Source of the DNA: Flavobacterium wongokense | Lineage (GTDB): Bacteria > Bacteroidota > Bacteroidia > Flavobacteriales > Flavobacteriaceae | NCBI RefSeq assembly: GCF_021608265.1 | Contig: NZ_JAKIHP010000005.1 | Location: 1-64,000, forward strand | Direction: 5' to 3' | Length of the DNA stretch: 64,000 nucleotides | The notes under the pieces: generated by a model | Told to the model about the DNA's origin: nothing | What the model saw: only the letters and a program-made list of their open reading frames with translations | Databases searched by the model: none | In this document: one piece after another, positions 1 through 64,000 of the stretch | Layout of the letters: the number at the start of each line of letters is the position of its first letter | Position numbering within the stretch: position 1 is the stretch's first letter | Position numbers and translations under genes: made by a program

Positions 1-1173
1 CGCTCCCGCAGGAACGGTCCATACATAACTGTAAGTACCTGCAGGGGTTGGCGTAGCCGTTACCGTGGCAGGTGTGCCCTGGCATACCGGAGCACTGGTT
101 ACCGTAACCGTAGGGTTTGGATTAATCGTAATGGTAACAGTAGCGGTATCGGTTGCACATAGGGCTGACGATACTGTATAAGTAAATACATAAGGACTTC
201 CTGCCAAAGTCATGGTAGAAGGATCAATTGTTCCCTGAAACCCATTTGTTGTAGGCATTGGACCTGTCCAAACTCCCGTCGTATCTGGTGTTCCTCCTAA
301 TAAATCGAATAAGTCAATTGGATTTGTGGTTGGTATTTGGCTGACACAAATCCCTCTGGCTCCATCAGAACCGGCATCATTTGGTTCATAAATATTAACG
401 AGCACATCCAACCTATCGCTACTTTCACAAGGCGGGTCGACAGTTGTAGCATAATAATGCTGGCCATTTACCAAAGGAGTCGATAAGTCCAACGGAACGC
501 CAAAAGTTGACGTCAAATACCAATTATTGTCACCTGAAGCCACCAAATCACCTACTGTTGGAGGAGTTCCGGTATTACAAAACTCTTGTGTTGCTGGTCC
601 GGTTGGAACAGGTACGATACCAACATTCACAAACAGCTGTAATCTTGAAGTCTGGCAACCTGTAGAAGGATTAGTCTGCGCTATATAATATATAGTATTA
701 TCATTAAGTATTGTGGAATTTGAAATGGGTGTACCGCCATTAGGCACGGTATACCACTGTAATCCAACTCCATTTATTACGAATTGTGGATTGGAAGGCG
801 TGGCTAAACTTGCATTGGTAACACAAACCCCTTGGAAATTAGCTCCCGTAGGTGCCGAGTAAACTGTAACGGTAACACTTTGCCTGGTTCCGCAAGTGCC
901 CGTGTTATCATCTGCGAAATAATCCTCTCCATTAACTAATCCTGTAGAATTTGCTAACGCAGTTGTAGAAGTTGCAGTCGCATACCATCTAATACCTCCT
1001 CCATTATTGGTAGCAACAAGATTTGCAACCGTTGGTGATTGAATATCACAAAATGACTGAGCAGAATTTGTAACAGTAGGACATTGAGAATATACTATTT
1101 CATTACATGTCAAAAGCGACACAAATAAAATTAAGTAAGCAAAATGGTTTTTAATAAGAGTAATTATCCTCAT
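1..1173 (-). CDS. Secreted Ig/PKD-like repeat protein, C-terminus outside window
   Basis: The frame is open for all 391 codons from an ATG at 1173 to the left edge, so only the N-terminal part is present. Residues 1-30 form a signal peptide with a hydrophobic core ending in VYSQ. The rest is Thr/Val/Asn/Gly-rich with repeated blocks that contain paired cysteines and WY motifs (IRWYATAT, LQWYTVP), then a PKD/SprB-like stretch of alternating T and V ending at the edge. This composition is typical of large T9SS-exported flavobacterial adhesins or gliding-associated surface proteins. The T9SS tail would lie outside the window and cannot be checked, and no specific ligand can be named. It is followed on its 5' side by an AT-rich intergenic region. 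Confidence 0.75.
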   Translation of the reverse strand, partial: MRIITLIKNHFAYLILFVSLLTCNEIVYSQCPTVTNSAQSFCDIQSPTVANLVATNNGGGIRWYATATSTTALANSTGLVNGEDYFADDNTGTCGTRQSVTVTVYSAPTGANFQGVCVTNASLATPSNPQFVINGVGLQWYTVPNGGTPISNSTILNDNTIYYIAQTNPSTGCQTSRLQLFVNVGIVPVPTGPATQEFCNTGTPPTVGDLVASGDNNWYLTSTFGVPLDLSTPLVNGQHYYATTVDPPCESSDRLDVLVNIYEPNDAGSDGARGICVSQIPTTNPIDLFDLLGGTPDTTGVWTGPMPTTNGFQGTIDPSTMTLAGSPYVFTYTVSSALCATDTATVTITINPNPTVTVTSAPVCQGTPATVTATPTPAGTYSYVWTVPAGA

Positions 1174-1543
1174 AAGCAATTCAGTTTTTGAACTATTTTT
1201 TACTCTGGATGTGATACTCTTCCTCTTAATATTTTGTTAAAAAAATAAGTTGGAATTCGACAGTATACACCTAAGCAAAAAAAGCTTCCACTATATTACT
1301 CATTATAATAGTCAGAGGTTTTCACTTATTAAAATGTTATAAACAAAATAATCAACATTATTAACAATAAACTTGCAAATAAAAATAATTTTAATTTATT
1401 GATTTACAATTATTTAAATTAAATAAAATAACAAACCAGAAGTTTTCAATAATTTTTCAAGCTTCTTAAAAATAAAAAATTGTTAATAAGTCTAAATCGA
1501 AATTTAGACCCATTAACAATAAAATGTTAAAATTTTTAAGAAA
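1174..1543. other. AT-rich intergenic region with a terminator
   Basis: These 370 bases separate the surface-protein start at 1173 from the flavin-enzyme stop at 1544. No convincing reading frame is present. The right part holds the long hairpin at 1480-1519. The left part should hold the promoter of the surface-protein gene, but no exact TAnnTTTG box was found on the minus strand. Confidence 0.6.
1480..1519 (-). terminator. Intrinsic terminator after the flavin-enzyme gene
   Basis: Outer arms TTGTTAAT/ATTAACAA and inner arms GTCTAAAT/ATTTAGAC are perfect. They are separated by a 2x2 internal loop and closed by a CGAA tetraloop. On the minus strand a T-rich run follows. A further outer pair (1463-1473 with 1532-1542) extends the structure almost to the stop codon at 1544. 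Confidence 0.75.
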
Positions 1544-2488
1544 TTAAAATTTCAAATCGCGAATTTCATTTCGGGAAAATTCGAATTCTGAAATGACTTC
1601 ATTGATGATATCCGTAACTGATTTAATTTCATGGATTAAACCTGCAATCTGACCTATTTCAAGCTCTCCTTCTACCAAATCTCCTTCAAACATCCCCTTC
1701 TTTGCCCTGGCTCTTCCTAAAAGTGCTTTCAAATCCTCAGTCGTTGGGCATTCCGAATACAATTCCTGAATATCATTGTAAAATTTGTTTTTAATTAACC
1801 GCACCGGAGCAAGCTCTTTCAGGGTAAGTTGCGTGTCCCCTTCTTTTACATCTACTATTGTCTGCTTAAAATTATCGTGTGACGAACTTTCAAAGGATGC
1901 CGCAAAACGGGAACCCATCTGAACCCCATCCGCACCTAAAACCATAGCAGCCAACATTCCTTTTCCGGTAGCTATACCGCCGGCAGCTATTAACGGAATA
2001 TTTATCTGTTCCTTAACCATTGGAATCAAGGTTAGTGTTGTGGTCTCTTCCCTCCCATTATGCCCACCGGCCTCAAAACCTTCGGCAACAACAGCATCTA
2101 CTCCGGCTTCCTGAGCTTTCAGGGCAAACTTGGAACTGCTTACAACATGTACAACAGTAATTCCTTTTTCCTTTAAATAAGCCGTCCAGGTTTTTGGGTT
2201 TCCAGCCGAAGTAAAAACAATTTTCACCTCTTCTTCAATGATAATCTGGATGATTTCTTCAATATTGGGATATAACATTGGGACATTTACCCCAAACGGT
2301 TTGTCAGTTGCTTTTTTGCATTTTTGGATATGCCCGCGTAAAACATCAGGATACATTGATCCTGCTCCTATTAAACCTAAACCTCCTGCATTACTAACTG
2401 CACTTGCTAATTTATAACCACTATTCCAAATCATTCCTCCCTGAACAATTGGATATTTTATATTGAAAAGTTGGGTAATTTTATTCAT
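1544..2488 (-). CDS. Nitronate monooxygenase / FabK-like flavin oxidoreductase
   Basis: A 314-residue TIM-barrel FMN enzyme of the nitronate monooxygenase/FabK family. The N-terminal PIVQGGM motif (residues 13-19) and the GFEAGGH motif are visible; His143 in GGH is the family's catalytic histidine. The phosphate-binding AAGGIATGKG and GADGVQMGSRF stretches lie at about 168-195. Members either oxidise alkyl nitronates or reduce enoyl-ACP, and the sequence alone does not separate the two roles. The ATG overlaps the stop of the upstream protease gene by one base (TAATG), so translation is probably coupled. It is the last gene of the mnmA-protease set and is followed by a terminator. Confidence 0.85.
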   Translation of the reverse strand: MNKITQLFNIKYPIVQGGMIWNSGYKLASAVSNAGGLGLIGAGSMYPDVLRGHIQKCKKATDKPFGVNVPMLYPNIEEIIQIIIEEEVKIVFTSAGNPKTWTAYLKEKGITVVHVVSSSKFALKAQEAGVDAVVAEGFEAGGHNGREETTTLTLIPMVKEQINIPLIAAGGIATGKGMLAAMVLGADGVQMGSRFAASFESSSHDNFKQTIVDVKEGDTQLTLKELAPVRLIKNKFYNDIQELYSECPTTEDLKALLGRARAKKGMFEGDLVEGELEIGQIAGLIHEIKSVTDIINEVISEFEFSRNEIRDLKF

Positions 2489-4098
2489 TAATTTTTAATG
2501 ATTTTTCCGGATTGAACAAAGGAATTGCTCTCTATTTTATAAAGGTAAACACCTATATTTAGGTTTTCCAATGAAACTGATTCAGTTGCATCGATTGTTT
2601 TTTCAAAAACACTTTGACCCAAAGCATTGCACAAAGTTACTTTAGCCTGATCAAAATTATCAGGAAAAGAAACATGCAGATTGTCATGCGCCGGATTGGG
2701 ATATACTAAAAATTTCGCTTTGCTGATATCATTTACTGAAAGGGCATTATTCAGCGCCAATTGAAAATCCGGAATCCCATAACCAAATTGATTGTTAGGA
2801 TTGGCAAATCTATCTGCCGATTGCTTTACAAAATCGATTACCTGTTGGTTTGTTAAATCAGGAACTGCCTGCCAAAAGCTTGCAATCATTCCGGCCATAA
2901 TCGGACACGAAAAGGAAGTGCCGCTTGCTGTTTGAACATTACCATTTATATTGGCCACAACAGAAGCCTGTCCCTGAGCCATTACATCGGGCTTTATCCT
3001 GCCGTCAAATGTAGGCCCTACTGAACTGAAGGTGGCAAAGGTTTCATCTGATTTTACGGCACCAACAGCCAATACATGTGAAGCTTCAGCCGGTGAACCC
3101 GGATGGTTTAACGGCGCAGGGCTTGCGCCAGAATTGCCTGCACTGCCAACAATAATCATCCCTTTGCTAAAAGCAATATTAGCTCCTTTTGAAGCGAATG
3201 CATCGTCACCTGTGAATTCGTCATAAACATGCCCATAATTCGGATTATCAAATTCATAATAGCTGAGCGATGTAGAAATGACATCTGCACCAAGCCTGTC
3301 AGCCTCTTCTGCTCCTTCAACCCAATAACTTTCTTCAACAGGATTTTCCTGAGAAACATCTTCAGTAACAAATAAATAATATTGAGCATCAGGTGCAGTT
3401 CCCACCAATTGGCCGTCGACATAACCTCCCATACAGGAAAGCGTCATTGTTCCGTGATTGTGCAAAGAATAAACATTGGTGTCCTGAGTTACAAAATTGT
3501 AACCTCCCAAAATTAGATTATTATCAAACAAACGTTGGAATGGCGCAGTCGAATCGACATTGATAAACCCCGAATCCAAAACGGCTATTATTTTACCTGC
3601 ACCTGTATAATTAGCCTGATGCAGTAAATGACCATTAAGCATTTGAATCTGATTGTCGGAATTCCCATAATTAAAAATGGTCGCTACATCCATTTGCTTG
3701 TTTACCGGAACTATAGTTCTTGGAATTGGTTTTTTCAGATTTAACGAAGCATCTGCAAAACGAATGTGGTCTACAAATGACAATTGCGTTAGCGAATTAA
3801 TATCATCAACACTTCCGCGCACATGGACACAATTCATCCATTTGGATTTGGCCATTACTTCAATCCCTGTAGTCGCCATCACACCATCTATGTAAGGTTG
3901 GTAAACAGGGACATCATTTACATTTAATGCAATTCCCTGGTTGGCTCTTCTGTCGAGCGCTCTTTGGGTAAGAAAATTTAATGGCGTTGCCAATTGTGTA
4001 GCGGCATCGGGTTTATCAGTAAAGAAAACCCAGGCATCTTCCTGAGAATATCCAAAATAACCCAGAAGGACAAATAGAGTAACGAAGAGTTTGTTCAT
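2488..4098 (-). CDS. Secreted S8 (subtilisin-like) serine protease with T9SS tail
   Basis: A 536-residue subtilase. The signal peptide is residues 1-19 (ending GYSQ) and a pro-region follows to about 150. The catalytic triad is visible: Asp175 in VLDSG, His215 in HNHGT, Ser395 in GTSFSCP, with the oxyanion Asn322 in SAGNSG. The last ~75 residues, starting with YPNPAHDN and ending GKIIKN, are a T9SS type A sorting domain, so the enzyme should cross the outer membrane and be released or anchored. The gene lies 27 bp downstream of mnmA and overlaps the next gene by one base. The substrate is unknown. Confidence 0.93.
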   Translation of the reverse strand: MNKLFVTLFVLLGYFGYSQEDAWVFFTDKPDAATQLATPLNFLTQRALDRRANQGIALNVNDVPVYQPYIDGVMATTGIEVMAKSKWMNCVHVRGSVDDINSLTQLSFVDHIRFADASLNLKKPIPRTIVPVNKQMDVATIFNYGNSDNQIQMLNGHLLHQANYTGAGKIIAVLDSGFINVDSTAPFQRLFDNNLILGGYNFVTQDTNVYSLHNHGTMTLSCMGGYVDGQLVGTAPDAQYYLFVTEDVSQENPVEESYWVEGAEEADRLGADVISTSLSYYEFDNPNYGHVYDEFTGDDAFASKGANIAFSKGMIIVGSAGNSGASPAPLNHPGSPAEASHVLAVGAVKSDETFATFSSVGPTFDGRIKPDVMAQGQASVVANINGNVQTASGTSFSCPIMAGMIASFWQAVPDLTNQQVIDFVKQSADRFANPNNQFGYGIPDFQLALNNALSVNDISKAKFLVYPNPAHDNLHVSFPDNFDQAKVTLCNALGQSVFEKTIDATESVSLENLNIGVYLYKIESNSFVQSGKIIKN

Positions 4099-4125
4099 AG
4101 CATTGATTCGTTAGAAAAAGCTAAT

Positions 4126-5313
4126 TTATGAAATTACTCCTGAACCAACTAATTCATCGTCAATATTCCAGGCTACGAACTGTCCTTCAGTAATAGCAGA
4201 TTGTGGTTCGTCAAAGCATACATACAAACCGCTTTCGAATTGGTAAAGGGTAGCTTTCTGTAAAGCCTGACGGTATCTGATTCGTGCCATGACTTCCATT
4301 GTTTCTCCATTTTTTAAAGCCAAATCTTCTCTTATCCAATGGATTTCAGAAGGCTGAACGCGAAGCGTTTTTCTTAATAAACCTGGATGGTTTGGACCTT
4401 GTCCGGTATAAATTGCATTCGACTGTACATCGGTAGCGATTATAAAAAGTGCTTCTTTGGTTCCGCCCACATTCAGGCCTTTACGTTGTCCGATGGTAAA
4501 ATAGTGCGCACCCTGATGTTTGCCAACAATTTTTCCATCTTCAGGTGAATAGGCAATCCCTTGGGAGTCAAAAGCCAATTGTTCTTCCAGTGAATTAAAC
4601 GTTGGCTGCTCTTGATTATATATTGGGCTATTGGCATCAATTTCATAAATCAAACCTTCTTTTGGCTGCAATTGTTGCTGCAAAAATTCTGGCAAACGAA
4701 CCTTTCCAATAAAACATAATCCTTGTGAATCTTTCTTTTCGGCAGTAACCAAATCCAACTGGGTTGCAATTTCACGAACTTCAGGTTTGGTCAATTCACC
4801 TATCGGGAATAAGGATTTTGCCAATTGTTCCTGCGATAACTGGCATAAAAAATACGACTGGTCTTTATTTCCATCTTTTCCGGCAAGTAATTGATAAACC
4901 GGATTTCCATTTACCTCAACCTCTCCTTTTCTGCAATAATGACCTGTTGCAACATAATCCGCGCCAAGCGACAAGGCAATTTTCATAAAAACATCAAACT
5001 TGATTTCGCGATTGCACAATACGTCGGGATTCGGAGTTCTTCCCTGCTCATATTCGTTGAACATATAGTCCACGATTTTCTCTTTGTACTGTTCGCTTAA
5101 ATCAACTGTCTGGAAAGGAATCCCAAGTTTTTCGGCTACAAGTAGTGCATCATTGCTGTCTTCAAGCCATGGGCATTCATTGGAAATGGTAACCGAATCA
5201 TCGTGCCAGTTTTTCATAAAAAGACCAATGACTTCATAGCCCTGCTCCTTTAAAAGATAAGCAGCAACGCTCGAATCAACACCACCAGAAAGTCCAACAA
5301 CAACTCGTTTCAT
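4126..5313 (-). CDS. mnmA: tRNA-specific 2-thiouridylase MnmA
   Basis: A 395-residue cytosolic enzyme that thiolates U34 of tRNAs for Lys, Glu and Gln. The N-terminal PP-loop SGGVDSS (residues 9-15) binds ATP. The two catalytic cysteines are Cys100 in VLCNREIKF and Cys200 in GLCFIGK, in the expected order. Length and both motifs fit the family. The start is the only ATG in front of the PP-loop. A -7 box lies upstream inside the loop of a terminator hairpin (5334-5359). It probably leads an operon with the S8 protease and flavin enzyme. Confidence 0.97.
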
Positions 5314-5333
5314 ATCAATCTATAAACAAAAAA

Positions 5334-5359
5334 AATTTGCGGCAAAGTTACCGCAAATT
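5334..5359 (-). terminator. Terminator of the MORN-repeat gene
   Basis: A perfect 9-bp stem AATTTGCGG/CCGCAAATT with an 8-nt loop is followed on the minus strand by TTTTTTTTG. It lies between the MORN-protein stop (5414) and the mnmA start (5313). Confidence 0.75.
5343..5350 (-). promoter_or_regulatory. Candidate -7 box of mnmA
   Basis: The minus strand reads TAACTTTG, an exact match to the Bacteroidetes -7 consensus TAnnTTTG, 29 bp before the mnmA ATG. It coincides exactly with the loop of the terminator hairpin. No TTG box was found at the expected -33 distance. Confidence 0.45.
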
Positions 5360-5413
5360 CTGTAAAATTATGTGTTTCAATATCAGTTATAATAATCCGA
5401 AAGTAGACAAAAG

Positions 5414-6241
5414 TTATTTGGTCATTTTCCGACCCATTTTTTCATCGATGTTATCCTGTGGAATTTTGGTTTCGTCCTTAACTTCAACCCTCACATCGCC
5501 TTGTTTTGGCATCACAGGTTTTTTGAAGTTTTTATTTTGATAATTCATGTTCACGTCTTTCAACTTTCCTTTCTGGAGCATTTTCCACATGCCAACTTTC
5601 TTGCCGTTTTTATACATTCCCTGCCCTGAAACCTGCCCATCAACATTCCTGTAAATCGTCTGCCCATCATAGACTCCGTTTTTATAAACCGATTCTTCAA
5701 GAACGATTCCGTTTTCGGCAGTACTTTTATAAGGCCCGTTTTTAATTCCGTCCTTATAGCTCGTCTCTTCTGCTATTTCGCCACTTTTATAAAAAACTTT
5801 CCGAATGCCATTCAATTTACCATTCACATATATTTCAGAAGTCATTACCGACGGCAGGTCTTCATGATAATATTTCCACTCGCCTTCAAATTGCTTGTTT
5901 ACCAATTTACCTTCACTTACCTTATGTTTATTCTGATTGTAAAAAATTGTATAACAGGAATTATCCTTTGCGTTGAATTCTCTAGTCGCTATTACAGTTC
6001 CGGCTTTGGTATCATCAAAAAATTTGAACATCCCAACTTCTTTACCGTGCTCAAAAGTTCCTTCATAACGCGGTCGTTTTGACTCTTCGTAAACGCCTTT
6101 CCAAAGTCCGTGTTTCTGCCCGTTTTCATCCAGTTTATTAATGTTTTGGGCAAAACCAACAGTGGTTAAAAACAATAAGGCAATAATGTATTTACTCACG
6201 TGGGTTAATTTTTTTTGGTGTTCGTGAACCTGTGGTTTCAT
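5414..6241 (-). CDS. Secreted MORN/YwqK-type repeat protein
   Basis: A 275-residue protein built of repeated NGxxxGxxxxY-type units, for example GTFEHGKEVGMF, KDGIKNGPYKS and YKNGVYDGQTIY, which mark the toxin-antitoxin YwqK/MORN repeat family. A hydrophobic segment ending GFAQ is a signal peptide, so the protein is exported; the antitoxin name in the family should not be taken literally. The ATG at 6241 gives an unusually long n-region of about 14 residues. A GTG at 6199 would give a normal signal peptide (VSKYIIALLF) and is a real alternative. It stands alone between proC and a terminator. Confidence 0.75.
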   Translation of the reverse strand: MKPQVHEHQKKLTHVSKYIIALLFLTTVGFAQNINKLDENGQKHGLWKGVYEESKRPRYEGTFEHGKEVGMFKFFDDTKAGTVIATREFNAKDNSCYTIFYNQNKHKVSEGKLVNKQFEGEWKYYHEDLPSVMTSEIYVNGKLNGIRKVFYKSGEIAEETSYKDGIKNGPYKSTAENGIVLEESVYKNGVYDGQTIYRNVDGQVSGQGMYKNGKKVGMWKMLQKGKLKDVNMNYQNKNFKKPVMPKQGDVRVEVKDETKIPQDNIDEKMGRKMTK

Positions 6242-6303
6242 GATTTTAATTTTTATATAAACGAAAAAAATTCGGTTTTAGTATTCAAAAATGGTTCCAA
6301 AAT

Positions 6304-7104
6304 TTAAGATCCCAATTCCAGTGCCCTGTCGTTGGCAGCTTTGACAGCTTGCACAATTGTTTTTTCCAAAACTCCTTTTTCAAAAACCTGCAACGCCCTT
6401 TCGGTAGTTCCGCCTTTTGAAGCCACCTTTGCAATCCATTCTTCGTTGGATATTGAATAGCTGTTCTGAATGGCAACCGAACCCATAAATGTTTGGTTTA
6501 CCAATAATTCTGCTTCCGATTCATTGAATCCCAAATCGACTGCGGCCTTTATCATCGATTGCATAAAATAAAAGACATAGGCTGGTCCGCTTCCCGAAAT
6601 GGCTGTAGCGGCATCAATCAGTTTTTCATTCTCGACATAAACCGATTTCCCGGTTGTATTGATAAGGTTCTGGATGATGAATAATTCCTTTCGATCCACA
6701 TTTGCCGAAGCGGAAAACACTGTCATTCCCATTCCGATTTGGGTTGGGATATTAGGCATCGACCGCACTATTTTGGAACAGGAAAGTGCCAACTCTAATT
6801 TGGCTAATGTTATACCGGCCATGACCGAAAAAATAATCTGGTTGTCTTTCAGGAATGGCTTTATTGATTGTGCCAACACATCAAAATCCTGTGGTTTTAC
6901 AGCCAAAATCACGATGTCAAAATCGCTGATCCTGTTAGTGGCAACCTGCGAAAAATTGACTCTTGGAATGCTGGTTTCTGCCATAGCGGAATTCTCATTC
7001 CGAACCAAAACAAAAATATCTTCCGGCTTGATGAATCGCGAGCTGATAAAACTATTTGCATAGGTTTTACCCATGTTCCCGTAACCTACAATTAAAACTT
7101 TCAT
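6304..7104 (-). CDS. proC: Pyrroline-5-carboxylate reductase
   Basis: A 266-residue enzyme that reduces 1-pyrroline-5-carboxylate to proline with NAD(P)H, the last step of proline synthesis. The N-terminal Rossmann motif GYGNMG (residues 7-12), the central GSGPAYVFYFM motif and the C-terminal GGTTERAL motif are all present in family order, and the length is standard. It begins after the yidC terminator and therefore needs its own promoter, although no exact -7 box was seen. The gap to the MORN gene is 62 bp. Confidence 0.96.
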   Translation of the reverse strand: MKVLIVGYGNMGKTYANSFISSRFIKPEDIFVLVRNENSAMAETSIPRVNFSQVATNRISDFDIVILAVKPQDFDVLAQSIKPFLKDNQIIFSVMAGITLAKLELALSCSKIVRSMPNIPTQIGMGMTVFSASANVDRKELFIIQNLINTTGKSVYVENEKLIDAATAISGSGPAYVFYFMQSMIKAAVDLGFNESEAELLVNQTFMGSVAIQNSYSISNEEWIAKVASKGGTTERALQVFEKGVLEKTIVQAVKAANDRALELGS

Positions 7105-7122
7105 GGCTGTTATAAATTAAAA

Positions 7123-7156
7123 AACCCTGTTTAAAGATAGGTGTTTAAACAGAGTT
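7123..7156 (-). terminator. Terminator of the pyrG-yidC unit
   Basis: The arms AACcCTGTTTAAA and TTTAAACAGaGTT pair over 12 positions with one mismatch and an 8-nt loop. On the minus strand the stem is followed by TTTTTTAATTT. It lies 22 bp after the yidC stop. Confidence 0.75.
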
Positions 7157-7178
7157 TTGAAAATGTATCGTTGAAATA

Positions 7179-9077
7179 TTATTTCTTTTTGTTTTGGATT
7201 TGCTTTTGGGCTTCAGCCTGTTCCATCATTTCGCGCATCTTCTTTTGGAATTTGCCTTCGGTTTTTGGCTTAGCTTTATTTTCCTGGATTTGGGCATGGA
7301 TTTTTTCGCTGTCGATAAAATATCTTTTGATAACCAACATAATTCCGATGGTAATCAAATTGGAAATGAAGTTATACAAACTCAATCCCGAACCATAGCT
7401 GTTGAAGAAAATCAACATCATTACCGGTGAAACATAAATCATGATTTTCATGATTTTAGCCATATCCGGCATTCCGTCCTGTTGTGGTTGTGCCATTGCC
7501 TGATCGCCCGAAGTCATTTTCATATAGAAGAAAATCGCTATTGCAGCCAAAATTGGGAACAAACTGATATGGTCTCCATACAACGGAATATGGAACGGCA
7601 ACTTGGCTATCTGGTCAAATGAGGATAAATCGTTTGCCCAAAGGAACCCTTTCTGCCTTAATTCAAACGCCGATGGAAAGAACTGGAACGAGGCATACAT
7701 AAACGGAATCTGTATCAATGCCGGAATACAACCCGCCATTGGATTTACGCCCGCTTTGTTGTAAAGCTTCATTGTTTCCTGTTGTTTTTTCATTGGGTCT
7801 TTTTTGAACTTTTCCCCTATTTCCATAATCTCAGGACGCAATACTTTCATCTTTGCCTGCGACAGGAATGACTTGAATGTAATTGGCGACATAGCCAGTT
7901 TTATCAAAATCGTAAAGACAATGATTGCAATTCCCAATCCCATAAACGAGCTCAAAAATCCGAATAGAGGAATGAATATGAATTTGTTAATCCATCCAAA
8001 AATTCCCCAGCCAAGCGGAACAATTTTTTCCATGTTTCGGTCATAAGCCTTCAGGGTTTTATAATCTGTTGGGCCATAATACCAGTTCATTTTATAATCC
8101 AATTCGCCGTTGGTGTAGGCTAATGGCATTGTGGCTTTGTACTGTTTCGTGAAAATCGTATCTTTCTTTTCGTCGTGAACCAAATTTTGGGAATGCAGTT
8201 TTGCTTTCTCAAAAGGGGTTTTGGTTAATAAAATACTTGTAAAGAAGTGTTGCTTGTAGGCAATGAAAGTAGTTTTCTCTGGCTCTTCTTCCTTGTTATC
8301 GCCTTGCCCTACGTAATCAATTTTACCGTCATTGTGCTCAAAATAAATCTCGGCATAACGGTTTTCATAGGAAATGCTTTTCTCATTCCTGTAAGTTTTC
8401 AAATCCCATTGCAGGTCGGCAGGCTTAGCCGTATTCAAAACAGTATTCAATCCTTGCGAATGAATGTCAAAATCAACCAGATATTGGTTTGGCGCCAAAA
8501 CATATTTATACTCCAGGTATTGATCTGCTCCGGCTTTTAATTTCATCGAAAGGATTTGGTTCGCTCCTACTTTGGTTAAAGTCGGCTCAAAATATAAATC
8601 CTTAGTATTTAAAAGTCGGTTATCCTTTGTCTGCAATTGAAGATTAAAACTGGCATTGTTGTCTTTAACAAGTTCAACCAATTTTCCTGAATTCTTTTGG
8701 AATTTTTCGTAATTCTTTAAAACAGCTTCAACGATATAACCTCCTTTGTTGGCAATCTTGAGGCTTACGAATTCGTTTTCTAAAGTCGTGATATTCTCTT
8801 TGGCAGAAGGCAGCGTTGCCGAGTAAGCAAAGCTTCCCAAAGTTCCTTTTAGTTTTTGGATTTGTACTGAATCAGTTGCAGTGGTATCTATTATGGGAGT
8901 TGCAGTTACTTTCGGAGCTGCGGCTGCAGCAGCCTTTGCTGCTTTTTCGGTTTTGGCTTTTTCCAGTTGCTCTTTTTGTTCTGTTTTACTGTTGTTATAC
9001 ATCATCCACATGATGATAACGAATATCAAACCAAAGCCAATAATTGTATTAAAATCTAATTTCTTTTTTTCTTCCAT
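7179..9077 (-). CDS. yidC: Membrane protein insertase YidC
   Basis: A 632-residue inner-membrane insertase that works alone or with SecYEG. An N-terminal membrane anchor (about residues 13-27) follows a short Lys-rich tail. An Ala/Lys-rich linker and a large periplasmic beta domain (about 75-340) come next. The conserved C-terminal translocase core with its hydrophobic segments spans about 360-590 and contains the SPITFKSFLSQAKM region and GCIPALIQIPFM. The tail is Lys/Gln-rich and cytoplasmic, as is usual for ribosome contact. It lies 26 bp downstream of pyrG and is followed by a terminator, so the two genes form an operon. Confidence 0.97.
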   Translation of the reverse strand: MEEKKKLDFNTIIGFGLIFVIIMWMMYNNSKTEQKEQLEKAKTEKAAKAAAAAAPKVTATPIIDTTATDSVQIQKLKGTLGSFAYSATLPSAKENITTLENEFVSLKIANKGGYIVEAVLKNYEKFQKNSGKLVELVKDNNASFNLQLQTKDNRLLNTKDLYFEPTLTKVGANQILSMKLKAGADQYLEYKYVLAPNQYLVDFDIHSQGLNTVLNTAKPADLQWDLKTYRNEKSISYENRYAEIYFEHNDGKIDYVGQGDNKEEEPEKTTFIAYKQHFFTSILLTKTPFEKAKLHSQNLVHDEKKDTIFTKQYKATMPLAYTNGELDYKMNWYYGPTDYKTLKAYDRNMEKIVPLGWGIFGWINKFIFIPLFGFLSSFMGLGIAIIVFTILIKLAMSPITFKSFLSQAKMKVLRPEIMEIGEKFKKDPMKKQQETMKLYNKAGVNPMAGCIPALIQIPFMYASFQFFPSAFELRQKGFLWANDLSSFDQIAKLPFHIPLYGDHISLFPILAAIAIFFYMKMTSGDQAMAQPQQDGMPDMAKIMKIMIYVSPVMMLIFFNSYGSGLSLYNFISNLITIGIMLVIKRYFIDSEKIHAQIQENKAKPKTEGKFQKKMREMMEQAEAQKQIQNKKK

Positions 9078-9103
9078 AATAATGCTGAACCTCTATCAGT
9101 ATG

Positions 9104-10771
<1,668 letters not shown>

Positions 10772-10781
10772 TTAAAATTGG

Positions 10782-10813
10782 ATTGTTAGATTGTTAGATC
10801 GTTAGATTTTTAG
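10782..10813. repeat. Four tandem copies of an 8-bp repeat
   Basis: ATTGTTAG, ATTGTTAG, ATCGTTAG and ATTTTTAG follow each other without spacers. They sit between the end of the DUF3820 gene and the pyrG -7 box, across the region where -33 and upstream contacts of the pyrG promoter would fall. Confidence 0.8.
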
Positions 10814-10848
10814 AAAAAAGAATCTGTTAATCCAATTATGCATGAAGT

Positions 10849-11085
10849 CTAATAATCTTTATTCGGATATTGTTTTTTAATATTCCGAACCAATTCCTCC
10901 AAACCGTTCAATTTGAGTTCATAAACCAATTGCAGTTGCTCGCCAAGCTGTCCTTTTGGAAAGCCTTTATTGCTGTACCAAACCACATAATATTCGGGAA
11001 GATCAATAAGATACCAGCCCTCGTATTTCCCGAAGGGCATTTTTGTATGTGCAAGTTTGATAAGGAGTTTCTGCTGATTATCCAA
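10849..11085 (-). CDS. DUF3820 family protein
   Basis: A 78-residue cytosolic protein with the family signature TKMPFGKYEGWYLIDLPEYY followed by WYSNKGFPKGQLGEQL and LNGLEELV. DUF3820 has no established function; some related domains occur in exonuclease-like proteins. The reading frame has no ATG before the core motif, so the start is a TTG at 11085, one base after the stop of the lipoprotein gene. This tight spacing supports both the TTG start and coupling to the upstream genes. Confidence 0.8.
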   Translation of the reverse strand: MDNQQKLLIKLAHTKMPFGKYEGWYLIDLPEYYVVWYSNKGFPKGQLGEQLQLVYELKLNGLEELVRNIKKQYPNKDY

Positions 11086-11086
11086 A

Positions 11087-11767
11087 CTATTGGTATTTTT
11101 TGTAGTTATTCATCCAATAGTTCTCCATATAATTCCATTTATTGTTTTTGCCTTCGATTTCAAAATTAGGATCGGGCTTTTGGTCAATTTTGAGTATTTT
11201 ATCTAGAGTCACAATTTTGTAAAAAGTTATGCCGTCATCCTCATCATTGCAATCATGGGCTTCCATCCAGCCAATGGTTATTTCTTCAAAGTTTTCAATT
11301 TTAATCAAATGGCTTTCCCAGTTCATATCGGCACATCCTGCACGATTATAGGAATAATATAAATTAGCATTTGGAAGGCGTTTGATGTCTAAGTCACTTC
11401 CTTTAATTTTCCTGAATAGTTTTTCTTTTGGATCGAAAAAAAAGTTTTGGCATTGATTCGGTGTATTTGAAACTTCAAAAATCCGGATGTCCTTGAAACC
11501 GTCTTCGTTGATGTCTAAAATTTCAATATTGACGTAATAATCTGCGGGCTCGATGATAACTTTTCCATCAAGGGTTTCCAGTGAATAGAGCCTTTCCTTT
11601 TCCGGATCGATTTTAGCCCTTAACAGTATATTATTTACCTTAAATACAGAATCATTGGTTGCCTTAATTGTGTCCTTGAAAACAACAGCTTTGGCCTGTT
11701 TATCCTTTACCGATTTATTACATGAGACCAACAGTATTAAAACCAAAAAGGAAACAAGTGATCTCAT
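11087..11767 (-). CDS. Putative lipoprotein with XAC2610-like core
   Basis: A 226-residue protein starting MRSLVSFLVLILLVSC, in which LVSC is a lipobox, so Cys16 should be lipidated. The middle contains an acidic loop (LDINEDGFKDIRIFE) like the calcium-binding-type loops of XAC2610-related and FG-GAP-like proteins. No catalytic motif is visible. A TTG five codons upstream also opens the frame but overlaps the preceding stop, and the ATG at 11767 gives a proper lipoprotein signal. It lies 5 bp after the OsmC gene and 1 bp before the DUF3820 gene. The specific role is unknown. Confidence 0.7.
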   Translation of the reverse strand: MRSLVSFLVLILLVSCNKSVKDKQAKAVVFKDTIKATNDSVFKVNNILLRAKIDPEKERLYSLETLDGKVIIEPADYYVNIEILDINEDGFKDIRIFEVSNTPNQCQNFFFDPKEKLFRKIKGSDLDIKRLPNANLYYSYNRAGCADMNWESHLIKIENFEEITIGWMEAHDCNDEDDGITFYKIVTLDKILKIDQKPDPNFEIEGKNNKWNYMENYWMNNYKKYQ

Positions 11768-11772
11768 ATAAA

Positions 11773-12177
11773 TTACTTCCAATTAAAAGTAATCTTCTTT
11801 TTGATATCAGGATGCAGGCTGAAATGGACAGGACACTGCATTGCAACTCTTTCCAAAATGGTTTTGGTTTTGGCATCTGCTGCGTGGTTCATTTCAAAGT
11901 GAACGTGGATTTCCCCAATTCTTCTTGGTTCCTGAGCCATGATTTTGGTTACTTCTGCAGTAGTTCCTTTTAACTCGATATCCATATCCTGCGCTTTGAT
12001 TGCCATAATGGAAATCATGCAGGTTGCCAAAGAATTTGCAACCATGTCTGTTGGAGAAAAAGCTTCCCCTTTTCCGTGATTGTCTGTTGGTGCATCGGTA
12101 AGGATTTCTGTTCCGGATTGCATGTGCATTGACGAAGTGCGTAATTCGCCTAAATACCTAACTATTGATGTTGCCAT
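11773..12177 (-). CDS. OsmC/Ohr family peroxide-reducing protein
   Basis: A 134-residue protein of the OsmC family, which uses two cysteines to reduce organic hydroperoxides. Cys53 in LATCMISIMAIKA and Cys115 in AMQCPVHFS are in the expected positions, and the N-terminal TDAPTDNHGKGEAFSPTD segment is the conserved substrate-channel region. Its ATG overlaps the stop of the LysM-protein gene by one base (TAATG). Whether it is a general OsmC or a dedicated Ohr cannot be decided from the sequence. Confidence 0.92.
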   Translation of the reverse strand: MATSIVRYLGELRTSSMHMQSGTEILTDAPTDNHGKGEAFSPTDMVANSLATCMISIMAIKAQDMDIELKGTTAEVTKIMAQEPRRIGEIHVHFEMNHAADAKTKTILERVAMQCPVHFSLHPDIKKKITFNWK

Positions 12178-14240
12178 TACAATGCTTCTTTTATGGTTAA
12201 ATCGGTGTCGTAATACAAAATGTAAATTCCGTTGTTGGAATAACCATAAGTTAGATTCTGAACGTAATCAAATTTGTTTTCTATTTGTTCTGACGAAGAA
12301 GCCTGAACGGTTTCCTCAAACGTTTTATCCTGCGATAACCTAACCAAGGTATCAAAGGTTACATCAAAGCCGCGAATGGCATATTGATTGGGCAGGATTT
12401 TATTCAGCTTTTTATATTTTGCGTCAAACTGATTGGCTTCGTCTGTTTCGTTTGGCCTTGAAAGCGATGGGTATAAAAGTTTGAGTTTGGTCAAACGGGT
12501 TAATGATATTTCTTCAAAATCCAACGTTTCATTGGGCTCCAAAATAACCAACTGCACCTGGTATTCCTTTTGGGCTGCGAGCATCGCCGAAGTAGTTGCC
12601 AGTATCATTCCCGTACTTTCTGAAGCCAGGACGACATAATTCATTTTATCCTTTTGGAGCAATACTTTGAGGCTGTCGGCGACAACAGTTCCTTTTTCGC
12701 TCAAACCCACAATCCTGGTTTCTTTCTGCATTTCCTGAACGTACTGCCTGACGCTTCCTTTTTTGTTATCTATGACAGCTAGGATATTACCACCTTTTGT
12801 TTTCATGAAATCAAAAATCGAAGTACGCAAAAGCTCCGTTGAAGGCATTGATTGGAATAAATTGGAATACTTTTTCCCGCTTTCTTTTGATAAGGGAGAA
12901 ATAACCGGCGTTTTTGTAGGCTCAACCAATTCGGCCAGTTTTTCAACATTTGCCTGATAGAATGGCCCAACAATCGCATCCATGGTTTGAAGGTTGTTTT
13001 GCTGTACCAAAGCCGCTACATTCGAAGTGTTTTTGGTTTCCTGAGAATCAAGGATTTTGATGTCTACATTCATTCCCAAAACCTTAGCAGAATCAATTGC
13101 CATCAAAGCACCGGAATAGAAATCCAAAGTCAGGTTCAGGAATTTATCTTTCTTTAAACGGGCCTGAGTTGAGTTAACTGTGTCACTTTCAATCTTTGAG
13201 ATATTAAATGGAAAAAGTAATGCGAGTTGTTTCCTCGCATTAGTGTTGATTGATTTCATTAAATTTCCCTGTTCCTTTTTGACAGGTTCTTTCCGTTGAC
13301 CTTTCGGAACCCGGAGAATCATTCCAAGCTTCACGCCTTTCTTTAATTCGGGATTGAGGGAAATCAGTTCTTTTTCAGTAATGCCATAATCGCTGGCAAT
13401 TGTTGCTATTGTTTCGTTAGGCTTAACGACATATTCCTCCAAATATTTTTTGGTGCTTGATGCCGGAGCACTATCAGCGGATGGTTTTTCAGCAACCGGC
13501 TTTTCAGCGGCAGGTTTTGTTTCCGCTACAGTTGCCGTAGAAGGCGTATTTCCTGAAACCACAAGTTTAAGCCCAATAGGAAAATCATTTGCTATTGCCG
13601 GATTCAAACGCTCGAGCTCAGCAATGGTCATTCCGTATTTTTTGGAAATGCCATACTTGGTTTCTTTAGGTTCAATGATGTGGTAAGTAGTCCCGGCTGA
13701 AGAAACTTCAGGTTTGGATTCAACTTTTGGCGTTTCCTTTACTACTGGCTTTGGAGCTTCTACAGGTTTACTAACCGCCGCAACCGGCATTCCGCCTGAA
13801 GCTGGGATTTTAATATTCATCCCTATTTTCAATCCGTTGTTCAACAAATCTCCATTGGCCGCCTTCAACTCGTCGATGGTAATGCCGTATTGTTTTGAAA
13901 GGCTGTATAAAGTTTCCTTTGGCTGAACCAAATGTGTCGTTGGATTGGTTTGTGCTGCATTCGTTGTAGTTGGAACAGCACTTGTCGTAGTTGGCGCTGC
14001 AGTAGCTGCAACTTCTCCTGTTGATGGAATGAGCAGCACGCTGTCTAACTGAATACCGTTTTGGGAATCTGGGTTTATCTTGTAAATATCATAGGGTGTA
14101 ACCTTATATTTCTGGGCAATAATATTAATAGTTTCCCCTTTAACAACAGTATGTTTGATGTATTTCTCTTGCTTCGCTGAAACAGTAAAAACAAAAGAAA
14201 ATACTGTTAGAAATATTGAGAAAAGAATACGGTTTTTCAT
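12177..14240 (-). CDS. LysM-repeat protein with type 1 periplasmic-binding domain
   Basis: A 687-residue exported protein. The signal peptide is residues 1-22. Four LysM peptidoglycan-binding repeats lie at about 29-72, 102-146, 185-228 and 269-312, separated by Ala/Thr/Pro-rich linkers. From about 337 to 660 the sequence resembles a type 1 periplasmic-binding fold (ALLFPFNI, then VGPFYQANVEKLAELVEPTKTPVISPL, then a second lobe), as in ABC-transporter receptors and LpoA-like regulators. No transporter genes are adjacent. A tethered sensor or activator of cell-wall enzymes is an inference. It starts 96 bp after guaA and is coupled to the OsmC gene. Confidence 0.85.
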   Translation of the reverse strand: MKNRILFSIFLTVFSFVFTVSAKQEKYIKHTVVKGETINIIAQKYKVTPYDIYKINPDSQNGIQLDSVLLIPSTGEVAATAAPTTTSAVPTTTNAAQTNPTTHLVQPKETLYSLSKQYGITIDELKAANGDLLNNGLKIGMNIKIPASGGMPVAAVSKPVEAPKPVVKETPKVESKPEVSSAGTTYHIIEPKETKYGISKKYGMTIAELERLNPAIANDFPIGLKLVVSGNTPSTATVAETKPAAEKPVAEKPSADSAPASSTKKYLEEYVVKPNETIATIASDYGITEKELISLNPELKKGVKLGMILRVPKGQRKEPVKKEQGNLMKSINTNARKQLALLFPFNISKIESDTVNSTQARLKKDKFLNLTLDFYSGALMAIDSAKVLGMNVDIKILDSQETKNTSNVAALVQQNNLQTMDAIVGPFYQANVEKLAELVEPTKTPVISPLSKESGKKYSNLFQSMPSTELLRTSIFDFMKTKGGNILAVIDNKKGSVRQYVQEMQKETRIVGLSEKGTVVADSLKVLLQKDKMNYVVLASESTGMILATTSAMLAAQKEYQVQLVILEPNETLDFEEISLTRLTKLKLLYPSLSRPNETDEANQFDAKYKKLNKILPNQYAIRGFDVTFDTLVRLSQDKTFEETVQASSSEQIENKFDYVQNLTYGYSNNGIYILYYDTDLTIKEAL

Positions 14241-14336
14241 CTACTTATTATTTATTTAACGTCTAAAGTTAACAATTCTTTTTAAATGCAATTCAAATGT
14301 TAAATTTTTTCTTTAACTTTTTTTTGTTAACAAAAA

Positions 14337-15866
14337 CTATTCCCACTCAATTGTAGCTGGTGGTTTTGAGCTGATATCGTACACTACCCGATTGACCCCT
14401 TTTACCTTATTGATGATTTCGTTCGAGATTTTCATCAAAAACTCATAAGGCAGATGAACCCAGTCTGCCGTCATTCCATCCGTTGATTCAACAGCACGAA
14501 GCGCTACCACTTTTTCATAAGTACGCTCATCGCCCATAACTCCAACACTATTTACAGGAAGCAGAATGGCTCCGGCCTGCCAAACTTTATCATACAAACC
14601 GTGCTCTTTCAAACCATTAATAAAAACTGCGTCAACTTCCTGCAGGATCCTAACTTTTTCCGGAGTAATCGCTCCCAAAATCCTGATGGATAATCCTGGC
14701 CCAGGAAAAGGATGCCTTCCTAAAAGTTCAGGGTCGATGCCCAATGTTTTGCCAACTTTTCGCACTTCATCCTTGAACAGCATTCGTAAAGGCTCAACAA
14801 TCTGCAGTTTCATATAATCCGGAAGACCGCCTACATTATGGTGTGATTTGATGGTTGCCGATGGTCCTTTGACCGAAACCGATTCGATAACATCGGGATA
14901 AATAGTTCCCTGAGCCAGCCATTTTACATCTTCAATGCGATGCGCCTCATCATCAAAAACTTCGATAAAGACACGACCGATTGCTTTTCTTTTTGCTTCG
15001 GGTTCTTCAATGCCATCCAAAGCAGCCAGGAAACGGTCAGAAGCGTCAACTCCTTTTACGTTCAATCCCATGTCTTTGTATTGGTGCAGAACATTTTCAA
15101 ATTCATTTTTACGGAGCAAACCATTATTTACAAAAATGCAATACAGGTTTTTTCTAATGGCTTTGTGCAATAGCACTGCTGCTACTGTCGAGTCAACGCC
15201 GCCCGAAAGCCCGAGAACGACTTTGTCGTCTTTTACCTTTTCTTTCAGTTCCTTGACACAATCTTCAACAAAGGCATTTGGCGTGAAATTTTGTGGGACT
15301 TCTGCAATCTTTACTAAAAAATTCTCCAGTATTTGTTTTCCATCGGTTGAATGATAAACTTCCGGATGAAACTGGATTGCATAGGTTGTTTCGCCTTCAA
15401 TTCGGAATGCCGCGTTTTCAACATCCTTGGTACTCGCAAGGCGAATGCCGTTTGTTGGCAATTTTTTAATGGTATCACTGTGGCTCATCCAAACCTGGGA
15501 ATTCAGGGCGACTTCGTCAAGGAAACTCTCATCGTCTTTGATGAAAGACAGGTTCGCCCTTCCATACTCACGAATATTACTCGGAGCTACTTCGCCTCCA
15601 TTGAAATGTGCCAGGTATTGGGCACCATAACAAACCGCAAGCAAAGGAAATTTTCCACGAATTTGGGATAAATCAGGATGAGGAGCATCTTCGGCTCTCA
15701 CAGAATAAGGGCTGCCCGAAAGGATAACCGCTTTGTAGGACGATAAATCATCTGGAAAATGATTAAAAGGGAAGATTTCACAAAAGATATTCAATTCCCT
15801 TACACGGCGCGCAATTAGTTGTGTGTATTGCGAGCCAAAATCTAAAATCAGTACGTTGTGTTGCAT
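14337..15866 (-). CDS. guaA: GMP synthase (glutamine-hydrolysing)
   Basis: A 509-residue cytosolic enzyme that converts XMP to GMP. The N-terminal glutaminase domain has the nucleophile Cys79 in VCYGAQYL and the His/Glu pair in QFHPEVYH. The ATP-pyrophosphatase domain carries the PP-loop GLSGGVDST near 220, and the C-terminal dimerisation domain ends with the conserved PPATIEWE. The ATG at 15866 is chosen over a TTG two codons upstream because a -7 box TACTTTTG (15870-15877) directly precedes it. The transcript would be leaderless or nearly so. Confidence 0.97.
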
Positions 15867-15869
15867 GTG

Positions 15870-15877
15870 CAAAAGTA
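15870..15877 (-). promoter_or_regulatory. Candidate -7 box of guaA
   Basis: The minus strand reads TACTTTTG, an exact TAnnTTTG match ending 4 bases before the ATG. This spacing predicts transcription starting at about the start codon. No -33 TTG was seen. Confidence 0.5.
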
Positions 15878-15911
15878 CAATTCCCGATTGAAAATAAAAA
15901 CTGCTAAAGCA

Positions 15912-18437
15912 TTATTCTTTTACTATTTTCTCTGTTTTCATTCCCGCTTCCGTTGTTATTTTCAAGAAATAGATTCCTTTGCTATAATCGGAAAACGGCA
16001 CAACCTCTTCTAAACCAGCACTAATCTTAGTCAATAAAATCCTGCCATTGATGTCAAAAAGCTGTATGGATTTGATGGTATTCTGGCTATTGATATTGAT
16101 ATGGTCTTTTGCCGGATTTGGGTAAATGGTTACGGTATGGTCCATTTCGTTTTCATTTAATCCTAAAGCCTGGAAGCTAGTGGTAGCGGTATTGGTAACA
16201 ATAGGTAAATTATAGTCAAAATAAATATCGGCTTTATTGGTCACAAAATTCCCGGCAACCAAATTGCTTTTTGTCTTTACCTTAAACACCACATTGCCAT
16301 GTCCGCCTGCAGCCAAATTAATTCCTTCAAAAGCGAATTCCACTTTACTTAGGTTTTGATTAATCTTTGTAACAACCGGATGCGAACTGTGCATCACCTG
16401 AAACGTAGTCAGGTTAAATTTGGCTGTATCGATTACATCATTTACCACAATATTTTCAGCTGCTGCTGTTCCTGTATTTTCAAAGTTTATCGTGTAATGC
16501 AGGTAATCTCCAATTTTAATTGTGGAAACCAAGGTTCCTTCAACGCATGTCTTATTATTTGGGTCAAACGAACCAACAACAATTTGGTTCAGCTCTGCTC
16601 CATTATCACCTGGTGTTTCATCTCCCACAATCGGGTTAATTGTAGCAGCAAAATGCAATACGTCGCCAATTGAAACTGGAGGCGTTGCATTAGGTGCATT
16701 GACATTGAAAGTTATGGTAAAACTACGCTCCTCAAAAGGACGTAAATTGCCAAATGTCCATTGCAGGCTTCCAGCGCCTTGAGAATTTGGGTTTACTGTT
16801 GCTGAAACATAATCGGTTAAATCTTCATCATAAGTAAAGGCAATATCTCCTGAAAGTATCTGATTCCCTTTATTTTTATAAACGACCTGATAAACTGCCT
16901 GAAAACCAGGACGGGCCGGAATTGAAGGAACAATCAATACCTCCAAATCGGGATGCACGCCATTGGCCGTAAGGCAGAAATTGCGGGTTTCAATATTGTT
17001 ATTGTGGTCATCAAAATGAATGCTGGCGGTTGTTGGTGAAAAATTAAACCAAGCCGCATTTTCTACAGTTGGTGTGATGGTAAAATCGCCTTCCTGGGTA
17101 TAAAAGTTATAAGTCCCGTCTGTTTCGGTAAAATTCGACTCCGAGATTGTCCCGTCGTTTATCCTAACCCTTGTGTTTGGAAACGATAAATCTCCGGCAC
17201 CACAACCATCATTTGCAGCATCAAAAACAAGCGAACCTGTAATGGTGTTATAACTACCTCCGGGAGTGAAGGTACAATAGGTAGTTGAAATCAAATTATT
17301 TTCAAAAATACTGCGCCAGTAATTGATTTCGAATTCATCGGCACAAATAATCTGGAGTGGTGTATGCTCATTATCAATTGGGCCTGTTCCCGTTTCGATT
17401 CCTGTAGGATATTGTTGGAACCTGCCATTTTTCATCATTACGATTTCCAATGGATTAGTCATAAAATTGACAAAAACCAAGTTGATATTATTATTCAAAT
17501 CAAGGCTGGTCAGCAAATTATCATTACAGTACAAATTATCCAGGTTGGTTAAAGTAGACACATCCAGCGAAGTAAGCTGATTTTCCTGGCATCCTACATA
17601 GGCCAGTTGTGGAGTATTATGAAAGCTTAAGGAAGTAAGCAGATTATCGGAACAGGCAAAAGTCCTTAAATGCGTTTGATTATCCACATTGATTGATGTC
17701 AACTGGTTTGCTGCGCAACTAAACTGAACCAGGTTTGGGTTGCCACTAACATCGAGTGAAGTCAGTGAATTACTGTCGCAATGCAAATATTGAAGATTTG
17801 TTAATCCGGTTAAATCCAAAGTTGAAAGATGATTTTGGTAACAAAGCAGGATTTCAAGATTGGTAAGCCCGTTTAAATTTATGTTTGTCAGCTGATTATC
17901 GGTAAACCGCAATTCAACCAAGTTGGTAAGGCCTGTTACATTTAAGGATGTTAATTCGTTCTCATTACAAGTGAAGGTATGCAGATTTGTCAATCCGGAA
18001 ACATTTACAGATGTAAAACTGTTATAGTCACAATAAGCAGTCACAAGATTGTGTAATGGTGACAAATCCAAAGTTGTTAGTAATTGGTTTCCACCTAAAA
18101 AAATATAATTAAGGTTCGCCAGGCTGTTTAGTGGCAGGTTTGTGATTTGGGTTCCTCCCAAACTCAGCCTTGTCAATTCCACAAAGGCCTCTAGACCGGT
18201 AATATTTGCTATTTGTTGTTGTGAAATTTCAAGCGACCTGATGACTAATGCCTCACTTACCTGAATCTCACCATCATTATTGGTATCGATAGCGACGTAA
18301 TTCCCATTGATATCTTTTGCAACCTGATATTCAGCCGGACGCAATAACAGGGTTTTAAAATTCGCATCGGGGATATTTACGATTTGAGCATTAGCGAAGG
18401 CGGTCAAAAACAATAAAAAGAGTAATGGTTTTTTCAT
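15912..18437 (-). CDS. T9SS-exported leucine-rich-repeat surface protein
   Basis: An 841-residue protein starting MKKPLLFLLFLTAFANAQ, a signal peptide; the frame continues 12 codons further upstream without a good start. After a calcium-loop-like DTNNDGEIQ segment (about 50-60), roughly twelve 21-residue leucine-rich repeats of the type LTSLDVSGLTNL..LxCxxN run to about 330. Two beta-sandwich stalk domains follow, the second being DUF11/CARDB-like (NTGTAAAENIVVNDVID). The last ~75 residues with IYPNPAKDHI and ending EKIVKE are a T9SS type A sorting domain. Such proteins are usually adhesins or binding proteins; the ligand is unknown. Confidence 0.88.
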   Translation of the reverse strand: MKKPLLFLLFLTAFANAQIVNIPDANFKTLLLRPAEYQVAKDINGNYVAIDTNNDGEIQVSEALVIRSLEISQQQIANITGLEAFVELTRLSLGGTQITNLPLNSLANLNYIFLGGNQLLTTLDLSPLHNLVTAYCDYNSFTSVNVSGLTNLHTFTCNENELTSLNVTGLTNLVELRFTDNQLTNINLNGLTNLEILLCYQNHLSTLDLTGLTNLQYLHCDSNSLTSLDVSGNPNLVQFSCAANQLTSINVDNQTHLRTFACSDNLLTSLSFHNTPQLAYVGCQENQLTSLDVSTLTNLDNLYCNDNLLTSLDLNNNINLVFVNFMTNPLEIVMMKNGRFQQYPTGIETGTGPIDNEHTPLQIICADEFEINYWRSIFENNLISTTYCTFTPGGSYNTITGSLVFDAANDGCGAGDLSFPNTRVRINDGTISESNFTETDGTYNFYTQEGDFTITPTVENAAWFNFSPTTASIHFDDHNNNIETRNFCLTANGVHPDLEVLIVPSIPARPGFQAVYQVVYKNKGNQILSGDIAFTYDEDLTDYVSATVNPNSQGAGSLQWTFGNLRPFEERSFTITFNVNAPNATPPVSIGDVLHFAATINPIVGDETPGDNGAELNQIVVGSFDPNNKTCVEGTLVSTIKIGDYLHYTINFENTGTAAAENIVVNDVIDTAKFNLTTFQVMHSSHPVVTKINQNLSKVEFAFEGINLAAGGHGNVVFKVKTKSNLVAGNFVTNKADIYFDYNLPIVTNTATTSFQALGLNENEMDHTVTIYPNPAKDHININSQNTIKSIQLFDINGRILLTKISAGLEEVVPFSDYSKGIYFLKITTEAGMKTEKIVKE

Positions 18438-18488
18438 GGCTTGTATTTTTGATGGTAGGTTTAAATTTGCCAAGTAAAAATAACAAAA

Positions 18489-18516
18489 AAACCTGACAGT
18501 AGTATTTGCCAGGTTT
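18489..18516 (-). terminator. Terminator of eno
   Basis: The stem AAACCTG/CAGGTTT is extended inward by further pairs after one mismatch. On the minus strand it is followed by TTTTTTTG. It lies 22 bp after the eno stop. Confidence 0.75.
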
Positions 18517-18538
18517 AATATAATGTTACTTTAACGTT

Positions 18539-19849
<1,311 letters not shown>

Positions 19850-19863
19850 TTAAAATAGGTTCA

Positions 19864-19871
19864 CAAATTTA
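19864..19871 (-). promoter_or_regulatory. Candidate -7 box of eno
   Basis: The minus strand reads TAAATTTG, an exact TAnnTTTG match, 32 bp before the eno ATG. The -33 element is not recognisable. Confidence 0.5.
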
Positions 19872-20028
19872 AGGAATTTGGAAAAATTTCCTCTAATTAT
19901 TTAGAGAACTTATAAACGCAATCGATTTAGCCTATATAAAATTATCATCCGATACGGGTTTTTAATGAATTGAATATTGTGGTGTTTATAGAATCGTAAA
20001 TAATGGTTATAGAATTTACATGTTTTGA

Positions 20029-20044
20029 CAAATTTATAAATTTG
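20029..20044 (+). promoter_or_regulatory. Palindromic -7 box of the secreted-protein gene
   Basis: CAAATTTATAAATTTG is a perfect 16-bp palindrome, extended by TTG and CAA one base outside each end. It contains TAAATTTG, an exact -7 match, on both strands. On the plus strand the box is 116 bp before the ATG at 20161. Confidence 0.5.
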
Positions 20045-20160
20045 CCAATACCAGTAAAATAAGGGGTTGTGCGAATTATATAATCATTTTATTTTTTCTT
20101 ATAACAAATCCAGAGCATCGTGGAGCTAATTTTACATCATCAAAATAAAACAATTGCGCC

Positions 20161-21222
20161 ATGAAAAATTCTACTATTACAAACAGTCCTAAAAGCAACC
20201 TAAAAAAAGTTGGTTTACTTTTATTCGTTAGTCTTCTGTCAACAGTTTTACATGCCCAAAATTACAGAACGATTGATGCCTACCTTGAAGATTTTGGAAA
20301 AAATGAAATGTTCATTAAAAAAGCATTGATGGATTATACTGTTACTATTGTTGAGTCTCAATTGGATTCGAGATCTAAAGTGACTTCTCAAAGAATTGTT
20401 GAAAAAATAGAAAACATCAATAGAATCCTAAAAACTACCGACAAAGGATTTCAAGGCAATACTTCACTTAGGGACAGCTTTATCAAAATGAACGAGAGAA
20501 CGGTTGAGTCTTTGAAAAATGGAAGCCTTATCTTAACTGACTATGATTACCAAAGCAGCCTGTCATTACCTGAAATTGGGGAAAACCTTAATAGAAAGGA
20601 ACAGGAAATGATGACCTATTACCAAGCGCTTGAAAACTATGAAAAAGACAAAAAATATTTTGGGTCATGCCATAGATACCACTTTAAAAGCCCAGTTGGA
20701 AAAAATATTCTGGAATATAATGCGCAACAAAATATCATGTTCTACAAATTGAATGTAATGGATGAAAAACTTACCAAAGTTATTGCTGCCATGGATAGAA
20801 AAGGGTTTACCGAATGTATGAACATGATTGCTTTGATGCACGAACAAATTATGTTGAAAACAGCACAATACAACAATTACTTCAGAGACAATTCACTTAA
20901 TGAAGCAAACATCCAATATTCGACATTCATCAATAACCAACAAGATCAACTTAGCAGCTTATTCGAAGAATATGTAACAGAATACGAAGCGCTACAAGCC
21001 TTGAAAAAATCAAATAATGCTGAAACTGCTGAAAATGTGGCCCGTTACAATGAAACAGTAAGAAGCTACAACGCTAAAAAGAATGCGTTCTATTCAGTTT
21101 TCAACAGCCTTCAGTCTACTAAAGATAATATGTACAACAATTGGTATGTTACCAATGCAGAGTTCCTAAAACACAATGGAGAATTCGAGGCACTTCACGG
21201 AAAATTTGCCTACAACGATTAA
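20161..21222 (+). CDS. Exported helical protein of unknown function
   Basis: I do not firmly recognise this 353-residue protein. Residues 17-33 are a hydrophobic signal segment ending LHAQ after a Lys/Asn-rich n-region. The mature part is almost entirely amphipathic helix, rich in Glu, Lys, Asn and Gln, with only two cysteines (SCHRY and ECMNM). No T9SS tail or lipobox is visible, so it is probably periplasmic. It may resemble the LIC11966-type surface-protein family, but that is a weak impression. It is the only plus-strand gene in the first 40 kb, alone between eno and carA. Confidence 0.6.
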   Translation: MKNSTITNSPKSNLKKVGLLLFVSLLSTVLHAQNYRTIDAYLEDFGKNEMFIKKALMDYTVTIVESQLDSRSKVTSQRIVEKIENINRILKTTDKGFQGNTSLRDSFIKMNERTVESLKNGSLILTDYDYQSSLSLPEIGENLNRKEQEMMTYYQALENYEKDKKYFGSCHRYHFKSPVGKNILEYNAQQNIMFYKLNVMDEKLTKVIAAMDRKGFTECMNMIALMHEQIMLKTAQYNNYFRDNSLNEANIQYSTFINNQQDQLSSLFEEYVTEYEALQALKKSNNAETAENVARYNETVRSYNAKKNAFYSVFNSLQSTKDNMYNNWYVTNAEFLKHNGEFEALHGKFAYND

Positions 21223-21261
21223 TCCAATCAATAAAGGTTTAGAAGCCAAATCGGCGGAAAG

Positions 21262-22383
21262 TTATACTTCGAGTAAGCTTTTCGCCTTTTTTATGTTGGT
21301 AATAAAATCATCAAAAAGATACGATGAATCGTGTGGTCCCGGACTTGCTTCTGGATGGTATTGCACCGAAAACACATTTTTAGATTTCATCCGCATTCCG
21401 GCCACCGTATTGTCATTGATGTGGTAATGCGTAACCTCTAAATCGGGATGGTTTTCCAATTCTTCCCTATTGACTGCAAATCCATGATTTTGCGAAGTGA
21501 TTTCTCCTTTTCCGGTTAGCACATTCATTACAGGATGATTGATTCCCCTGTGCCCGTTAAACATTTTATAGGTTGAAATCCCGTTAGCCAATCCAATCAT
21601 TTGATGCCCAAGGCAGATTCCGAATAACGGTTTATCGGCTGCAATTATTTTTTTGGCAATCTCGATTCCTTCGGTTAATGGTTCAGGATCTCCAGGACCA
21701 TTGGACAGGAAATAACCGTCTGGATTGAAAGCCTGCATTTCTTCAAAGCTTGCGTTATAGGGAAACACTTTGATGTAGCAGTCCCTTTTGGCAAGGTTTC
21801 GCAGGATGTTTCTTTTAATCCCTAAATCCAAAGCTGAGATTTTATATTTTGAATTTTCATTTCCAAAGAAATAAGGTTCTTTAGTGGAAACTTTGGAAGC
21901 CAGTTCCAAACCTTTCATATCGGGAACGTTTCCTAAAAGCTGTTTCAATTCGGAAACCGCTGTTCCGTCAGTACAAATCACTGCGTTTTGCGCGCCGTGA
22001 TCGCGGATATAGCTTACCAAGGCACGTGTATCCACATCAGAGATGCAGATTAGGTTTTGTTTTTCGAAATAATCATAAAGATTTGATTCAGAATCGGGGC
22101 GTGAATGGTTAAAGCTAAAGTTTTTACAAACCAATCCGGATATCATGATTTTTTCAGATTCCACTTCCTGAGCGTTTACTCCGTAGTTTCCAATGTGTGG
22201 ATTGGTTGCTACCATGATTTGCCCAAAGTAAGAAGGATCAGTAAAGATTTCCTGGTAACCGGTCATTCCGGTATTGAAGCAGACTTCGCCAAAGGTTTTG
22301 CCTGAGATTCCGATGGATTTGCCGTGGAAGATGGTTCCGTCGGCTAGTAATAAAATGGCTTTTGATCTTGTTGTGTGTTGCAT
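21262..22383 (-). CDS. carA: Carbamoyl-phosphate synthase small subunit
   Basis: A 373-residue glutaminase subunit that supplies ammonia to CarB for carbamoyl phosphate, feeding arginine and pyrimidine synthesis. The N-terminal CPSase domain (FNTGMTGYQEI, DPSYFGQ) is followed by the class I glutaminase domain with nucleophile Cys257 in FGICLGHQ and the VQYHPEASPGPHDS histidine/glutamate motif. carB is not in the window. It lies behind the ribosomal operon, as is usual in flavobacteria, but a terminator and its own -7 box (22401-22408) separate the two. Confidence 0.97.
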   Translation of the reverse strand: MQHTTRSKAILLLADGTIFHGKSIGISGKTFGEVCFNTGMTGYQEIFTDPSYFGQIMVATNPHIGNYGVNAQEVESEKIMISGLVCKNFSFNHSRPDSESNLYDYFEKQNLICISDVDTRALVSYIRDHGAQNAVICTDGTAVSELKQLLGNVPDMKGLELASKVSTKEPYFFGNENSKYKISALDLGIKRNILRNLAKRDCYIKVFPYNASFEEMQAFNPDGYFLSNGPGDPEPLTEGIEIAKKIIAADKPLFGICLGHQMIGLANGISTYKMFNGHRGINHPVMNVLTGKGEITSQNHGFAVNREELENHPDLEVTHYHINDNTVAGMRMKSKNVFSVQYHPEASPGPHDSSYLFDDFITNIKKAKSLLEV

Positions 22384-22400
22384 AGTGTAGTTGTGTTGTG

Positions 22401-22408
22401 CAAATTTA
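22401..22408 (-). promoter_or_regulatory. Candidate -7 box of carA
   Basis: The minus strand reads TAAATTTG, an exact TAnnTTTG match, 17 bp before the carA ATG. No -33 TTG is seen at 17-21 bp. Confidence 0.5.
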
Positions 22409-22463
22409 TTTATTTCCTTAGAAATATTTTAGAAAGAATTATTAAAGTTTATAAACATTTCGC

Positions 22464-22514
22464 TTAGCCCCGATTGCAGCAAGCTACCATGTAGCGCGGA
22501 AAGCGGGACTGAAC
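22464..22514. repeat. REP-like intergenic palindrome
   Basis: A GC-richer block in an AT-rich spacer starts TTAGCCCCGATTGCAGC and ends GCGGAAAGCGGGACTGAA. The CCCG and CGGG ends can pair around a short centre. From memory, blocks of this TTAGCCCCGAT...AGCGGGAC type are scattered between genes in many Flavobacterium genomes. Only one copy is in this window, so the repeat nature is not shown here. Confidence 0.45.
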
Positions 22515-22555
22515 TTGTTTAGAAAGGAAAACGTGTGCTTCAAAAAATCCAAAAA

Positions 22556-22585
22556 AAAAGGATAAACAAAAATGTTTATCCTTTT
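22556..22585 (-). terminator. Terminator of the ribosomal operon (after rplQ)
   Basis: A perfect 13-bp stem AAAAGGATAAACA/TGTTTATCCTTTT with an AAAA loop is followed on the minus strand by a run of nine T. It lies 20 bp after the rplQ stop and closes the long translation operon. Confidence 0.85.
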
Positions 22586-22605
22586 AATATTTGAGTTGGC
22601 AGTCA

Positions 22606-23298
22606 TTATGCCTCTTCGTCTTTTTTGTCCTCTTCAGTAGCTGGTGCTTCTGGAGTTTCTGGTGCTTCGTCAGCTGGAGTCTCTTCCACTTCTGCAACTG
22701 CAGGAGCTTCTTCTACAACTTCAGGAGTTTCTACTTCAGCAACCGGAGTTTCCTCAACTGCTGGAGTTTCTACAACCTCTGCAGCAGGAGTTTCAACAAC
22801 TTCTTCTACAATTGGAGCTACTTCTTCTACAACTGGTGCAGCAGCAACCGGAGCTTTAGGAGCAGCAGGAGTTTCAGTCGTTTTCTTAGCACGACGTGTT
22901 CTACCTTTTTTCTCTTCTTTTTTACCTCCGTTGTATAGTTCGTTGAAGTCAACCAATTCGATCATGGCCATATCAGCGTTATCTCCAAGACGGTTACCCA
23001 TCTTAATGATACGTGTATATCCACCTGGACGGTCACCAACTTTTGCAGCTACTTCCCTGAAAAGTTCAGTAACTCCGTATTTGTTTCTCAAGTAAGCGAA
23101 AACAATACGACGGTTGTGGGTTGTATCCTCTTTTGATTTTGTAATAAGCGGCTCAATGAATTGTTTCAACGCTTTTGCTTTAGCAACAGTAGTGTTGATA
23201 CGTTTGTGCTCGATAAGAGAACAAGCCATGTTAGCCAACATAGATTTTCTATGTCCAGTCTGTCTGCTTAAGTGATTTACTTTTTTTCCGTGTCTCAT
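22606..23298 (-). CDS. rplQ: 50S ribosomal protein L17 with long acidic tail
   Basis: Residues 1-120 are normal L17: [20 protein letters not shown] at the N-terminus and [28 protein letters not shown] near 90-118. L17 binds 23S rRNA at the exit-tunnel side of the 50S subunit. A further ~100 residues form a low-complexity tail of Val, Glu, Ala, Pro and Thr, with recurring VEEVAP, VVETPA and VEETP units, after a short basic linker [14 protein letters not shown]. The family is usually 115-165 residues, so 230 is long. It is the last gene of the operon, after rpoA. Confidence 0.95.
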
Positions 23299-23359
23299 GA
23301 CGTGTTTTTTTAACCTTCATCTTGCTCAATCCTCTTTGGAGAGCAAAATATGAAGTAAT

Positions 23360-24352
23360 TTATTCTTTATCTAATTTGTATTTACCTAAGTCCATTCCGA
23401 AAGTAAGATTCTTGTTGGCAACCAATTCGTCTAACTCAGTTAGCGATTTTTTACCGAAGTTACGGAACTTCATTAAGTCATTTTTGTTGAAAGATACTAG
23501 ATCTCCAAGTGTATCAACTTCTGCTGCTTTCAAACAGTTTAGTGCACGAACTGAAAGATCCATGTCAACTAATTTTGTTTTAAGCAATTGTCTCATGTGT
23601 AATGATTCCTCATCATAAGACTCAGTTTGAGCAATTTCATCAGCTTCAAGCGTGATTCTCTCATCAGAGAATAACATAAAGTGGTGAATTAAAACTTTGG
23701 CAGCTTCTGTTAGGGCATCTTTTGGATTGATAGAACCATCAGTCTTGATTTCGAAAACCAATTTTTCATAATCTGTTTTTTGCTCTACACGGAAGTTTTC
23801 AATAGCATATTTTACATTCTTTACCGGAGTAAAGATTGAGTCTGTAAAGATAGTACCGATTGCTGCGTTTTGTTTTTTGTTCTCTTCTGCAGGAACATAA
23901 CCACGACCTTTCTCGATAGTCAGTTCCATATTAAGATTTACTTTGCTATCTAAGTTACAGATAACCAATTCCGGATTCAACACCTGGAAACCAGAGATGA
24001 ATTTTTGGAAATCACCAGCTGTAATCTGATCTTTTCCTGAGATAGAAATCGAAACTGTTTCGTTATCCACATCCTCAATCTGACGTTTGAAACGCACTTG
24101 TTTAAGGTTTAGGATAATTTCAGTAACGTCCTCTACAACACCAGAAATAGTTGAGAATTCATGCTCTACTCCATCAATTCTGATAGATGTAATCGCATAA
24201 CCTTCCAAAGCAGAAAGTAAAACTCTTCTTAGTGCGTTACCAACAGTCAATCCGTATCCTGGTTCTAAAGGTCTGAATTCAAACTTACCTTCAAAATCGG
24301 TTGAATCGATCATGATAACTTTATCGGGCTTCTGAAAATTAAATATTGCCAT
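23360..24352 (-). CDS. rpoA: RNA polymerase alpha subunit
   Basis: A 330-residue subunit. The N-terminal dimerisation and assembly domain (residues 1-230) shows [31 protein letters not shown]-type conservation. The C-terminal domain (about 250-325), which contacts DNA and regulators, contains [20 protein letters not shown] and [12 protein letters not shown]. It lies in the alpha operon, 21 bp after rpsD and 61 bp before rplQ. Confidence 0.98.
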
Positions 24353-24373
24353 AATTTAGACTAATGTCAATTA

Positions 24374-24979
24374 TTATTTGTTGTACAACTCTACGATTAA
24401 TTGTTCTTTAATGTTTTCTGGAATTTGAAGTCTTTGAGGAACAGAAACGAAAGTTCCTTCCTTAGTGTCATTATTCCAAGTAATCCACTCATAAACCTGA
24501 GATGAATTTGATAATGAACGCTCGATAGCTTCAACAGATTTTGATTTTTCACGAACTGCTACTTTATCACCTGGCTTTAAGTGGTAAGAAGGAATGTTTA
24601 CTACTTCTCCGTTTACGGTAATGTGTCTGTGAGAAACGATTTGCCTTGCACCTCTACGAGATGGAGCAATTCCCATTCTGTAAACAACATTATCCAAACG
24701 AGCTTCACATAATTGCAAAAGGATTTCACCTGTTACACCGTGGGAAGCAGCTGCTTTTTCATACATTTTACGGAACTGGCGCTCTAATATTCCATAAGAA
24801 TATTTAGCTTTCTGCTTTTCCATCAACTGTACAGCGTACTCTGATTTTTTACCTCTTTTTTTAGCCATCCCGTGTTGTCCAGGAGGATAATTTCTTTTTT
24901 CGAAGGCTTTGTCTTCTCCGAAGATTGCTTCGCCAAATTTACGAGCAATTTTTGTTTGTGGACCAGTATATCTTGCCAT
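24374..24979 (-). CDS. rpsD: 30S ribosomal protein S4
   Basis: A 201-residue primary 16S rRNA-binding protein that nucleates 30S assembly. The N-terminal NYPPGQHG and [20 protein letters not shown] regions and the S4 RNA-binding domain ([22 protein letters not shown], then HITVNG) are intact. The zinc-binding cysteine cluster of some S4 proteins is absent. In enterobacteria S4 represses the alpha operon. An 83-bp gap with a hairpin precedes this gene. Confidence 0.97.
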
Positions 24980-24999
24980 TTTAAATTGTTTTTAGACAG

Positions 25000-25037
25000 C
25001 GGTTATGAATTCAGGTCAATAAATCCTCCGATAACCG
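25000..25037 (-). promoter_or_regulatory. Hairpin in the rpsK-rpsD gap
   Basis: The arms CGGTTAT (25000-25006) and ATAACCG (25031-25037) pair perfectly around a 24-nt loop. They lie in an 83-bp gap where neighbouring genes are spaced by about 2-20 bp. A site of S4 control is possible but not shown. Confidence 0.35.
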
Positions 25038-25062
25038 TAACTCTGCCTGTGTTATACTATAA

Positions 25063-25446
25063 TTATACTCTTCGTCTTTTAGGAGGACGACATCCATTAT
25101 GCGGCATTGGAGTAACGTCAATGATTTCTGTTACTTCAATTCCTGAGTTATGAATAGAACGGATTGCAGACTCACGTCCGTTTCCTGGTCCTTTTACATA
25201 AACTTTTACTTTTTTAAGTCCTGCTTCTAATGCAATTTTTCCACAGTCTTCTGCTGCCATCTGAGCTGCATACGGAGTGTTCTTTTTAGAACCTCTAAAG
25301 CCCATTTTACCAGCTGATGACCAAGAAATAACTTCACCTTTTTTGTTTGTTAACGAAATAATGATGTTGTTAAAGGTTGCATTAATATGCGCTTCGCCCG
25401 TTGATTCAACGATAACTTTACGTTTTTTTGTAGTCGCTTTAGCCAT
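25063..25446 (-). CDS. rpsK: 30S ribosomal protein S11
   Basis: A 127-residue protein of the 30S platform that contacts mRNA near the E site. Conserved blocks [38 protein letters not shown] and the C-terminal [18 protein letters not shown] are present. It lies 8 bp downstream of rpsM in standard alpha-operon order. Confidence 0.97.
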
Positions 25447-25454
25447 ATTACTTA

Positions 25455-25829
25455 TTATTTAGTTGCTTTTTTCTTGTTAGCAACAGTTTTTCTTTTACCT
25501 TTTCTTGTTCTAGAGTTGTTCTTAGTTCTTTGTCCTCTTAACGGAAGACCAGATCTGTGACGGATACCTCTATAACATCCAATGTCCATTAAACGTTTGA
25601 TGTGTAATGAAACTTCTGAACGAAGCTCACCTTCAATTTTGTAATACGACACAGCATCACGGATTGCTCCGATTTGCTCATCATTCCAATCTTGAACTTT
25701 TGTATCTTGGCTTACTTGAGCTTTTTCTAAAATCTCAATAGCTCTACTTTTACCAATTCCGAAGATGTAGGTTAAAGCGATAACTCCTCTTTTGTTTTTA
25801 GGTATATCTACCCCTGCTATTCTTGCCAT
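25455..25829 (-). CDS. rpsM: 30S ribosomal protein S13
   Basis: A 124-residue protein of the 30S head that touches the P-site tRNA and the 50S subunit. It begins [25 protein letters not shown] and ends with the basic [20 protein letters not shown] tail. It starts 2 bp after the rpmJ stop, so the two are probably coupled. Confidence 0.97.
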
Positions 25830-25831
25830 AA

Positions 25832-25948
25832 CTATCCTTGTCTTTGTTTAAATCTAGGATTCTTTTTGTTGATTACGTATAATCTGCCTTTTCTGCGTAC
25901 AATAATACACTCGGCACTTCTTTTCTTAACTGATGCTCTTACTTTCAT
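25832..25948 (-). CDS. rpmJ: 50S ribosomal protein L36, zinc-free form
   Basis: A 38-codon gene between infA and rpsM. It starts [20 protein letters not shown] and ends NPRFKQRQG. Of the four zinc ligands in the usual L36 (three Cys and one His), only Cys14 is kept; position 11 is Ser, 27 is Asn and 32 is Phe. It is therefore the zinc-independent form. L36 lies at the base of the 50S stalk region. Spacing is 10 bp from infA and 2 bp to rpsM. Confidence 0.95.
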
Positions 25949-25958
25949 TGTAATACTT

Positions 25959-26174
25959 TTAATATCTATAAGTAATTCTTGCTTTGGATAAATCGTAAGG
26001 GCTCATTTCCAGTTTCACTTTGTCACCAGGTAACAATTTGATGTAATGCATACGCATTTTTCCAGAGATGTGAGCAATCACGACGTGTCCGTTTTCTAAT
26101 TCTACTCGGAACATTGCATTTGACAATGCTTCAATTATTGATCCGTCTTGTTCTATTGCTGATTGTTTTGCCAT
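25959..26174 (-). CDS. infA: Translation initiation factor IF-1
   Basis: A 71-residue OB-fold protein that occupies the A site of the 30S subunit during initiation. It contains [39 protein letters not shown] and [11 protein letters not shown], as expected for the family. It lies 5 bp after secY; map and adk, which occur here in many bacteria, are absent. Confidence 0.97.
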
Positions 26175-26179
26175 AAAAA

Positions 26180-27523
26180 TTAAGCTACTGCTTTTCTATT
26201 TTTACCACTTTTCATCAATCCATCATAGTGCTTATTCAATAAATAAGAATTTATTTGTTGAATAGTATCGATAGCAACACCAACCATAATGATCAATGAG
26301 GTACCACCATAGAACATTGCCCAAGATTGTTGAACACCAAGACCTACTACAAGAGCTGGGAACACAGCAATCAAAGCAAGAAATAATGAACCAGGGAATG
26401 TTATTAAAGACATGATTCTATCTAAGAAATCAGCCGTTTCGATTCCAGGTTTAACACCAGGAATAAATCCGCCGCTTCTTTTCAAATCATCAGCCATTTT
26501 ATTTGTAGGGACAGTAATTGCTGTATAAAAGAATGTAAAAATTACAATCAATGAAGCAAAAACCACACAATACCATAGACCAAACATATTACTGAAAGTA
26601 CTTGCAATAGATTGCGATGTTTCAGATTTTGAAAGTCCTGCAACTGCAGCTGGTATGAACATGATTGCCTGTGCAAAGATGATTGGCATAACTCCGGCAG
26701 AATTCAGTTTCAATGGAATCCATTGTCTGTTTCCTCCCATCATGTCTTGTTCGAAATCTCCTGTTGTTGTACGACGGGCGTATTGTACCGGGATTTTTCT
26801 AACAGCCATTACTAACAATACACATGCAATAATTACCAATAACCAAACTATGATTTCAAGTACCAACAACATTGGTCCACCATTATTATTGGTAACCTTT
26901 GAAGTAAATTCCTGGAATAATGCTTGTGGAAGCCTTGCCAAGATACCCACCATAATCAATAGTGAAATACCATTACCAATACCTTTATCCGTAATTTTTT
27001 CTCCTAACCACATTGCAAAAATAGTTCCCGTTGTAAGGATCAAAACAGATGAGAATAAGAATGAGAATGAATCAAATCCTAAAAGGAATGCACTACTTGG
27101 TAAAGTTCTGTACAAGTTATAGATATAACCTGGACCTTGTACCAAAGTAATAGCGATGGTTAACCATCTTGTAATTTGATTTAATTTCTTTCTACCGCTT
27201 TCTCCGTCTTTTTGTAATTTTTGCAAATAAGGAATAGCAATACCCATCAACTGAACAACGATTGAAGCAGAAATGTACGGCATGATACCCAACGCAAATA
27301 CTGACGCTTTTGAGAAAGCTCCTCCGGTAAACATGTCAAGGATCGATCCGATACCTTTATCTGTCTGACCAGCTAAGCTGTGCAATTGAGTAGCATCAAT
27401 ACCTGGTAGCGTTACGTGCGCTCCAAATCTGTAAACTAATAATAGTCCTAGAGTTACTAAGATTCTATTCTTTAGCTCTTCTATTTTCCAAACATTCAAA
27501 AATGATTCAAAAAATTTCTTCAT
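26180..27523 (-). CDS. secY: Protein translocase subunit SecY
   Basis: A 447-residue inner-membrane channel with about ten hydrophobic segments. Recognisable SecY regions are [12 protein letters not shown] near 31-43, the plug region after it, [18 protein letters not shown], and the cytoplasmic loop with [36 protein letters not shown]. It lies in the spc operon between rplO (11 bp) and infA (5 bp). Confidence 0.98.
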
Positions 27524-27534
27524 TGTTCTTATGA

Positions 27535-27987
27535 TTATAGTTCTACAGCTTCTCCACCAGCAGCTTCGATAGCAGCTTTTGCAGTAGCAGTAAATTTATG
27601 TGCAGATACTTTTAATTTTGCTTTTAATTCTCCTCTACCAAGGATTTTAACTACTTCGTTTTTAGTAGCCAAACGGTTTTCAACAAATACTGTAAAATCT
27701 ACAGTATCGGTAACAATTCCGTTGTCAACCAATAATTGAAGAGCGTCAAGATTTACGCCTTGATATTCTACACGATTAACGTTTTTGAAACCAAACTTAG
27801 GCACACGTCTTTGAAGTGGCATCTGACCTCCTTCAAAACCAATCTTTTTAGAATAACCAGAACGAGACTTAGCTCCTTTGTGACCTCTTGCAGAAGTACC
27901 ACCTTTACCAGAACCTTCTCCTCTACCTAATCTTTTATTTTGATTATGCGTCGAACCTTCAGCAGGTTGTAAGTTACTTAAATTCAT
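27535..27987 (-). CDS. rplO: 50S ribosomal protein L15
   Basis: A 150-residue 23S rRNA-binding protein. The Gly/Lys-rich N-terminal extension ([26 protein letters not shown] type) and the [18 protein letters not shown] motif identify it, and the globular C-terminal domain ends [14 protein letters not shown]. It lies 11 bp downstream of rpmD. Confidence 0.97.
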
Positions 27988-27998
27988 AACTATGATTG

Positions 27999-28181
27999 TT
28001 ATTTAACTTCCTCTACGGAAACTAAGTGTTTAACTTTATTTATCATTCCAAGGATCGCAGGATTTGAATCATGCTCTACAACCTGGCCCATTTTACGAAG
28101 ACCTAAAGCCTCTAATCCTCTTTTTTGTGTAAGTGGACAGTTGATTTTGCTTCTAACTTGTTTTACTAATAATTTTGCCAT
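27999..28181 (-). CDS. rpmD: 50S ribosomal protein L30
   Basis: A 60-residue protein with the family pattern [30 protein letters not shown] and a C-terminal [13 protein letters not shown] strand. Length is typical. It lies between rpsE (12 bp) and rplO (11 bp). Confidence 0.96.
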
Positions 28182-28193
28182 GTTTTCCTTGAA

Positions 28194-28718
28194 TTATCCT
28201 TTAAAAACTTTTTCTAAAGAAATACCTCTTTGTTTTGCAACAGTAACGGCACTTCTCATTTGTAATAAAGCATCGAAAGTTGCTTTTACCACGTTGTGAG
28301 GGTTTGATGAACCTTGAGATTTTGACAATACATCGTGAATACCTACTGACTCAAGTACCGCACGTACCGCACCACCGGCGATAACTCCTGTACCATGAGA
28401 AGCTGGCATCAAAAATACTGCTGCTCCACCAAATTTTCCTTTTTGTTCGTGAGGTACTGATTGTCCGCTCAAAGGAATTCTAACCAAGTTTTTCTTTGCA
28501 TCTTCCACCGCTTTTGCGATTGCTTCAGAAACGTCTTTAGATTTTCCTAATCCGTGACCCACAACACCGTTTTCATCACCTACAACAACAATTGCAGAAA
28601 AACCGAAAGCTCTTCCTCCTTTTGTTACTTTGGTAACACGATTTACACTTACCAAACGATCTTTCAATTCAAGACCGCTAGGTTTTACTATTTCTACGTT
28701 TTTATATCCGTTATACAT
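28194..28718 (-). CDS. rpsE: 30S ribosomal protein S5
   Basis: A 174-residue protein at the mRNA entry channel that affects decoding accuracy. The N-terminal double-stranded-RNA-binding-like domain ([30 protein letters not shown]) and the C-terminal domain ([31 protein letters not shown]) are both complete. It lies 6 bp after rplR. Confidence 0.97.
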
Positions 28719-28724
28719 AATTTC

Positions 28725-29078
28725 TTAGAATTTTAATCCGGCCTCTCTTGCGCCTTCAGCTAATGATTTAATACGACCGTGATATAAATAACCTCCTCTA
28801 TCGAAAGTTACTTCTGTGATTCCAGCCTTTAAAGCTTTCTCAGCAACCAGTTTTCCAACTGCAGTCGCAACTTCAATACTTGTTCCTTTTGTATCTACTC
28901 CTTTATCTCTCGATGAAGCAGCCAATAAAGTAACTCCATTCACATCATCAATAAGTTGTGTATAGATTTCTTTATTACTTCTGAATACAGAAAGCCTTGG
29001 TCTAGCAGCAGTACCGCTAACAATCTTTCTGATTCTATACTGGATTCTCTGTCTTCTTTCAGTTTTTGTTAATGACAT
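28725..29078 (-). CDS. rplR: 50S ribosomal protein L18
   Basis: A 117-residue 5S rRNA-binding protein. The basic N-terminus [28 protein letters not shown] and the C-terminal [26 protein letters not shown] match the family. It lies between rplF (11 bp) and rpsE (6 bp). Confidence 0.97.
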
Positions 29079-29089
29079 AATACTACTTT

Positions 29090-29632
29090 TTACGCTGATT
29101 TACCTGCTTTTCTTCTCAATACTTCACCAACAAACTTAACTCCTTTACCTTTGTAAGGCTCTGGCTTACGGAAACCTCTGATTTTCGCAGCGATAGCTCC
29201 AATAAGTTGTTTGTCATGAGATGTTAACTTCACGATTGGGTTTTTACCTTTCTCAGAGATTGTTTCCAATTTAACTTCTGGAGCTAATTCTAAAACAATG
29301 TTGTGGGAGAAACCTAATGCTAAGTCTAATTTTTGTCCTTGGTTTGAAGCTCTGTAACCTACTCCAACCAATTCTAGTTCTTTTGTAAAACCTTCAGATA
29401 CACCAGTAACCATATTGCTGATTAATGATCTGTATAATCCGTGTTTTGCTCTGTGATCTTTACTATCAGATGGTCTTTCAACAGTGATTTGACCTTCTTC
29501 AACTTTAATAGCTACGTCTGCGTAGTCTTGTGTAAGTTGACCTAATTTTCCTTTTACGGTAACTGTAGTTTCGTTTACTTCAACAGTTACACCTGCAGGA
29601 ATTGAAATTGGATTTTTACCTATTCTTGACAT
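29090..29632 (-). CDS. rplF: 50S ribosomal protein L6
   Basis: A 180-residue protein near the sarcin-ricin loop. Two related L6 domains are present, beginning [14 protein letters not shown] and ending with [22 protein letters not shown]. Length is typical, and it lies 13 bp after rpsH. Confidence 0.97.
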
Positions 29633-29645
29633 GTTTAACTATTTT

Positions 29646-30044
29646 TTAGTATACGTAACAAATTACTTCTCCACCAACATTTAATTGCTTAGCTTGTTTC
29701 CCAGTCATAAGACCTTTTGAAGTTGAAACAATAGCAATTCCTAAACCGTTAAGGATTCTAGGTAATTTTGAAGCACCTGCGTACTTACGTAAACCTGGTT
29801 TACTAATTCTTTGGATATCTTTGATTACTGAGTCTTTAGTATCTTTATCATACTTAAGAGCGATTTTGATGGTACCTTGTACGGTAGCGTCATCAAACTT
29901 GTAACTCAAAATATACCCTTGATCGAATAAAATTTTTGTGATTTCTTTTTTTAGATTAGATGCTGGGATCTCAACCACTTTGTGGTTAGCTCTCACTGCA
30001 TTCCTAATTCTAGTCAGAAAATCTGCAATAGGATCTGTATACAT
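29646..30044 (-). CDS. rpsH: 30S ribosomal protein S8
   Basis: A 132-residue primary 16S rRNA-binding protein. [14 protein letters not shown] at the start and [27 protein letters not shown] at the end are diagnostic. In E. coli S8 represses spc-operon translation. Here a 141-bp structured gap separates it from rpsN, far more than elsewhere in the operon. Confidence 0.97.
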
Positions 30045-30117
30045 ATTTATTAAATTGCGGCAACGGTTTTCAAAAGAACTATTCTATTGAACCTGAAGCC
30101 ATTAAACTCTACTTTAA

Positions 30118-30172
30118 AGCAGATAATTGCACGGTTCCCGGCAAAAATCCGGCAAATGTACAATTATCTGCT
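30118..30172 (-). promoter_or_regulatory. Long hairpin in the rpsN-rpsH gap
   Basis: The arms at 30118-30129 (AGCAGATAATTG) and 30161-30172 (CAATTATCTGCT) form a perfect 12-bp stem. The 31-nt loop contains two copies of TTGCCGG on the transcript strand. No T-run follows, so it is not an ordinary terminator. A leader-type regulatory or processing structure ahead of rpsH is an inference. Confidence 0.5.
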
Positions 30173-30185
30173 GAAATACCAACTA

Positions 30186-30455
30186 TTACCAGCTGGCTTT
30201 TTTTACTCCTGGTATCAATCCTTGATTGGCCATTTCACGGAATGTAACACGTGAAATACCGAATTGACGCATATAACCTCTTGGTCTTCCAGTTAATTTA
30301 CAACGATTGTGCATACGAACTGGTGAAGCATTTTTTGGTAATTTTTGTAACCCTTCGTAATCTCCAGCTTCTAATAAAGCCTTTCTTTTCTCAGCGTACT
30401 TTGCTACCGTTTTAGCTCTTTTAACCTCACGGGCCTTCATTGATTCTTTAGCCAT
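30186..30455 (-). CDS. rpsN: 30S ribosomal protein S14, zinc-free form
   Basis: An 89-residue long-form S14. It contains [31 protein letters not shown] and ends IPGVKKASW. The CxxC pairs of the short zinc-binding S14 are absent; only one Cys remains. It lies 3 bp after rplE and before the 141-bp gap. Confidence 0.96.
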
Positions 30456-30458
30456 GTC

Positions 30459-31010
30459 TTAATTCTTTTTAAAAGGTAAACCTAATTCTGCTAATAATGA
30501 TTGAGCTTCTTTATCTGTGTTTGCAGACGTTACGAATGTAATATCCAAACCTGATATTTTGTTTACTTTGTCAATATCAATTTCAGGGAAAATGATTTGC
30601 TCAGTAACACCAAGGTTGTAATTACCTCTTCCGTCAAAACCAGTAGCTTTGATACCATTAAAATCTCTAACACGTGGTAAAGATGATGTGATAAGTCTGT
30701 CTAAAAACTCATACATTCTTTCTCCTCTAAGAGTAACTTTTGCTCCAATCGGCATGCCTTTTCTCAATTTGAAAGACGCAACGTCTTTCTTAGAGATTGT
30801 AGCAACTGCTTTTTGTCCAGTAACTTTTGTCAACTCTTCAACTGCATAGTCAACTAGTTTTTTATCAGATACTGCAGCTCCAACTCCACGGCTCAAAACG
30901 ATTTTTTCCAATTTAGGAACTTCCATTACGTTTTTGTAACCGAACTCTTCTTTAAGGGCAGCAATTACTCTGTCCTTATATTCTTGCTTAAGTCTTGGGA
31001 TATATGCCAT
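30459..31010 (-). CDS. rplE: 50S ribosomal protein L5
   Basis: A 183-residue 5S rRNA-binding protein that contacts the P-site tRNA and the 30S head. [40 protein letters not shown] and [18 protein letters not shown] are conserved. It lies 2 bp after rplX. Confidence 0.97.
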
Positions 31011-31012
31011 AA

Positions 31013-31297
31013 CTATGCTTTATTAGCTTTTTTTGAATCTTTTTTCGCTCCGCCTTTAGCTGTATCTGCACCACTAACCAATGAAAGGTTTGAGATGTGG
31101 ATAGGAGCTTCCATCTTAACGATTCCTCCTTGAGGGTTTTTAGCACTTGGTTTTGTATGTTTCGAAACCATGTTTACACCTTCAACGATCGCTTTGTTTT
31201 TCTCTCTGTAAACACGCGTAATTTTACCTGTAGTACCTTTGTGGTCTCCAGCGATAACTTTTACTGTATCTCCAGTTTTTACTTTTAACTTTATCAT
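31013..31297 (-). CDS. rplX: 50S ribosomal protein L24
   Basis: A 94-residue assembly-initiator protein. The KOW motif ([21 protein letters not shown]) is at the N-terminus, followed by [13 protein letters not shown] and a Lys/Ala-rich tail. It is slightly shorter than many L24 proteins. It lies 11 bp after rplN and 2 bp before rplE. Confidence 0.96.
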
Positions 31298-31308
31298 CTT
31301 ACTATGAA

Positions 31309-31677
31309 TTAAAGCACCTCAGGCGCTAATGATACAATTTTCATGAATTGTTTTTCACGAAGCTCTCTTGCAACCGGACCAAAAACACGAGTTCCTCTCA
31401 TTTCCCCTGCAGCGTTCAAAAGAACACATGCATTGTCATCGAAACGGATATAAGAACCATCAGCTCTTCTCACTTCTTTTTTGGTACGTACAACAACTGC
31501 AGTCGATACAGCACCTTTCTTAACGTTTCCGTTTGGTGTTGCGTCTTTAATTGAAACTACAATTTTATCTCCAACAGAGGCATAACGACGTTTCGTTCCT
31601 CCTAAAACACGGATAGTCAAAACTTCTTTTGCTCCTGTGTTATCTGCTACTTTTAATCTCGATTCCTGTTGTACCAT
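31309..31677 (-). CDS. rplN: 50S ribosomal protein L14
   Basis: A 122-residue protein at the subunit interface. [27 protein letters not shown] and the end [23 protein letters not shown] are family hallmarks. It lies 2 bp after rpsQ. Confidence 0.98.
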
Positions 31678-31679
31678 AA

Positions 31680-31937
31680 TTACTTAGCTCTTTCAATGAT
31701 TTCAACTAATCTCCAACATTTAGTTTTTGATAAAGGTCTTGTTTCCATGATCTTTACTGTATCACCAATGTTACAGTCATTTGTTTCGTCGTGTGCATGA
31801 AACTTTTTAGTTTTCAATACGAACTTACCATATAATGGGTGTTTTACTCTTGTTACCTGTGCCACAACAATAGACTTATCCATTTTGTTTGACGTAACAA
31901 CACCAATTCTTTCTTTTCTTAAATTTCTTTTTTCCAT
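31680..31937 (-). CDS. rpsQ: 30S ribosomal protein S17
   Basis: An 85-residue OB-fold primary binding protein. [19 protein letters not shown] and the C-terminal [18 protein letters not shown] motif are clear. It lies 17 bp after rpmC and 2 bp before rplN. Confidence 0.97.
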
Positions 31938-31954
31938 CTTTTGCTAGTGTACAA

Positions 31955-32146
31955 TTATTGTAACTCTCTTTTAGTTAGTTCAGTTGCTACTCTAGCAACT
32001 GCTCTTCTAGCACTTCTAATTTGAAGTGGATTGGCAATAGGCGAAATAGCGTGAGCATTTCTTAAGTCAGCATACGCTTTTCTTAATTGACTAAGTTTTT
32101 CTTGTAACTCAGCTACAGATAGATTTATAATTTCTGATTGTTTCAT
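31955..32146 (-). CDS. rpmC: 50S ribosomal protein L29
   Basis: A 63-residue two-helix protein near the tunnel exit. The start chosen is the ATG that gives MKQSEIINLSVAELQEKL. An upstream extension in the same frame would overlap rplP and has no family counterpart. The end RRAVARVATELTKREL is typical. Confidence 0.96.
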   Translation of the reverse strand: MKQSEIINLSVAELQEKLSQLRKAYADLRNAHAISPIANPLQIRSARRAVARVATELTKRELQ

Positions 32147-32159
32147 AATTAATTTTAGA

Positions 32160-32585
32160 TTATGCTTCGAAATCTCTAGCAACGACAAACTTAGTTTTTA
32201 CCGGAAGTTTTTGAGCAGCAAGACGCAAAGCCTCTTTTGCTACAGAAAGTGGTACTCCACCAACTTCAAACATGATTCTTCCTGGTTTTACAACTGCAGC
32301 CCAATATTCGACTGCACCTTTACCTTTACCCATACGTACCTCAAGAGGTTTCTTTGTAATTGGTTTGTCCGGGAAAATATTGATCCATAACTGACCTTCT
32401 CTTTTCATGTAACGGGTTGCAGCGATACGCGCAGCCTCGATTTGACGAGATGTCATGAACATTCCTGTTTCATGTACAGATTTAATTCCAAACATTCCAC
32501 TTGAAAGTTCGTGCCCTCTTTGAGCATTCCCTTTCATTCTACCCTTTTGTACCTTACGGTATTTTGTTCTTTTAGGCTGTAACAT
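32160..32585 (-). CDS. rplP: 50S ribosomal protein L16
   Basis: A 141-residue protein close to the A site. It begins [19 protein letters not shown] and contains [24 protein letters not shown]. Length is standard. It lies 21 bp after rpsC and 13 bp before rpmC. Confidence 0.98.
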
Positions 32586-32606
32586 TTTTCTTTACTTTTT
32601 AAAAAA

Positions 32607-33371
32607 TTACTTTCTTTTACGGTCTCCCGCAGGTTTTCTGTCCTTGTTAAAAGGTTTTCTGTCACCTCTTGGAGAATCTCCACCTTTTCCACCACCTTGA
32701 CCAGCTTGTTTTTTGTCCATGCCTACAAGTGGAGAAAGATCTCTTTTTCCATAAACCTCACCTTTCATGATCCATACTTTGATACCCATTCTACCATAAG
32801 TAGTATGTGCTTCAGCCAAAGCATAATCAATATCGGCTCTGAAAGTTGATAGAGGAATCCTTCCTTCTTTGAATTGCTCAGAACGTGCCATTTCAGCTCC
32901 GTTCAAACGACCAGAAATCAATACTTTAATACCTTCAGCATTCATACGCATTGCAGCCGCAATTGCCATCTTAATAGCTCTTCTGTAAGAAATTCTACTT
33001 TCGATCTGACGCGCGATAGAAGTACCTACTAAGTAAGCATCCAGTTCAGGTCTTTTAATTTCAAAGATGTTGATTTGAACCTCTTTGTCAGTAACTTTCT
33101 TAAGTTCCTCTTTCAACTTGTCTACCTCTTGGCCACCTTTCCCGATAATGATACCAGGTCTTGCAGTAGTGATAGTAACGGTTACAAGTTTCAAAGTTCT
33201 CTCGATGATTACTTTTGATACACTAGCTTTTGATAAACGAGCGTGGATATACTTTCTGATTTTGTAATCTTCAGCGATTTTGTCACCGTAGTCATTTCCA
33301 CCATACCAGTTTGAATCCCATCCTCTGATGATCCCAAGTCTGTTTCCTATTGGATTTGTCTTTTGTCCCAT
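32607..33371 (-). CDS. rpsC: 30S ribosomal protein S3
   Basis: A 254-residue protein of the mRNA entry site. [23 protein letters not shown] is at the start, the KH domain with [17 protein letters not shown] near 75-90, and the C-terminal domain with [17 protein letters not shown]. About 30 extra Gly/Asp/Lys/Arg-rich residues form the tail. It lies 5 bp after rplV. Confidence 0.97.
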
Positions 33372-33376
33372 CTTAA

Positions 33377-33787
33377 TTAATTTGCTTGTGTGTTATCTAA
33401 TTGTCCTAATACGATTGTAACGTGGTTAGAACGTTTTCTAATTCTGTGTGCTCTTCCTTGTGGAGCTGGACGAAGTCTTTTCAACATCATTCCACCGTCT
33501 ACACGGATTTCTTTTACAATTAAGCCTGCTTCAGCTACATTACCTTCTGCGTTTTTCTGCTCCCAGTTGTTGATTGCAGATAACAAAAGTTTCTCTAGTT
33601 TTCTTGAAGCTTCTTTAGAGCTAAATCTTAATATATTTAAAGCTCTTTCCACTTTCTGACCTCTTACCAAGTCCGCTACTAAGCGCATTTTTCTAGGTGA
33701 AGTAGGGCAGTTATTCAATTTCGCGAAAGCAATAGACTTATTAGCCTCTTTTCTCGCATCTGCTGTTTCTCTTTTACGAACTCCCAT
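33377..33787 (-). CDS. rplV: 50S ribosomal protein L22
   Basis: A 136-residue protein whose long loop lines the exit tunnel. [25 protein letters not shown] and [27 protein letters not shown] are conserved. It lies 6 bp after rpsS. Confidence 0.97.
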
Positions 33788-33793
33788 TGCTTC

Positions 33794-34072
33794 TTATTTT
33801 TTACCTTTATTTTTTGCTCCAGCGTGACCTCTAAAAGATCTAGTTGGTGAAAACTCTCCTAATTTGTGTCCTACCATGTTCTCAGTTACATAAACCGGAA
33901 CAAATTGACGACCATTGTGAACTGCGATAGTTTGTCCAACGAAATCTGGTGTAATCATTGAAGCTCTAGACCAGGTCTTAACAACTCCTTTATTTCCTCC
34001 AGCGATATTCTCCTGAACTTTCTTATCTAATTTATAGTGAACAAATGGTCCTTTTTTTAATGAACGTGCCAT
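33794..34072 (-). CDS. rpsS: 30S ribosomal protein S19
   Basis: A 92-residue protein of the 30S head. [15 protein letters not shown] at the start and [18 protein letters not shown] near the end identify it. It lies 10 bp after rplB. Confidence 0.98.
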
Positions 34073-34082
34073 GTCTATCTAA

Positions 34083-34907
34083 TTATTTCTTTCTGCGTTC
34101 TACAATATACTTGTTGCTCGGGTTAACTTTAGAACGAGTTCTGTAACCTTTAGCTGGTAAACCTTTTCTAGAACGTGGGTGACCTCCAGATGAACGTCCT
34201 TCACCACCTCCCATAGGGTGATCAACCGGGTTCATTGCTACTGGTCTTGTTCTTGGTCTTCTTCCTAACCATCTTGTTCTACCTGCTTTACCAGATACGA
34301 TCAATTGGTGGTCAGAGTTAGAAACAGCTCCAATTGTTGCTGAACAGGTAAGCAAGATCAATCTTGTTTCACCTGATGGCATTTTGATTGTAGCATATTT
34401 TCCGTCTCTTGCCATTAATTGAGCAAACGTTCCAGCCGAACGAGCAATTACAGCTCCCTGACCTGGACGTAACTCGATGCAGGAGATTACAGTTCCCAAT
34501 GGAATCTTGCTCAATGGCAAAGTGTTTCCAATTTCAGGAGCTGCATCTTCTCCAGATACAACAGTTTGTCCTACTTGCAGACCATTTTGAGCAACGATGT
34601 ACGTTTTCTCTCCATCTACATACCACAATAATGCGATAAAAGCAGTTCTGTTTGGATCATATTCAATTGATTTCACTGTAGCTGGAATTCCAACTTTAGT
34701 TCTTTTGAAATCAATCATACGATACCTTTGCTTGTGACCACCGCCTGTATAACGCATGGTCATTTTTCCTTGACTATTTCTACCTCCTGAGTTTTTTATC
34801 GGTGCTAATAATGAACGCTCCGGCTTATCAGTCGTGATGGCGTCAAAACCATTCACAACTCTAAAACGCTGACCAGGGGTAATAGGTTTTAATTTTCTAA
34901 CTGACAT
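34083..34907 (-). CDS. rplB: 50S ribosomal protein L2
   Basis: A 274-residue protein needed for subunit joining and peptidyl transfer. The central [24 protein letters not shown] and the C-terminal [21 protein letters not shown], with the functionally important His in DHPMGGG, are intact. It lies 5 bp after rplW. Confidence 0.98.
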
Positions 34908-34912
34908 TGTTA

Positions 34913-35203
34913 TTAGATATTATTATAAAAATCTATTGTTTCTCCTTCTTTTACTTGTACTACAGCTTTCTTGTAACTGTTAGTTTTTCCGCTGATTAAA
35001 CCACTTTTTGTATATTTAGTAGTTCTATCAGCTCTATAGTTCATCGTGTTAACGGTAACAACTGAAATTCCGTAAGCAGCTTCGATAGCTTTCTTAATCT
35101 GAACTTTGTTTGCTTTTTTGTCAACAACAAAACCAAAACGATTGAAAACTTCACCTTCTTTGGTGATTTTTTCCGTGATGATAGGCTTAATTATGATACT
35201 CAT
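34913..35203 (-). CDS. rplW: 50S ribosomal protein L23
   Basis: A 96-residue protein at the tunnel exit, the docking site for trigger factor and [15 protein letters not shown] at the start and the [24 protein letters not shown] segment are typical. It lies 7 bp after rplD. Confidence 0.96.
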
Positions 35204-35210
35204 GGTCTAA

Positions 35211-35840
35211 TTATTTGCTTAAATTTTCAACAATTCCTTCCAAAGAACCCTCTAAAAGAACTAAATTGTTAGCATTTAAAATTTCGTAAGTGCTTAATTC
35301 TGAATTAGTTACAACACTAGACGCTTTCAAATTACGTGACGACAAATATACATTTTTATTTGAATCACCCAACACAAACAAAGATTTTTTGTTTTCTAAC
35401 CCTAATGCTTTCAAAACATTAATGAAATTTTTAGTGTTTGGTGTCTCAAAATTGAAGTCTTCAACAACTACTAAATTTGATTCTTTTGCTTTGATAGAGA
35501 AAGCCGATTTACGAGCTAATCTCTTAACAGTTTTGTTCAATTTGAAAGAGTAGCTTCTTGGACGTGGTCCGAAAACTGTACCTCCACCTTTGAACAATGG
35601 ACTTTTCTTAGATCCTGCACGAGCAGTACCTGTACCTTTTTGTTTTTTAATCTTACGCGTTGAACCTGCAACTTCAGCTCTTTCTTTAGCTTTGTGCGTT
35701 CCTTGTCTTTGATTAGCTAAGTATTGCTTAACATCAAGATATACTGCGTGATTATTTGGCTCAATGCCGAATACTGAATCAGAAAGCTGTACTTTTCTTC
35801 CAGTATCTTTTCCTGTGATATCTAAAACTTTTACTTCCAT
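35211..35840 (-). CDS. rplD: 50S ribosomal protein L4
   Basis: A 209-residue protein whose extended loop lines the tunnel. The [19 protein letters not shown] loop and [19 protein letters not shown] are conserved. In enterobacteria L4 represses the S10 operon. Its ATG overlaps the rplC stop by one base (TAATG). Confidence 0.97.
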
Positions 35841-36457
35841 TACTTCTGAATGATTACATAAGAGTTTTTGTGTCCAGGAATTGCTCCTTTAACAACAAGT
35901 AGGTTCTTTTCAGCAACTACTTTCAAAACTCTAAGATTTTGTACTTTTACATTATCTCCTCCCATTCTTCCTGCCATACGCATTCCTTTGAATACACGTG
36001 ATGGATAAGAAGATGCTCCTACAGAACCTGGCGCTCTCAAACGGTTGTGCTGACCATGTGTTGCTTGTCCAACACCACCAAAACCGTGACGTTTTACAAC
36101 ACCTTGAAAACCTTTACCTTTTGATACACCTTGTACATCAACAAATTCTCCTTCGCTGAATACTTCCACAGTGATATTATCACCTAATTTGTAATCTTCT
36201 TCAAATCCTTGGAATTCAACGACTTTTTTCTTAGCAGATGTTCCCGCTTTTTTAAAGTGACCTAAGTCCGCTTTAGTAGCGTGTTTTTCTGCTTTGTCAT
36301 CGAAACCAAGCTGAAGAGCTGCATACCCGTCAACCTCATTGGTTCTGACTTGGGTAACGACACATGGACCAGCTTCGATTACTGTACAAGGAATGTTTTT
36401 CCCGTTTTCATCAAAGATGCTTGTCATGCCGATTTTTTTTCCAATTAACCCAGACAT
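35840..36457 (-). CDS. rplC: 50S ribosomal protein L3
   Basis: A 205-residue protein near the peptidyl transferase centre. [17 protein letters not shown] at the start and [22 protein letters not shown] in the middle are diagnostic. It is preceded by a 99-bp gap with a strong hairpin and overlaps rplD by one base. Confidence 0.97.
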
Positions 36458-36500
36458 ATTAAACTATTTATAATTATTACTTGTTTACTTTTTTAATAAA

Positions 36501-36542
36501 GAAATAAGTATCAGAAATAAATTTACTTCTGATACTCATTTC
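36501..36542 (-). promoter_or_regulatory. Strong hairpin in the rpsJ-rplC gap
   Basis: The arms AGTATCAGAA (36507-36516) and TTCTGATACT (36527-36536) pair perfectly around a 10-nt loop, and the stem continues with GAAAT/ATTTC after one A-C mismatch. On the transcript strand it is followed only by TTTATTAAAAAAG, so full termination is doubtful. It could attenuate, process or protect the mRNA between rpsJ and rplC. Confidence 0.55.
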
Positions 36543-36556
36543 AGAAACTTGTTTCG

Positions 36557-36862
36557 TTATACTTTGATTTCTACTTCAACTCCACTTGGCAATTCAAGTT
36601 TCATTAAAGCATCGATAGTTTTCGAAGAAGAACTATAGATATCTAGTAATCTTTTGTATGAACTTACCTCAAACTGCTCTCTCGCTTTTTTGTTAACGTG
36701 TGGAGAACGTAATACGGTAAATATTTTTTTGTGAGTTGGTAACGGAATTGGACCTGTTACAACAGCACCTGTGCTTTTCACAGTTTTTACGATTTTCTCA
36801 GCTGATTTATCCACCAACATGTGATCGTAAGATTTTAATTTTATTCTAATTTTTTGACTCAT
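36557..36862 (-). CDS. rpsJ: 30S ribosomal protein S10
   Basis: A 101-residue protein, also a partner of NusB in antitermination. [50 protein letters not shown] and the C-terminal [11 protein letters not shown] are intact. It lies 11 bp after fusA. Confidence 0.98.
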
Positions 36863-36873
36863 CTTGTTAAAAA

Positions 36874-39030
36874 TTAAGCGTTACCTTTTGCTTTTTTGAT
36901 TACTTCTTCAGAGATGTTAGAAGGAGTTTGCTCGTAGTGAGAGAATTCCATTGTAGACGTAGCTCTACCTGAAGATAATGTTCTTAATGTTGTAACATAA
37001 CCAAACATTTCAGATAAAGGCACATTAGCCTTAATGGTTTTCGCGCCATTTCTGTCACCCATGTCATTCACCTGACCTCTACGACGGTTGATATCACCTA
37101 CGATATCTCCCATGTTTTCTTCTGGTGTAATAACTTCCATTTTCATGATAGGCTCAAGAATTACAGCTCCTGCTGCTTTTGCAACTTCTCTATAACCCAT
37201 TCTTGCTGCCAATTCGAAAGAAAGAGCATCAGAATCCACAGGGTGGAAAGATCCGTCCAATAAAGTAACTTTCAAACTATCAACCTGATATCCAGCTAAT
37301 GGACCAGTTTTCATAGCTTCTCTAAATCCTTTTTCTACAGATGGGATATATTCTTTAGGAACGTTACCACCTTTTACTTCGTTAACGAACTGTAAACCTA
37401 CCGGTACTTTTCCGTCAACTTCGTCAGCTGGCTCCAATCTAAATACGATATCACCAAATTTACCACGACCTCCAGATTGTTTTTTGTAAACCTCTCTGTG
37501 TTGTGCCGATTTTGTGAAAGCTTCTTTGTACTCAACCTGTGGCTCACCTTGGTTAACCTCAACTTTGAATTCACGTTTCATACGATCTACAAGGATGTCT
37601 AAGTGTAACTCACCCATACCTGAAATGATCGTTTGACCTGAAGCCTCGTCTGTTCTTACTGTAAATGTTGGATCCTCTTCAGCTAATTTTGCCAAAGCCA
37701 TACCCATTTTATCAACGTCAGCTTTAGTTTTTGGCTCGATAGCGATACCAATTACCGGTGCTGGGAATTTCATTGACTCAAGAATGATTGGGTGTTTTTC
37801 GTCACACATTGTATCTCCAGTCTTGATATCCTTAAATCCAACTGCAGCTCCAATATCTCCTGCCTCGATGTACTCGATTGGGTTTTGTTTGTTAGCGTGC
37901 ATTTGGTAGATACGGGAAATTCTTTCTTTGTTTCCTGAACGAGTGTTTAGGATGTATGAACCTGCATCCAAACGACCTGAGTAAGCACGGAAGAAAGCCA
38001 AACGACCAACATAAGGGTCAGTAGCAATCTTAAATGCCAAAGCTGCGAACGGCTCTTTTACATCAGGACGACGTAAGATTTTCTTTTGATCTTCTTCTAA
38101 TAATTCAGCATCATCAGGGTGAATACCTTCGATACCTTCCTTATCCAAAGGAGATGGCAAATACTTACATACAGCATCCAACATGAACTGAACTCCTTTG
38201 TTTTTGAAAGAAGAACCGGCAATCATCGGGATGATAGCCATGTCAATTGTAGCTGCTCTTAAAGCGTTGTTGATTTCTTCCTCAGTGATAGAGTCTGGAT
38301 CTTCCATGTACTTATCAAGTAGGTTTTCATCATAATCAGCAACTGCTTCAATAAGGATGTCTCTGTATTGTTTTACCTCTGCAACCATATCAGCAGGAAT
38401 GTCAACGATATCAAAAGTTGCCCCTTGAGTTGCATCATGCCATACGATAGCTTGGTTTTTTACTAAATCTACAACTCCTTTAAAGTCATTTTCCTCACCA
38501 ATTGGCAAAGTAATGGCAACAGCGTTAGATTTTAGCATATCCCTAACTTGTTGACAAACCATTAAGAAGTTAGAACCCTGACGGTCCATTTTGTTTACGA
38601 ATCCCATACGTGGAACTCTATATTGATCAGCAAGCCTCCAGTTAGTTTCTGATTGTGGCTCAACACCATCAACAGCAGAAAACAAGAAAACCAATCCGTC
38701 CAATACACGTAACGAACGGTTTACCTCTACGGTAAAGTCAACGTGTCCTGGGGTATCAATAATGTTAAAGTGGTAATCCTGAGAAGTTGGTAATGGTTTA
38801 CCCTGCTCAGTTGGAAAACTCCATTCACAAGTTGTTGCAGCAGAAGTAATGGTAATACCTCTTTCCTGCTCTTGTGCCATCCAGTCCATTGTTGCAGCAC
38901 CATCGTGCACCTCACCAATTTTGTGTGATTTTCCAGTATAGAATAATATACGCTCAGTTGTTGTTGTTTTACCAGCATCAATGTGAGCCGCGATTCCGAT
39001 GTTTCTTGTAAATTTTAGATCTCTAGCCAT
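36874..39030 (-). CDS. fusA: Elongation factor G
   Basis: A 718-residue GTPase that drives ribosome translocation. G1 is [13 protein letters not shown] (about 17-24), G3 is DTPGHVDF and G4 is NKMDR. Domain IV contains [11 protein letters not shown] and domain V ends with [19 protein letters not shown]. tuf, which follows fusA in many bacteria, is not here; rpsJ follows directly. Confidence 0.98.
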
Positions 39031-39040
39031 TTCTTAAATA

Positions 39041-39517
39041 TTAAAATCTGAAGTGAGAGAATGCTTTGTTTGCTTCTGCCATTTTGTGAGTATCCATTCT
39101 CTTTTTAACAGCAGCACCTTCTTCTTTAGCCGCAGCTAAGATTTCTGAAGCTAATTTACCTGACATTGATTTTTCATTTCTTTTTCTTGCATAAAGTATC
39201 ATCCACTTCATGGCCATAGAAATTTTTCTGTCTGGTCTGATTTGCATTGGGATTTGGAATGTAGCTCCACCTACTCTACGACTACGTACTTCTACGTGAG
39301 GCATAACGTTTGTTAAAGCATCTTTCCAAACTTCTAATGATGATTTTTCATCATTGTTCTTTTTTGTTTCTACAATTTCCATAGCATCATAAAATACTTT
39401 GAAAGCTGTTGATTTCTTACCATCCCACATTAAGTTGTTTACAAAACGTGTTACTAACTGATCGTTGAATTTCGGATCTGGTAAAAGTGGTCTTTTCTTT
39501 GCCGCTCTTTTTCTCAT
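39041..39517 (-). CDS. rpsG: 30S ribosomal protein S7
   Basis: A 158-residue organiser of the 30S head. [19 protein letters not shown] at the start, [24 protein letters not shown] and the C-terminal [19 protein letters not shown] match the family. It lies 23 bp after rpsL and 10 bp before fusA. Confidence 0.98.
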
Positions 39518-39540
39518 GTCTTTACTTTAAAGTTTTTAGA

Positions 39541-39924
39541 TTACTTTTTTGCTTCTTTTGGGCGTTTAGCACCGTACTTAGATCTTCTTTGTGTTCTTCC
39601 TGCTACACCTGATGTGTCAAGCGCACCACGCACAATGTGGTATCTAACTCCTGGTAAATCTTTTACCCTTCCGCCTCGCACTAATACTATCGAGTGCTCT
39701 TGTAGATTGTGTCCTTCTCCTGGGATGTAAGCATTCACCTCATTTCCATTAGTCAAACGTACACGCGCTACTTTACGCATTGCAGAGTTTGGTTTTTTTG
39801 GAGTAGTAGTGTAAACACGCGTACAAACACCTCTTCTTTGAGGACAAGAATCTAAAGCAACCGATTTACTCTTCTTAGTGATCTGAGTTCTTCCTGTTCT
39901 TACTAATTGTTGAATTGTTGGCAT
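39541..39924 (-). CDS. rpsL: 30S ribosomal protein S12
   Basis: A 127-residue decoding-centre protein, the first gene of the long operon. [31 protein letters not shown] and [17 protein letters not shown] are conserved; these loops hold the residues altered in streptomycin resistance. A full-consensus promoter lies 53 bp upstream. Confidence 0.98.
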
Positions 39925-39977
39925 AATTAAATACTAATTTTTCTTTATTTATTAAATTCCCGCTTTTTTAGGGGTTG

Positions 39978-40007
39978 CAAATGTAGTAATTATTTTCAAT
40001 GAAACAA
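39978..40007 (-). promoter_or_regulatory. Promoter of the str/S10/spc/alpha operon
   Basis: On the minus strand TTG (40007-40005) is followed after exactly 19 bases by TACATTTG (39985-39978). This is a full match to the Bacteroidetes major-sigma consensus TTG-N19-TAnnTTTG. A start near 39972 would give a leader of about 48 nt before the rpsL ATG. Confidence 0.8.
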
Positions 40008-40106
40008 ATCGTAATTAATTAATTTTCAAACAAATTCTATTTAGATTCGATTAACAACAATAAAAACAGATTTTTTGCGTTATTTTGAAGCAAACAACTA
40101 ACCGAT

Positions 40107-41774
40107 TTGAAAAAGATTTTCGTCCTTTTTTTGCTAATTATCAACTTTTGGAATTCCGTTGCACAGGAATTTCAGCTGAAAATTGTCGGCAAAAATGAAA
40201 CTGAAAACAAAATTATTGACAGTATTGGATATGTTTCAAAACACAAAAACACCAAATCCATCATTGACGAGAACAATTCCTTTTATGAAAAACTCACTAA
40301 AAAGGGATATGCCGAAAGCGAATTCCTGGAAAACTTCAAGCAAAATGACTCTGTTTTCATCTTCAAATACAGCCTCGGAAAAAGGATAAATTATGCACGC
40401 ATATATATAGGTAGAAATTTTCAGGAAAATGTCGCTGCAAATTACACGGTTAAAAAAGATACTTTGATTCTCGCGTATGAAGAAATTGAAGGGTTTTTAA
40501 CTGCCACTTTAAAAAAACTGGAAACCAATGGTTTTTCAATGGCCAAAGTCAAACTGGTCAATATCCAAAAATCAAAAGATTTCATTATCGCCGACCTATC
40601 GATTACTACCGAGATCAAGAGACAGGTTAACGACATTGTGATTAATGGTTATGACAAATTCCCATTCAGCCACAAAAAGAATATCCTCCGCTTATACCGC
40701 AATAAAGTTTTCAATCAAAAAAACCTGGACCGGCTTTACAATGATTTTGAGAAATTCCGATTTGTCAAACAAAGCAAATACCCTGAAATCCTTTTTACCA
40801 AAGATTCCACAAAAATTTATGTCTACCTCGAAAAAACAAAACCCAATACTTTTGATGGTTATGTTGGCTTTACCAATGATGAAAATAAAAAAGTGGTTTT
40901 TAGCGGCTATGTTGATTTGACCCTGAACAACATACTGAATTCGGGAGAAAAATTTGCCTTATACTGGAAAAGTGACGGACAGGACCAAAAGACATTCAAT
41001 TTAGGGGTTGAACTGCCTTATATATTCAAAAGCCCGCTTGGCCTAAAAGCCCAATTGAATATTTTCAAACAGGACAGCACTTTTCAGAATACAAAGACGG
41101 CAATAGACTTAGGTTACTATTTCAATTACAACACCCGTTTATATTTGGGCTATCAATCTACTGAATCGAGCGATATCCAAAATGCAAACACGGCAAGCCT
41201 GAGCGATTTTGAAAATTCCTTTATCACAACCGCATTTGAATTTGTCGATTTTAAGAACGATGATTTTCTTTTCCCCGAGAAAACGTATTTTGATTTAAAA
41301 ATCGGAACCGGAAAAAGAGATTCCAAACTCCTTTCCGACAGCCAATTTTTTGGAAGCCTGTTTTTAAAGCACAATTTCTATCTGAACGACAAAAACATTG
41401 TCAATATTAAAACGCAAAATTTTTACCTGCAAAGCAGCAATTACATTGTTAACGAACTCCAGCGGTTTGGCGGGATAAATTCAATACGAGGTTTTAACGA
41501 AAACAGCCTGCAGGGAAATTTATTCGGTTCCATTCTTTCCGAATACCGCTATGTACTTTCTCCAGGATTGTACGTCCACAGCATTATTGACTATGGATAC
41601 CTTCAGGACAAAACATCAGAAAGCAATCAAAACCTTCTTGGTCTTGGTTTTGGCTTTGGCCTTTTTACCAAAAACGGATTATTCAATCTTGTTTATGCCA
41701 ATGGAAGCACGAATAATCAAGCCATCAAACTCTCCAATTCCATTGTCCACATTAGTTTTAAAGCTAATTTCTAA
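40107..41774 (+). CDS. Omp85/BamA-like outer-membrane barrel protein
   Basis: A 555-residue protein with signal peptide 1-20 (ending SVAQ). The N-terminal ~230 residues look like POTRA-type alpha/beta modules (for example EIEGFLTATLKKLETNGFSMAKVKLV and IVINGYDKFPFSHKKNILRL). The C-terminal ~300 residues are a beta barrel with the Omp85 loop-6 motif IRGF (RGF at 461-463) and a terminal Phe, the barrel-assembly signal. It is shorter than true BamA (over 750 residues) and could be a TamA-like translocator or another Omp85 paralogue. The start is a TTG; no ATG lies before the signal peptide. It is divergent from rpsL. Confidence 0.75.
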   Translation: MKKIFVLFLLIINFWNSVAQEFQLKIVGKNETENKIIDSIGYVSKHKNTKSIIDENNSFYEKLTKKGYAESEFLENFKQNDSVFIFKYSLGKRINYARIYIGRNFQENVAANYTVKKDTLILAYEEIEGFLTATLKKLETNGFSMAKVKLVNIQKSKDFIIADLSITTEIKRQVNDIVINGYDKFPFSHKKNILRLYRNKVFNQKNLDRLYNDFEKFRFVKQSKYPEILFTKDSTKIYVYLEKTKPNTFDGYVGFTNDENKKVVFSGYVDLTLNNILNSGEKFALYWKSDGQDQKTFNLGVELPYIFKSPLGLKAQLNIFKQDSTFQNTKTAIDLGYYFNYNTRLYLGYQSTESSDIQNANTASLSDFENSFITTAFEFVDFKNDDFLFPEKTYFDLKIGTGKRDSKLLSDSQFFGSLFLKHNFYLNDKNIVNIKTQNFYLQSSNYIVNELQRFGGINSIRGFNENSLQGNLFGSILSEYRYVLSPGLYVHSIIDYGYLQDKTSESNQNLLGLGFGFGLFTKNGLFNLVYANGSTNNQAIKLSNSIVHISFKANF

Positions 41775-41784
41775 AAACCGACAA

Positions 41785-41800
41785 TGTATGCACGCATACA
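41785..41800. promoter_or_regulatory. Candidate operator palindrome upstream of susC
   Basis: TGTATGC and GCATACA form an inverted repeat separated by two bases, 188-203 bp before the SusC start and just after the Omp85 stop. The regulator is unknown. It could also act as a weak hairpin behind the Omp85 gene. Confidence 0.3.
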
Positions 41801-41987
41801 AATGTTAAAAAAACGTGTAGTTCGTCGATTCTTTATTGCGGATTTCGGACATTTTTTGATGATTTTTTAAGCATTTTTAACTAGCTTCTAGCTGTTTATA
41901 AACTTTAACAGCGAATTTTAACTTTTCATTAGGATTTTTAATAATTTTTTAGCAATTTTGGAACACTAATTATAACCAAAATAAATA

Positions 41988-44900
41988 ATGAAAACAAAGT
42001 TAAACGGATTCCTAACGTTATTCATAGCGTTATTGGTGCAAATTTCTTTTGCACAAGACAGGGTAGTTTCTGGTGTTGTTTCAGACAACAGCGGTTTACC
42101 ACTTCCTGGAGTAAATGTCCTTGTTAAAGGAACTGCGATGGGTACCCAAACCGATATTGACGGTAAGTACTCCATCAAGGCAGAAGCAACTCAAACACTG
42201 GTGTTCAATTTTGTCGGGATGAAATCGCAAGAAGTCTCAGCTGCTTCAACCACTGTCAATGTGACAATGAAGGAAGATGCTGTTGAACTTGAAGGTGTTG
42301 TTGTGACCGCTTTAGGTGTTAAAAGGGATAAGAAATCCCTGGGTTACGCCACGCAAGAAGTTAAGGCTGCCGATTTAAAATCAGGAACAGCGGGAGGAAA
42401 CTTCATTAACGACTTGTCTGGAAAAGTTGCCGGAGTTCAGGTTAGAAGAAACAACAACTTTGGAGGTTCAACCAACTTGGTTTCCAGAGGGGTTAAAAGT
42501 TTAACCGGAAACAACCAGATGCTTATCGTAGTTGATGGGGTTCCAGTAAACAACTCTAACACCAACTCAAAAGCACAAACCAATGGTAGAGGTACCACTT
42601 TCGATTATGGAAACACTGCAACCGACATCAATCCTGAAGACATTGAATCAGTAAACGTTTTAAAAGGAGCTGCTGCGAGTGCCTTGTATGGTTATCAGGC
42701 AGGTAATGGTGTTTTAATGATTACCACCAAAAAAGGAAAAGCCGGCAAAAAAGGTTTAGGAGTTACTTTTACTACTGAAGCCGTTGTTGGAAGCATTGAT
42801 AAAAGCACTTTTATCGAATATCAGAAAAAATATGGAGCAGGTTATGGATTGTACTATGGTCCGGACGAAGATGCCTATTTTAACCAGGATGATATTGATG
42901 GAGACGGAACACAGGATCTTTTAGTTCCATTCTACGAAGATGCTTCGTTTGGAGCTCCATTTGATGGACAAATGGTTTATCAGTGGGATGCGTTTACCCC
43001 TTATTCTCCAAACTTTGGTCAAAAAACCGAATGGAGAGCAGCTAAAAATGGCCCGATTGAATTTTTTGAAACTCCGCTTTCATTAAACAATTCCATTTCC
43101 TTAGAAGACGGAAATGAAAAATCAAACTTTGTTTTCAACTACAGTAATTTGAAGCAAACTGGGCTTATGCCAAATAGTGAAATCAAGAAAAACAATTTCA
43201 GTATTAAGTTAAACCACAACCTAACTGACAGGTTTACACTTTCTGTTTTTGCAAATTACAATGTTCAAAAAGCGGTTGGTAGAAACTCTACCGGATACAA
43301 TGACAACATTATGTCCAACTTCCGTCAATGGTGGCAGACTAACGTGGATATCAAATCACAACAGCAGGTTTACAATGCTTCAGGAGGACAAAACGTTACC
43401 TGGAACATTAAATCGCCAACCGATTTATCTCCGGCTTACTGGGATAACCCATATTTCCAACGTTACCAAAACTATCAAAATGACAGCAGGGACCGATTCT
43501 TAGGTTATGCTAAATTGGATTATAAAGTAAACAATTGGTTAACTGCAACAGCTCGTATTTCTACTGATACCTATTCAGAAATCCAGGAAGAAAGAAGAGC
43601 TATTGGTTCGGTTGCAGCAGAATTTGGTGTGCCAAATGCTGACAACGTACGTTTTGATCAAGGTTCAGGATACCAAAGATTCAACAAAACGTATCGTGAA
43701 AATAACTATGATTTGATTTTCAATTTCAAAAAAGATTTTGGAAAAATCAACTTAACCGGTTTATTAGGAGGATCTATCAACAGAATTGACAACAACAGTA
43801 TCTTTGCTTCTACCAATGGTGGTCTTATCGTTCCTGGAGTATACAGTTTACTGAACTCTCAACAACCTATTTCCGATCCTTTGGAATTAAGAGTTCCTGA
43901 AGGAATCAACAGTTACTACGGTCAGGTGTCTTTTGGGTATGACGATTTCCTTTTCCTTGATGGAACAGTGAGACGTGATGCTTACTCTACACTACCTGAA
44001 GACGATAACGTAAGTACATATCCTTCTATCTCAGGAAGTTTATTATTCTCTAATCTAATCAAACAAAGCTGGTTGTCATTTGGTAAATTCAGATTAAACT
44101 GGGCGCAGGTAGGAAATGGTGCTCCAGCACAATCTTTGGCTGACAGCTATGCTAAATTCCCTGCTTTTGACGGTAACGGTTTATTCTCTGTAAACTCAAT
44201 CAAAAACAATCCTGATTTGAGACCAACAGTAACATCAAGTTATGAAGCTGGTTTGGAAATGCAGATGTTTGACAGAAGATTCGGTTTTGACATCAGTTAC
44301 TATCGTTCTTTGAGTGATGACCAAATTTTCAGGGTTCCTTACTCTGAAGCAACAGGTATTACTTCAAGATTGGTAAACGCAGGTTCTATCGAAAACAAAG
44401 GTATCGAGTTACAATTGAATGGTACTCCGGTTAAAACGGCTAATTTCCAATGGGACATTAACGTGAACTGGGCAAGAAACAGAAATGAGGTAGTTTCATT
44501 AGCTGATGGAATTGACAACTTACAGTTAGGTAGTTTCCAAGGTGGTGTTACCATTAACGCTTCTGTTGGTCAGCCTTACGGTATCATCAAAGGTTCTGAT
44601 TTCACTTATTTGAATGGTGAAAAAATCGTTGGTGCTAATGGCCGTTATGTATTGAACAACAGTTCTAACAACAACATTGGTGACATCAACCCTGATTGGA
44701 CTGGTGGTGTTAGAAACAAATTCACTTACAAAGATTTTGCATTCAGTTTCTTAATTGACATGCAAAAAGGAGGAGACATCTTCTCATTAGACAGATACTA
44801 TGGTTTGGCTACAGGTTTACCTAACGAAACTGCTGAACTTAACGACCTTGGAAATCCAATCAGAAACCCTATAACTGGTGGTCCTGATTCAGGAGGTATC

Positions 44901-45263
44901 ATCCTTCCGGGTGTTTTTGCTGACGGAACTCCAAATGACGTAAGAGCTCCTGGACCAGAATTCTTCGGAAACAGCTACGGTTACAGAAGACAGCCTAACA
45001 GAGCATTCGTATATGATGCTTCTTACATCAAGTTAAGAGAGGTTTCTATATCATACAGCTTCCCTAAAAAATGGGTAGACAGTTTGAAGTTAGAAAATAT
45101 GAAATTCAGTTTAGTTGGTACCAACTTATGGATCATTCATAAAAATCTACCAGACGCAGACCCGGAAAGTGGATTAGGTTCAGGTAACTTATCATCTGGT
45201 TATTCTGTTGGATCATTACCAACTACTAGAAACATTGGATGTAACTTAACACTTAAATTTTAA
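41988..45263 (+). CDS. SusC/RagA-type TonB-dependent outer-membrane transporter
   Basis: A 1091-residue transporter. Signal peptide 1-23 (SFAQ) is followed by a carboxypeptidase-regulatory-like domain (about 26-100, VSGVVSDNSGLPLPGVNVLVKG), a TonB-box/plug region (GVVVTALGVKRDKKSLGYA, then ESVNVLKGAAASALYG and NGVLMITTKKG near 230-250) and a large beta barrel ending TLKF. SusC proteins import oligosaccharides or peptides together with a SusD lid. The partner lies 3 bp downstream. No glycoside hydrolase or sigma/anti-sigma gene is adjacent, so the substrate cannot be inferred. Confidence 0.95.
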   Translation: MKTKLNGFLTLFIALLVQISFAQDRVVSGVVSDNSGLPLPGVNVLVKGTAMGTQTDIDGKYSIKAEATQTLVFNFVGMKSQEVSAASTTVNVTMKEDAVELEGVVVTALGVKRDKKSLGYATQEVKAADLKSGTAGGNFINDLSGKVAGVQVRRNNNFGGSTNLVSRGVKSLTGNNQMLIVVDGVPVNNSNTNSKAQTNGRGTTFDYGNTATDINPEDIESVNVLKGAAASALYGYQAGNGVLMITTKKGKAGKKGLGVTFTTEAVVGSIDKSTFIEYQKKYGAGYGLYYGPDEDAYFNQDDIDGDGTQDLLVPFYEDASFGAPFDGQMVYQWDAFTPYSPNFGQKTEWRAAKNGPIEFFETPLSLNNSISLEDGNEKSNFVFNYSNLKQTGLMPNSEIKKNNFSIKLNHNLTDRFTLSVFANYNVQKAVGRNSTGYNDNIMSNFRQWWQTNVDIKSQQQVYNASGGQNVTWNIKSPTDLSPAYWDNPYFQRYQNYQNDSRDRFLGYAKLDYKVNNWLTATARISTDTYSEIQEERRAIGSVAAEFGVPNADNVRFDQGSGYQRFNKTYRENNYDLIFNFKKDFGKINLTGLLGGSINRIDNNSIFASTNGGLIVPGVYSLLNSQQPISDPLELRVPEGINSYYGQVSFGYDDFLFLDGTVRRDAYSTLPEDDNVSTYPSISGSLLFSNLIKQSWLSFGKFRLNWAQVGNGAPAQSLADSYAKFPAFDGNGLFSVNSIKNNPDLRPTVTSSYEAGLEMQMFDRRFGFDISYYRSLSDDQIFRVPYSEATGITSRLVNAGSIENKGIELQLNGTPVKTANFQWDINVNWARNRNEVVSLADGIDNLQLGSFQGGVTINASVGQPYGIIKGSDFTYLNGEKIVGANGRYVLNNSSNNNIGDINPDWTGGVRNKFTYKDFAFSFLIDMQKGGDIFSLDRYYGLATGLPNETAELNDLGNPIRNPITGGPDSGGIILPGVFADGTPNDVRAPGPEFFGNSYGYRRQPNRAFVYDASYIKLREVSISYSFPKKWVDSLKLENMKFSLVGTNLWIIHKNLPDADPESGLGSGNLSSGYSVGSLPTTRNIGCNLTLKF

Positions 45264-45266
45264 TTT

Positions 45267-46721
45267 ATGAAAAAGATATTTTTATTTCTGTTTGTCTTTG
45301 CCGGATTATATTCTTGCTCTGACGATATTACAGATCTTAATGAGGACACCGTTAATCCAACAGAGGTTCCTGCTGAGTTTTTGTTTACCAATGCTCAGAA
45401 AAACATGGTTGACCAAATGGTCAGTACCAGTGTAAACTTTAATGTTTTCAGATTGTTTACCCAACAATGGACTGAAACAACTTACACTGACGAAAGTAAC
45501 TATGACGTTGCTACAAGAACAATTCCTGACAATCACTGGCAGGTTATTTACAGAGACGTTCTAAGGGATTTAAAAGAATCAAGAACCGTTTTGGCTGAAG
45601 AAGTATACACTGGTACTCCTGCAGAAATTGCTACTCAGGAAGCTGAAAGAATCAACAAAGGACACGTTATCGACATCATGAGTGCTTATGCATATTATGT
45701 ATTGGTAGACACTTTTGGAGATGTTCCTTACACAGAAGCTTTAGATCCGCTTGAGCATCCGCTTCCTAAATATGATGATGGTGAAACGATCTACAAAGAT
45801 CTGATTGCTAAGTTAACTGCGGCTTCTCATGGCCTTGATACTAATTTCGGAAGTTTTGGTTCACAGGATTTAATGTATGGTGGTGATACTGCTCAATGGC
45901 AGAAATTTGCAAACTCTGTACGTCTGCAAATGGCTATCAACTTAGATGACATCGATCACACTTATGCTTCAGCTCAGGCACTTGCTGCTGTAACTGACGG
46001 TGTGATTGTAGACAACGCAGACAATGCAAGCCTTACTTATTTGTCAGCTCAACCAAATACAAATCCAATTTATGTAGACGTAGTTGCCAGCGGAAGGGAT
46101 GATTTTGTTCCTACTGCTACAATTATTGAACAAATGAACAATTTGAATGACCCAAGAAGAGCAATGTATTTTACTCAAATTGGTGGAATCTACGAAGGTG
46201 GAGAACCAGGATCAAGTAACAACTTCGCCAACTTCTCTCACATTGGACCTATGATTTTAGAGCCAACATTTGAAGGTTTGATTATGGATGCAGCACAAGT
46301 TGAATTCCTTTTAGCTGAGGCTGTTGAAAGAGGAATCGCTGTTGGCGGTTCTGCAGAATCTCACTACAATGCTGCAATTACAGCATCTATGGATTACTGG
46401 GGTGTATCTGGTGCCGATCAGGCAGCTTACTTAGCGCAAACAGATGTTGCTTACACAACAGCAACAGGAACATGGCAGCAAAAAATTGGAGAACAGGCTT
46501 ACCTTGGTCTTTACAATAGAGGTTTCGAATCATGGACATCTTTCAGAAGATTGGATTTCCCTGTATTGATTGCTCCTGCTGATGCTAATGAGACTGAAGT
46601 CCCAACAAGATTAACCTATCCTGCAAGAGAGGAAACTTTAAATGCAACGAATGTTGAAGCTGCTATCACTGCAATTGGTGGAAATACGTTAACAACTAAA
46701 TTATTCTGGGATATCCATTAA
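45267..46721 (+). CDS. SusD/RagB-type substrate-binding lipoprotein
   Basis: A 484-residue surface lipoprotein. The signal ends GLYSCSDD, with lipidated Cys17 followed by acidic residues that favour surface export in Bacteroidetes. SusD-like helices follow, with an AYAYYVLVDTFGDVPYTEAL segment and a C-terminal YLGLYNRGFESWTSFRRLDFP that is characteristic of the SusD/RagB (SusD-like_2) group. It starts 3 bp after susC and ends at a strong terminator, so the pair forms a two-gene operon. Confidence 0.94.
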   Translation: MKKIFLFLFVFAGLYSCSDDITDLNEDTVNPTEVPAEFLFTNAQKNMVDQMVSTSVNFNVFRLFTQQWTETTYTDESNYDVATRTIPDNHWQVIYRDVLRDLKESRTVLAEEVYTGTPAEIATQEAERINKGHVIDIMSAYAYYVLVDTFGDVPYTEALDPLEHPLPKYDDGETIYKDLIAKLTAASHGLDTNFGSFGSQDLMYGGDTAQWQKFANSVRLQMAINLDDIDHTYASAQALAAVTDGVIVDNADNASLTYLSAQPNTNPIYVDVVASGRDDFVPTATIIEQMNNLNDPRRAMYFTQIGGIYEGGEPGSSNNFANFSHIGPMILEPTFEGLIMDAAQVEFLLAEAVERGIAVGGSAESHYNAAITASMDYWGVSGADQAAYLAQTDVAYTTATGTWQQKIGEQAYLGLYNRGFESWTSFRRLDFPVLIAPADANETEVPTRLTYPAREETLNATNVEAAITAIGGNTLTTKLFWDIH

Positions 46722-46747
46722 TCCTTAAAATACTTTATAAACTATAA

Positions 46748-46775
46748 AACCATCCCAAAACGGGATGGTTTTTTT
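46748..46775 (+). terminator. Terminator of the susCD operon
   Basis: A perfect 9-bp stem AACCATCCC/GGGATGGTT with an AAAAC loop is followed by a run of T on the plus strand. It lies 26 bp after the SusD stop. Confidence 0.88.
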
Positions 46776-46776
46776 A

Positions 46777-46784
46777 TATCTTTG
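46777..46784 (+). promoter_or_regulatory. Candidate -7 box of rlmB
   Basis: TATCTTTG is an exact TAnnTTTG match ending 4 bases before the ATG at 46789, right behind the susCD terminator. It predicts a leaderless or nearly leaderless mRNA. The -33 position falls inside the terminator stem and has no TTG. Confidence 0.5.
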
Positions 46785-46788
46785 CGCC

Positions 46789-47523
46789 ATGGAAAAAGAA
46801 CATCAAATCTTCGGGATTAGGGCAATTATCGAAGGAATACAATCGGGTGCAGCTATTGATAAAGTGTTTATCCAATCAGATACACAAGGTGATTTAATGA
46901 AGGAACTTATGAAGGTGATGAAACAAAAAAGCATCAACTTCTCCTATGTTCCTGTTGAAAAACTTAACCGATTAACCTCGAATAACCATCAGGGTGCTGT
47001 AGCCACCATATCCCCCATTGCTTTTCATGATTTGGAAACATTAATTGAAAAAGTATTGGAAAGTGGAAAACCTCCTTTGTTCTTAATTTTGGACCAACTA
47101 AGCGATGCCCGAAATTTTGGTGCCATTATCCGTACTGCTGAATGTACCGGGGTTGACGGAATCATTGTTCAAAAAGCAGGTTCTGCTCCTGTGAATGGCG
47201 ATACCGTCAAAACATCTGCAGGTGCTGTCTTCAATGTTCCCATCTGTAAAGTGGAACACATTAAGGATGCAATTTTCCATCTTCAGGGAAGCGGAATAAA
47301 AACTGTAGCCGCTACCGAAAAAACGGACCAAAACATTTATGATATTTCACTCAACGAGCCCGTGGCAATTATCATGGGGAGTGAGGACCGCGGAATCAAT
47401 CCATCAGTATTGAAAATTGTAGATGAAAAAGCCAAACTTCCTATGTTTGGAACCATTGGCTCACTAAATGTTTCTGTTGCGTGCGGTGCTTTCTTATATG
47501 AAACCGTAAGACAAAGACAATAA
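46789..47523 (+). CDS. rlmB: 23S rRNA 2'-O-ribose methyltransferase (TrmH/SpoU family)
   Basis: A 244-residue SPOUT enzyme, most likely the one that methylates G2251 of 23S rRNA. The N-terminal substrate domain begins QIFGIRAIIEGIQSG. The SpoU motifs are LDQLSDARNFGAIIRTAE, IIMGSEDRGINP and the knot-forming GSLNVSVACGAFLYE. An ATG at 46765 in the same frame lies inside the susCD terminator and is rejected; 46789 is used. The stop codon abuts that of the convergent rhomboid gene with no spacer. Confidence 0.9.
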   Translation: MEKEHQIFGIRAIIEGIQSGAAIDKVFIQSDTQGDLMKELMKVMKQKSINFSYVPVEKLNRLTSNNHQGAVATISPIAFHDLETLIEKVLESGKPPLFLILDQLSDARNFGAIIRTAECTGVDGIIVQKAGSAPVNGDTVKTSAGAVFNVPICKVEHIKDAIFHLQGSGIKTVAATEKTDQNIYDISLNEPVAIIMGSEDRGINPSVLKIVDEKAKLPMFGTIGSLNVSVACGAFLYETVRQRQ

Positions 47524-48276
47524 TTACTCTTTAGGTGTTTGATTTGAGTTGTAAAAATACTTTACTTCAATTGGGGTAATTTCCTCAATTACCTCTTCTG
47601 GCGGTGGCGGATTTACAAAGTTCCCATTTTCATCAAAACGTTTCATGAATGGATCATCCTGTGGATCAAAATCGGGTTTTTCCCAAGGGTATTGTATAGC
47701 CTTGACATAATCGGGAGTCTTGAAATATCTGGCAAATAGGTAACCTGTTATTAATCCTCCTAAATGGCCTTCCCAGGAAATATTATTCCCAACCTGTGGA
47801 AAGACATACCAAATCATTCCCCCATAAAATGTCACGACAGTCAATGACAATGCTATCAAACGAAAGTATTTTGACATTATTCCTTTAAAAAAGATAAAGG
47901 AAACCAAAACATAAATCAGGCTGCTTGCACCAATATGATAGGAGTTTCTTCCAATAACCCAGGTTATCAGCCCAGAAAGCAGTATGCCAAAGAATATAAC
48001 CTTAAGCGAAATATCCCTGTAAAAATAAATCAGCGCTGTGGAGAGTATAAAAAGGGGTAGCGTGTTATTGGCAATATGCTTTAAGTCTCCATGCAGAAAA
48101 GGGCTAAAGAGAATTCCCTTTAAACCTGAAACAGTTCTTGGCAAAATACCAAACATCGTCAAATCGACATTGAAAATGTTTTCAAATAGAAAAACAGCCC
48201 AAATCACAACAATCAATAAAGAAGGAACAAGCCAAACCGATGGTGTAAACTTAAAATGATGGTAATCATTATACAT
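47524..48276 (-). CDS. Rhomboid family intramembrane serine protease
   Basis: A 250-residue membrane protease with six or more hydrophobic segments. HGDLKHIANN (62-71) is the TM2 His/Asn motif, Ser118 in HIGASSL is the catalytic serine and His171 in WEGHLGG is the catalytic histidine. A Pro/Asp-rich cytoplasmic tail (about 190-250) carries PPPPEEV. Substrates are unknown. An exact -7 box lies upstream at 48320-48327. Confidence 0.93.
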   Translation of the reverse strand: MYNDYHHFKFTPSVWLVPSLLIVVIWAVFLFENIFNVDLTMFGILPRTVSGLKGILFSPFLHGDLKHIANNTLPLFILSTALIYFYRDISLKVIFFGILLSGLITWVIGRNSYHIGASSLIYVLVSFIFFKGIMSKYFRLIALSLTVVTFYGGMIWYVFPQVGNNISWEGHLGGLITGYLFARYFKTPDYVKAIQYPWEKPDFDPQDDPFMKRFDENGNFVNPPPPEEVIEEITPIEVKYFYNSNQTPKE

Positions 48277-48319
48277 ACCTAAAAATTTAAATGCATTCTG
48301 CCCTGCTCAAAAATGCAGC

Positions 48320-48327
48320 CAAAGTTA
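48320..48327 (-). promoter_or_regulatory. Candidate -7 box of the rhomboid gene
   Basis: The minus strand reads TAACTTTG, an exact TAnnTTTG match, 43 bp before the ATG. A CTG 18 bp further upstream is one base off the TTG element. Confidence 0.45.
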
Positions 48328-48367
48328 AAAATAATGATATTTTGGCAGAAATAGCTATTTTTACAAC

Positions 48368-49645
48368 ATGGAAGCACCACTAGCCGAGCGCATCAGGCCA
48401 CAACGTTTAGAAGATTATATCAGCCAGTTACACCTCGTTGGCGAGAATGGTTCACTGACGCAGCAAATTGTCCGTGGCGTAATTCCTTCGATGATTTTTT
48501 GGGGTTCTCCGGGAACCGGAAAAACCACTTTGGCCCAGATTATTGCCAAACAGAGCAATCGCCCATTTTATGAGCTGAGCGCCATAAACAGCGGTGTAAA
48601 AGACATTCGCGACGTTATTGACAAAGCCAAAATGAGCGGTGGTTTGTTTACCGCAAAAAATCCGATTTTGTTTATTGATGAGATTCACCGGTTCAGCAAA
48701 TCACAGCAGGATTCGCTTTTGGCCGCGGTTGAAAAAGGCTGGATCACACTCATTGGTGCCACAACAGAAAATCCAAGTTTTGAAGTCATTCCTGCGCTTT
48801 TGTCACGTTGTCAGGTTTATGTGCTCAATCCGTTTTCAAAGGAAGATTTGCTTGCTTTATTGAATAGGGCGATGAAGCAGGACGCCTTTATGGCATCCAA
48901 AAAAATCAAGCTAAAGGAAACCGAAGCCTTGCTCAGGCTTTCGGGCGGTGATGGACGCAAACTATTAAATATCTTTGAACTTGTTGTAAACGCAAGCCCT
49001 GAAGGCCAAATTACCATTACCAACGATAAGGTAATGGAATTGGTTCAGCAAAATACGGTGCTTTATGACAAAACCGGTGAACAGCATTACGATATTATTT
49101 CGGCTTTCATAAAATCAATCCGCGGAAGCGATCCAAACGGAGCTGTATATTGGCTGGCGCGAATGATTGAAGGTGGCGAAGATGTGAAATTCATTGCCCG
49201 ACGCATGTTGGTTTTATCCAGTGAAGATATTGGAAACGCAAACCCGACAGCTTTCATTATGGCCAACAACACGTTTCAGGCGGTTTCAGCCATTGGAAAT
49301 CCCGAAAGCAGGATAATCCTAAGCCAATGTGCGGTATATCTGGCAACCTCTGCTAAAAGCAATGCAAGCTATATGGCGATTAGCGAAGCGCAGCAAACCG
49401 TAAAACAAACCGGTGATTTATCGGTTCCCATTCATTTGCGGAATGCGCCAACCAAATTGATGAAGGAATTGGGTTATGGCGAAGAATACCTGTATTCGCA
49501 TAATTATGCCAACAATTTTACCGAACAGGAATATTTACCCGACGAAATCAAAAGCACGGCCTTTTACAAACCCGGAAATAATGCGCGGGAAAATGAGCTT
49601 CGCAATTTCCTTAAAAATCGCTGGAAAGATAAATACGGCTATTAG
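48368..49645 (+). CDS. rarA: Replication-associated recombination protein A (RarA/MgsA)
   Basis: A 425-residue AAA+ ATPase of the WRNIP1 type that acts at stalled replication forks. It begins with [18 protein letters not shown]. Walker A is [13 protein letters not shown], Walker B is [15 protein letters not shown] and sensor 1 is [13 protein letters not shown]. The C-terminal tetramerisation part contains [18 protein letters not shown] and ends RWKDKYGY. Its stop overlaps that of the convergent gene by 4 bp. Confidence 0.95.
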
Positions 49646-50391
49646 AATTTCAGGTTCAGGGATTCTGAAACGAGTTTTCCATTGGCATAAAATTCAAAAA
49701 ACCACTGCCCTTCTTTGTTAATCACAACCCCGTTTACAGCATCCTTATTGGCAATGAATACATTTTTTTGTGAAGTGTTGAACAAACGCATAATGACTCT
49801 TGGTTCGTTGTTTACAACCTGAAAACCATTTGCAGTTGGTTGGGCAAAATAAAAAGTTTCCGGATTTTTTGTTGCAGCTGAAGTTGGCGTTGCTTCTATT
49901 ATTTCAAGGCTTTGTGCTTTGTTTGCCAATTTCTCTGAAAGATTAGTCTCGGTGACACTTCCATTTTTCCCATTGTATTTGTAATTCAGGCTTTCAAACG
50001 ATTTCCCAGCCTCACGCAATGCCTGATTGAAAGCTATCGCAAGATCTTTCTCGTTACTTTTTCCAAAAGCAGTTTCGTAAAGGACTTTTTCACTGCAATC
50101 CTTGAGCACCACTTTTATTTTGGTAGCAAAAACGTTGCTTTCCTTAACCAAGTCGGCATGGAGTTTATTGCAATTGGAGTTTATAATTTCAAAAGGAAGC
50201 GTTTCTGTTTCAAGATAAGACTTGAAACCATATTTCTGCAACAACATCTTAACACTATTATTCAGGTTGAACTTATTGCTTTCGCTGAAAATACTGAATT
50301 TCTGAGGCACAACTACGTATTGATAGTCATTAACACTTTGCGAAAAGGCATGGCTTGATATCAAAAGCAATAGCAGGACAATCTTCTTCAT
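49642..50391 (-). CDS. Exported protein of unknown function
   Basis: I do not recognise this 249-residue protein. Residues 1-18 are a signal peptide (LLLLLISSHAFSQ). The mature part is a mixed alpha/beta protein with two cysteines (NSNCNKL and LKDCSEK) and ends in an Asn/Phe-rich beta segment ([21 protein letters not shown]). No T9SS sorting tail or lipobox is seen. Its ATG overlaps the yjjG stop by one base (TAATG), placing it third in the radC-yjjG unit. Confidence 0.7.
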   Translation of the reverse strand: MKKIVLLLLLISSHAFSQSVNDYQYVVVPQKFSIFSESNKFNLNNSVKMLLQKYGFKSYLETETLPFEIINSNCNKLHADLVKESNVFATKIKVVLKDCSEKVLYETAFGKSNEKDLAIAFNQALREAGKSFESLNYKYNGKNGSVTETNLSEKLANKAQSLEIIEATPTSAATKNPETFYFAQPTANGFQVVNNEPRVIMRLFNTSQKNVFIANKDAVNGVVINKEGQWFFEFYANGKLVSESLNLKF

Positions 50392-51074
50392 TATAATATG
50401 TTTTTTAGTTCCAACAAATGATTTATTTTTCTAATGCCGCCAACATCATGGATTCCCTTTTCGTCAAATAATATGGCTTCCATGCCAAATTCAATTGCTC
50501 CGCGCACGTCAGCATCGATGCAGTCTCCAATCATTATGGCGTTTTCCTTTTTGACGTTAGCCAAAGATAAAGCAAATTCAAATATATTGCGGTGTGGCTT
50601 CTTTACGCCTGCCATTTCCGAATTGGTAATGGTTTTGAAATAATTCCCCAAACCCGAATTGTTTATTTTCTTTCCCTGTACCTCAGCAAATCCATTAGTA
50701 ATGATGTGCAGATTGTATTTTGGTTGCAAATATTTTAAAATTTCTATTGCTCCGTCGAACAATTGGTTGTTGTCTGGCAGGAATTCAATGTAATCATGCG
50801 AAATCCGATTGATTTCCTCATCGGAAATATTATAATCCATAGCATCGAATGACTGCCTCAAGCGATTATAACGCAATTCCTCGTGGGTGATTTTATCAAC
50901 CTGATACAATTTCCAGCATGCCTGGTTTATCGGCGCGTAGATTTCGATGAACTTTTGGGTGTCAATGGTTGGATAATGCTGCCTGAATATTTTGTCAAAG
51001 GCCAAAATCGAATTTCTGTCAAAATCCCAAAGCGTGTGGTCTAAGTCAAAAAAAATGTCTGTTATGTTTTTCAT
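50391..51074 (-). CDS. yjjG: YjjG family noncanonical pyrimidine nucleotidase (HAD)
   Basis: A 227-residue HAD-superfamily phosphatase of the house-cleaning nucleotidase type. Motif I is FFDLDHTLWDFD (Asp10 nucleophile, Asp12), motif II is IITNGFAEVQ, motif III has KKPHRNIF and motif IV is IMIGDCIDADVRGA. The ATG at 51074, one base after the radC stop, is used because the family starts directly before motif I; the frame is open further upstream without homology. It is coupled to the next gene by a one-base overlap. Confidence 0.88.
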   Translation of the reverse strand: MKNITDIFFDLDHTLWDFDRNSILAFDKIFRQHYPTIDTQKFIEIYAPINQACWKLYQVDKITHEELRYNRLRQSFDAMDYNISDEEINRISHDYIEFLPDNNQLFDGAIEILKYLQPKYNLHIITNGFAEVQGKKINNSGLGNYFKTITNSEMAGVKKPHRNIFEFALSLANVKKENAIMIGDCIDADVRGAIEFGMEAILFDEKGIHDVGGIRKINHLLELKNIL

Positions 51075-51075
51075 T

Positions 51076-51765
51076 TTAAAAAATGCCTTCGTCCTGAAAA
51101 CTGAAATAACCTGTTTCGGTAATAATGACATGGTCAAGGATTTTGATGTCCAATTGATCTCCTGCCAGTTTTAGTTTTTTGGTTATTTCCCTGTCGGCGT
51201 CACTTGCCAGCAATTTTCCCGAAGGATGGTTATGCGACAAAATTACGGAAGTAGCATTATGTTCCAATGCGGTTTTGAAAATTAATCGCACATCTACCAC
51301 TGTTCCTGTAATGCCACCTTTTGATAGTTGGGATTTGTAAATTACCTTATTGGAATTATTTAAATAAAGTACCCAAAATTCCTCATGCGGCAGTTCGCCG
51401 ATAAGAGGCTGCATGATTTCGAAAACGGCTTTGCTTGAAGTTATTTTTTGGAGTTCAACAGATTCTTCCGCCCTGCGCCTTCTCCCCAATTCCATTGCTG
51501 CGGTAATTGAAATGGCTTTCGCCTCTCCTATTCCTTTGAATTCCATTAGTTGCTTTAATGATAATTTTCCCAAAGCATTGAGGTTATTGTCTACGCTCGA
51601 CAAAATCCGTTTGCTCAAACCCACAGCACTTTCGTTCCTGCTTCCCGAACCTATGAGAATGGCAATGAGTTCGGCATCGCTCAAAGCTGTTTTACCTTTG
51701 AGCATTAGTTTTTCGCGGGGCTTATCATCTTCTGCCCAGTGTTTTATGGAAAAATTCTGATCCAA
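51076..51765 (-). CDS. radC: RadC family JAB-domain protein
   Basis: A protein of about 229 residues. The N-terminal helix-hairpin-helix region holds AEDDKPREKLMLKGKTALSDAELIAILIGSG and KGIGEAKAISITAAMELGRR. The C-terminal JAB/MPN metalloprotease-like domain has the metal motif HNHPSG plus an Asp (ASDADREIT). Despite the name, a repair role is unproven in the family. Two starts are possible: a GTG at 51798 or a TTG at 51765. The exact -7 box TAGATTTG (51786-51793) lies just downstream of the GTG, so the TTG start is preferred. Confidence 0.88.
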   Translation of the reverse strand: MDQNFSIKHWAEDDKPREKLMLKGKTALSDAELIAILIGSGSRNESAVGLSKRILSSVDNNLNALGKLSLKQLMEFKGIGEAKAISITAAMELGRRRRAEESVELQKITSSKAVFEIMQPLIGELPHEEFWVLYLNNSNKVIYKSQLSKGGITGTVVDVRLIFKTALEHNATSVILSHNHPSGKLLASDADREITKKLKLAGDQLDIKILDHVIITETGYFSFQDEGIF

Positions 51766-51785
51766 AACAAATACTTTATCAGATT

Positions 51786-51793
51786 CAAATCTA
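51786..51793 (-). promoter_or_regulatory. Candidate -7 box of radC
   Basis: The minus strand reads TAGATTTG, an exact TAnnTTTG match. It sits 21 bp before the TTG at 51765 and downstream of the alternative GTG, so it helps decide the start. Confidence 0.45.
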
Positions 51794-51867
51794 AACACTT
51801 AAAAAATGGAAACCGTCTACTTTTTGTTCATATTTGCAAAGTAATTTCCATCAGCAGCATTTTTGAT

Positions 51868-51875
51868 TACATTTG
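51868..51875 (+). promoter_or_regulatory. Candidate -7 box of the delta-60 repeat gene
   Basis: TACATTTG is an exact TAnnTTTG match 15 bp before the ATG at 51890. The -33 position at 19-bp spacing reads TTC, one base off TTG. The box excludes the earlier in-frame ATG at 51863. Confidence 0.55.
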
Positions 51876-51889
51876 CCAAAAAACTCACT

Positions 51890-53389
51890 ATGAGAAAGAT
51901 ATACTTCCTTTTATTCTTATTTATCATCAATAAAGCAATGCCACAGGCTGGTGAACTTGATCCTAACTTTGGGGTTGCCGGTTTTTTCATCAGTGATGAT
52001 GAAGAATTGGATACCGGTGATGGCATGGCCATTTTGCCGGATAATTCCATCATCATGATTGGAGGGCATGACCATTTTAGCTGTATCAAACTATCGCCAA
52101 ACGGAGTTTTGGATACCTCTTTTGATACTGACGGAAAAGCGTATGTGACTTTTGAAGGCCTTAATGCAGGAGCCTACGATATTGCAATACAACCTGATGG
52201 AAAGATTATCCTTGCAGGCTGTACCTACCTTGTTGGTGGAGAATACCATACTACCATTGCCAGGCTGAATGCCGATGGTTCATTAGATACTACTTTTAAT
52301 GGAACCGGAAGCCTGACTTTTGATTATAACGCGCAAGAAAAAAATTATTGTTACTCTGTGGCGTTGCAAACTGATGGGAAAATTGTTGTTGCCGGCCATA
52401 CCGGAAGTTCGGGCGCCACCGATTTTGCTATGGCACGCATCAATCCCGATGGTACGTTCGATAACAACTTTGGTAACAATGGAAAACTGACGTTAAACAT
52501 CCTTGGTTCCGATTATGCCAAAAGTGTTTTGATACAACCTGATGGCAAAATCTTAGTCTGTGGGTATTCCTATCCAGGTCCTGTTTGTTCGTTTGCGGTT
52601 GTAAGGCTGACCAGCACAGGAGACCTTGACAACACCTTTAACGGAGACGGAATCATGACTACCAAAGTAGCCAGCAGCTATGGCAATGATACGGTGCAGG
52701 ATATGGCTTTACAGGCTGATGGTAAAATTGTGGTATTGTCGGATTGTTATATTGGTTCCCACCAAATCATTGGTGCGATACGATTGACGACCGCAGGCGA
52801 ATTGGATACTACTTTTAGTGGTGACGGTAAATTCAGCACCACGATGAACAATACGAGTGACTTCCCGAAAGGAGTTGCCATTCAGCCTGATGGAAAAATC
52901 ATTTTGGCTGGGTCTTACTATAACGGTAATGGAAGCGGCACATCCATCTTTGCCATACGATTGACAACAGGCGGTGATTTAGATACGAGTTTTAGCGGCG
53001 ATGGAAAAGCAAATTTTTTACCCCCAAACGGCAATGGCCCGGTGGTGTATGATACCAAACTTCAATCAACAGGGCAGATTTTGATTAGCGGTTATTCTGG
53101 AGGTAATAATTTTATGATAGCCCGTATCTTTACCGGAAACGAATTGGGACTTACGGAATTGGAAAGCAACACTGTTGGTTTCTACCCCAATCCTGTTGCA
53201 CAGACCATCAATTTTACGGAAGACATTGCTGAGGCGTCCATCTTTTCTTTAGATGGAAAACTTGTGGCCAAACAAAAAAATACCTTCGGGCAAATGGATG
53301 TTTCCAATTTGCAGGAAGGCATTTATATCATTGAGACCAAAACCACTGAGGATAAAATCAACCAGCAGCAATTGGTTATAAAACGATAA
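51890..53389 (+). CDS. T9SS-exported delta-60 repeat protein
   Basis: A 499-residue protein starting MRKIYFLLFLFIINKAMPQ, a signal peptide. About seven delta-60 repeats (TIGR02608 type) follow, each with the pattern QPDGKIxxxG...LxxxGxLDTTFxGDGK; they probably form a beta-propeller. The C-terminal ~75 residues from LTELESN through FYPNPVAQTI to VIKR form a T9SS type A sorting domain. It should be exposed on or released from the cell surface. The ligand is unknown. It is convergent with mpl, 2 bp apart. Confidence 0.9.
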   Translation: MRKIYFLLFLFIINKAMPQAGELDPNFGVAGFFISDDEELDTGDGMAILPDNSIIMIGGHDHFSCIKLSPNGVLDTSFDTDGKAYVTFEGLNAGAYDIAIQPDGKIILAGCTYLVGGEYHTTIARLNADGSLDTTFNGTGSLTFDYNAQEKNYCYSVALQTDGKIVVAGHTGSSGATDFAMARINPDGTFDNNFGNNGKLTLNILGSDYAKSVLIQPDGKILVCGYSYPGPVCSFAVVRLTSTGDLDNTFNGDGIMTTKVASSYGNDTVQDMALQADGKIVVLSDCYIGSHQIIGAIRLTTAGELDTTFSGDGKFSTTMNNTSDFPKGVAIQPDGKIILAGSYYNGNGSGTSIFAIRLTTGGDLDTSFSGDGKANFLPPNGNGPVVYDTKLQSTGQILISGYSGGNNFMIARIFTGNELGLTELESNTVGFYPNPVAQTINFTEDIAEASIFSLDGKLVAKQKNTFGQMDVSNLQEGIYIIETKTTEDKINQQQLVIKR

Positions 53390-53391
53390 GA

Positions 53392-54744
53392 TTACATTAA
53401 CTGTTTAACTTCGTCAAAATTCAATCCGCCGTAATTACCCGAACTCATCAACAGCAAAGCTGAATTGTTCAAATCATAATTAAACAGGAAATCCTTGAAT
53501 TCTGCCGGATTGGTATAGATAATCAAATCATCGCGTTTGAATGACGCTGCAATCTGTTCATAGGTTATTTCCTCAAGCTGCTTGATCTTAACCGCATCAG
53601 GCGAATAGAACACCACAGCAACATCGGCAGCATTGAGTGCTCCTTCGTATTCTTTTAGGAATTCGGGATTGAGGCTGCTGTAGGTATGCAGTTCGAGGCA
53701 GGCGACCAATTTCCTATCGGGATATTGCGATTTTACAGCCTTAGTCGTTGCGGAAACCTTACTTGGCGAATGCGCAAAATCCTTGTACGCGACTTTTCCT
53801 TTTCCTTCGGCTATTTTCTCCAAACGTTTGCTGGCACCTTTGAAACTGGCAATGGCTTCATAGAAATCGGCTTCGTCGACACCCATGTTTTGGCAGATCC
53901 ATTTGGCTCCGGCCAGATTGTTCAGGTTGTGTGCACCAAAAACTTCAATTGGCATTGGACCTTCGGGAGTATCGAGTAAGGTTGTTCCGTCTTCAACGCT
54001 GTAACTTGGTGTTTTATAAGGAAGCCTACGAATGGTATTGGTGGTTTCTTCGGCTACTTTCTTAACGGTTTCGTCCTCTTCGTTATACACCAAAATACCG
54101 CCTTTGGTGATTTGGTTTACAAAGATTTCAAACTGCTCCACATAATTTTCAAAGGTCGGAAACACATTGATATGGTCCCACGCAATCCCGGAAAGCAAGG
54201 CAATATTAGGTTGGTATAAATGAAACTTCGGTCTTCTGTCAATGGGTGACGAAAGGTATTCATCGCCTTCCAAAACAATGAAGTCATTTTCGTGTGTTAG
54301 ATGTACCATCGTGTCAAAGCCTTCCAATTGGGCACCCACCATATAATCCACTTCGATGTTGTGGTAATGCATCACGTGCAGTATCATTGAAGTAATTGTG
54401 GTTTTTCCGTGTGAACCACCAATAACCACGCGGGTTTTGTTTTTGGATTGTTCGTATAGGAATTCGGGATAGGAATAGATTTTCAAACCCAATTCCTGTG
54501 CCTTCAGCAACTCGGGATTGTCTGCTTTGGCGTGCATTCCGAGGATGATGGCTTCGATATCTGAAGTGATTTTTTCGGGAAACCAGCCAAATTCTACGGG
54601 CAGTAATCCTTTCTTTTCCAATCGTGATTTTGAAGGTTCGAATATGGCGTCATCGCTTCCGGTGACCTGATATCCTTTATTGTGTAATGCCAAAGCTAAG
54701 TTGTGCATGGCTGCGCCACCAATGGCAATGAAATGAGTCCTCAT
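53392..54744 (-). CDS. mpl: UDP-MurNAc-tripeptide ligase Mpl (murein peptide recycling)
   Basis: A 450-residue Mur ligase. The N-terminal HFIAIGGAAMHNLA nucleotide-binding motif, the ATP-binding GGSHGKTTITSMI (about 108-120) and the central DFIVLEGDEYLSSPIDRRPKF, with LSGIAWDHINVFPTFENY, fit Mpl rather than MurC. C-terminal YKDFAHSPSKVSATTKAVK is the Mur-ligase C-domain motif. Mpl attaches recycled L-Ala-gamma-D-Glu-mDAP to UDP-MurNAc in the cytosol. Its ATG overlaps the stop of the TPR gene by one base. Confidence 0.92.
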   Translation of the reverse strand: MRTHFIAIGGAAMHNLALALHNKGYQVTGSDDAIFEPSKSRLEKKGLLPVEFGWFPEKITSDIEAIILGMHAKADNPELLKAQELGLKIYSYPEFLYEQSKNKTRVVIGGSHGKTTITSMILHVMHYHNIEVDYMVGAQLEGFDTMVHLTHENDFIVLEGDEYLSSPIDRRPKFHLYQPNIALLSGIAWDHINVFPTFENYVEQFEIFVNQITKGGILVYNEEDETVKKVAEETTNTIRRLPYKTPSYSVEDGTTLLDTPEGPMPIEVFGAHNLNNLAGAKWICQNMGVDEADFYEAIASFKGASKRLEKIAEGKGKVAYKDFAHSPSKVSATTKAVKSQYPDRKLVACLELHTYSSLNPEFLKEYEGALNAADVAVVFYSPDAVKIKQLEEITYEQIAASFKRDDLIIYTNPAEFKDFLFNYDLNNSALLLMSSGNYGGLNFDEVKQLM

Positions 54745-55442
54745 TATGATTTATTTCTTTCTTGATAATTTTCTAATACGGTTCGGGCTTTTTCAGGCTG
54801 GTTCATTTTATTTTTATATAAATCAGCCAGTTTTTGATAGGTAGTTTTAGAGCCACTAACGGCAATGGCGTTGCTGTACTGCTTTTCGGCATCCTTATAC
54901 CTTTTGAAATATTCAGCAATATGGCCTTTGGCAAGATAACCGTCGACAGGAGAAATCCTGAGCAGTTCGTTGGCATACCTTTCGGCTTTGCGTTCGCTTC
55001 CGCCAACGATTCCGGGTAACTGGAGGTATAATTCTATTAACGCCCAACGTGCTTCGATGTGTTTTGGATTGAGCTGGATTGCTTTTTCAAAAGAAGCTTT
55101 GATGTCGCCTATCATTCCGAGTGCCTTTAACTTATTGGAGTCTTTGGCCTTCATGCCGAGGCAGCCACCATACTTATAATGGTAATTGGCGTTAGCTGGA
55201 TTGAGGGTTTTTAGCCTGCTGTAATAGGACATTGCCTTGTCCCAGGATTTACTGTAGCCTTCGATGTCGCCTAGATATTCTAAGGCTTTAAGGTTTTTGG
55301 GATTCTCAACGATTATGTTTTCGAAGATTGGCTTTGCTGCATAGTAATTCCCCTGACTGAACAGCTTTTCCGCTTTCTCGAAACTGGTTTGGGAGAAAGC
55401 CATTATTGGCAGTGCTAAAAGAATGAGGAAGAATTTTGTCAT
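54744..55442 (-). CDS. Exported tetratricopeptide-repeat protein
   Basis: A 232-residue protein with a signal peptide (MTKFFLILLALPIMAFSQ). TPR-type helix pairs fill the rest, for example AEKLFSQGNYYAAKPIFENIIVENPKNLKALEYLG and KALGMIGDIKASFEKAIQLNPKHIEARWALIELYL, ending with PEKARTVLENYQERN. It is probably a periplasmic protein-interaction scaffold. It heads a two-gene unit with mpl, coupled by a TAATG overlap. An exact -7 box lies 20 bp upstream. Confidence 0.88.
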   Translation of the reverse strand: MTKFFLILLALPIMAFSQTSFEKAEKLFSQGNYYAAKPIFENIIVENPKNLKALEYLGDIEGYSKSWDKAMSYYSRLKTLNPANANYHYKYGGCLGMKAKDSNKLKALGMIGDIKASFEKAIQLNPKHIEARWALIELYLQLPGIVGGSERKAERYANELLRISPVDGYLAKGHIAEYFKRYKDAEKQYSNAIAVSGSKTTYQKLADLYKNKMNQPEKARTVLENYQERNKS

Positions 55443-55461
55443 TGGGTCACCTTCTATAAAG

Positions 55462-55469
55462 CAAATGTA
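55462..55469 (-). promoter_or_regulatory. Candidate -7 box of the TPR-mpl unit
   Basis: The minus strand reads TACATTTG, an exact TAnnTTTG match, 20 bp before the ATG at 55442. No exact TTG is found at -33. Confidence 0.5.
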
Positions 55470-55536
55470 GTTTTATTATTGGGATTTTGAAATATCCCCG
55501 CAGGAAAAAGAGTAGTGAGCCAAAGTTCTGATTGAA

Positions 55537-55643
55537 AAATTTTAACATTTCTGTGTCAAAATATCTTTTTTTTTAAAGTTTGCCACAAAAAGTGTGTCAA
55601 AATTATTTTTGCGAACAAATTTGACACAGAAATGTTAAAATTT
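55537..55643. repeat. 24-bp perfect inverted repeat with nested dyad
   Basis: The arms at 55537-55560 and 55620-55643 are exact reverse complements over 24 bp, separated by 59 bp. Inside lies a second dyad, TTTGCCACA (55579-55587) and TGTGTCAAA (55593-55601). The 9-bp half-site TGTGTCAAA thus occurs four times in alternating orientation with spacing 27, 14 and 27 bp, symmetric about the centre. Confidence 0.85.
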
Positions 55644-55768
55644 ACATTGGAATGGTCCAGAAATACCAGGTGCCGAAGCCACCGTAATGTGGGGTTTTCT
55701 TATTATTGGGGATTATTTTATATATTAGCGTGTAACTAAGTTAGCGGTAATCGAAAACCAACTCAATC

Positions 55769-56572
55769 ATGAAATACGAAACTCTAATTGTAAATGATTC
55801 TTCAGCAGGGGAAATGATGAAAGAATGTTATGATTTCTCATATAATATTCACAATTACAGAGATTTTATCGATACTCACAATGACTTCCCAGCTGAGAAA
55901 CCTCCGATTTGGATTAAGTTATATAAAGAGAAAGAATTTAATTCAGTCAATGATTTTGTTCATTCAGTTTATGATTTTATAATAAATGATAAGGTTAAAA
56001 ATATATTAGAAAAATATAACCTACCTATTCATGATTTTGTTCCCGTTGAAGTTTACAGAAAAGAAAAAACTCTTTTTAACAGCAAATTAGTGAGATACGA
56101 ATATCACTGGTTTAATCATAACGCTGATAATATTTCCAACTATTATGACTATATAGATTTTTCGAAAAGCGAAATAGGTTTTTCACGAAATGAAAATATA
56201 ATTGATTTAAAAATAAATTCTATATCAGACATTTATTCTATAAAAGAATCAAATAAAATAATTACATCCGAAATAAATGAATTGTATAAAACTCATTTAG
56301 GTGAGACTTCAATCATCAACAAAATGATTAGAGAAAAAGATTTGTATGCTATTAGTTGGCGGGCTGAAAAAATTGTGTTCAAAGAGAATTTTGATAAAGA
56401 ACTGGATCTTTTTTCTTTGCCTTTATTCTCAAGCAGAACTTATATTTCTCCAAGATTGAAAGAAGCGTTGATAGAAAATCAGGTTAAGGATATCTTGTTT
56501 AAGGAAACCGGAAACAATCCAGACAGAAGACATATTTTAAATCCAAAAATTGAAATCAGCGACTGCTACTAA
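55769..56572 (+). CDS. Orphan Imm11/DUF1629-like protein
   Basis: A 267-residue soluble protein, clearly more AT-rich than its neighbours and rich in Asn, Ile, Lys and Asp. The order of features (PPIWIKLY, HDFVPVEVYRKE, DYIDFSKSEIGFS, then LPLFSSRTYISPRLKEALIENQVKDILF) resembles the Imm11/DUF1629 immunity-protein fold, whose C-terminus typically reads like SxRLKEAL...GxxF. There is no signal peptide and no toxin gene beside it. The assignment is by pattern only, and another accessory function is possible. Composition and isolation suggest horizontal acquisition. Confidence 0.5.
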   Translation: MKYETLIVNDSSAGEMMKECYDFSYNIHNYRDFIDTHNDFPAEKPPIWIKLYKEKEFNSVNDFVHSVYDFIINDKVKNILEKYNLPIHDFVPVEVYRKEKTLFNSKLVRYEYHWFNHNADNISNYYDYIDFSKSEIGFSRNENIIDLKINSISDIYSIKESNKIITSEINELYKTHLGETSIINKMIREKDLYAISWRAEKIVFKENFDKELDLFSLPLFSSRTYISPRLKEALIENQVKDILFKETGNNPDRRHILNPKIEISDCY

Positions 56573-56618
56573 CAGCGATTTAAAGTAATATTTCATTTAT
56601 CTTTACCCTAAAACAAAA

Positions 56619-56650
56619 AAATCCGTCCCAACATACATCAGGACGGATTT
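56619..56650 (-). terminator. Terminator of the S46 peptidase gene
   Basis: A perfect 10-bp stem AAATCCGTCC/GGACGGATTT with a 12-nt loop is followed on the minus strand by TTTTTTTGTTTT. It could also stop the convergent Imm11-like transcript, but the plus-strand T-run is short. Confidence 0.85.
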
Positions 56651-56669
56651 CATTAACCTTAAATAATCA

Positions 56670-58826
56670 CTATTTTACCAATGTCATTTCGTCTACGATG
56701 TTTTTGGCTCCCGATAAATTCTCGATAATCCAAAGCACGTAGCGGATATCAACGTTGATGGTTCTTTGCAGTTTTTTGTCAAAGATTACGTCACCAGCCA
56801 TCGCTTCGATGTTTCCGTCGAAAGCCACTCCGATTAGTTCCCCTTTTCCGTTCAGTACCGGTGAACCCGAGTTTCCACCTGTAATGTCGTTATCAGTTAG
56901 GAAATTCACGTGAAGCGAACCGTCCTTGTCAGCAAATCGTCCGTAGTCCTTGTTTTTTGCCATTTCCAAAACCTTTACCGGCAAATCGAATTCCTCGTCG
57001 CCTTTTTTATATTTTTTCACCTGTCCGTCAAGGGTTGTGTAGTTGTTGATTTTGGCATCATTTTTTTTGTCAGCAGGCAACGAACGTACCTTTCCGTAAG
57101 TCAGACGTAGTGTTGAATTGGCATCAGGATATTTGATGTCGCCAATTTTTGACTCCCTCAAACCTTCCACCAATAAACGGAAAGCTGCTGTGTAATCGTT
57201 TTGCGCTTTCGCTATTTCGTCTGATTTAGAAGTAAAATGGTTGAACAAATCATTGGACAATACATATAACGGGTCGTTGTCTAACATTCCCTGGCTTGGG
57301 TATTCTACGAATGCCTTTACCCTATCCAACGAAGAGAACATACTCATGTTCATCACAGCATCCACATAATTCTTGAATCCCTGACCTTTATTCTCGCCAT
57401 TCAATTTTACGATTGAAGGTGCCAAAGGATATCCTTTTGCCTTAGCCACATACAAATCGAGTTGTGCAGCTAGAATGTCTTTTTCTGCAGGCAGGTACGT
57501 ATCCTTGAAAAACTGCTCAGCTGCATCAAGGACATCCGCTTTCATAGCCGCACGTTTCGTCGCATCAGCTTTGGTATAAACATCCAGCGATCTTCCTAAT
57601 GTCCTTCCAATATTACCCGAAGCACTGGTCCTGAATAACTGTTGCAGGTAATTATCGTGTCTTGATTTTTCGTTGGTAATGCTGTAGAACTTATTGATAT
57701 TGGTTACAACATTTCCGTATTTCGCTTTGTTTTCGGCTTTGTTTGCCCAGGCATTGAATTTGGCTTCCTGGACTGCTTTGGTTTTGGCTGTGCCAAATTT
57801 GCTCAAAGCATCAATCATTCCCTGGCGGTTTTTCCAGTAGTTGGCTGTAGAAGCGTATTTTGAAGCATAAACCAGGTTCAACGCCTCGCTTTGCTCCATG
57901 TATTTTTTCATATTGTCCATTCCTGTTTTTGCACCTTCAACCCATGCCGGATAAGCAAACTTTACGTTTTGCTCGATTCCGCCTGCAGGCATCCAACGGT
58001 TGGTTCTTCCCGGATATCCTAAAATCATCGCAAAGTCATTTTCCTTAACTCCGCTTAAATTTACAGGCAGGTAATGTTTCGGTTTCAACGGAACATTGTT
58101 TGGAGAATAGGCAGCAGGATTTCCGTCCTTATCAGCATACACACGGAACATAGAGAAATCTCCGGTGTGGCGTGGCCAAACCCAGTTGTCGGTATCGCCA
58201 CCAAATTTTCCGATGCTTTCAGAAGGAACTCCAACCAAACGCACATCGCGGTAATCCTGGTATACAAAATAGTAGTATTCATTTCCTTGGAAAAACGGCC
58301 TTACGTTAACCGTATATTTTCCGCCTTCGCTGTTTTCCTTTTCGATAAGCGCGATTTCAGTGGCGATTGCTTTTTCTCTTTCAGCTTCGGTCATCGAAGG
58401 ATTTACTTTTGACAGTATCCTTTTGGAAACATCATCCATACGCACAAAGAAACGCACGAACAAACTGGTTTCAGGATGTTTTTCTGCGGCTTTATCTTTT
58501 GCCCAGAAACCATTTTTCAGGATATTGTCATTGGCAGATGAAAGTTCGGCAACCGCATCGTAACCGCAGTGGTGGTTGGTTAGGACCAAACCTTCTTTTG
58601 ATACGATTTCTGCGGTACAACCTCCGTTGAACTGAACGATGGCATCTTTCAAACTGTGGTGGTTGATGCTGTAGATTTCCTCAGCGGTAAGTTGTAAACC
58701 CATTTTTTGCATATCGCGGTGGTTTAAACGTTCGATAAACATTAGGAACCACATTCCTTCGTCGGCTTTCATGCTCATTGGCATCAATAGTATACCGGCG
58801 ATAAGGGATAAAATAATCTTCTTCAT
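56670..58826 (-). CDS. S46 family dipeptidyl-peptidase, DPP7-type
   Basis: A 718-residue periplasmic serine peptidase with signal peptide 1-21. The catalytic His lies in LTNHHCGYDA (His86), the Asp in GGDTDNWVWPRHTGDFS and the nucleophile Ser653 in GGNSGSPVLNGKG. The specificity-determining position follows FD in GVAFDGN and is Gly (about 671). Gly here marks DPP7 (hydrophobic P1), whereas DPP11 has Arg for acidic P1. It trims dipeptides from N-termini of oligopeptides for uptake. It is a single-gene unit with its own terminator. Confidence 0.93.
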   Translation of the reverse strand: MKKIILSLIAGILLMPMSMKADEGMWFLMFIERLNHRDMQKMGLQLTAEEIYSINHHSLKDAIVQFNGGCTAEIVSKEGLVLTNHHCGYDAVAELSSANDNILKNGFWAKDKAAEKHPETSLFVRFFVRMDDVSKRILSKVNPSMTEAEREKAIATEIALIEKENSEGGKYTVNVRPFFQGNEYYYFVYQDYRDVRLVGVPSESIGKFGGDTDNWVWPRHTGDFSMFRVYADKDGNPAAYSPNNVPLKPKHYLPVNLSGVKENDFAMILGYPGRTNRWMPAGGIEQNVKFAYPAWVEGAKTGMDNMKKYMEQSEALNLVYASKYASTANYWKNRQGMIDALSKFGTAKTKAVQEAKFNAWANKAENKAKYGNVVTNINKFYSITNEKSRHDNYLQQLFRTSASGNIGRTLGRSLDVYTKADATKRAAMKADVLDAAEQFFKDTYLPAEKDILAAQLDLYVAKAKGYPLAPSIVKLNGENKGQGFKNYVDAVMNMSMFSSLDRVKAFVEYPSQGMLDNDPLYVLSNDLFNHFTSKSDEIAKAQNDYTAAFRLLVEGLRESKIGDIKYPDANSTLRLTYGKVRSLPADKKNDAKINNYTTLDGQVKKYKKGDEEFDLPVKVLEMAKNKDYGRFADKDGSLHVNFLTDNDITGGNSGSPVLNGKGELIGVAFDGNIEAMAGDVIFDKKLQRTINVDIRYVLWIIENLSGAKNIVDEMTLVK

Positions 58827-58909
58827 TTTTGTGTTATAAGTTATTAGGTTGAATGCTAGTAGTCTGTCATTATTTGGAATTGTTACAATGACACCCTTTA
58901 AAATCGTTG

Positions 58910-58938
58910 CGAATATAATTTTTTTGATATGTCAACAA
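58910..58938 (-). promoter_or_regulatory. Candidate promoter of the S46 peptidase gene
   Basis: On the minus strand TTG (58938-58936) is followed after 18 bases by TATATTCG (58917-58910), one base off the TAnnTTTG consensus. It lies 84 bp before the ATG at 58826. Confidence 0.4.
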
Positions 58939-59006
58939 AAGAAATTTAACATATTACTCCGGATGGAAGTTATGTAACAGCCGTTTTTAGAAAAAACTTT
59001 ATCTTT

Positions 59007-60563
59007 ATGGAAGTAATTTCTTCTGCAATGAAAAACTCAAAAACACAGGTCGTAATTGTCGGTGCCGGTCCAACCGGGTTGAGTATGGCGGCCCAATTAA
59101 TCCGCTATAACATTGATTTCATCATTATTGAAAAAAATGAGAAAACCACTCATTTATCCAAAGCGATAGTGCTGCAGGCAAGGTCACTTGAGATTTTCCA
59201 GGAATTGGGGATTGTAGAGGAAGCAATTAGAAGAGGCCAGATGACAACCGGAATGAATTTGTTCCGGAATGGCAAACAAAAAGCCGCTGTAGATTTGGCC
59301 GATTTGGGAAAAGGATTGAGTGATTTTGCGTTTGCGCTTTCCTTGGAACAAAGCAAAACCGAAAAACTTTTGGCTGAGTTTGTAGCAAATAATCGAAAAC
59401 AGGTTGAATGGGGTTCTGAGCTTAGCCGTTTTGAACAGCATGAAAATGGAGTAACAGTTTACTATAAGGACAAAACCGGAACCGAGCATAAAATAGAAGC
59501 CGATTATCTGGTTGGTTGTGATGGTGCAGGCAGTGTTGTGCGGCATCAATTAGACTTGACATTTGAAGGCAGTACGGAATCCAAATTATTTTATGTTGCG
59601 GATGTTGTCCTCCAAAGTCCGGTTATCAATAAAAACAGGTTGTACATGCATTTGATTCCGAAAGGCTTTGTACTCTTCTTCCCGATGGAAGGTGCAGGGC
59701 ATTACCGTATCATAGGTGTCCTTCCCGAACATACCGATGACAGCCATGAATATTCGTTCGCTGAAATTGAACCGAATATAAAAAAAGGCATCATTACGCC
59801 CGTTGATTTTGAAGAACTGCGATGGTTTTCCACTTATAAGGTACATAGCCGCAAAGCCGATTCTTTTAGGAAAGGCAACTGCTTTATAGCCGGTGATGCC
59901 GCACACATCCATACGCCTGCCGGCGGACAGGGAATGAATACCGGAATCCAGGATGCCTATAACCTGGCATGGAAAATGGCTTACACACTAAGAGGTGAAG
60001 TGAATGACACCGTTTTGGAAACCTACAATACCGAACGCACCGAAAATGCCAAACGATTGCTGAATACCACAGACCGAATGTTTGATGTCATGTCGGGCGT
60101 GAATGCATTCTGGAATATTATAAGGCTTGCCTTCTTCCCTATTTTCCTGATAGTGCTTTCGACCAGCAATTTTGTAAAACGCAAAATTTTCCCTTTGCTT
60201 TCGCAGATTGGAATTGCCTATCCTGATAGTTATCTGACCCAACAAAGTTCCGTTGGCAAAGTAAAAGCCGGCGACCGAATGCATTATTTCATTTTTGCAA
60301 ATGGCAGGACGATATTCAGTTACCTGAACGAACCGGTTTTCAAATTGCTTTATTTCGGAAGCAAGCCTGTTGAAAATCCTGTTGGAGAAATTGGGATTAC
60401 CATGAGCTTTCAGTCCTTTACTGAAATTCCGGCTTCAGTTTTTGGAAACAATTCGGAGTTTTATATCCTATTGCGTCCTGACAACCATGTTTCCTATATT
60501 GGAAATGATGTTAAGGAATGCCGAAACTTCCTCAATAAAATCAAACTTTCAGAGAAAAAATAA
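59007..60563 (+). CDS. FAD-dependent aromatic-type monooxygenase
   Basis: A flavoprotein of about 511-518 residues in the PHBH/pentachlorophenol-monooxygenase family. The dinucleotide motif VVIVGAGPTGLSMAA is at the N-terminus, the DG motif is YLVGCDGAGSVVRHQL, and the GD motif is CFIAGDAAHIHTPAGGQGMNTGIQDAYNLAWK. A hydrophobic stretch near 370-385 and a thioredoxin-like C-terminal part follow. The substrate is unknown. Two starts are possible: ATG 59007, which overlaps a TATCTTTA box, and ATG 59028, which gives MKNSKTQVVIVG and may be the better one. Confidence 0.88.
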   Translation: MEVISSAMKNSKTQVVIVGAGPTGLSMAAQLIRYNIDFIIIEKNEKTTHLSKAIVLQARSLEIFQELGIVEEAIRRGQMTTGMNLFRNGKQKAAVDLADLGKGLSDFAFALSLEQSKTEKLLAEFVANNRKQVEWGSELSRFEQHENGVTVYYKDKTGTEHKIEADYLVGCDGAGSVVRHQLDLTFEGSTESKLFYVADVVLQSPVINKNRLYMHLIPKGFVLFFPMEGAGHYRIIGVLPEHTDDSHEYSFAEIEPNIKKGIITPVDFEELRWFSTYKVHSRKADSFRKGNCFIAGDAAHIHTPAGGQGMNTGIQDAYNLAWKMAYTLRGEVNDTVLETYNTERTENAKRLLNTTDRMFDVMSGVNAFWNIIRLAFFPIFLIVLSTSNFVKRKIFPLLSQIGIAYPDSYLTQQSSVGKVKAGDRMHYFIFANGRTIFSYLNEPVFKLLYFGSKPVENPVGEIGITMSFQSFTEIPASVFGNNSEFYILLRPDNHVSYIGNDVKECRNFLNKIKLSEKK

Positions 60564-60726
60564 ATTTGAGCCATTTATTTAACAGAATATATTTCATCAA
60601 CCGTAATTATCTTCCTATATTTACCCTACCACAGTTTAGTTTTTAATTTTTCAAATGCCACGGCCGGAAGAAGCTGAAACAGCGGCTAATGACTGAAAGT
60701 AAGCAAAAATTAAAAACTTTATCTTT

Positions 60727-61749
60727 ATGAGATTATTTAGTAAACTGATGGTAGCAATTTTTTTATTGTCCATCCAATTTGTCAATGCACAATCGTGTAA
60801 CACGTGGATAACCATTATCGACGAATCCACAGGAAATGTAGTCCAGGAAATTAAAAACGGAACCGTTTATTCTTCAAGAGGATGTGTCACGGGTCCGGAA
60901 GCCACCATTCGGATCAAAATCCAGGAAGATTGTTCCAACAGCCCCGATGGAAGCGGCTGTCAAACCACTCCACATTTTACCGTAACCAATTTTCACGGCA
61001 ATTATGATTTTCCGGTAGCGGGCTCAGAAGTTTATACCAATGGCTTTCTTACCGAGTTTGTAACCAACATCCTTGGAGGGCCGATTACAATTTCGGGTAT
61101 CCAGTGTAATGGGTTAAGGGTGAAAGCAGCTATCAACATGTGTAGTGGTGATGGTCCTGGTCCTGTTAACCCTATTGACCCTTGTGCATTTTGTCCACCG
61201 GGAACCGAAAACTGTTTAGGATACGACATTAAAAAATGTTGTGATATGAACTGCCTGATCCTAACTGTAAAAGATCCAAAAAAATGCCCAGGCTGTTATT
61301 TGGTTACAGTTGTATTTGATGATGGAACCTCAACGGTTATAAACGTTAGTTTTAACGGTAATGATCGTTTAATGTACTGTTATTCCAAAAAAATCGCACA
61401 CGTCCTGTCCATAGTCCCTTATGACTGCCCGAATGGTTGCGGCGACACTGGTAGTGGGGAAAATAAAGTTGGCGTCAAGGAAATTCAAAAAGCGCCAGAA
61501 AGAAAATCTGAAGTCCAAAAAGACCGGATTATTTTATCGCCTAACCCTACAAAAACAGTAGTAACTTTTGAAGGCAGCAAGCTTAACGATTATTCAATTG
61601 CGGTATATGATGAGGCTGGAAAGCAGGTTTTAACCCAAACCGGCATCAACACTTCTTTAAGCCTTGAAAAATTGAGTAACGGCATTTACATTTATATGAT
61701 AAACGGAAAAGATGGTTATAAACAAACCGGAAAAATAATCAAGGAATAA
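60727..61749 (+). CDS. Cys-rich T9SS-exported protein
   Basis: A 340-residue secreted protein with a signal peptide (SIQFVNAQ). The mature N-terminal half holds many cysteines, with clusters such as CAFCPPGTENC, KKCCDMNC and KKCPGC, suggesting disulfide-linked or metal-binding modules. The C-terminal ~75 residues (ILSPNPTKTVVTF to TGKIIKE) are a T9SS type A sorting domain. No enzyme motif is recognised. The first ATG coincides with a TATCTTTA box; a second ATG at codon 8 would still give a short signal peptide. A strong terminator follows. Confidence 0.8.
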   Translation: MRLFSKLMVAIFLLSIQFVNAQSCNTWITIIDESTGNVVQEIKNGTVYSSRGCVTGPEATIRIKIQEDCSNSPDGSGCQTTPHFTVTNFHGNYDFPVAGSEVYTNGFLTEFVTNILGGPITISGIQCNGLRVKAAINMCSGDGPGPVNPIDPCAFCPPGTENCLGYDIKKCCDMNCLILTVKDPKKCPGCYLVTVVFDDGTSTVINVSFNGNDRLMYCYSKKIAHVLSIVPYDCPNGCGDTGSGENKVGVKEIQKAPERKSEVQKDRIILSPNPTKTVVTFEGSKLNDYSIAVYDEAGKQVLTQTGINTSLSLEKLSNGIYIYMINGKDGYKQTGKIIKE

Positions 61750-61770
61750 TTTCTTTGAATTCCAATTAAA

Positions 61771-61796
61771 AAAATCCCGCTCTTAAGCGGGATTTT
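61771..61796 (+). terminator. Terminator after the Cys-rich T9SS gene
   Basis: AAAATCCCGCT/AGCGGGATTTT with a CTTA loop forms an 11-bp perfect stem, followed on the plus strand by GTTTT. It is nearly identical to the obg terminator exactly 500 bp further on. Confidence 0.85.
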
Positions 61797-61799
61797 GTT

Positions 61800-61890
61800 T
61801 TATATGCCACGGCTGTTTTAAGGCTGCTGTGCATCAATATGGAGCATTTCCCAGAGTCTTTTATCCAATTCGGCTAAGCCTTGATGCTCC
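61800..61890 (-). pseudogene. Decayed copy of the 3' end of obg
   Basis: Read on the minus strand, this stretch encodes HQGLAELDKRLWEMLHIDAQQP, a stop, then NSRGI and a stop. It aligns without gaps to the obg C-terminus [28 protein letters not shown], with a Glu codon turned into TAA. Nucleotide identity is roughly two-thirds over about 110 bp including the terminator. Upstream of about 61886 the similarity ends. It is too short to act as obg and is probably a relic of duplication or recombination with a related strain. Confidence 0.65.
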
Positions 61891-62032
61891 CTCGTTAGGG
61901 CATAATTAACATAATTTTGTTCATTAGTTCCTTTTTATCAGACATTTATCTTGAAAAAAAGTATTATATTTATCTTGAATAAAATTGTGGCATGTGACCT
62001 ATGCCAAAACAGTAACCCAAAATTAAATAGTT

Positions 62033-62260
62033 ATGGAAGCAAATCAAACCGTAGGAAAACGTATTTCAGGATTTATACAGAAGGAAATAAAGAAACCTGC
62101 TTTCAGAAAGGCATTACTGGTCTTTTTTGTCTGTGCGCTATTGGGAACTGTCATAGGTTTTATCTTTGACATGCTGCAGCTTGGTGCCGGTGGAGGAATA
62201 GGCTTTGGGCTTATATGGATGGGAGCTGCCTATTTTGGACAAGAAGATGAGGACAAATAA
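62033..62260 (+). CDS. Small membrane protein of unknown function
   Basis: A 75-residue protein with a basic N-terminus (TVGKRISGFIQKEIKKPAFRK), two predicted membrane segments (about 28-44 and 50-68, the second Gly-rich) and an acidic end QEDEDK. No family is recognised. It lies between the obg-tail relic and obg, runs convergent to obg and shares its bidirectional terminator. An overlapping frame at 61951-62169 is less likely. Confidence 0.6.
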   Translation: MEANQTVGKRISGFIQKEIKKPAFRKALLVFFVCALLGTVIGFIFDMLQLGAGGGIGFGLIWMGAAYFGQEDEDK

Positions 62261-62271
62261 AAATTCAAACA

Positions 62272-62295
62272 AAATCCCGCTCATAAGCGGGATTT
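62272..62295 (-). terminator. Bidirectional terminator between obg and the small membrane gene
   Basis: AAATCCCGCT/AGCGGGATTT with a CATA loop forms a 10-bp stem. On the minus strand a T-rich run follows, serving obg. It differs from the terminator at 61771-61796 by a single base in the core. Confidence 0.85.
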
Positions 62296-62300
62296 ACTAT

Positions 62301-63335
62301 TTATATACCATGACTGTTTTCAGGCTCTTCGGTGTCTACATTGAGCATTTCCCAAAGTTTATCTTTTAGTTCCGTCAATCCTTGATTGGCCACAGATGAA
62401 ATGAACATATACGGTATTCCTTTGAATTCCTTGTCTAATTGTGCAGCCAATTCGGCTTTTAGTTCCTCATCGAGCATGTCGCTTTTGGAAACCACAATCA
62501 GTCGGTCTTTGTCTAACATTTCAGGATTGTAACGACGCAATTCATCCAACAGGATTTCATACTCTTTCTTGATATCATCGGCATCAGCAGGAACCAAAAA
62601 TAATAAGGTCGAATTACGTTCAATATGCCTTAGGAAATAATGCCCCAGACCTTTTCCTTCGGCTGCGCCTTCAATGATTCCGGGGATATCAGCCATTACA
62701 AACGATTTGAATTCACGATACGCCACAATTCCCAGATTGGGTTTTAAGGTCGTAAACGGATAATCGGCAATTTTGGGTTTAGCCGAAGTGAGCACCGAAA
62801 GCAAAGTCGATTTTCCTGCATTTGGGAAACCTACCAAACCTACATCGGCAAGAACTTTTAATTCCAAAATCACATCCATCTCTTCAGCTGGCATTCCGGG
62901 CTGTGCATAACGCGGCGTTTGGTTGGTAGAACTTCTGAAGTGCCAGTTTCCTAATCCTCCTTTTCCGCCTTTTATCAAGATTACTTCTTCACCATGTTCG
63001 GTAATTTCAAACAGGACTTCTTCGGTTTCCTTATCACGGACAACTGTTCCCAACGGAACTTCGATTACCTTATCTTCACCATCATGACCCGTACTTCTTG
63101 AACTTCCTCCGTCACCACCATGGCCTGCTTTGACGTGACGCGCAAATTTTAGATGAAACAACGTCCAAAGGCTTTTATTCCCTTTTAGGATTACGTGTCC
63201 ACCGCGACCTCCATCACCTCCATCAGGGCCACCTTTTTCAATAAATTTCTCGCGGTGTAAATGCGAAGAACCCTTTCCTCCCTTTCCGGAAGAAACATAT
63301 ATTTTTACGTAGTCTACGAAATTGCCTTCTGTCAT
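62301..63335 (-). CDS. obgE: GTPase Obg/CgtA
   Basis: A 344-residue GTPase that binds the 50S subunit and acts in ribosome maturation and stress responses. The Gly-rich Obg fold ([15 protein letters not shown] and neighbours) covers about 1-158. The G domain has G1 [13 protein letters not shown]3 [10 protein letters not shown] and G4 VVSKSD. The long OCT extension of some Obg proteins is absent; the end is a short acidic tail NSHGI. It lies 4 bp downstream of the CBS-domain gene. A decayed duplicate of its 3' end lies 500 bp away. Confidence 0.96.
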
Positions 63336-63339
63336 AATC

Positions 63340-64000
63340 CTATTCTTTTAATGCCTTAACCAGCACTTTATCTATTTTCACGCCATCCATGTCAATGACT
63401 TCAAGTTCCAATCGGTTCCAAACCAGTTTTTCTCCCTGTGTTGGAATTTTACCCATTTCGGTCATAATCAATCCACTCACGGTAGTCACTTCATAATCGT
63501 TGGTAAGATCATCCATGTCGAAATACGTCAGGAAATCATGCAGCGAATACAAGCCATCAACCAACCACGTTCCGTCTTCACGGGCAATCAATTGGTATTC
63601 ATCTTCATCAAAATCGGCAGCATCGCCAACCAAAGCTTCGAGGATGTCATTCAGTGTAATGATTCCCTGAAACACACCATATTCATCGGTAACAAAAGCA
63701 TAATGCACTTTTGATTTCTTGAAATTTTCCAATGCCTTGTAAGCCGAAGTATGTTCAATAAGGTAAACCGGAGTTTTGGTAATCGACTTTAAGTTGAATT
63801 TCCCTTTTTCAAAACTCGCAAACAAATCCTTTAGCAAAACCACGCCTTCCACATCATCCATATTGTTTTCTTTGCAAACCGGATAAAACGAATGCAGTTC
63901 CTCCAACATTTTCTCTTTCAAATCCTCAACTTTATCATCAAGTGAAAGATAGACTATATGCTGGCGGTGTGTCATCAACGAATTGATTTTTCGGTCACCA
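63340..64000 (-). CDS. CBS/CorC-domain membrane protein (hemolysin C family), N-terminus outside window
   Basis: The frame is open from the stop at 63340 to the right edge, about 220 codons. It starts with [13 protein letters not shown], which in the family follows the DUF21/CNNM membrane domain, so the N-terminal membrane part is cut off. Two CBS motifs follow ([23 protein letters not shown] and [28 protein letters not shown]), then a CorC_HlyC transporter-associated domain ([15 protein letters not shown] to the end). Members export magnesium or related cations. The gene is 4 bp upstream of obg, so the two are probably co-transcribed. Confidence 0.88.

Follow-up and report, generated by a model that had tools for sequence, protein, structure and literature searches.

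Controller (C) proteins of restriction-modification (R-M) systems are cro/CI-type helix-turn-helix (HTH) regulators of their own operon. In the class of C.Csp231I, according to the portions of the paper used here, the operators have four half-sites, palindromic and with A-rich 5-bp centres, and A/T tracts of about 18 bp lie between the dyads; the proteins carry extra C-terminal helices (PMC3115060). KfrA of plasmid RA3 is an alpha-helical autorepressor with an N-terminal HTH; it acts at an operator of repeats that covers the promoter of its own gene, and KfrC is its alpha-helical partner. The KfrA operator consists of five 9-nt repeats and, in the excerpts used, none is reported elsewhere on RA3 (PMC7783346). 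REPINs are palindromic elements scattered through a genome and linked to a single resident family of proteins, the RAYTs, as outlined in the parts of three papers used here (PMC3116915, PMC8049555, PMC8266576).

The element described here occupies positions 55537-55643 of the window (the whole stretch of 64,000 nucleotides that was analysed, from Flavobacterium wongokense). The draft assembly of this genome, G000, is 3.30 Mb in 32 contigs. Judging from its letters and those of related loci, we read the element, with a probability of about 0.77, as a dispersed four-half-site array of a cro/CI-type HTH coiled-coil system, with predicted binding of the HTH protein. Like the operators of the C.Csp231I class, the longer arrays found here (e.g. 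L091) use a 5/18 lattice; the window element takes another phase of the lattice, with one 5-bp-centred dyad flanked on either side, at 18 bp, by one half-site (compared with the same portions of PMC3115060). The HTH family differs from the C proteins in its longer coiled-coil tail, its sigma54-like promoter and its partner gene, in the extra dispersed arrays and in the other half-sites, and no R-M genes are seen at the G000 module. The best-ranked PDB matches of the HTH model in Foldseek are C.BclI and C.Kpn2I, at a non-significant E of about 0.1. The AlphaFold2 model of one family member (L173) resembles KfrA in its N-terminal HTH and long alpha-helical tail. Like KfrA/KfrC, the system has a pair of helical proteins, a likeness drawn from the description in those excerpts; the RA3 system differs in being plasmid-borne and, there, in an operator without dispersed copies (PMC7783346). 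Membership in the C-protein or KfrA kind is not claimed. Dispersed intergenic palindromic copies are a REP/REPIN trait, with three in G000 and 14 dispersed, aligned copies in another genome, G209. These copies resemble REPINs in habit and differ in machinery: the protein involved combines an HTH with a coiled coil and has no transposase family match in family scans, and PF01797 (Y1_Tnp) is absent from G000.

With dozens of natural protein-operator pairs, mostly from one genus, the system makes it possible to read and test how a cro/CI-type helix recognises DNA. It also provides a case in which the multiplication and scattering of a regulator's operators, as bare elements, can be put to the test. 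The odd palindrome of one window leads to a genus-level system with a well conserved, uncharacterised partner protein. Among the titles and abstract openings listed, no report of the array, the HTH family or the code was seen.

The window element

The outer arms (55537-55560 and 55620-55643) are 24 nt each, 100% complementary and 59 nt apart, which bears out the preliminary description of a 24-bp perfect inverted repeat around a second dyad. The left arm is AAATTTTAACATTTC followed by half-site s1, and the right arm is half-site s4 followed by GAAATGTTAAAATTT; TTTTAACATTTC on the left and AAATGTTAAAA on the right are invariant in five aligned copies. Half-sites s1 (TGTGTCAAA, 55552-55560, plus strand) and s2 (TTTGCCACA, on the minus strand TGTGGCAAA, 55579-55587) are separated by an AT-rich 18-bp spacer (55561-55578). 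The A-rich 5-bp centre of the inner dyad, AAAAG (55588-55592), stands between s2 and s3 (TGTGTCAAA, 55593-55601, plus strand), and a second AT-rich 18-bp spacer (55602-55619) leads to s4 (TTTGACACA, 55620-55628, minus strand). Recomputed from the half-site starts, the spacing is 27-14-27 as first reported, which leaves 18, 5 and 18 bp between neighbouring half-sites. The four had been described as one 9-bp word; all of them are present in alternating orientation, and s2, read on the minus strand, departs from TGTGTCAAA at one letter. Three of the cores are TGTGTC and one is TGTGGC. The two halves of the element also form a direct repeat (step 41 bp, 70% identity). The inner dyad (55579-55601) is the sole zero-mismatch match to TTTGNCACA-N5-TGTGNCAAA found in G000.

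Copies in the genome and in relatives

The genome search envisaged in the preliminary description gave two more copies in G000: copy B (C27:53620-53729), 86% identical to the window copy (copy A), and copy C (C1:1240068-1240184), 77% identical. The flanks of the three are unrelated. Copy B sits between small cold-shock-like and dehydrogenase-like genes (names assigned by reading), and there is no HTH gene among the ORFs listed beside copy A or copy B. Copy C ends 5 bp upstream of the start codon of an HTH gene (C1:1239514-1240062), whose product of 182 aa (MKNTTIASLLG...) is a cro/CI-type HTH protein. A related Flavobacterium genome, G156, has one copy at the corresponding orthologous HTH gene and another elsewhere. 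The five aligned copies have the TTTTAACATTTC and AAATGTTAAAA arms and the half-site grid in common, with variable spacers. Terminal inverted repeats, a MITE trait, are present in all of them; no target-site duplication is seen by eye in the five, whose flanks are A/T-rich, in agreement with the earlier view of the borders. With up to three mismatches, the arm pattern matches seven times in G000; six of these are the three copies and the seventh has two mismatches. The same search of the draft contigs gave no autonomous element with the same ends. The early proposal of a MITE-like element holds in part: there are dispersed, sharply bounded copies, but neither a target duplication was seen in them nor an autonomous element in the draft contigs.

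A copy search in 60 relatives (E ≤ 1e-3) returned four genomes including G000 itself, with a full copy in none of the other three. The exact two-arm pattern had 0 matches in genome-contig and viral-contig collections, from which records close to this genome were possibly excluded. Thirteen candidate copy loci were read: two (in G156) are full copies, and L020, L021, L022 and L045 are arrays of related half-sites. The remaining candidates look like AT-rich chance matches, L019 being doubtful.

The likeliest cognate in G000 is the HTH protein downstream of copy C, which has the TTTTAACATTTC arms. The upstream half-site chain of this gene (L085) has only two members, and the locus is outside the 61 rows of the code described below. 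Its recognition helix is deviant (HPTQLSMYMCG, with R changed to P at position r1), and TGTGCT, TGTGGC and CGTGTC occur together in its own array; TGTGCT is also present in copy B. The helix of the G156 orthologue is NRSQWSMYESG. Judged by their letters, the window half-sites would suit the resident C1 helix less well than a helix of the RSQWSM..S type, of which the G156 orthologue has an example, and the window copy may therefore retain an older specificity and be partly orphaned. G000 holds two more HTH paralogues, L126 and L123 (C12:114064 and C23:21710), preceded by repeats of other half-sites (TGTGGCAA; a GTTTCAC/GTTGCA type in direct tandem). No partner gene was found within 12 kb around these two.

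The HTH family and its arrays

A profile built from eight proteins was searched against 398 genomes of the genus (E ≤ 1e-8), and the HTH family was found in 59 of them. The 250 bp before 80 members were inspected (81 loci, one too short; L078 is L090, counted twice). Alternating half-site chains of at least three occur in 54 of the 80 upstreams and of at least four in 38, compared with 12 and 1 in 400 dinucleotide shuffles; no chain of three or more is present in the other 26. A named collection of 39 HTH loci, mostly from Flavobacterium with some from other Bacteroidota MAGs, contained 16 repeats of known proteins; 12 of the 23 further loci have a chain of at least three and nine a chain of at least four. 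As control for these, upstreams of other ORFs in the loci (n = 144) gave chains of at least three in four cases and of at least four in none. The half-site is particular to each paralogue (TGTGGCAA, TGTGTCAA, TGTGACAA, TGTTTCAA, TGTTGCAA, TGTAGCAA, TGTGTGAA and others).

The exact dyad TTGNCACA-N5-TGTGNCAA occurs in 22 of the 398 genomes, a count that still includes the coding chance matches L076, L079 and L082, and the reversed control pattern in six. The HTH is found in 16 of these 22 and in 43 of the 376 others (p 3e-10); with the eight profile-seed genomes removed, it is found in 8 of 14 exact-dyad genomes (p 8e-5).

HTH_3 or HTH_19 scores over the curated cut-off for L044 (HTH_19, 35.9 versus 30.2) and L072 (HTH_3, 25.2 versus 23), and under it for L064, L075 and the C1 protein of G000 (HTH_3, 18.7 versus 23), which is 54% identical to L044. 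The AlphaFold2 model of L173, from Flavobacterium lotistagni, consists of the HTH and a long helical hairpin (pLDDT 90.3), with no Foldseek match at E ≤ 0.001. A PDB sequence search with the HTH profile gave two matches (E 0.006 and 0.01), and a search of phages with one member gave 0 matches. Two records titled Limnohabitans sp. MAG20 (L184 and L197) carry HTH members. Limnohabitans is a betaproteobacterium, and these contigs are probably mis-binned.

Recognition code

Positions in the predicted recognition helix are named r1 r2 r3 r4 r5 r6 r7 x r9, where the commonest residues are R S Q W S M Y E I/L/S; the half-site is written TGT-x4-x5-x6-AA. Of 65 arrays with chains of at least three, L090, L102, L135 and L158 were dropped (no GT in the expected place), leaving 61 rows; for L126 the consensus obtained is out of register, and this row is scored against the r1 rule. 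Tables are given in the order both, first only, second only, neither. With R at r1 and G at x4, A at r5 goes with A at x5 (10, 0, 0, 20), so that the letter is found in 10/10 rows against 0/20. In rows with R at r1, S at r5, G at x4 and G or T at x5, I or L at r9 goes with G at x5 (11, 1, 0, 7); x5 is G in 11 of 12 such rows and T in all seven rows with other r9 residues. Where x4 is G or T, A or G at r2 goes with T at x4 (14, 0, 2, 39; 14/14 against 2/41). L at r6 goes with A at x4 (4, 0, 0, 57; 4/4 against 0/57), and R at r1 with C at x6 (46, 2, 2, 11; 46/48 against 2/13). Fisher p values for the five pairings range from 1.6e-4 to 3e-11, and from 6e-4 to 3e-9 after thinning to one member per 60% cluster (52 rows); they are descriptive, since the rules were found on these same rows.

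A tree built without the helix columns gave 3, 2, 2, 1 and 5 independent pairs on supported branches. These pairs differ in the expected direction or do not differ, and none goes in the opposite direction; no set is large enough to reach 0.05 by itself. On a quick tree the half-site class changes at least 36 times. Two HTH genes fetched after the rules fit them: L247 (RGQ, I at r9; TGTTGC), the dyad of whose array had been seen before its protein, and L248 (L at r6, I at r9; TGTAGC). Because the half-site letters follow five residues of the recognition helix, the HTH-linked arrays are very probably operators, as predicted from these pairings. The preliminary description had raised a cooperative repressor operator: the arrays that precede HTH genes and the letters that follow the helix speak for the operator, with cooperativity and repression putative. 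A genome without an HTH hit, G091, has on its contig C3 (L020/L074; L020 1484-1747) a duplicated three-repeat cassette with a period of 146 and 84% matches; one copy has six TGTGGC half-sites and the other six TGTGAC.

Promoter and partner protein

Many HTH-linked arrays contain a sigma54-like element, TGGCA-N6-TTG[CT], the spacing of which is that of sigma54 -24/-12 promoters. It is present in 31 of 102 HTH upstreams, in 25 of these 23-45 bp before the start codon. The opposite strand has it in 2 of 102 and shuffles in 6 of 2040, a contrast inflated by the overlap of TGGCA with the half-site TGTGGCAA; the element occurs with other half-sites too (e.g. L104, L118 and L123). Of the three G000 copies, only the one at C1 (L085) has the element. 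G000 and three relatives tested have a sigma54 gene. Sigma54 regulation in Flavobacteriia is discussed in the portion of PMC12316311 used here.

A partner gene of 136-140 aa lies near the HTH gene, mostly just downstream, at 31 of the 81 loci and 23 of the 39. It was found in 45 of 398 genomes, of which 42 have the HTH; the other three are partial matches. The two members scanned gave no Pfam or NCBIfam match over the cut-off. The family model is a coiled-coil hairpin (pLDDT 90.1) with no Foldseek match at E ≤ 0.001. VIA-align of the HTH and partner models had generic coiled coils among the matches listed; the best Z values, 11.2 (rmsd 3.0, 117 aligned) and 12.5 (rmsd 2.1, 131 aligned), are treated as reflecting a common arrangement. 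A PDB sequence search with the partner found none below E 0.37, and one member had no match in 72,556 plasmid records.

The HTH-partner modules seen sit among varied genes. Ten neighbourhoods have no gene family in common beyond two-locus pairs and one repeat-protein cluster (5 of 13 loci compared). By reading, no R-M genes are found in 14 kb around the C1 gene of G000, and some ORFs in two of the ten neighbourhoods (L224 and L225) resemble type I R-M genes. PF01797 has 0 matches in G000, 0 in G406, 1 in G156, 3 in G091 and 6 in G202. A RAYT/REPIN system as direct explanation was rejected: the family is absent from G000, and the paired half-site is found at 0 of 10 Y1 loci in three relatives. 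Y1-transposase-like genes lie beside the HTH-partner module in G156 and G334 (L222 8502-9056 and L223 9170-9607); the G156 gene matches PF01797 and the G334 gene clusters with it by BLAST.

Dispersed arrays

The generic dyad pattern TTGNNACA-N5-TGTNNCAA has 145 matches in the 59 HTH genomes, a number that takes in the HTH-linked dyads, and its reversed form has 15. In a sample of 20 genomes without the HTH, either form has 8 matches. Three genomes outside this sample (G091, G406 and G418) have arrays and no HTH hit. Twenty-five array loci away from HTH genes were inspected, among them the window copy and the C27 copy. At L045 the array overlaps a doubtful ORF of 89 aa; the rest are intergenic, that is, between ORFs of 80 aa or more, some of them doubtful. 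Convergent ORFs flank 8 of the 23 with both neighbours known, and one of the 25 has a sigma54-like string, on the minus strand. The longer arrays reach chains of up to 10 half-sites. At L009 the chain reported belongs to a terminator and not to the array.

G209 has 17 exact dyads, one of them at its HTH. Fourteen dispersed copies of an element of about 77 bp were aligned there; their four-half-site core is 66-100% identical to that of L263 and their flanks 21-64%. The HTH of G209 at C8 also has a TGTGGCAA array. In G143 a dispersed copy resembles the upstream region of its own HTH. With half-site classes assigned manually, the class of dispersed arrays agrees with that of a resident HTH in 11 of 19 genome-class pairs (mean under permutation 6.7, P 0.02); an earlier test counted over arrays also gave 11 of 19 (P 0.08). 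A match between dispersed class and resident HTH specificity is suggestive only.

The window locus

As first described, the element lies between divergent genes: a TPR protein gene (54744-55442, minus strand; TPR_14, E 1.2e-12) and an Imm11-like gene (55769-56572, plus strand; PF07791, E 1.2e-5, over the cut-off). The distances to the start codons are 94 bp and 125 bp, respectively. TPR orthologues were located in 17 of 19 other genomes tested. The array is not conserved in the same intergenic region of these relatives: neither the arm motif nor a chain of four half-sites is found upstream of the TPR orthologue in any of the 17, and one has a chain of three half-sites with unrelated letters. 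No Imm11 match was found near these 17 orthologues (flanks of about 1.5 kb). An S46 peptidase gene lies about 200 bp from the TPR gene in G121 (L244) and G218 (L246). Since the two are that close there, the array and the Imm11-like gene resemble an extra segment of about 1 kb (55443-56669) between TPR gene and S46 peptidase. The window copy is best read as a dispersed site, and any effect on its neighbours is conjectural. The evidence to date does not support regulation of the TPR and Imm11-like genes by the element, as the 17 orthologues lack the array and the window copy lacks the sigma54-like promoter.

Proposed mode of action and alternatives

HTH dimers would bind pairs of half-sites, the members of a pair lying on either side of the 5-bp centre or else of an 18-bp spacer. 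With a period of 41 bp, or about four turns, consecutive sites would face the same side of the DNA and dimers could bind together, perhaps held to one another by the partner protein and their coiled coils. Where the array precedes the HTH gene, binding would overlap the promoter, giving autoregulation. At dispersed sites, including the window copy, the array would anchor the HTH protein or tie it up; anchoring or titration is the likeliest present role of the window copy. More tentatively, and against the odds as we judge them, the module of array, HTH with switchable code and partner might seed bare arrays without a transposase of its own, as a transposase-free counterpart of RAYT/REPIN or a re-specifying DNA-bridging system.

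The array could also serve as a local operator for the TPR gene, the Imm11-like gene or both, which would be compatible with the dispersed-array reading; its place between the two divergent starts suits this, its absence at all 17 TPR orthologues and the arrays between convergent ORFs elsewhere do not, and we consider it doubtful. An unlikely alternative is a REP/REPIN- or MITE-like mobile DNA hairpin whose ends are moved by a transposase in trans, with an incidental link to the protein. The perfect terminal repeats, the dispersed copies with unrelated flanks, the conserved core and divergent flanks of the 14 G209 copies and the Y1 transposase gene adjoining the G156 module would all agree with such a hairpin. 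It is hard to reconcile with the lack of PF01797 matches in G000, with an arm pattern matching just three copies and one weak site in the draft assembly, with the absence of a visible target duplication and with half-sites that track HTH residues, which a pure transposon hairpin does not predict. Mobility and a binding-site role are not exclusive.

That the window array is a relic, an operator that has outlasted an HTH gene once present at this site, we regard as quite improbable. The segment with the array and Imm11-like gene that is absent between TPR and S46 peptidase genes in G121 and G218, the three genomes with arrays and no HTH hit, and the better fit of the window half-sites to a G156-type HTH would be expected of a relic; copies A and B, however, have the same ends and are 86% identical, and the ORFs listed beside them include no HTH gene, the window copy lacks the sigma54-like promoter of many HTH-linked arrays, and in G209 it is the bare element that has multiplied. 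A stable RNA fold had been suggested from the start, and the predicted fold of 55520-55660 is indeed strong (-38.2 kcal/mol, z -5.06, with 0 of 200 shuffles equally stable); convergent ORFs around 8 of 23 dispersed arrays, some of these ORFs (≥80 aa) being doubtful, would also suit a hairpin that terminates transcription from both sides or stabilises mRNA. Such an RNA role is very improbable: the stem is AT-rich, Rfam has just weak miRNA-hairpin matches to the element, far below gathering scores, other arrays run to 10 half-sites, and the fold leaves the change of half-site letters with protein residues unexplained.

Adjacent strings

A REP-like string, GGTGCCGAAGCCACC (minus strand GGTGGCTTCGGCACC), lies at 55669-55683, 25 bp to the right of the window element. 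With up to three mismatches it has four matches in the window, against 0.48 expected. Strings like GGTGGTTTCGACTCCGCTCAACCAC adjoin some of the G209 copies (L262-L264).
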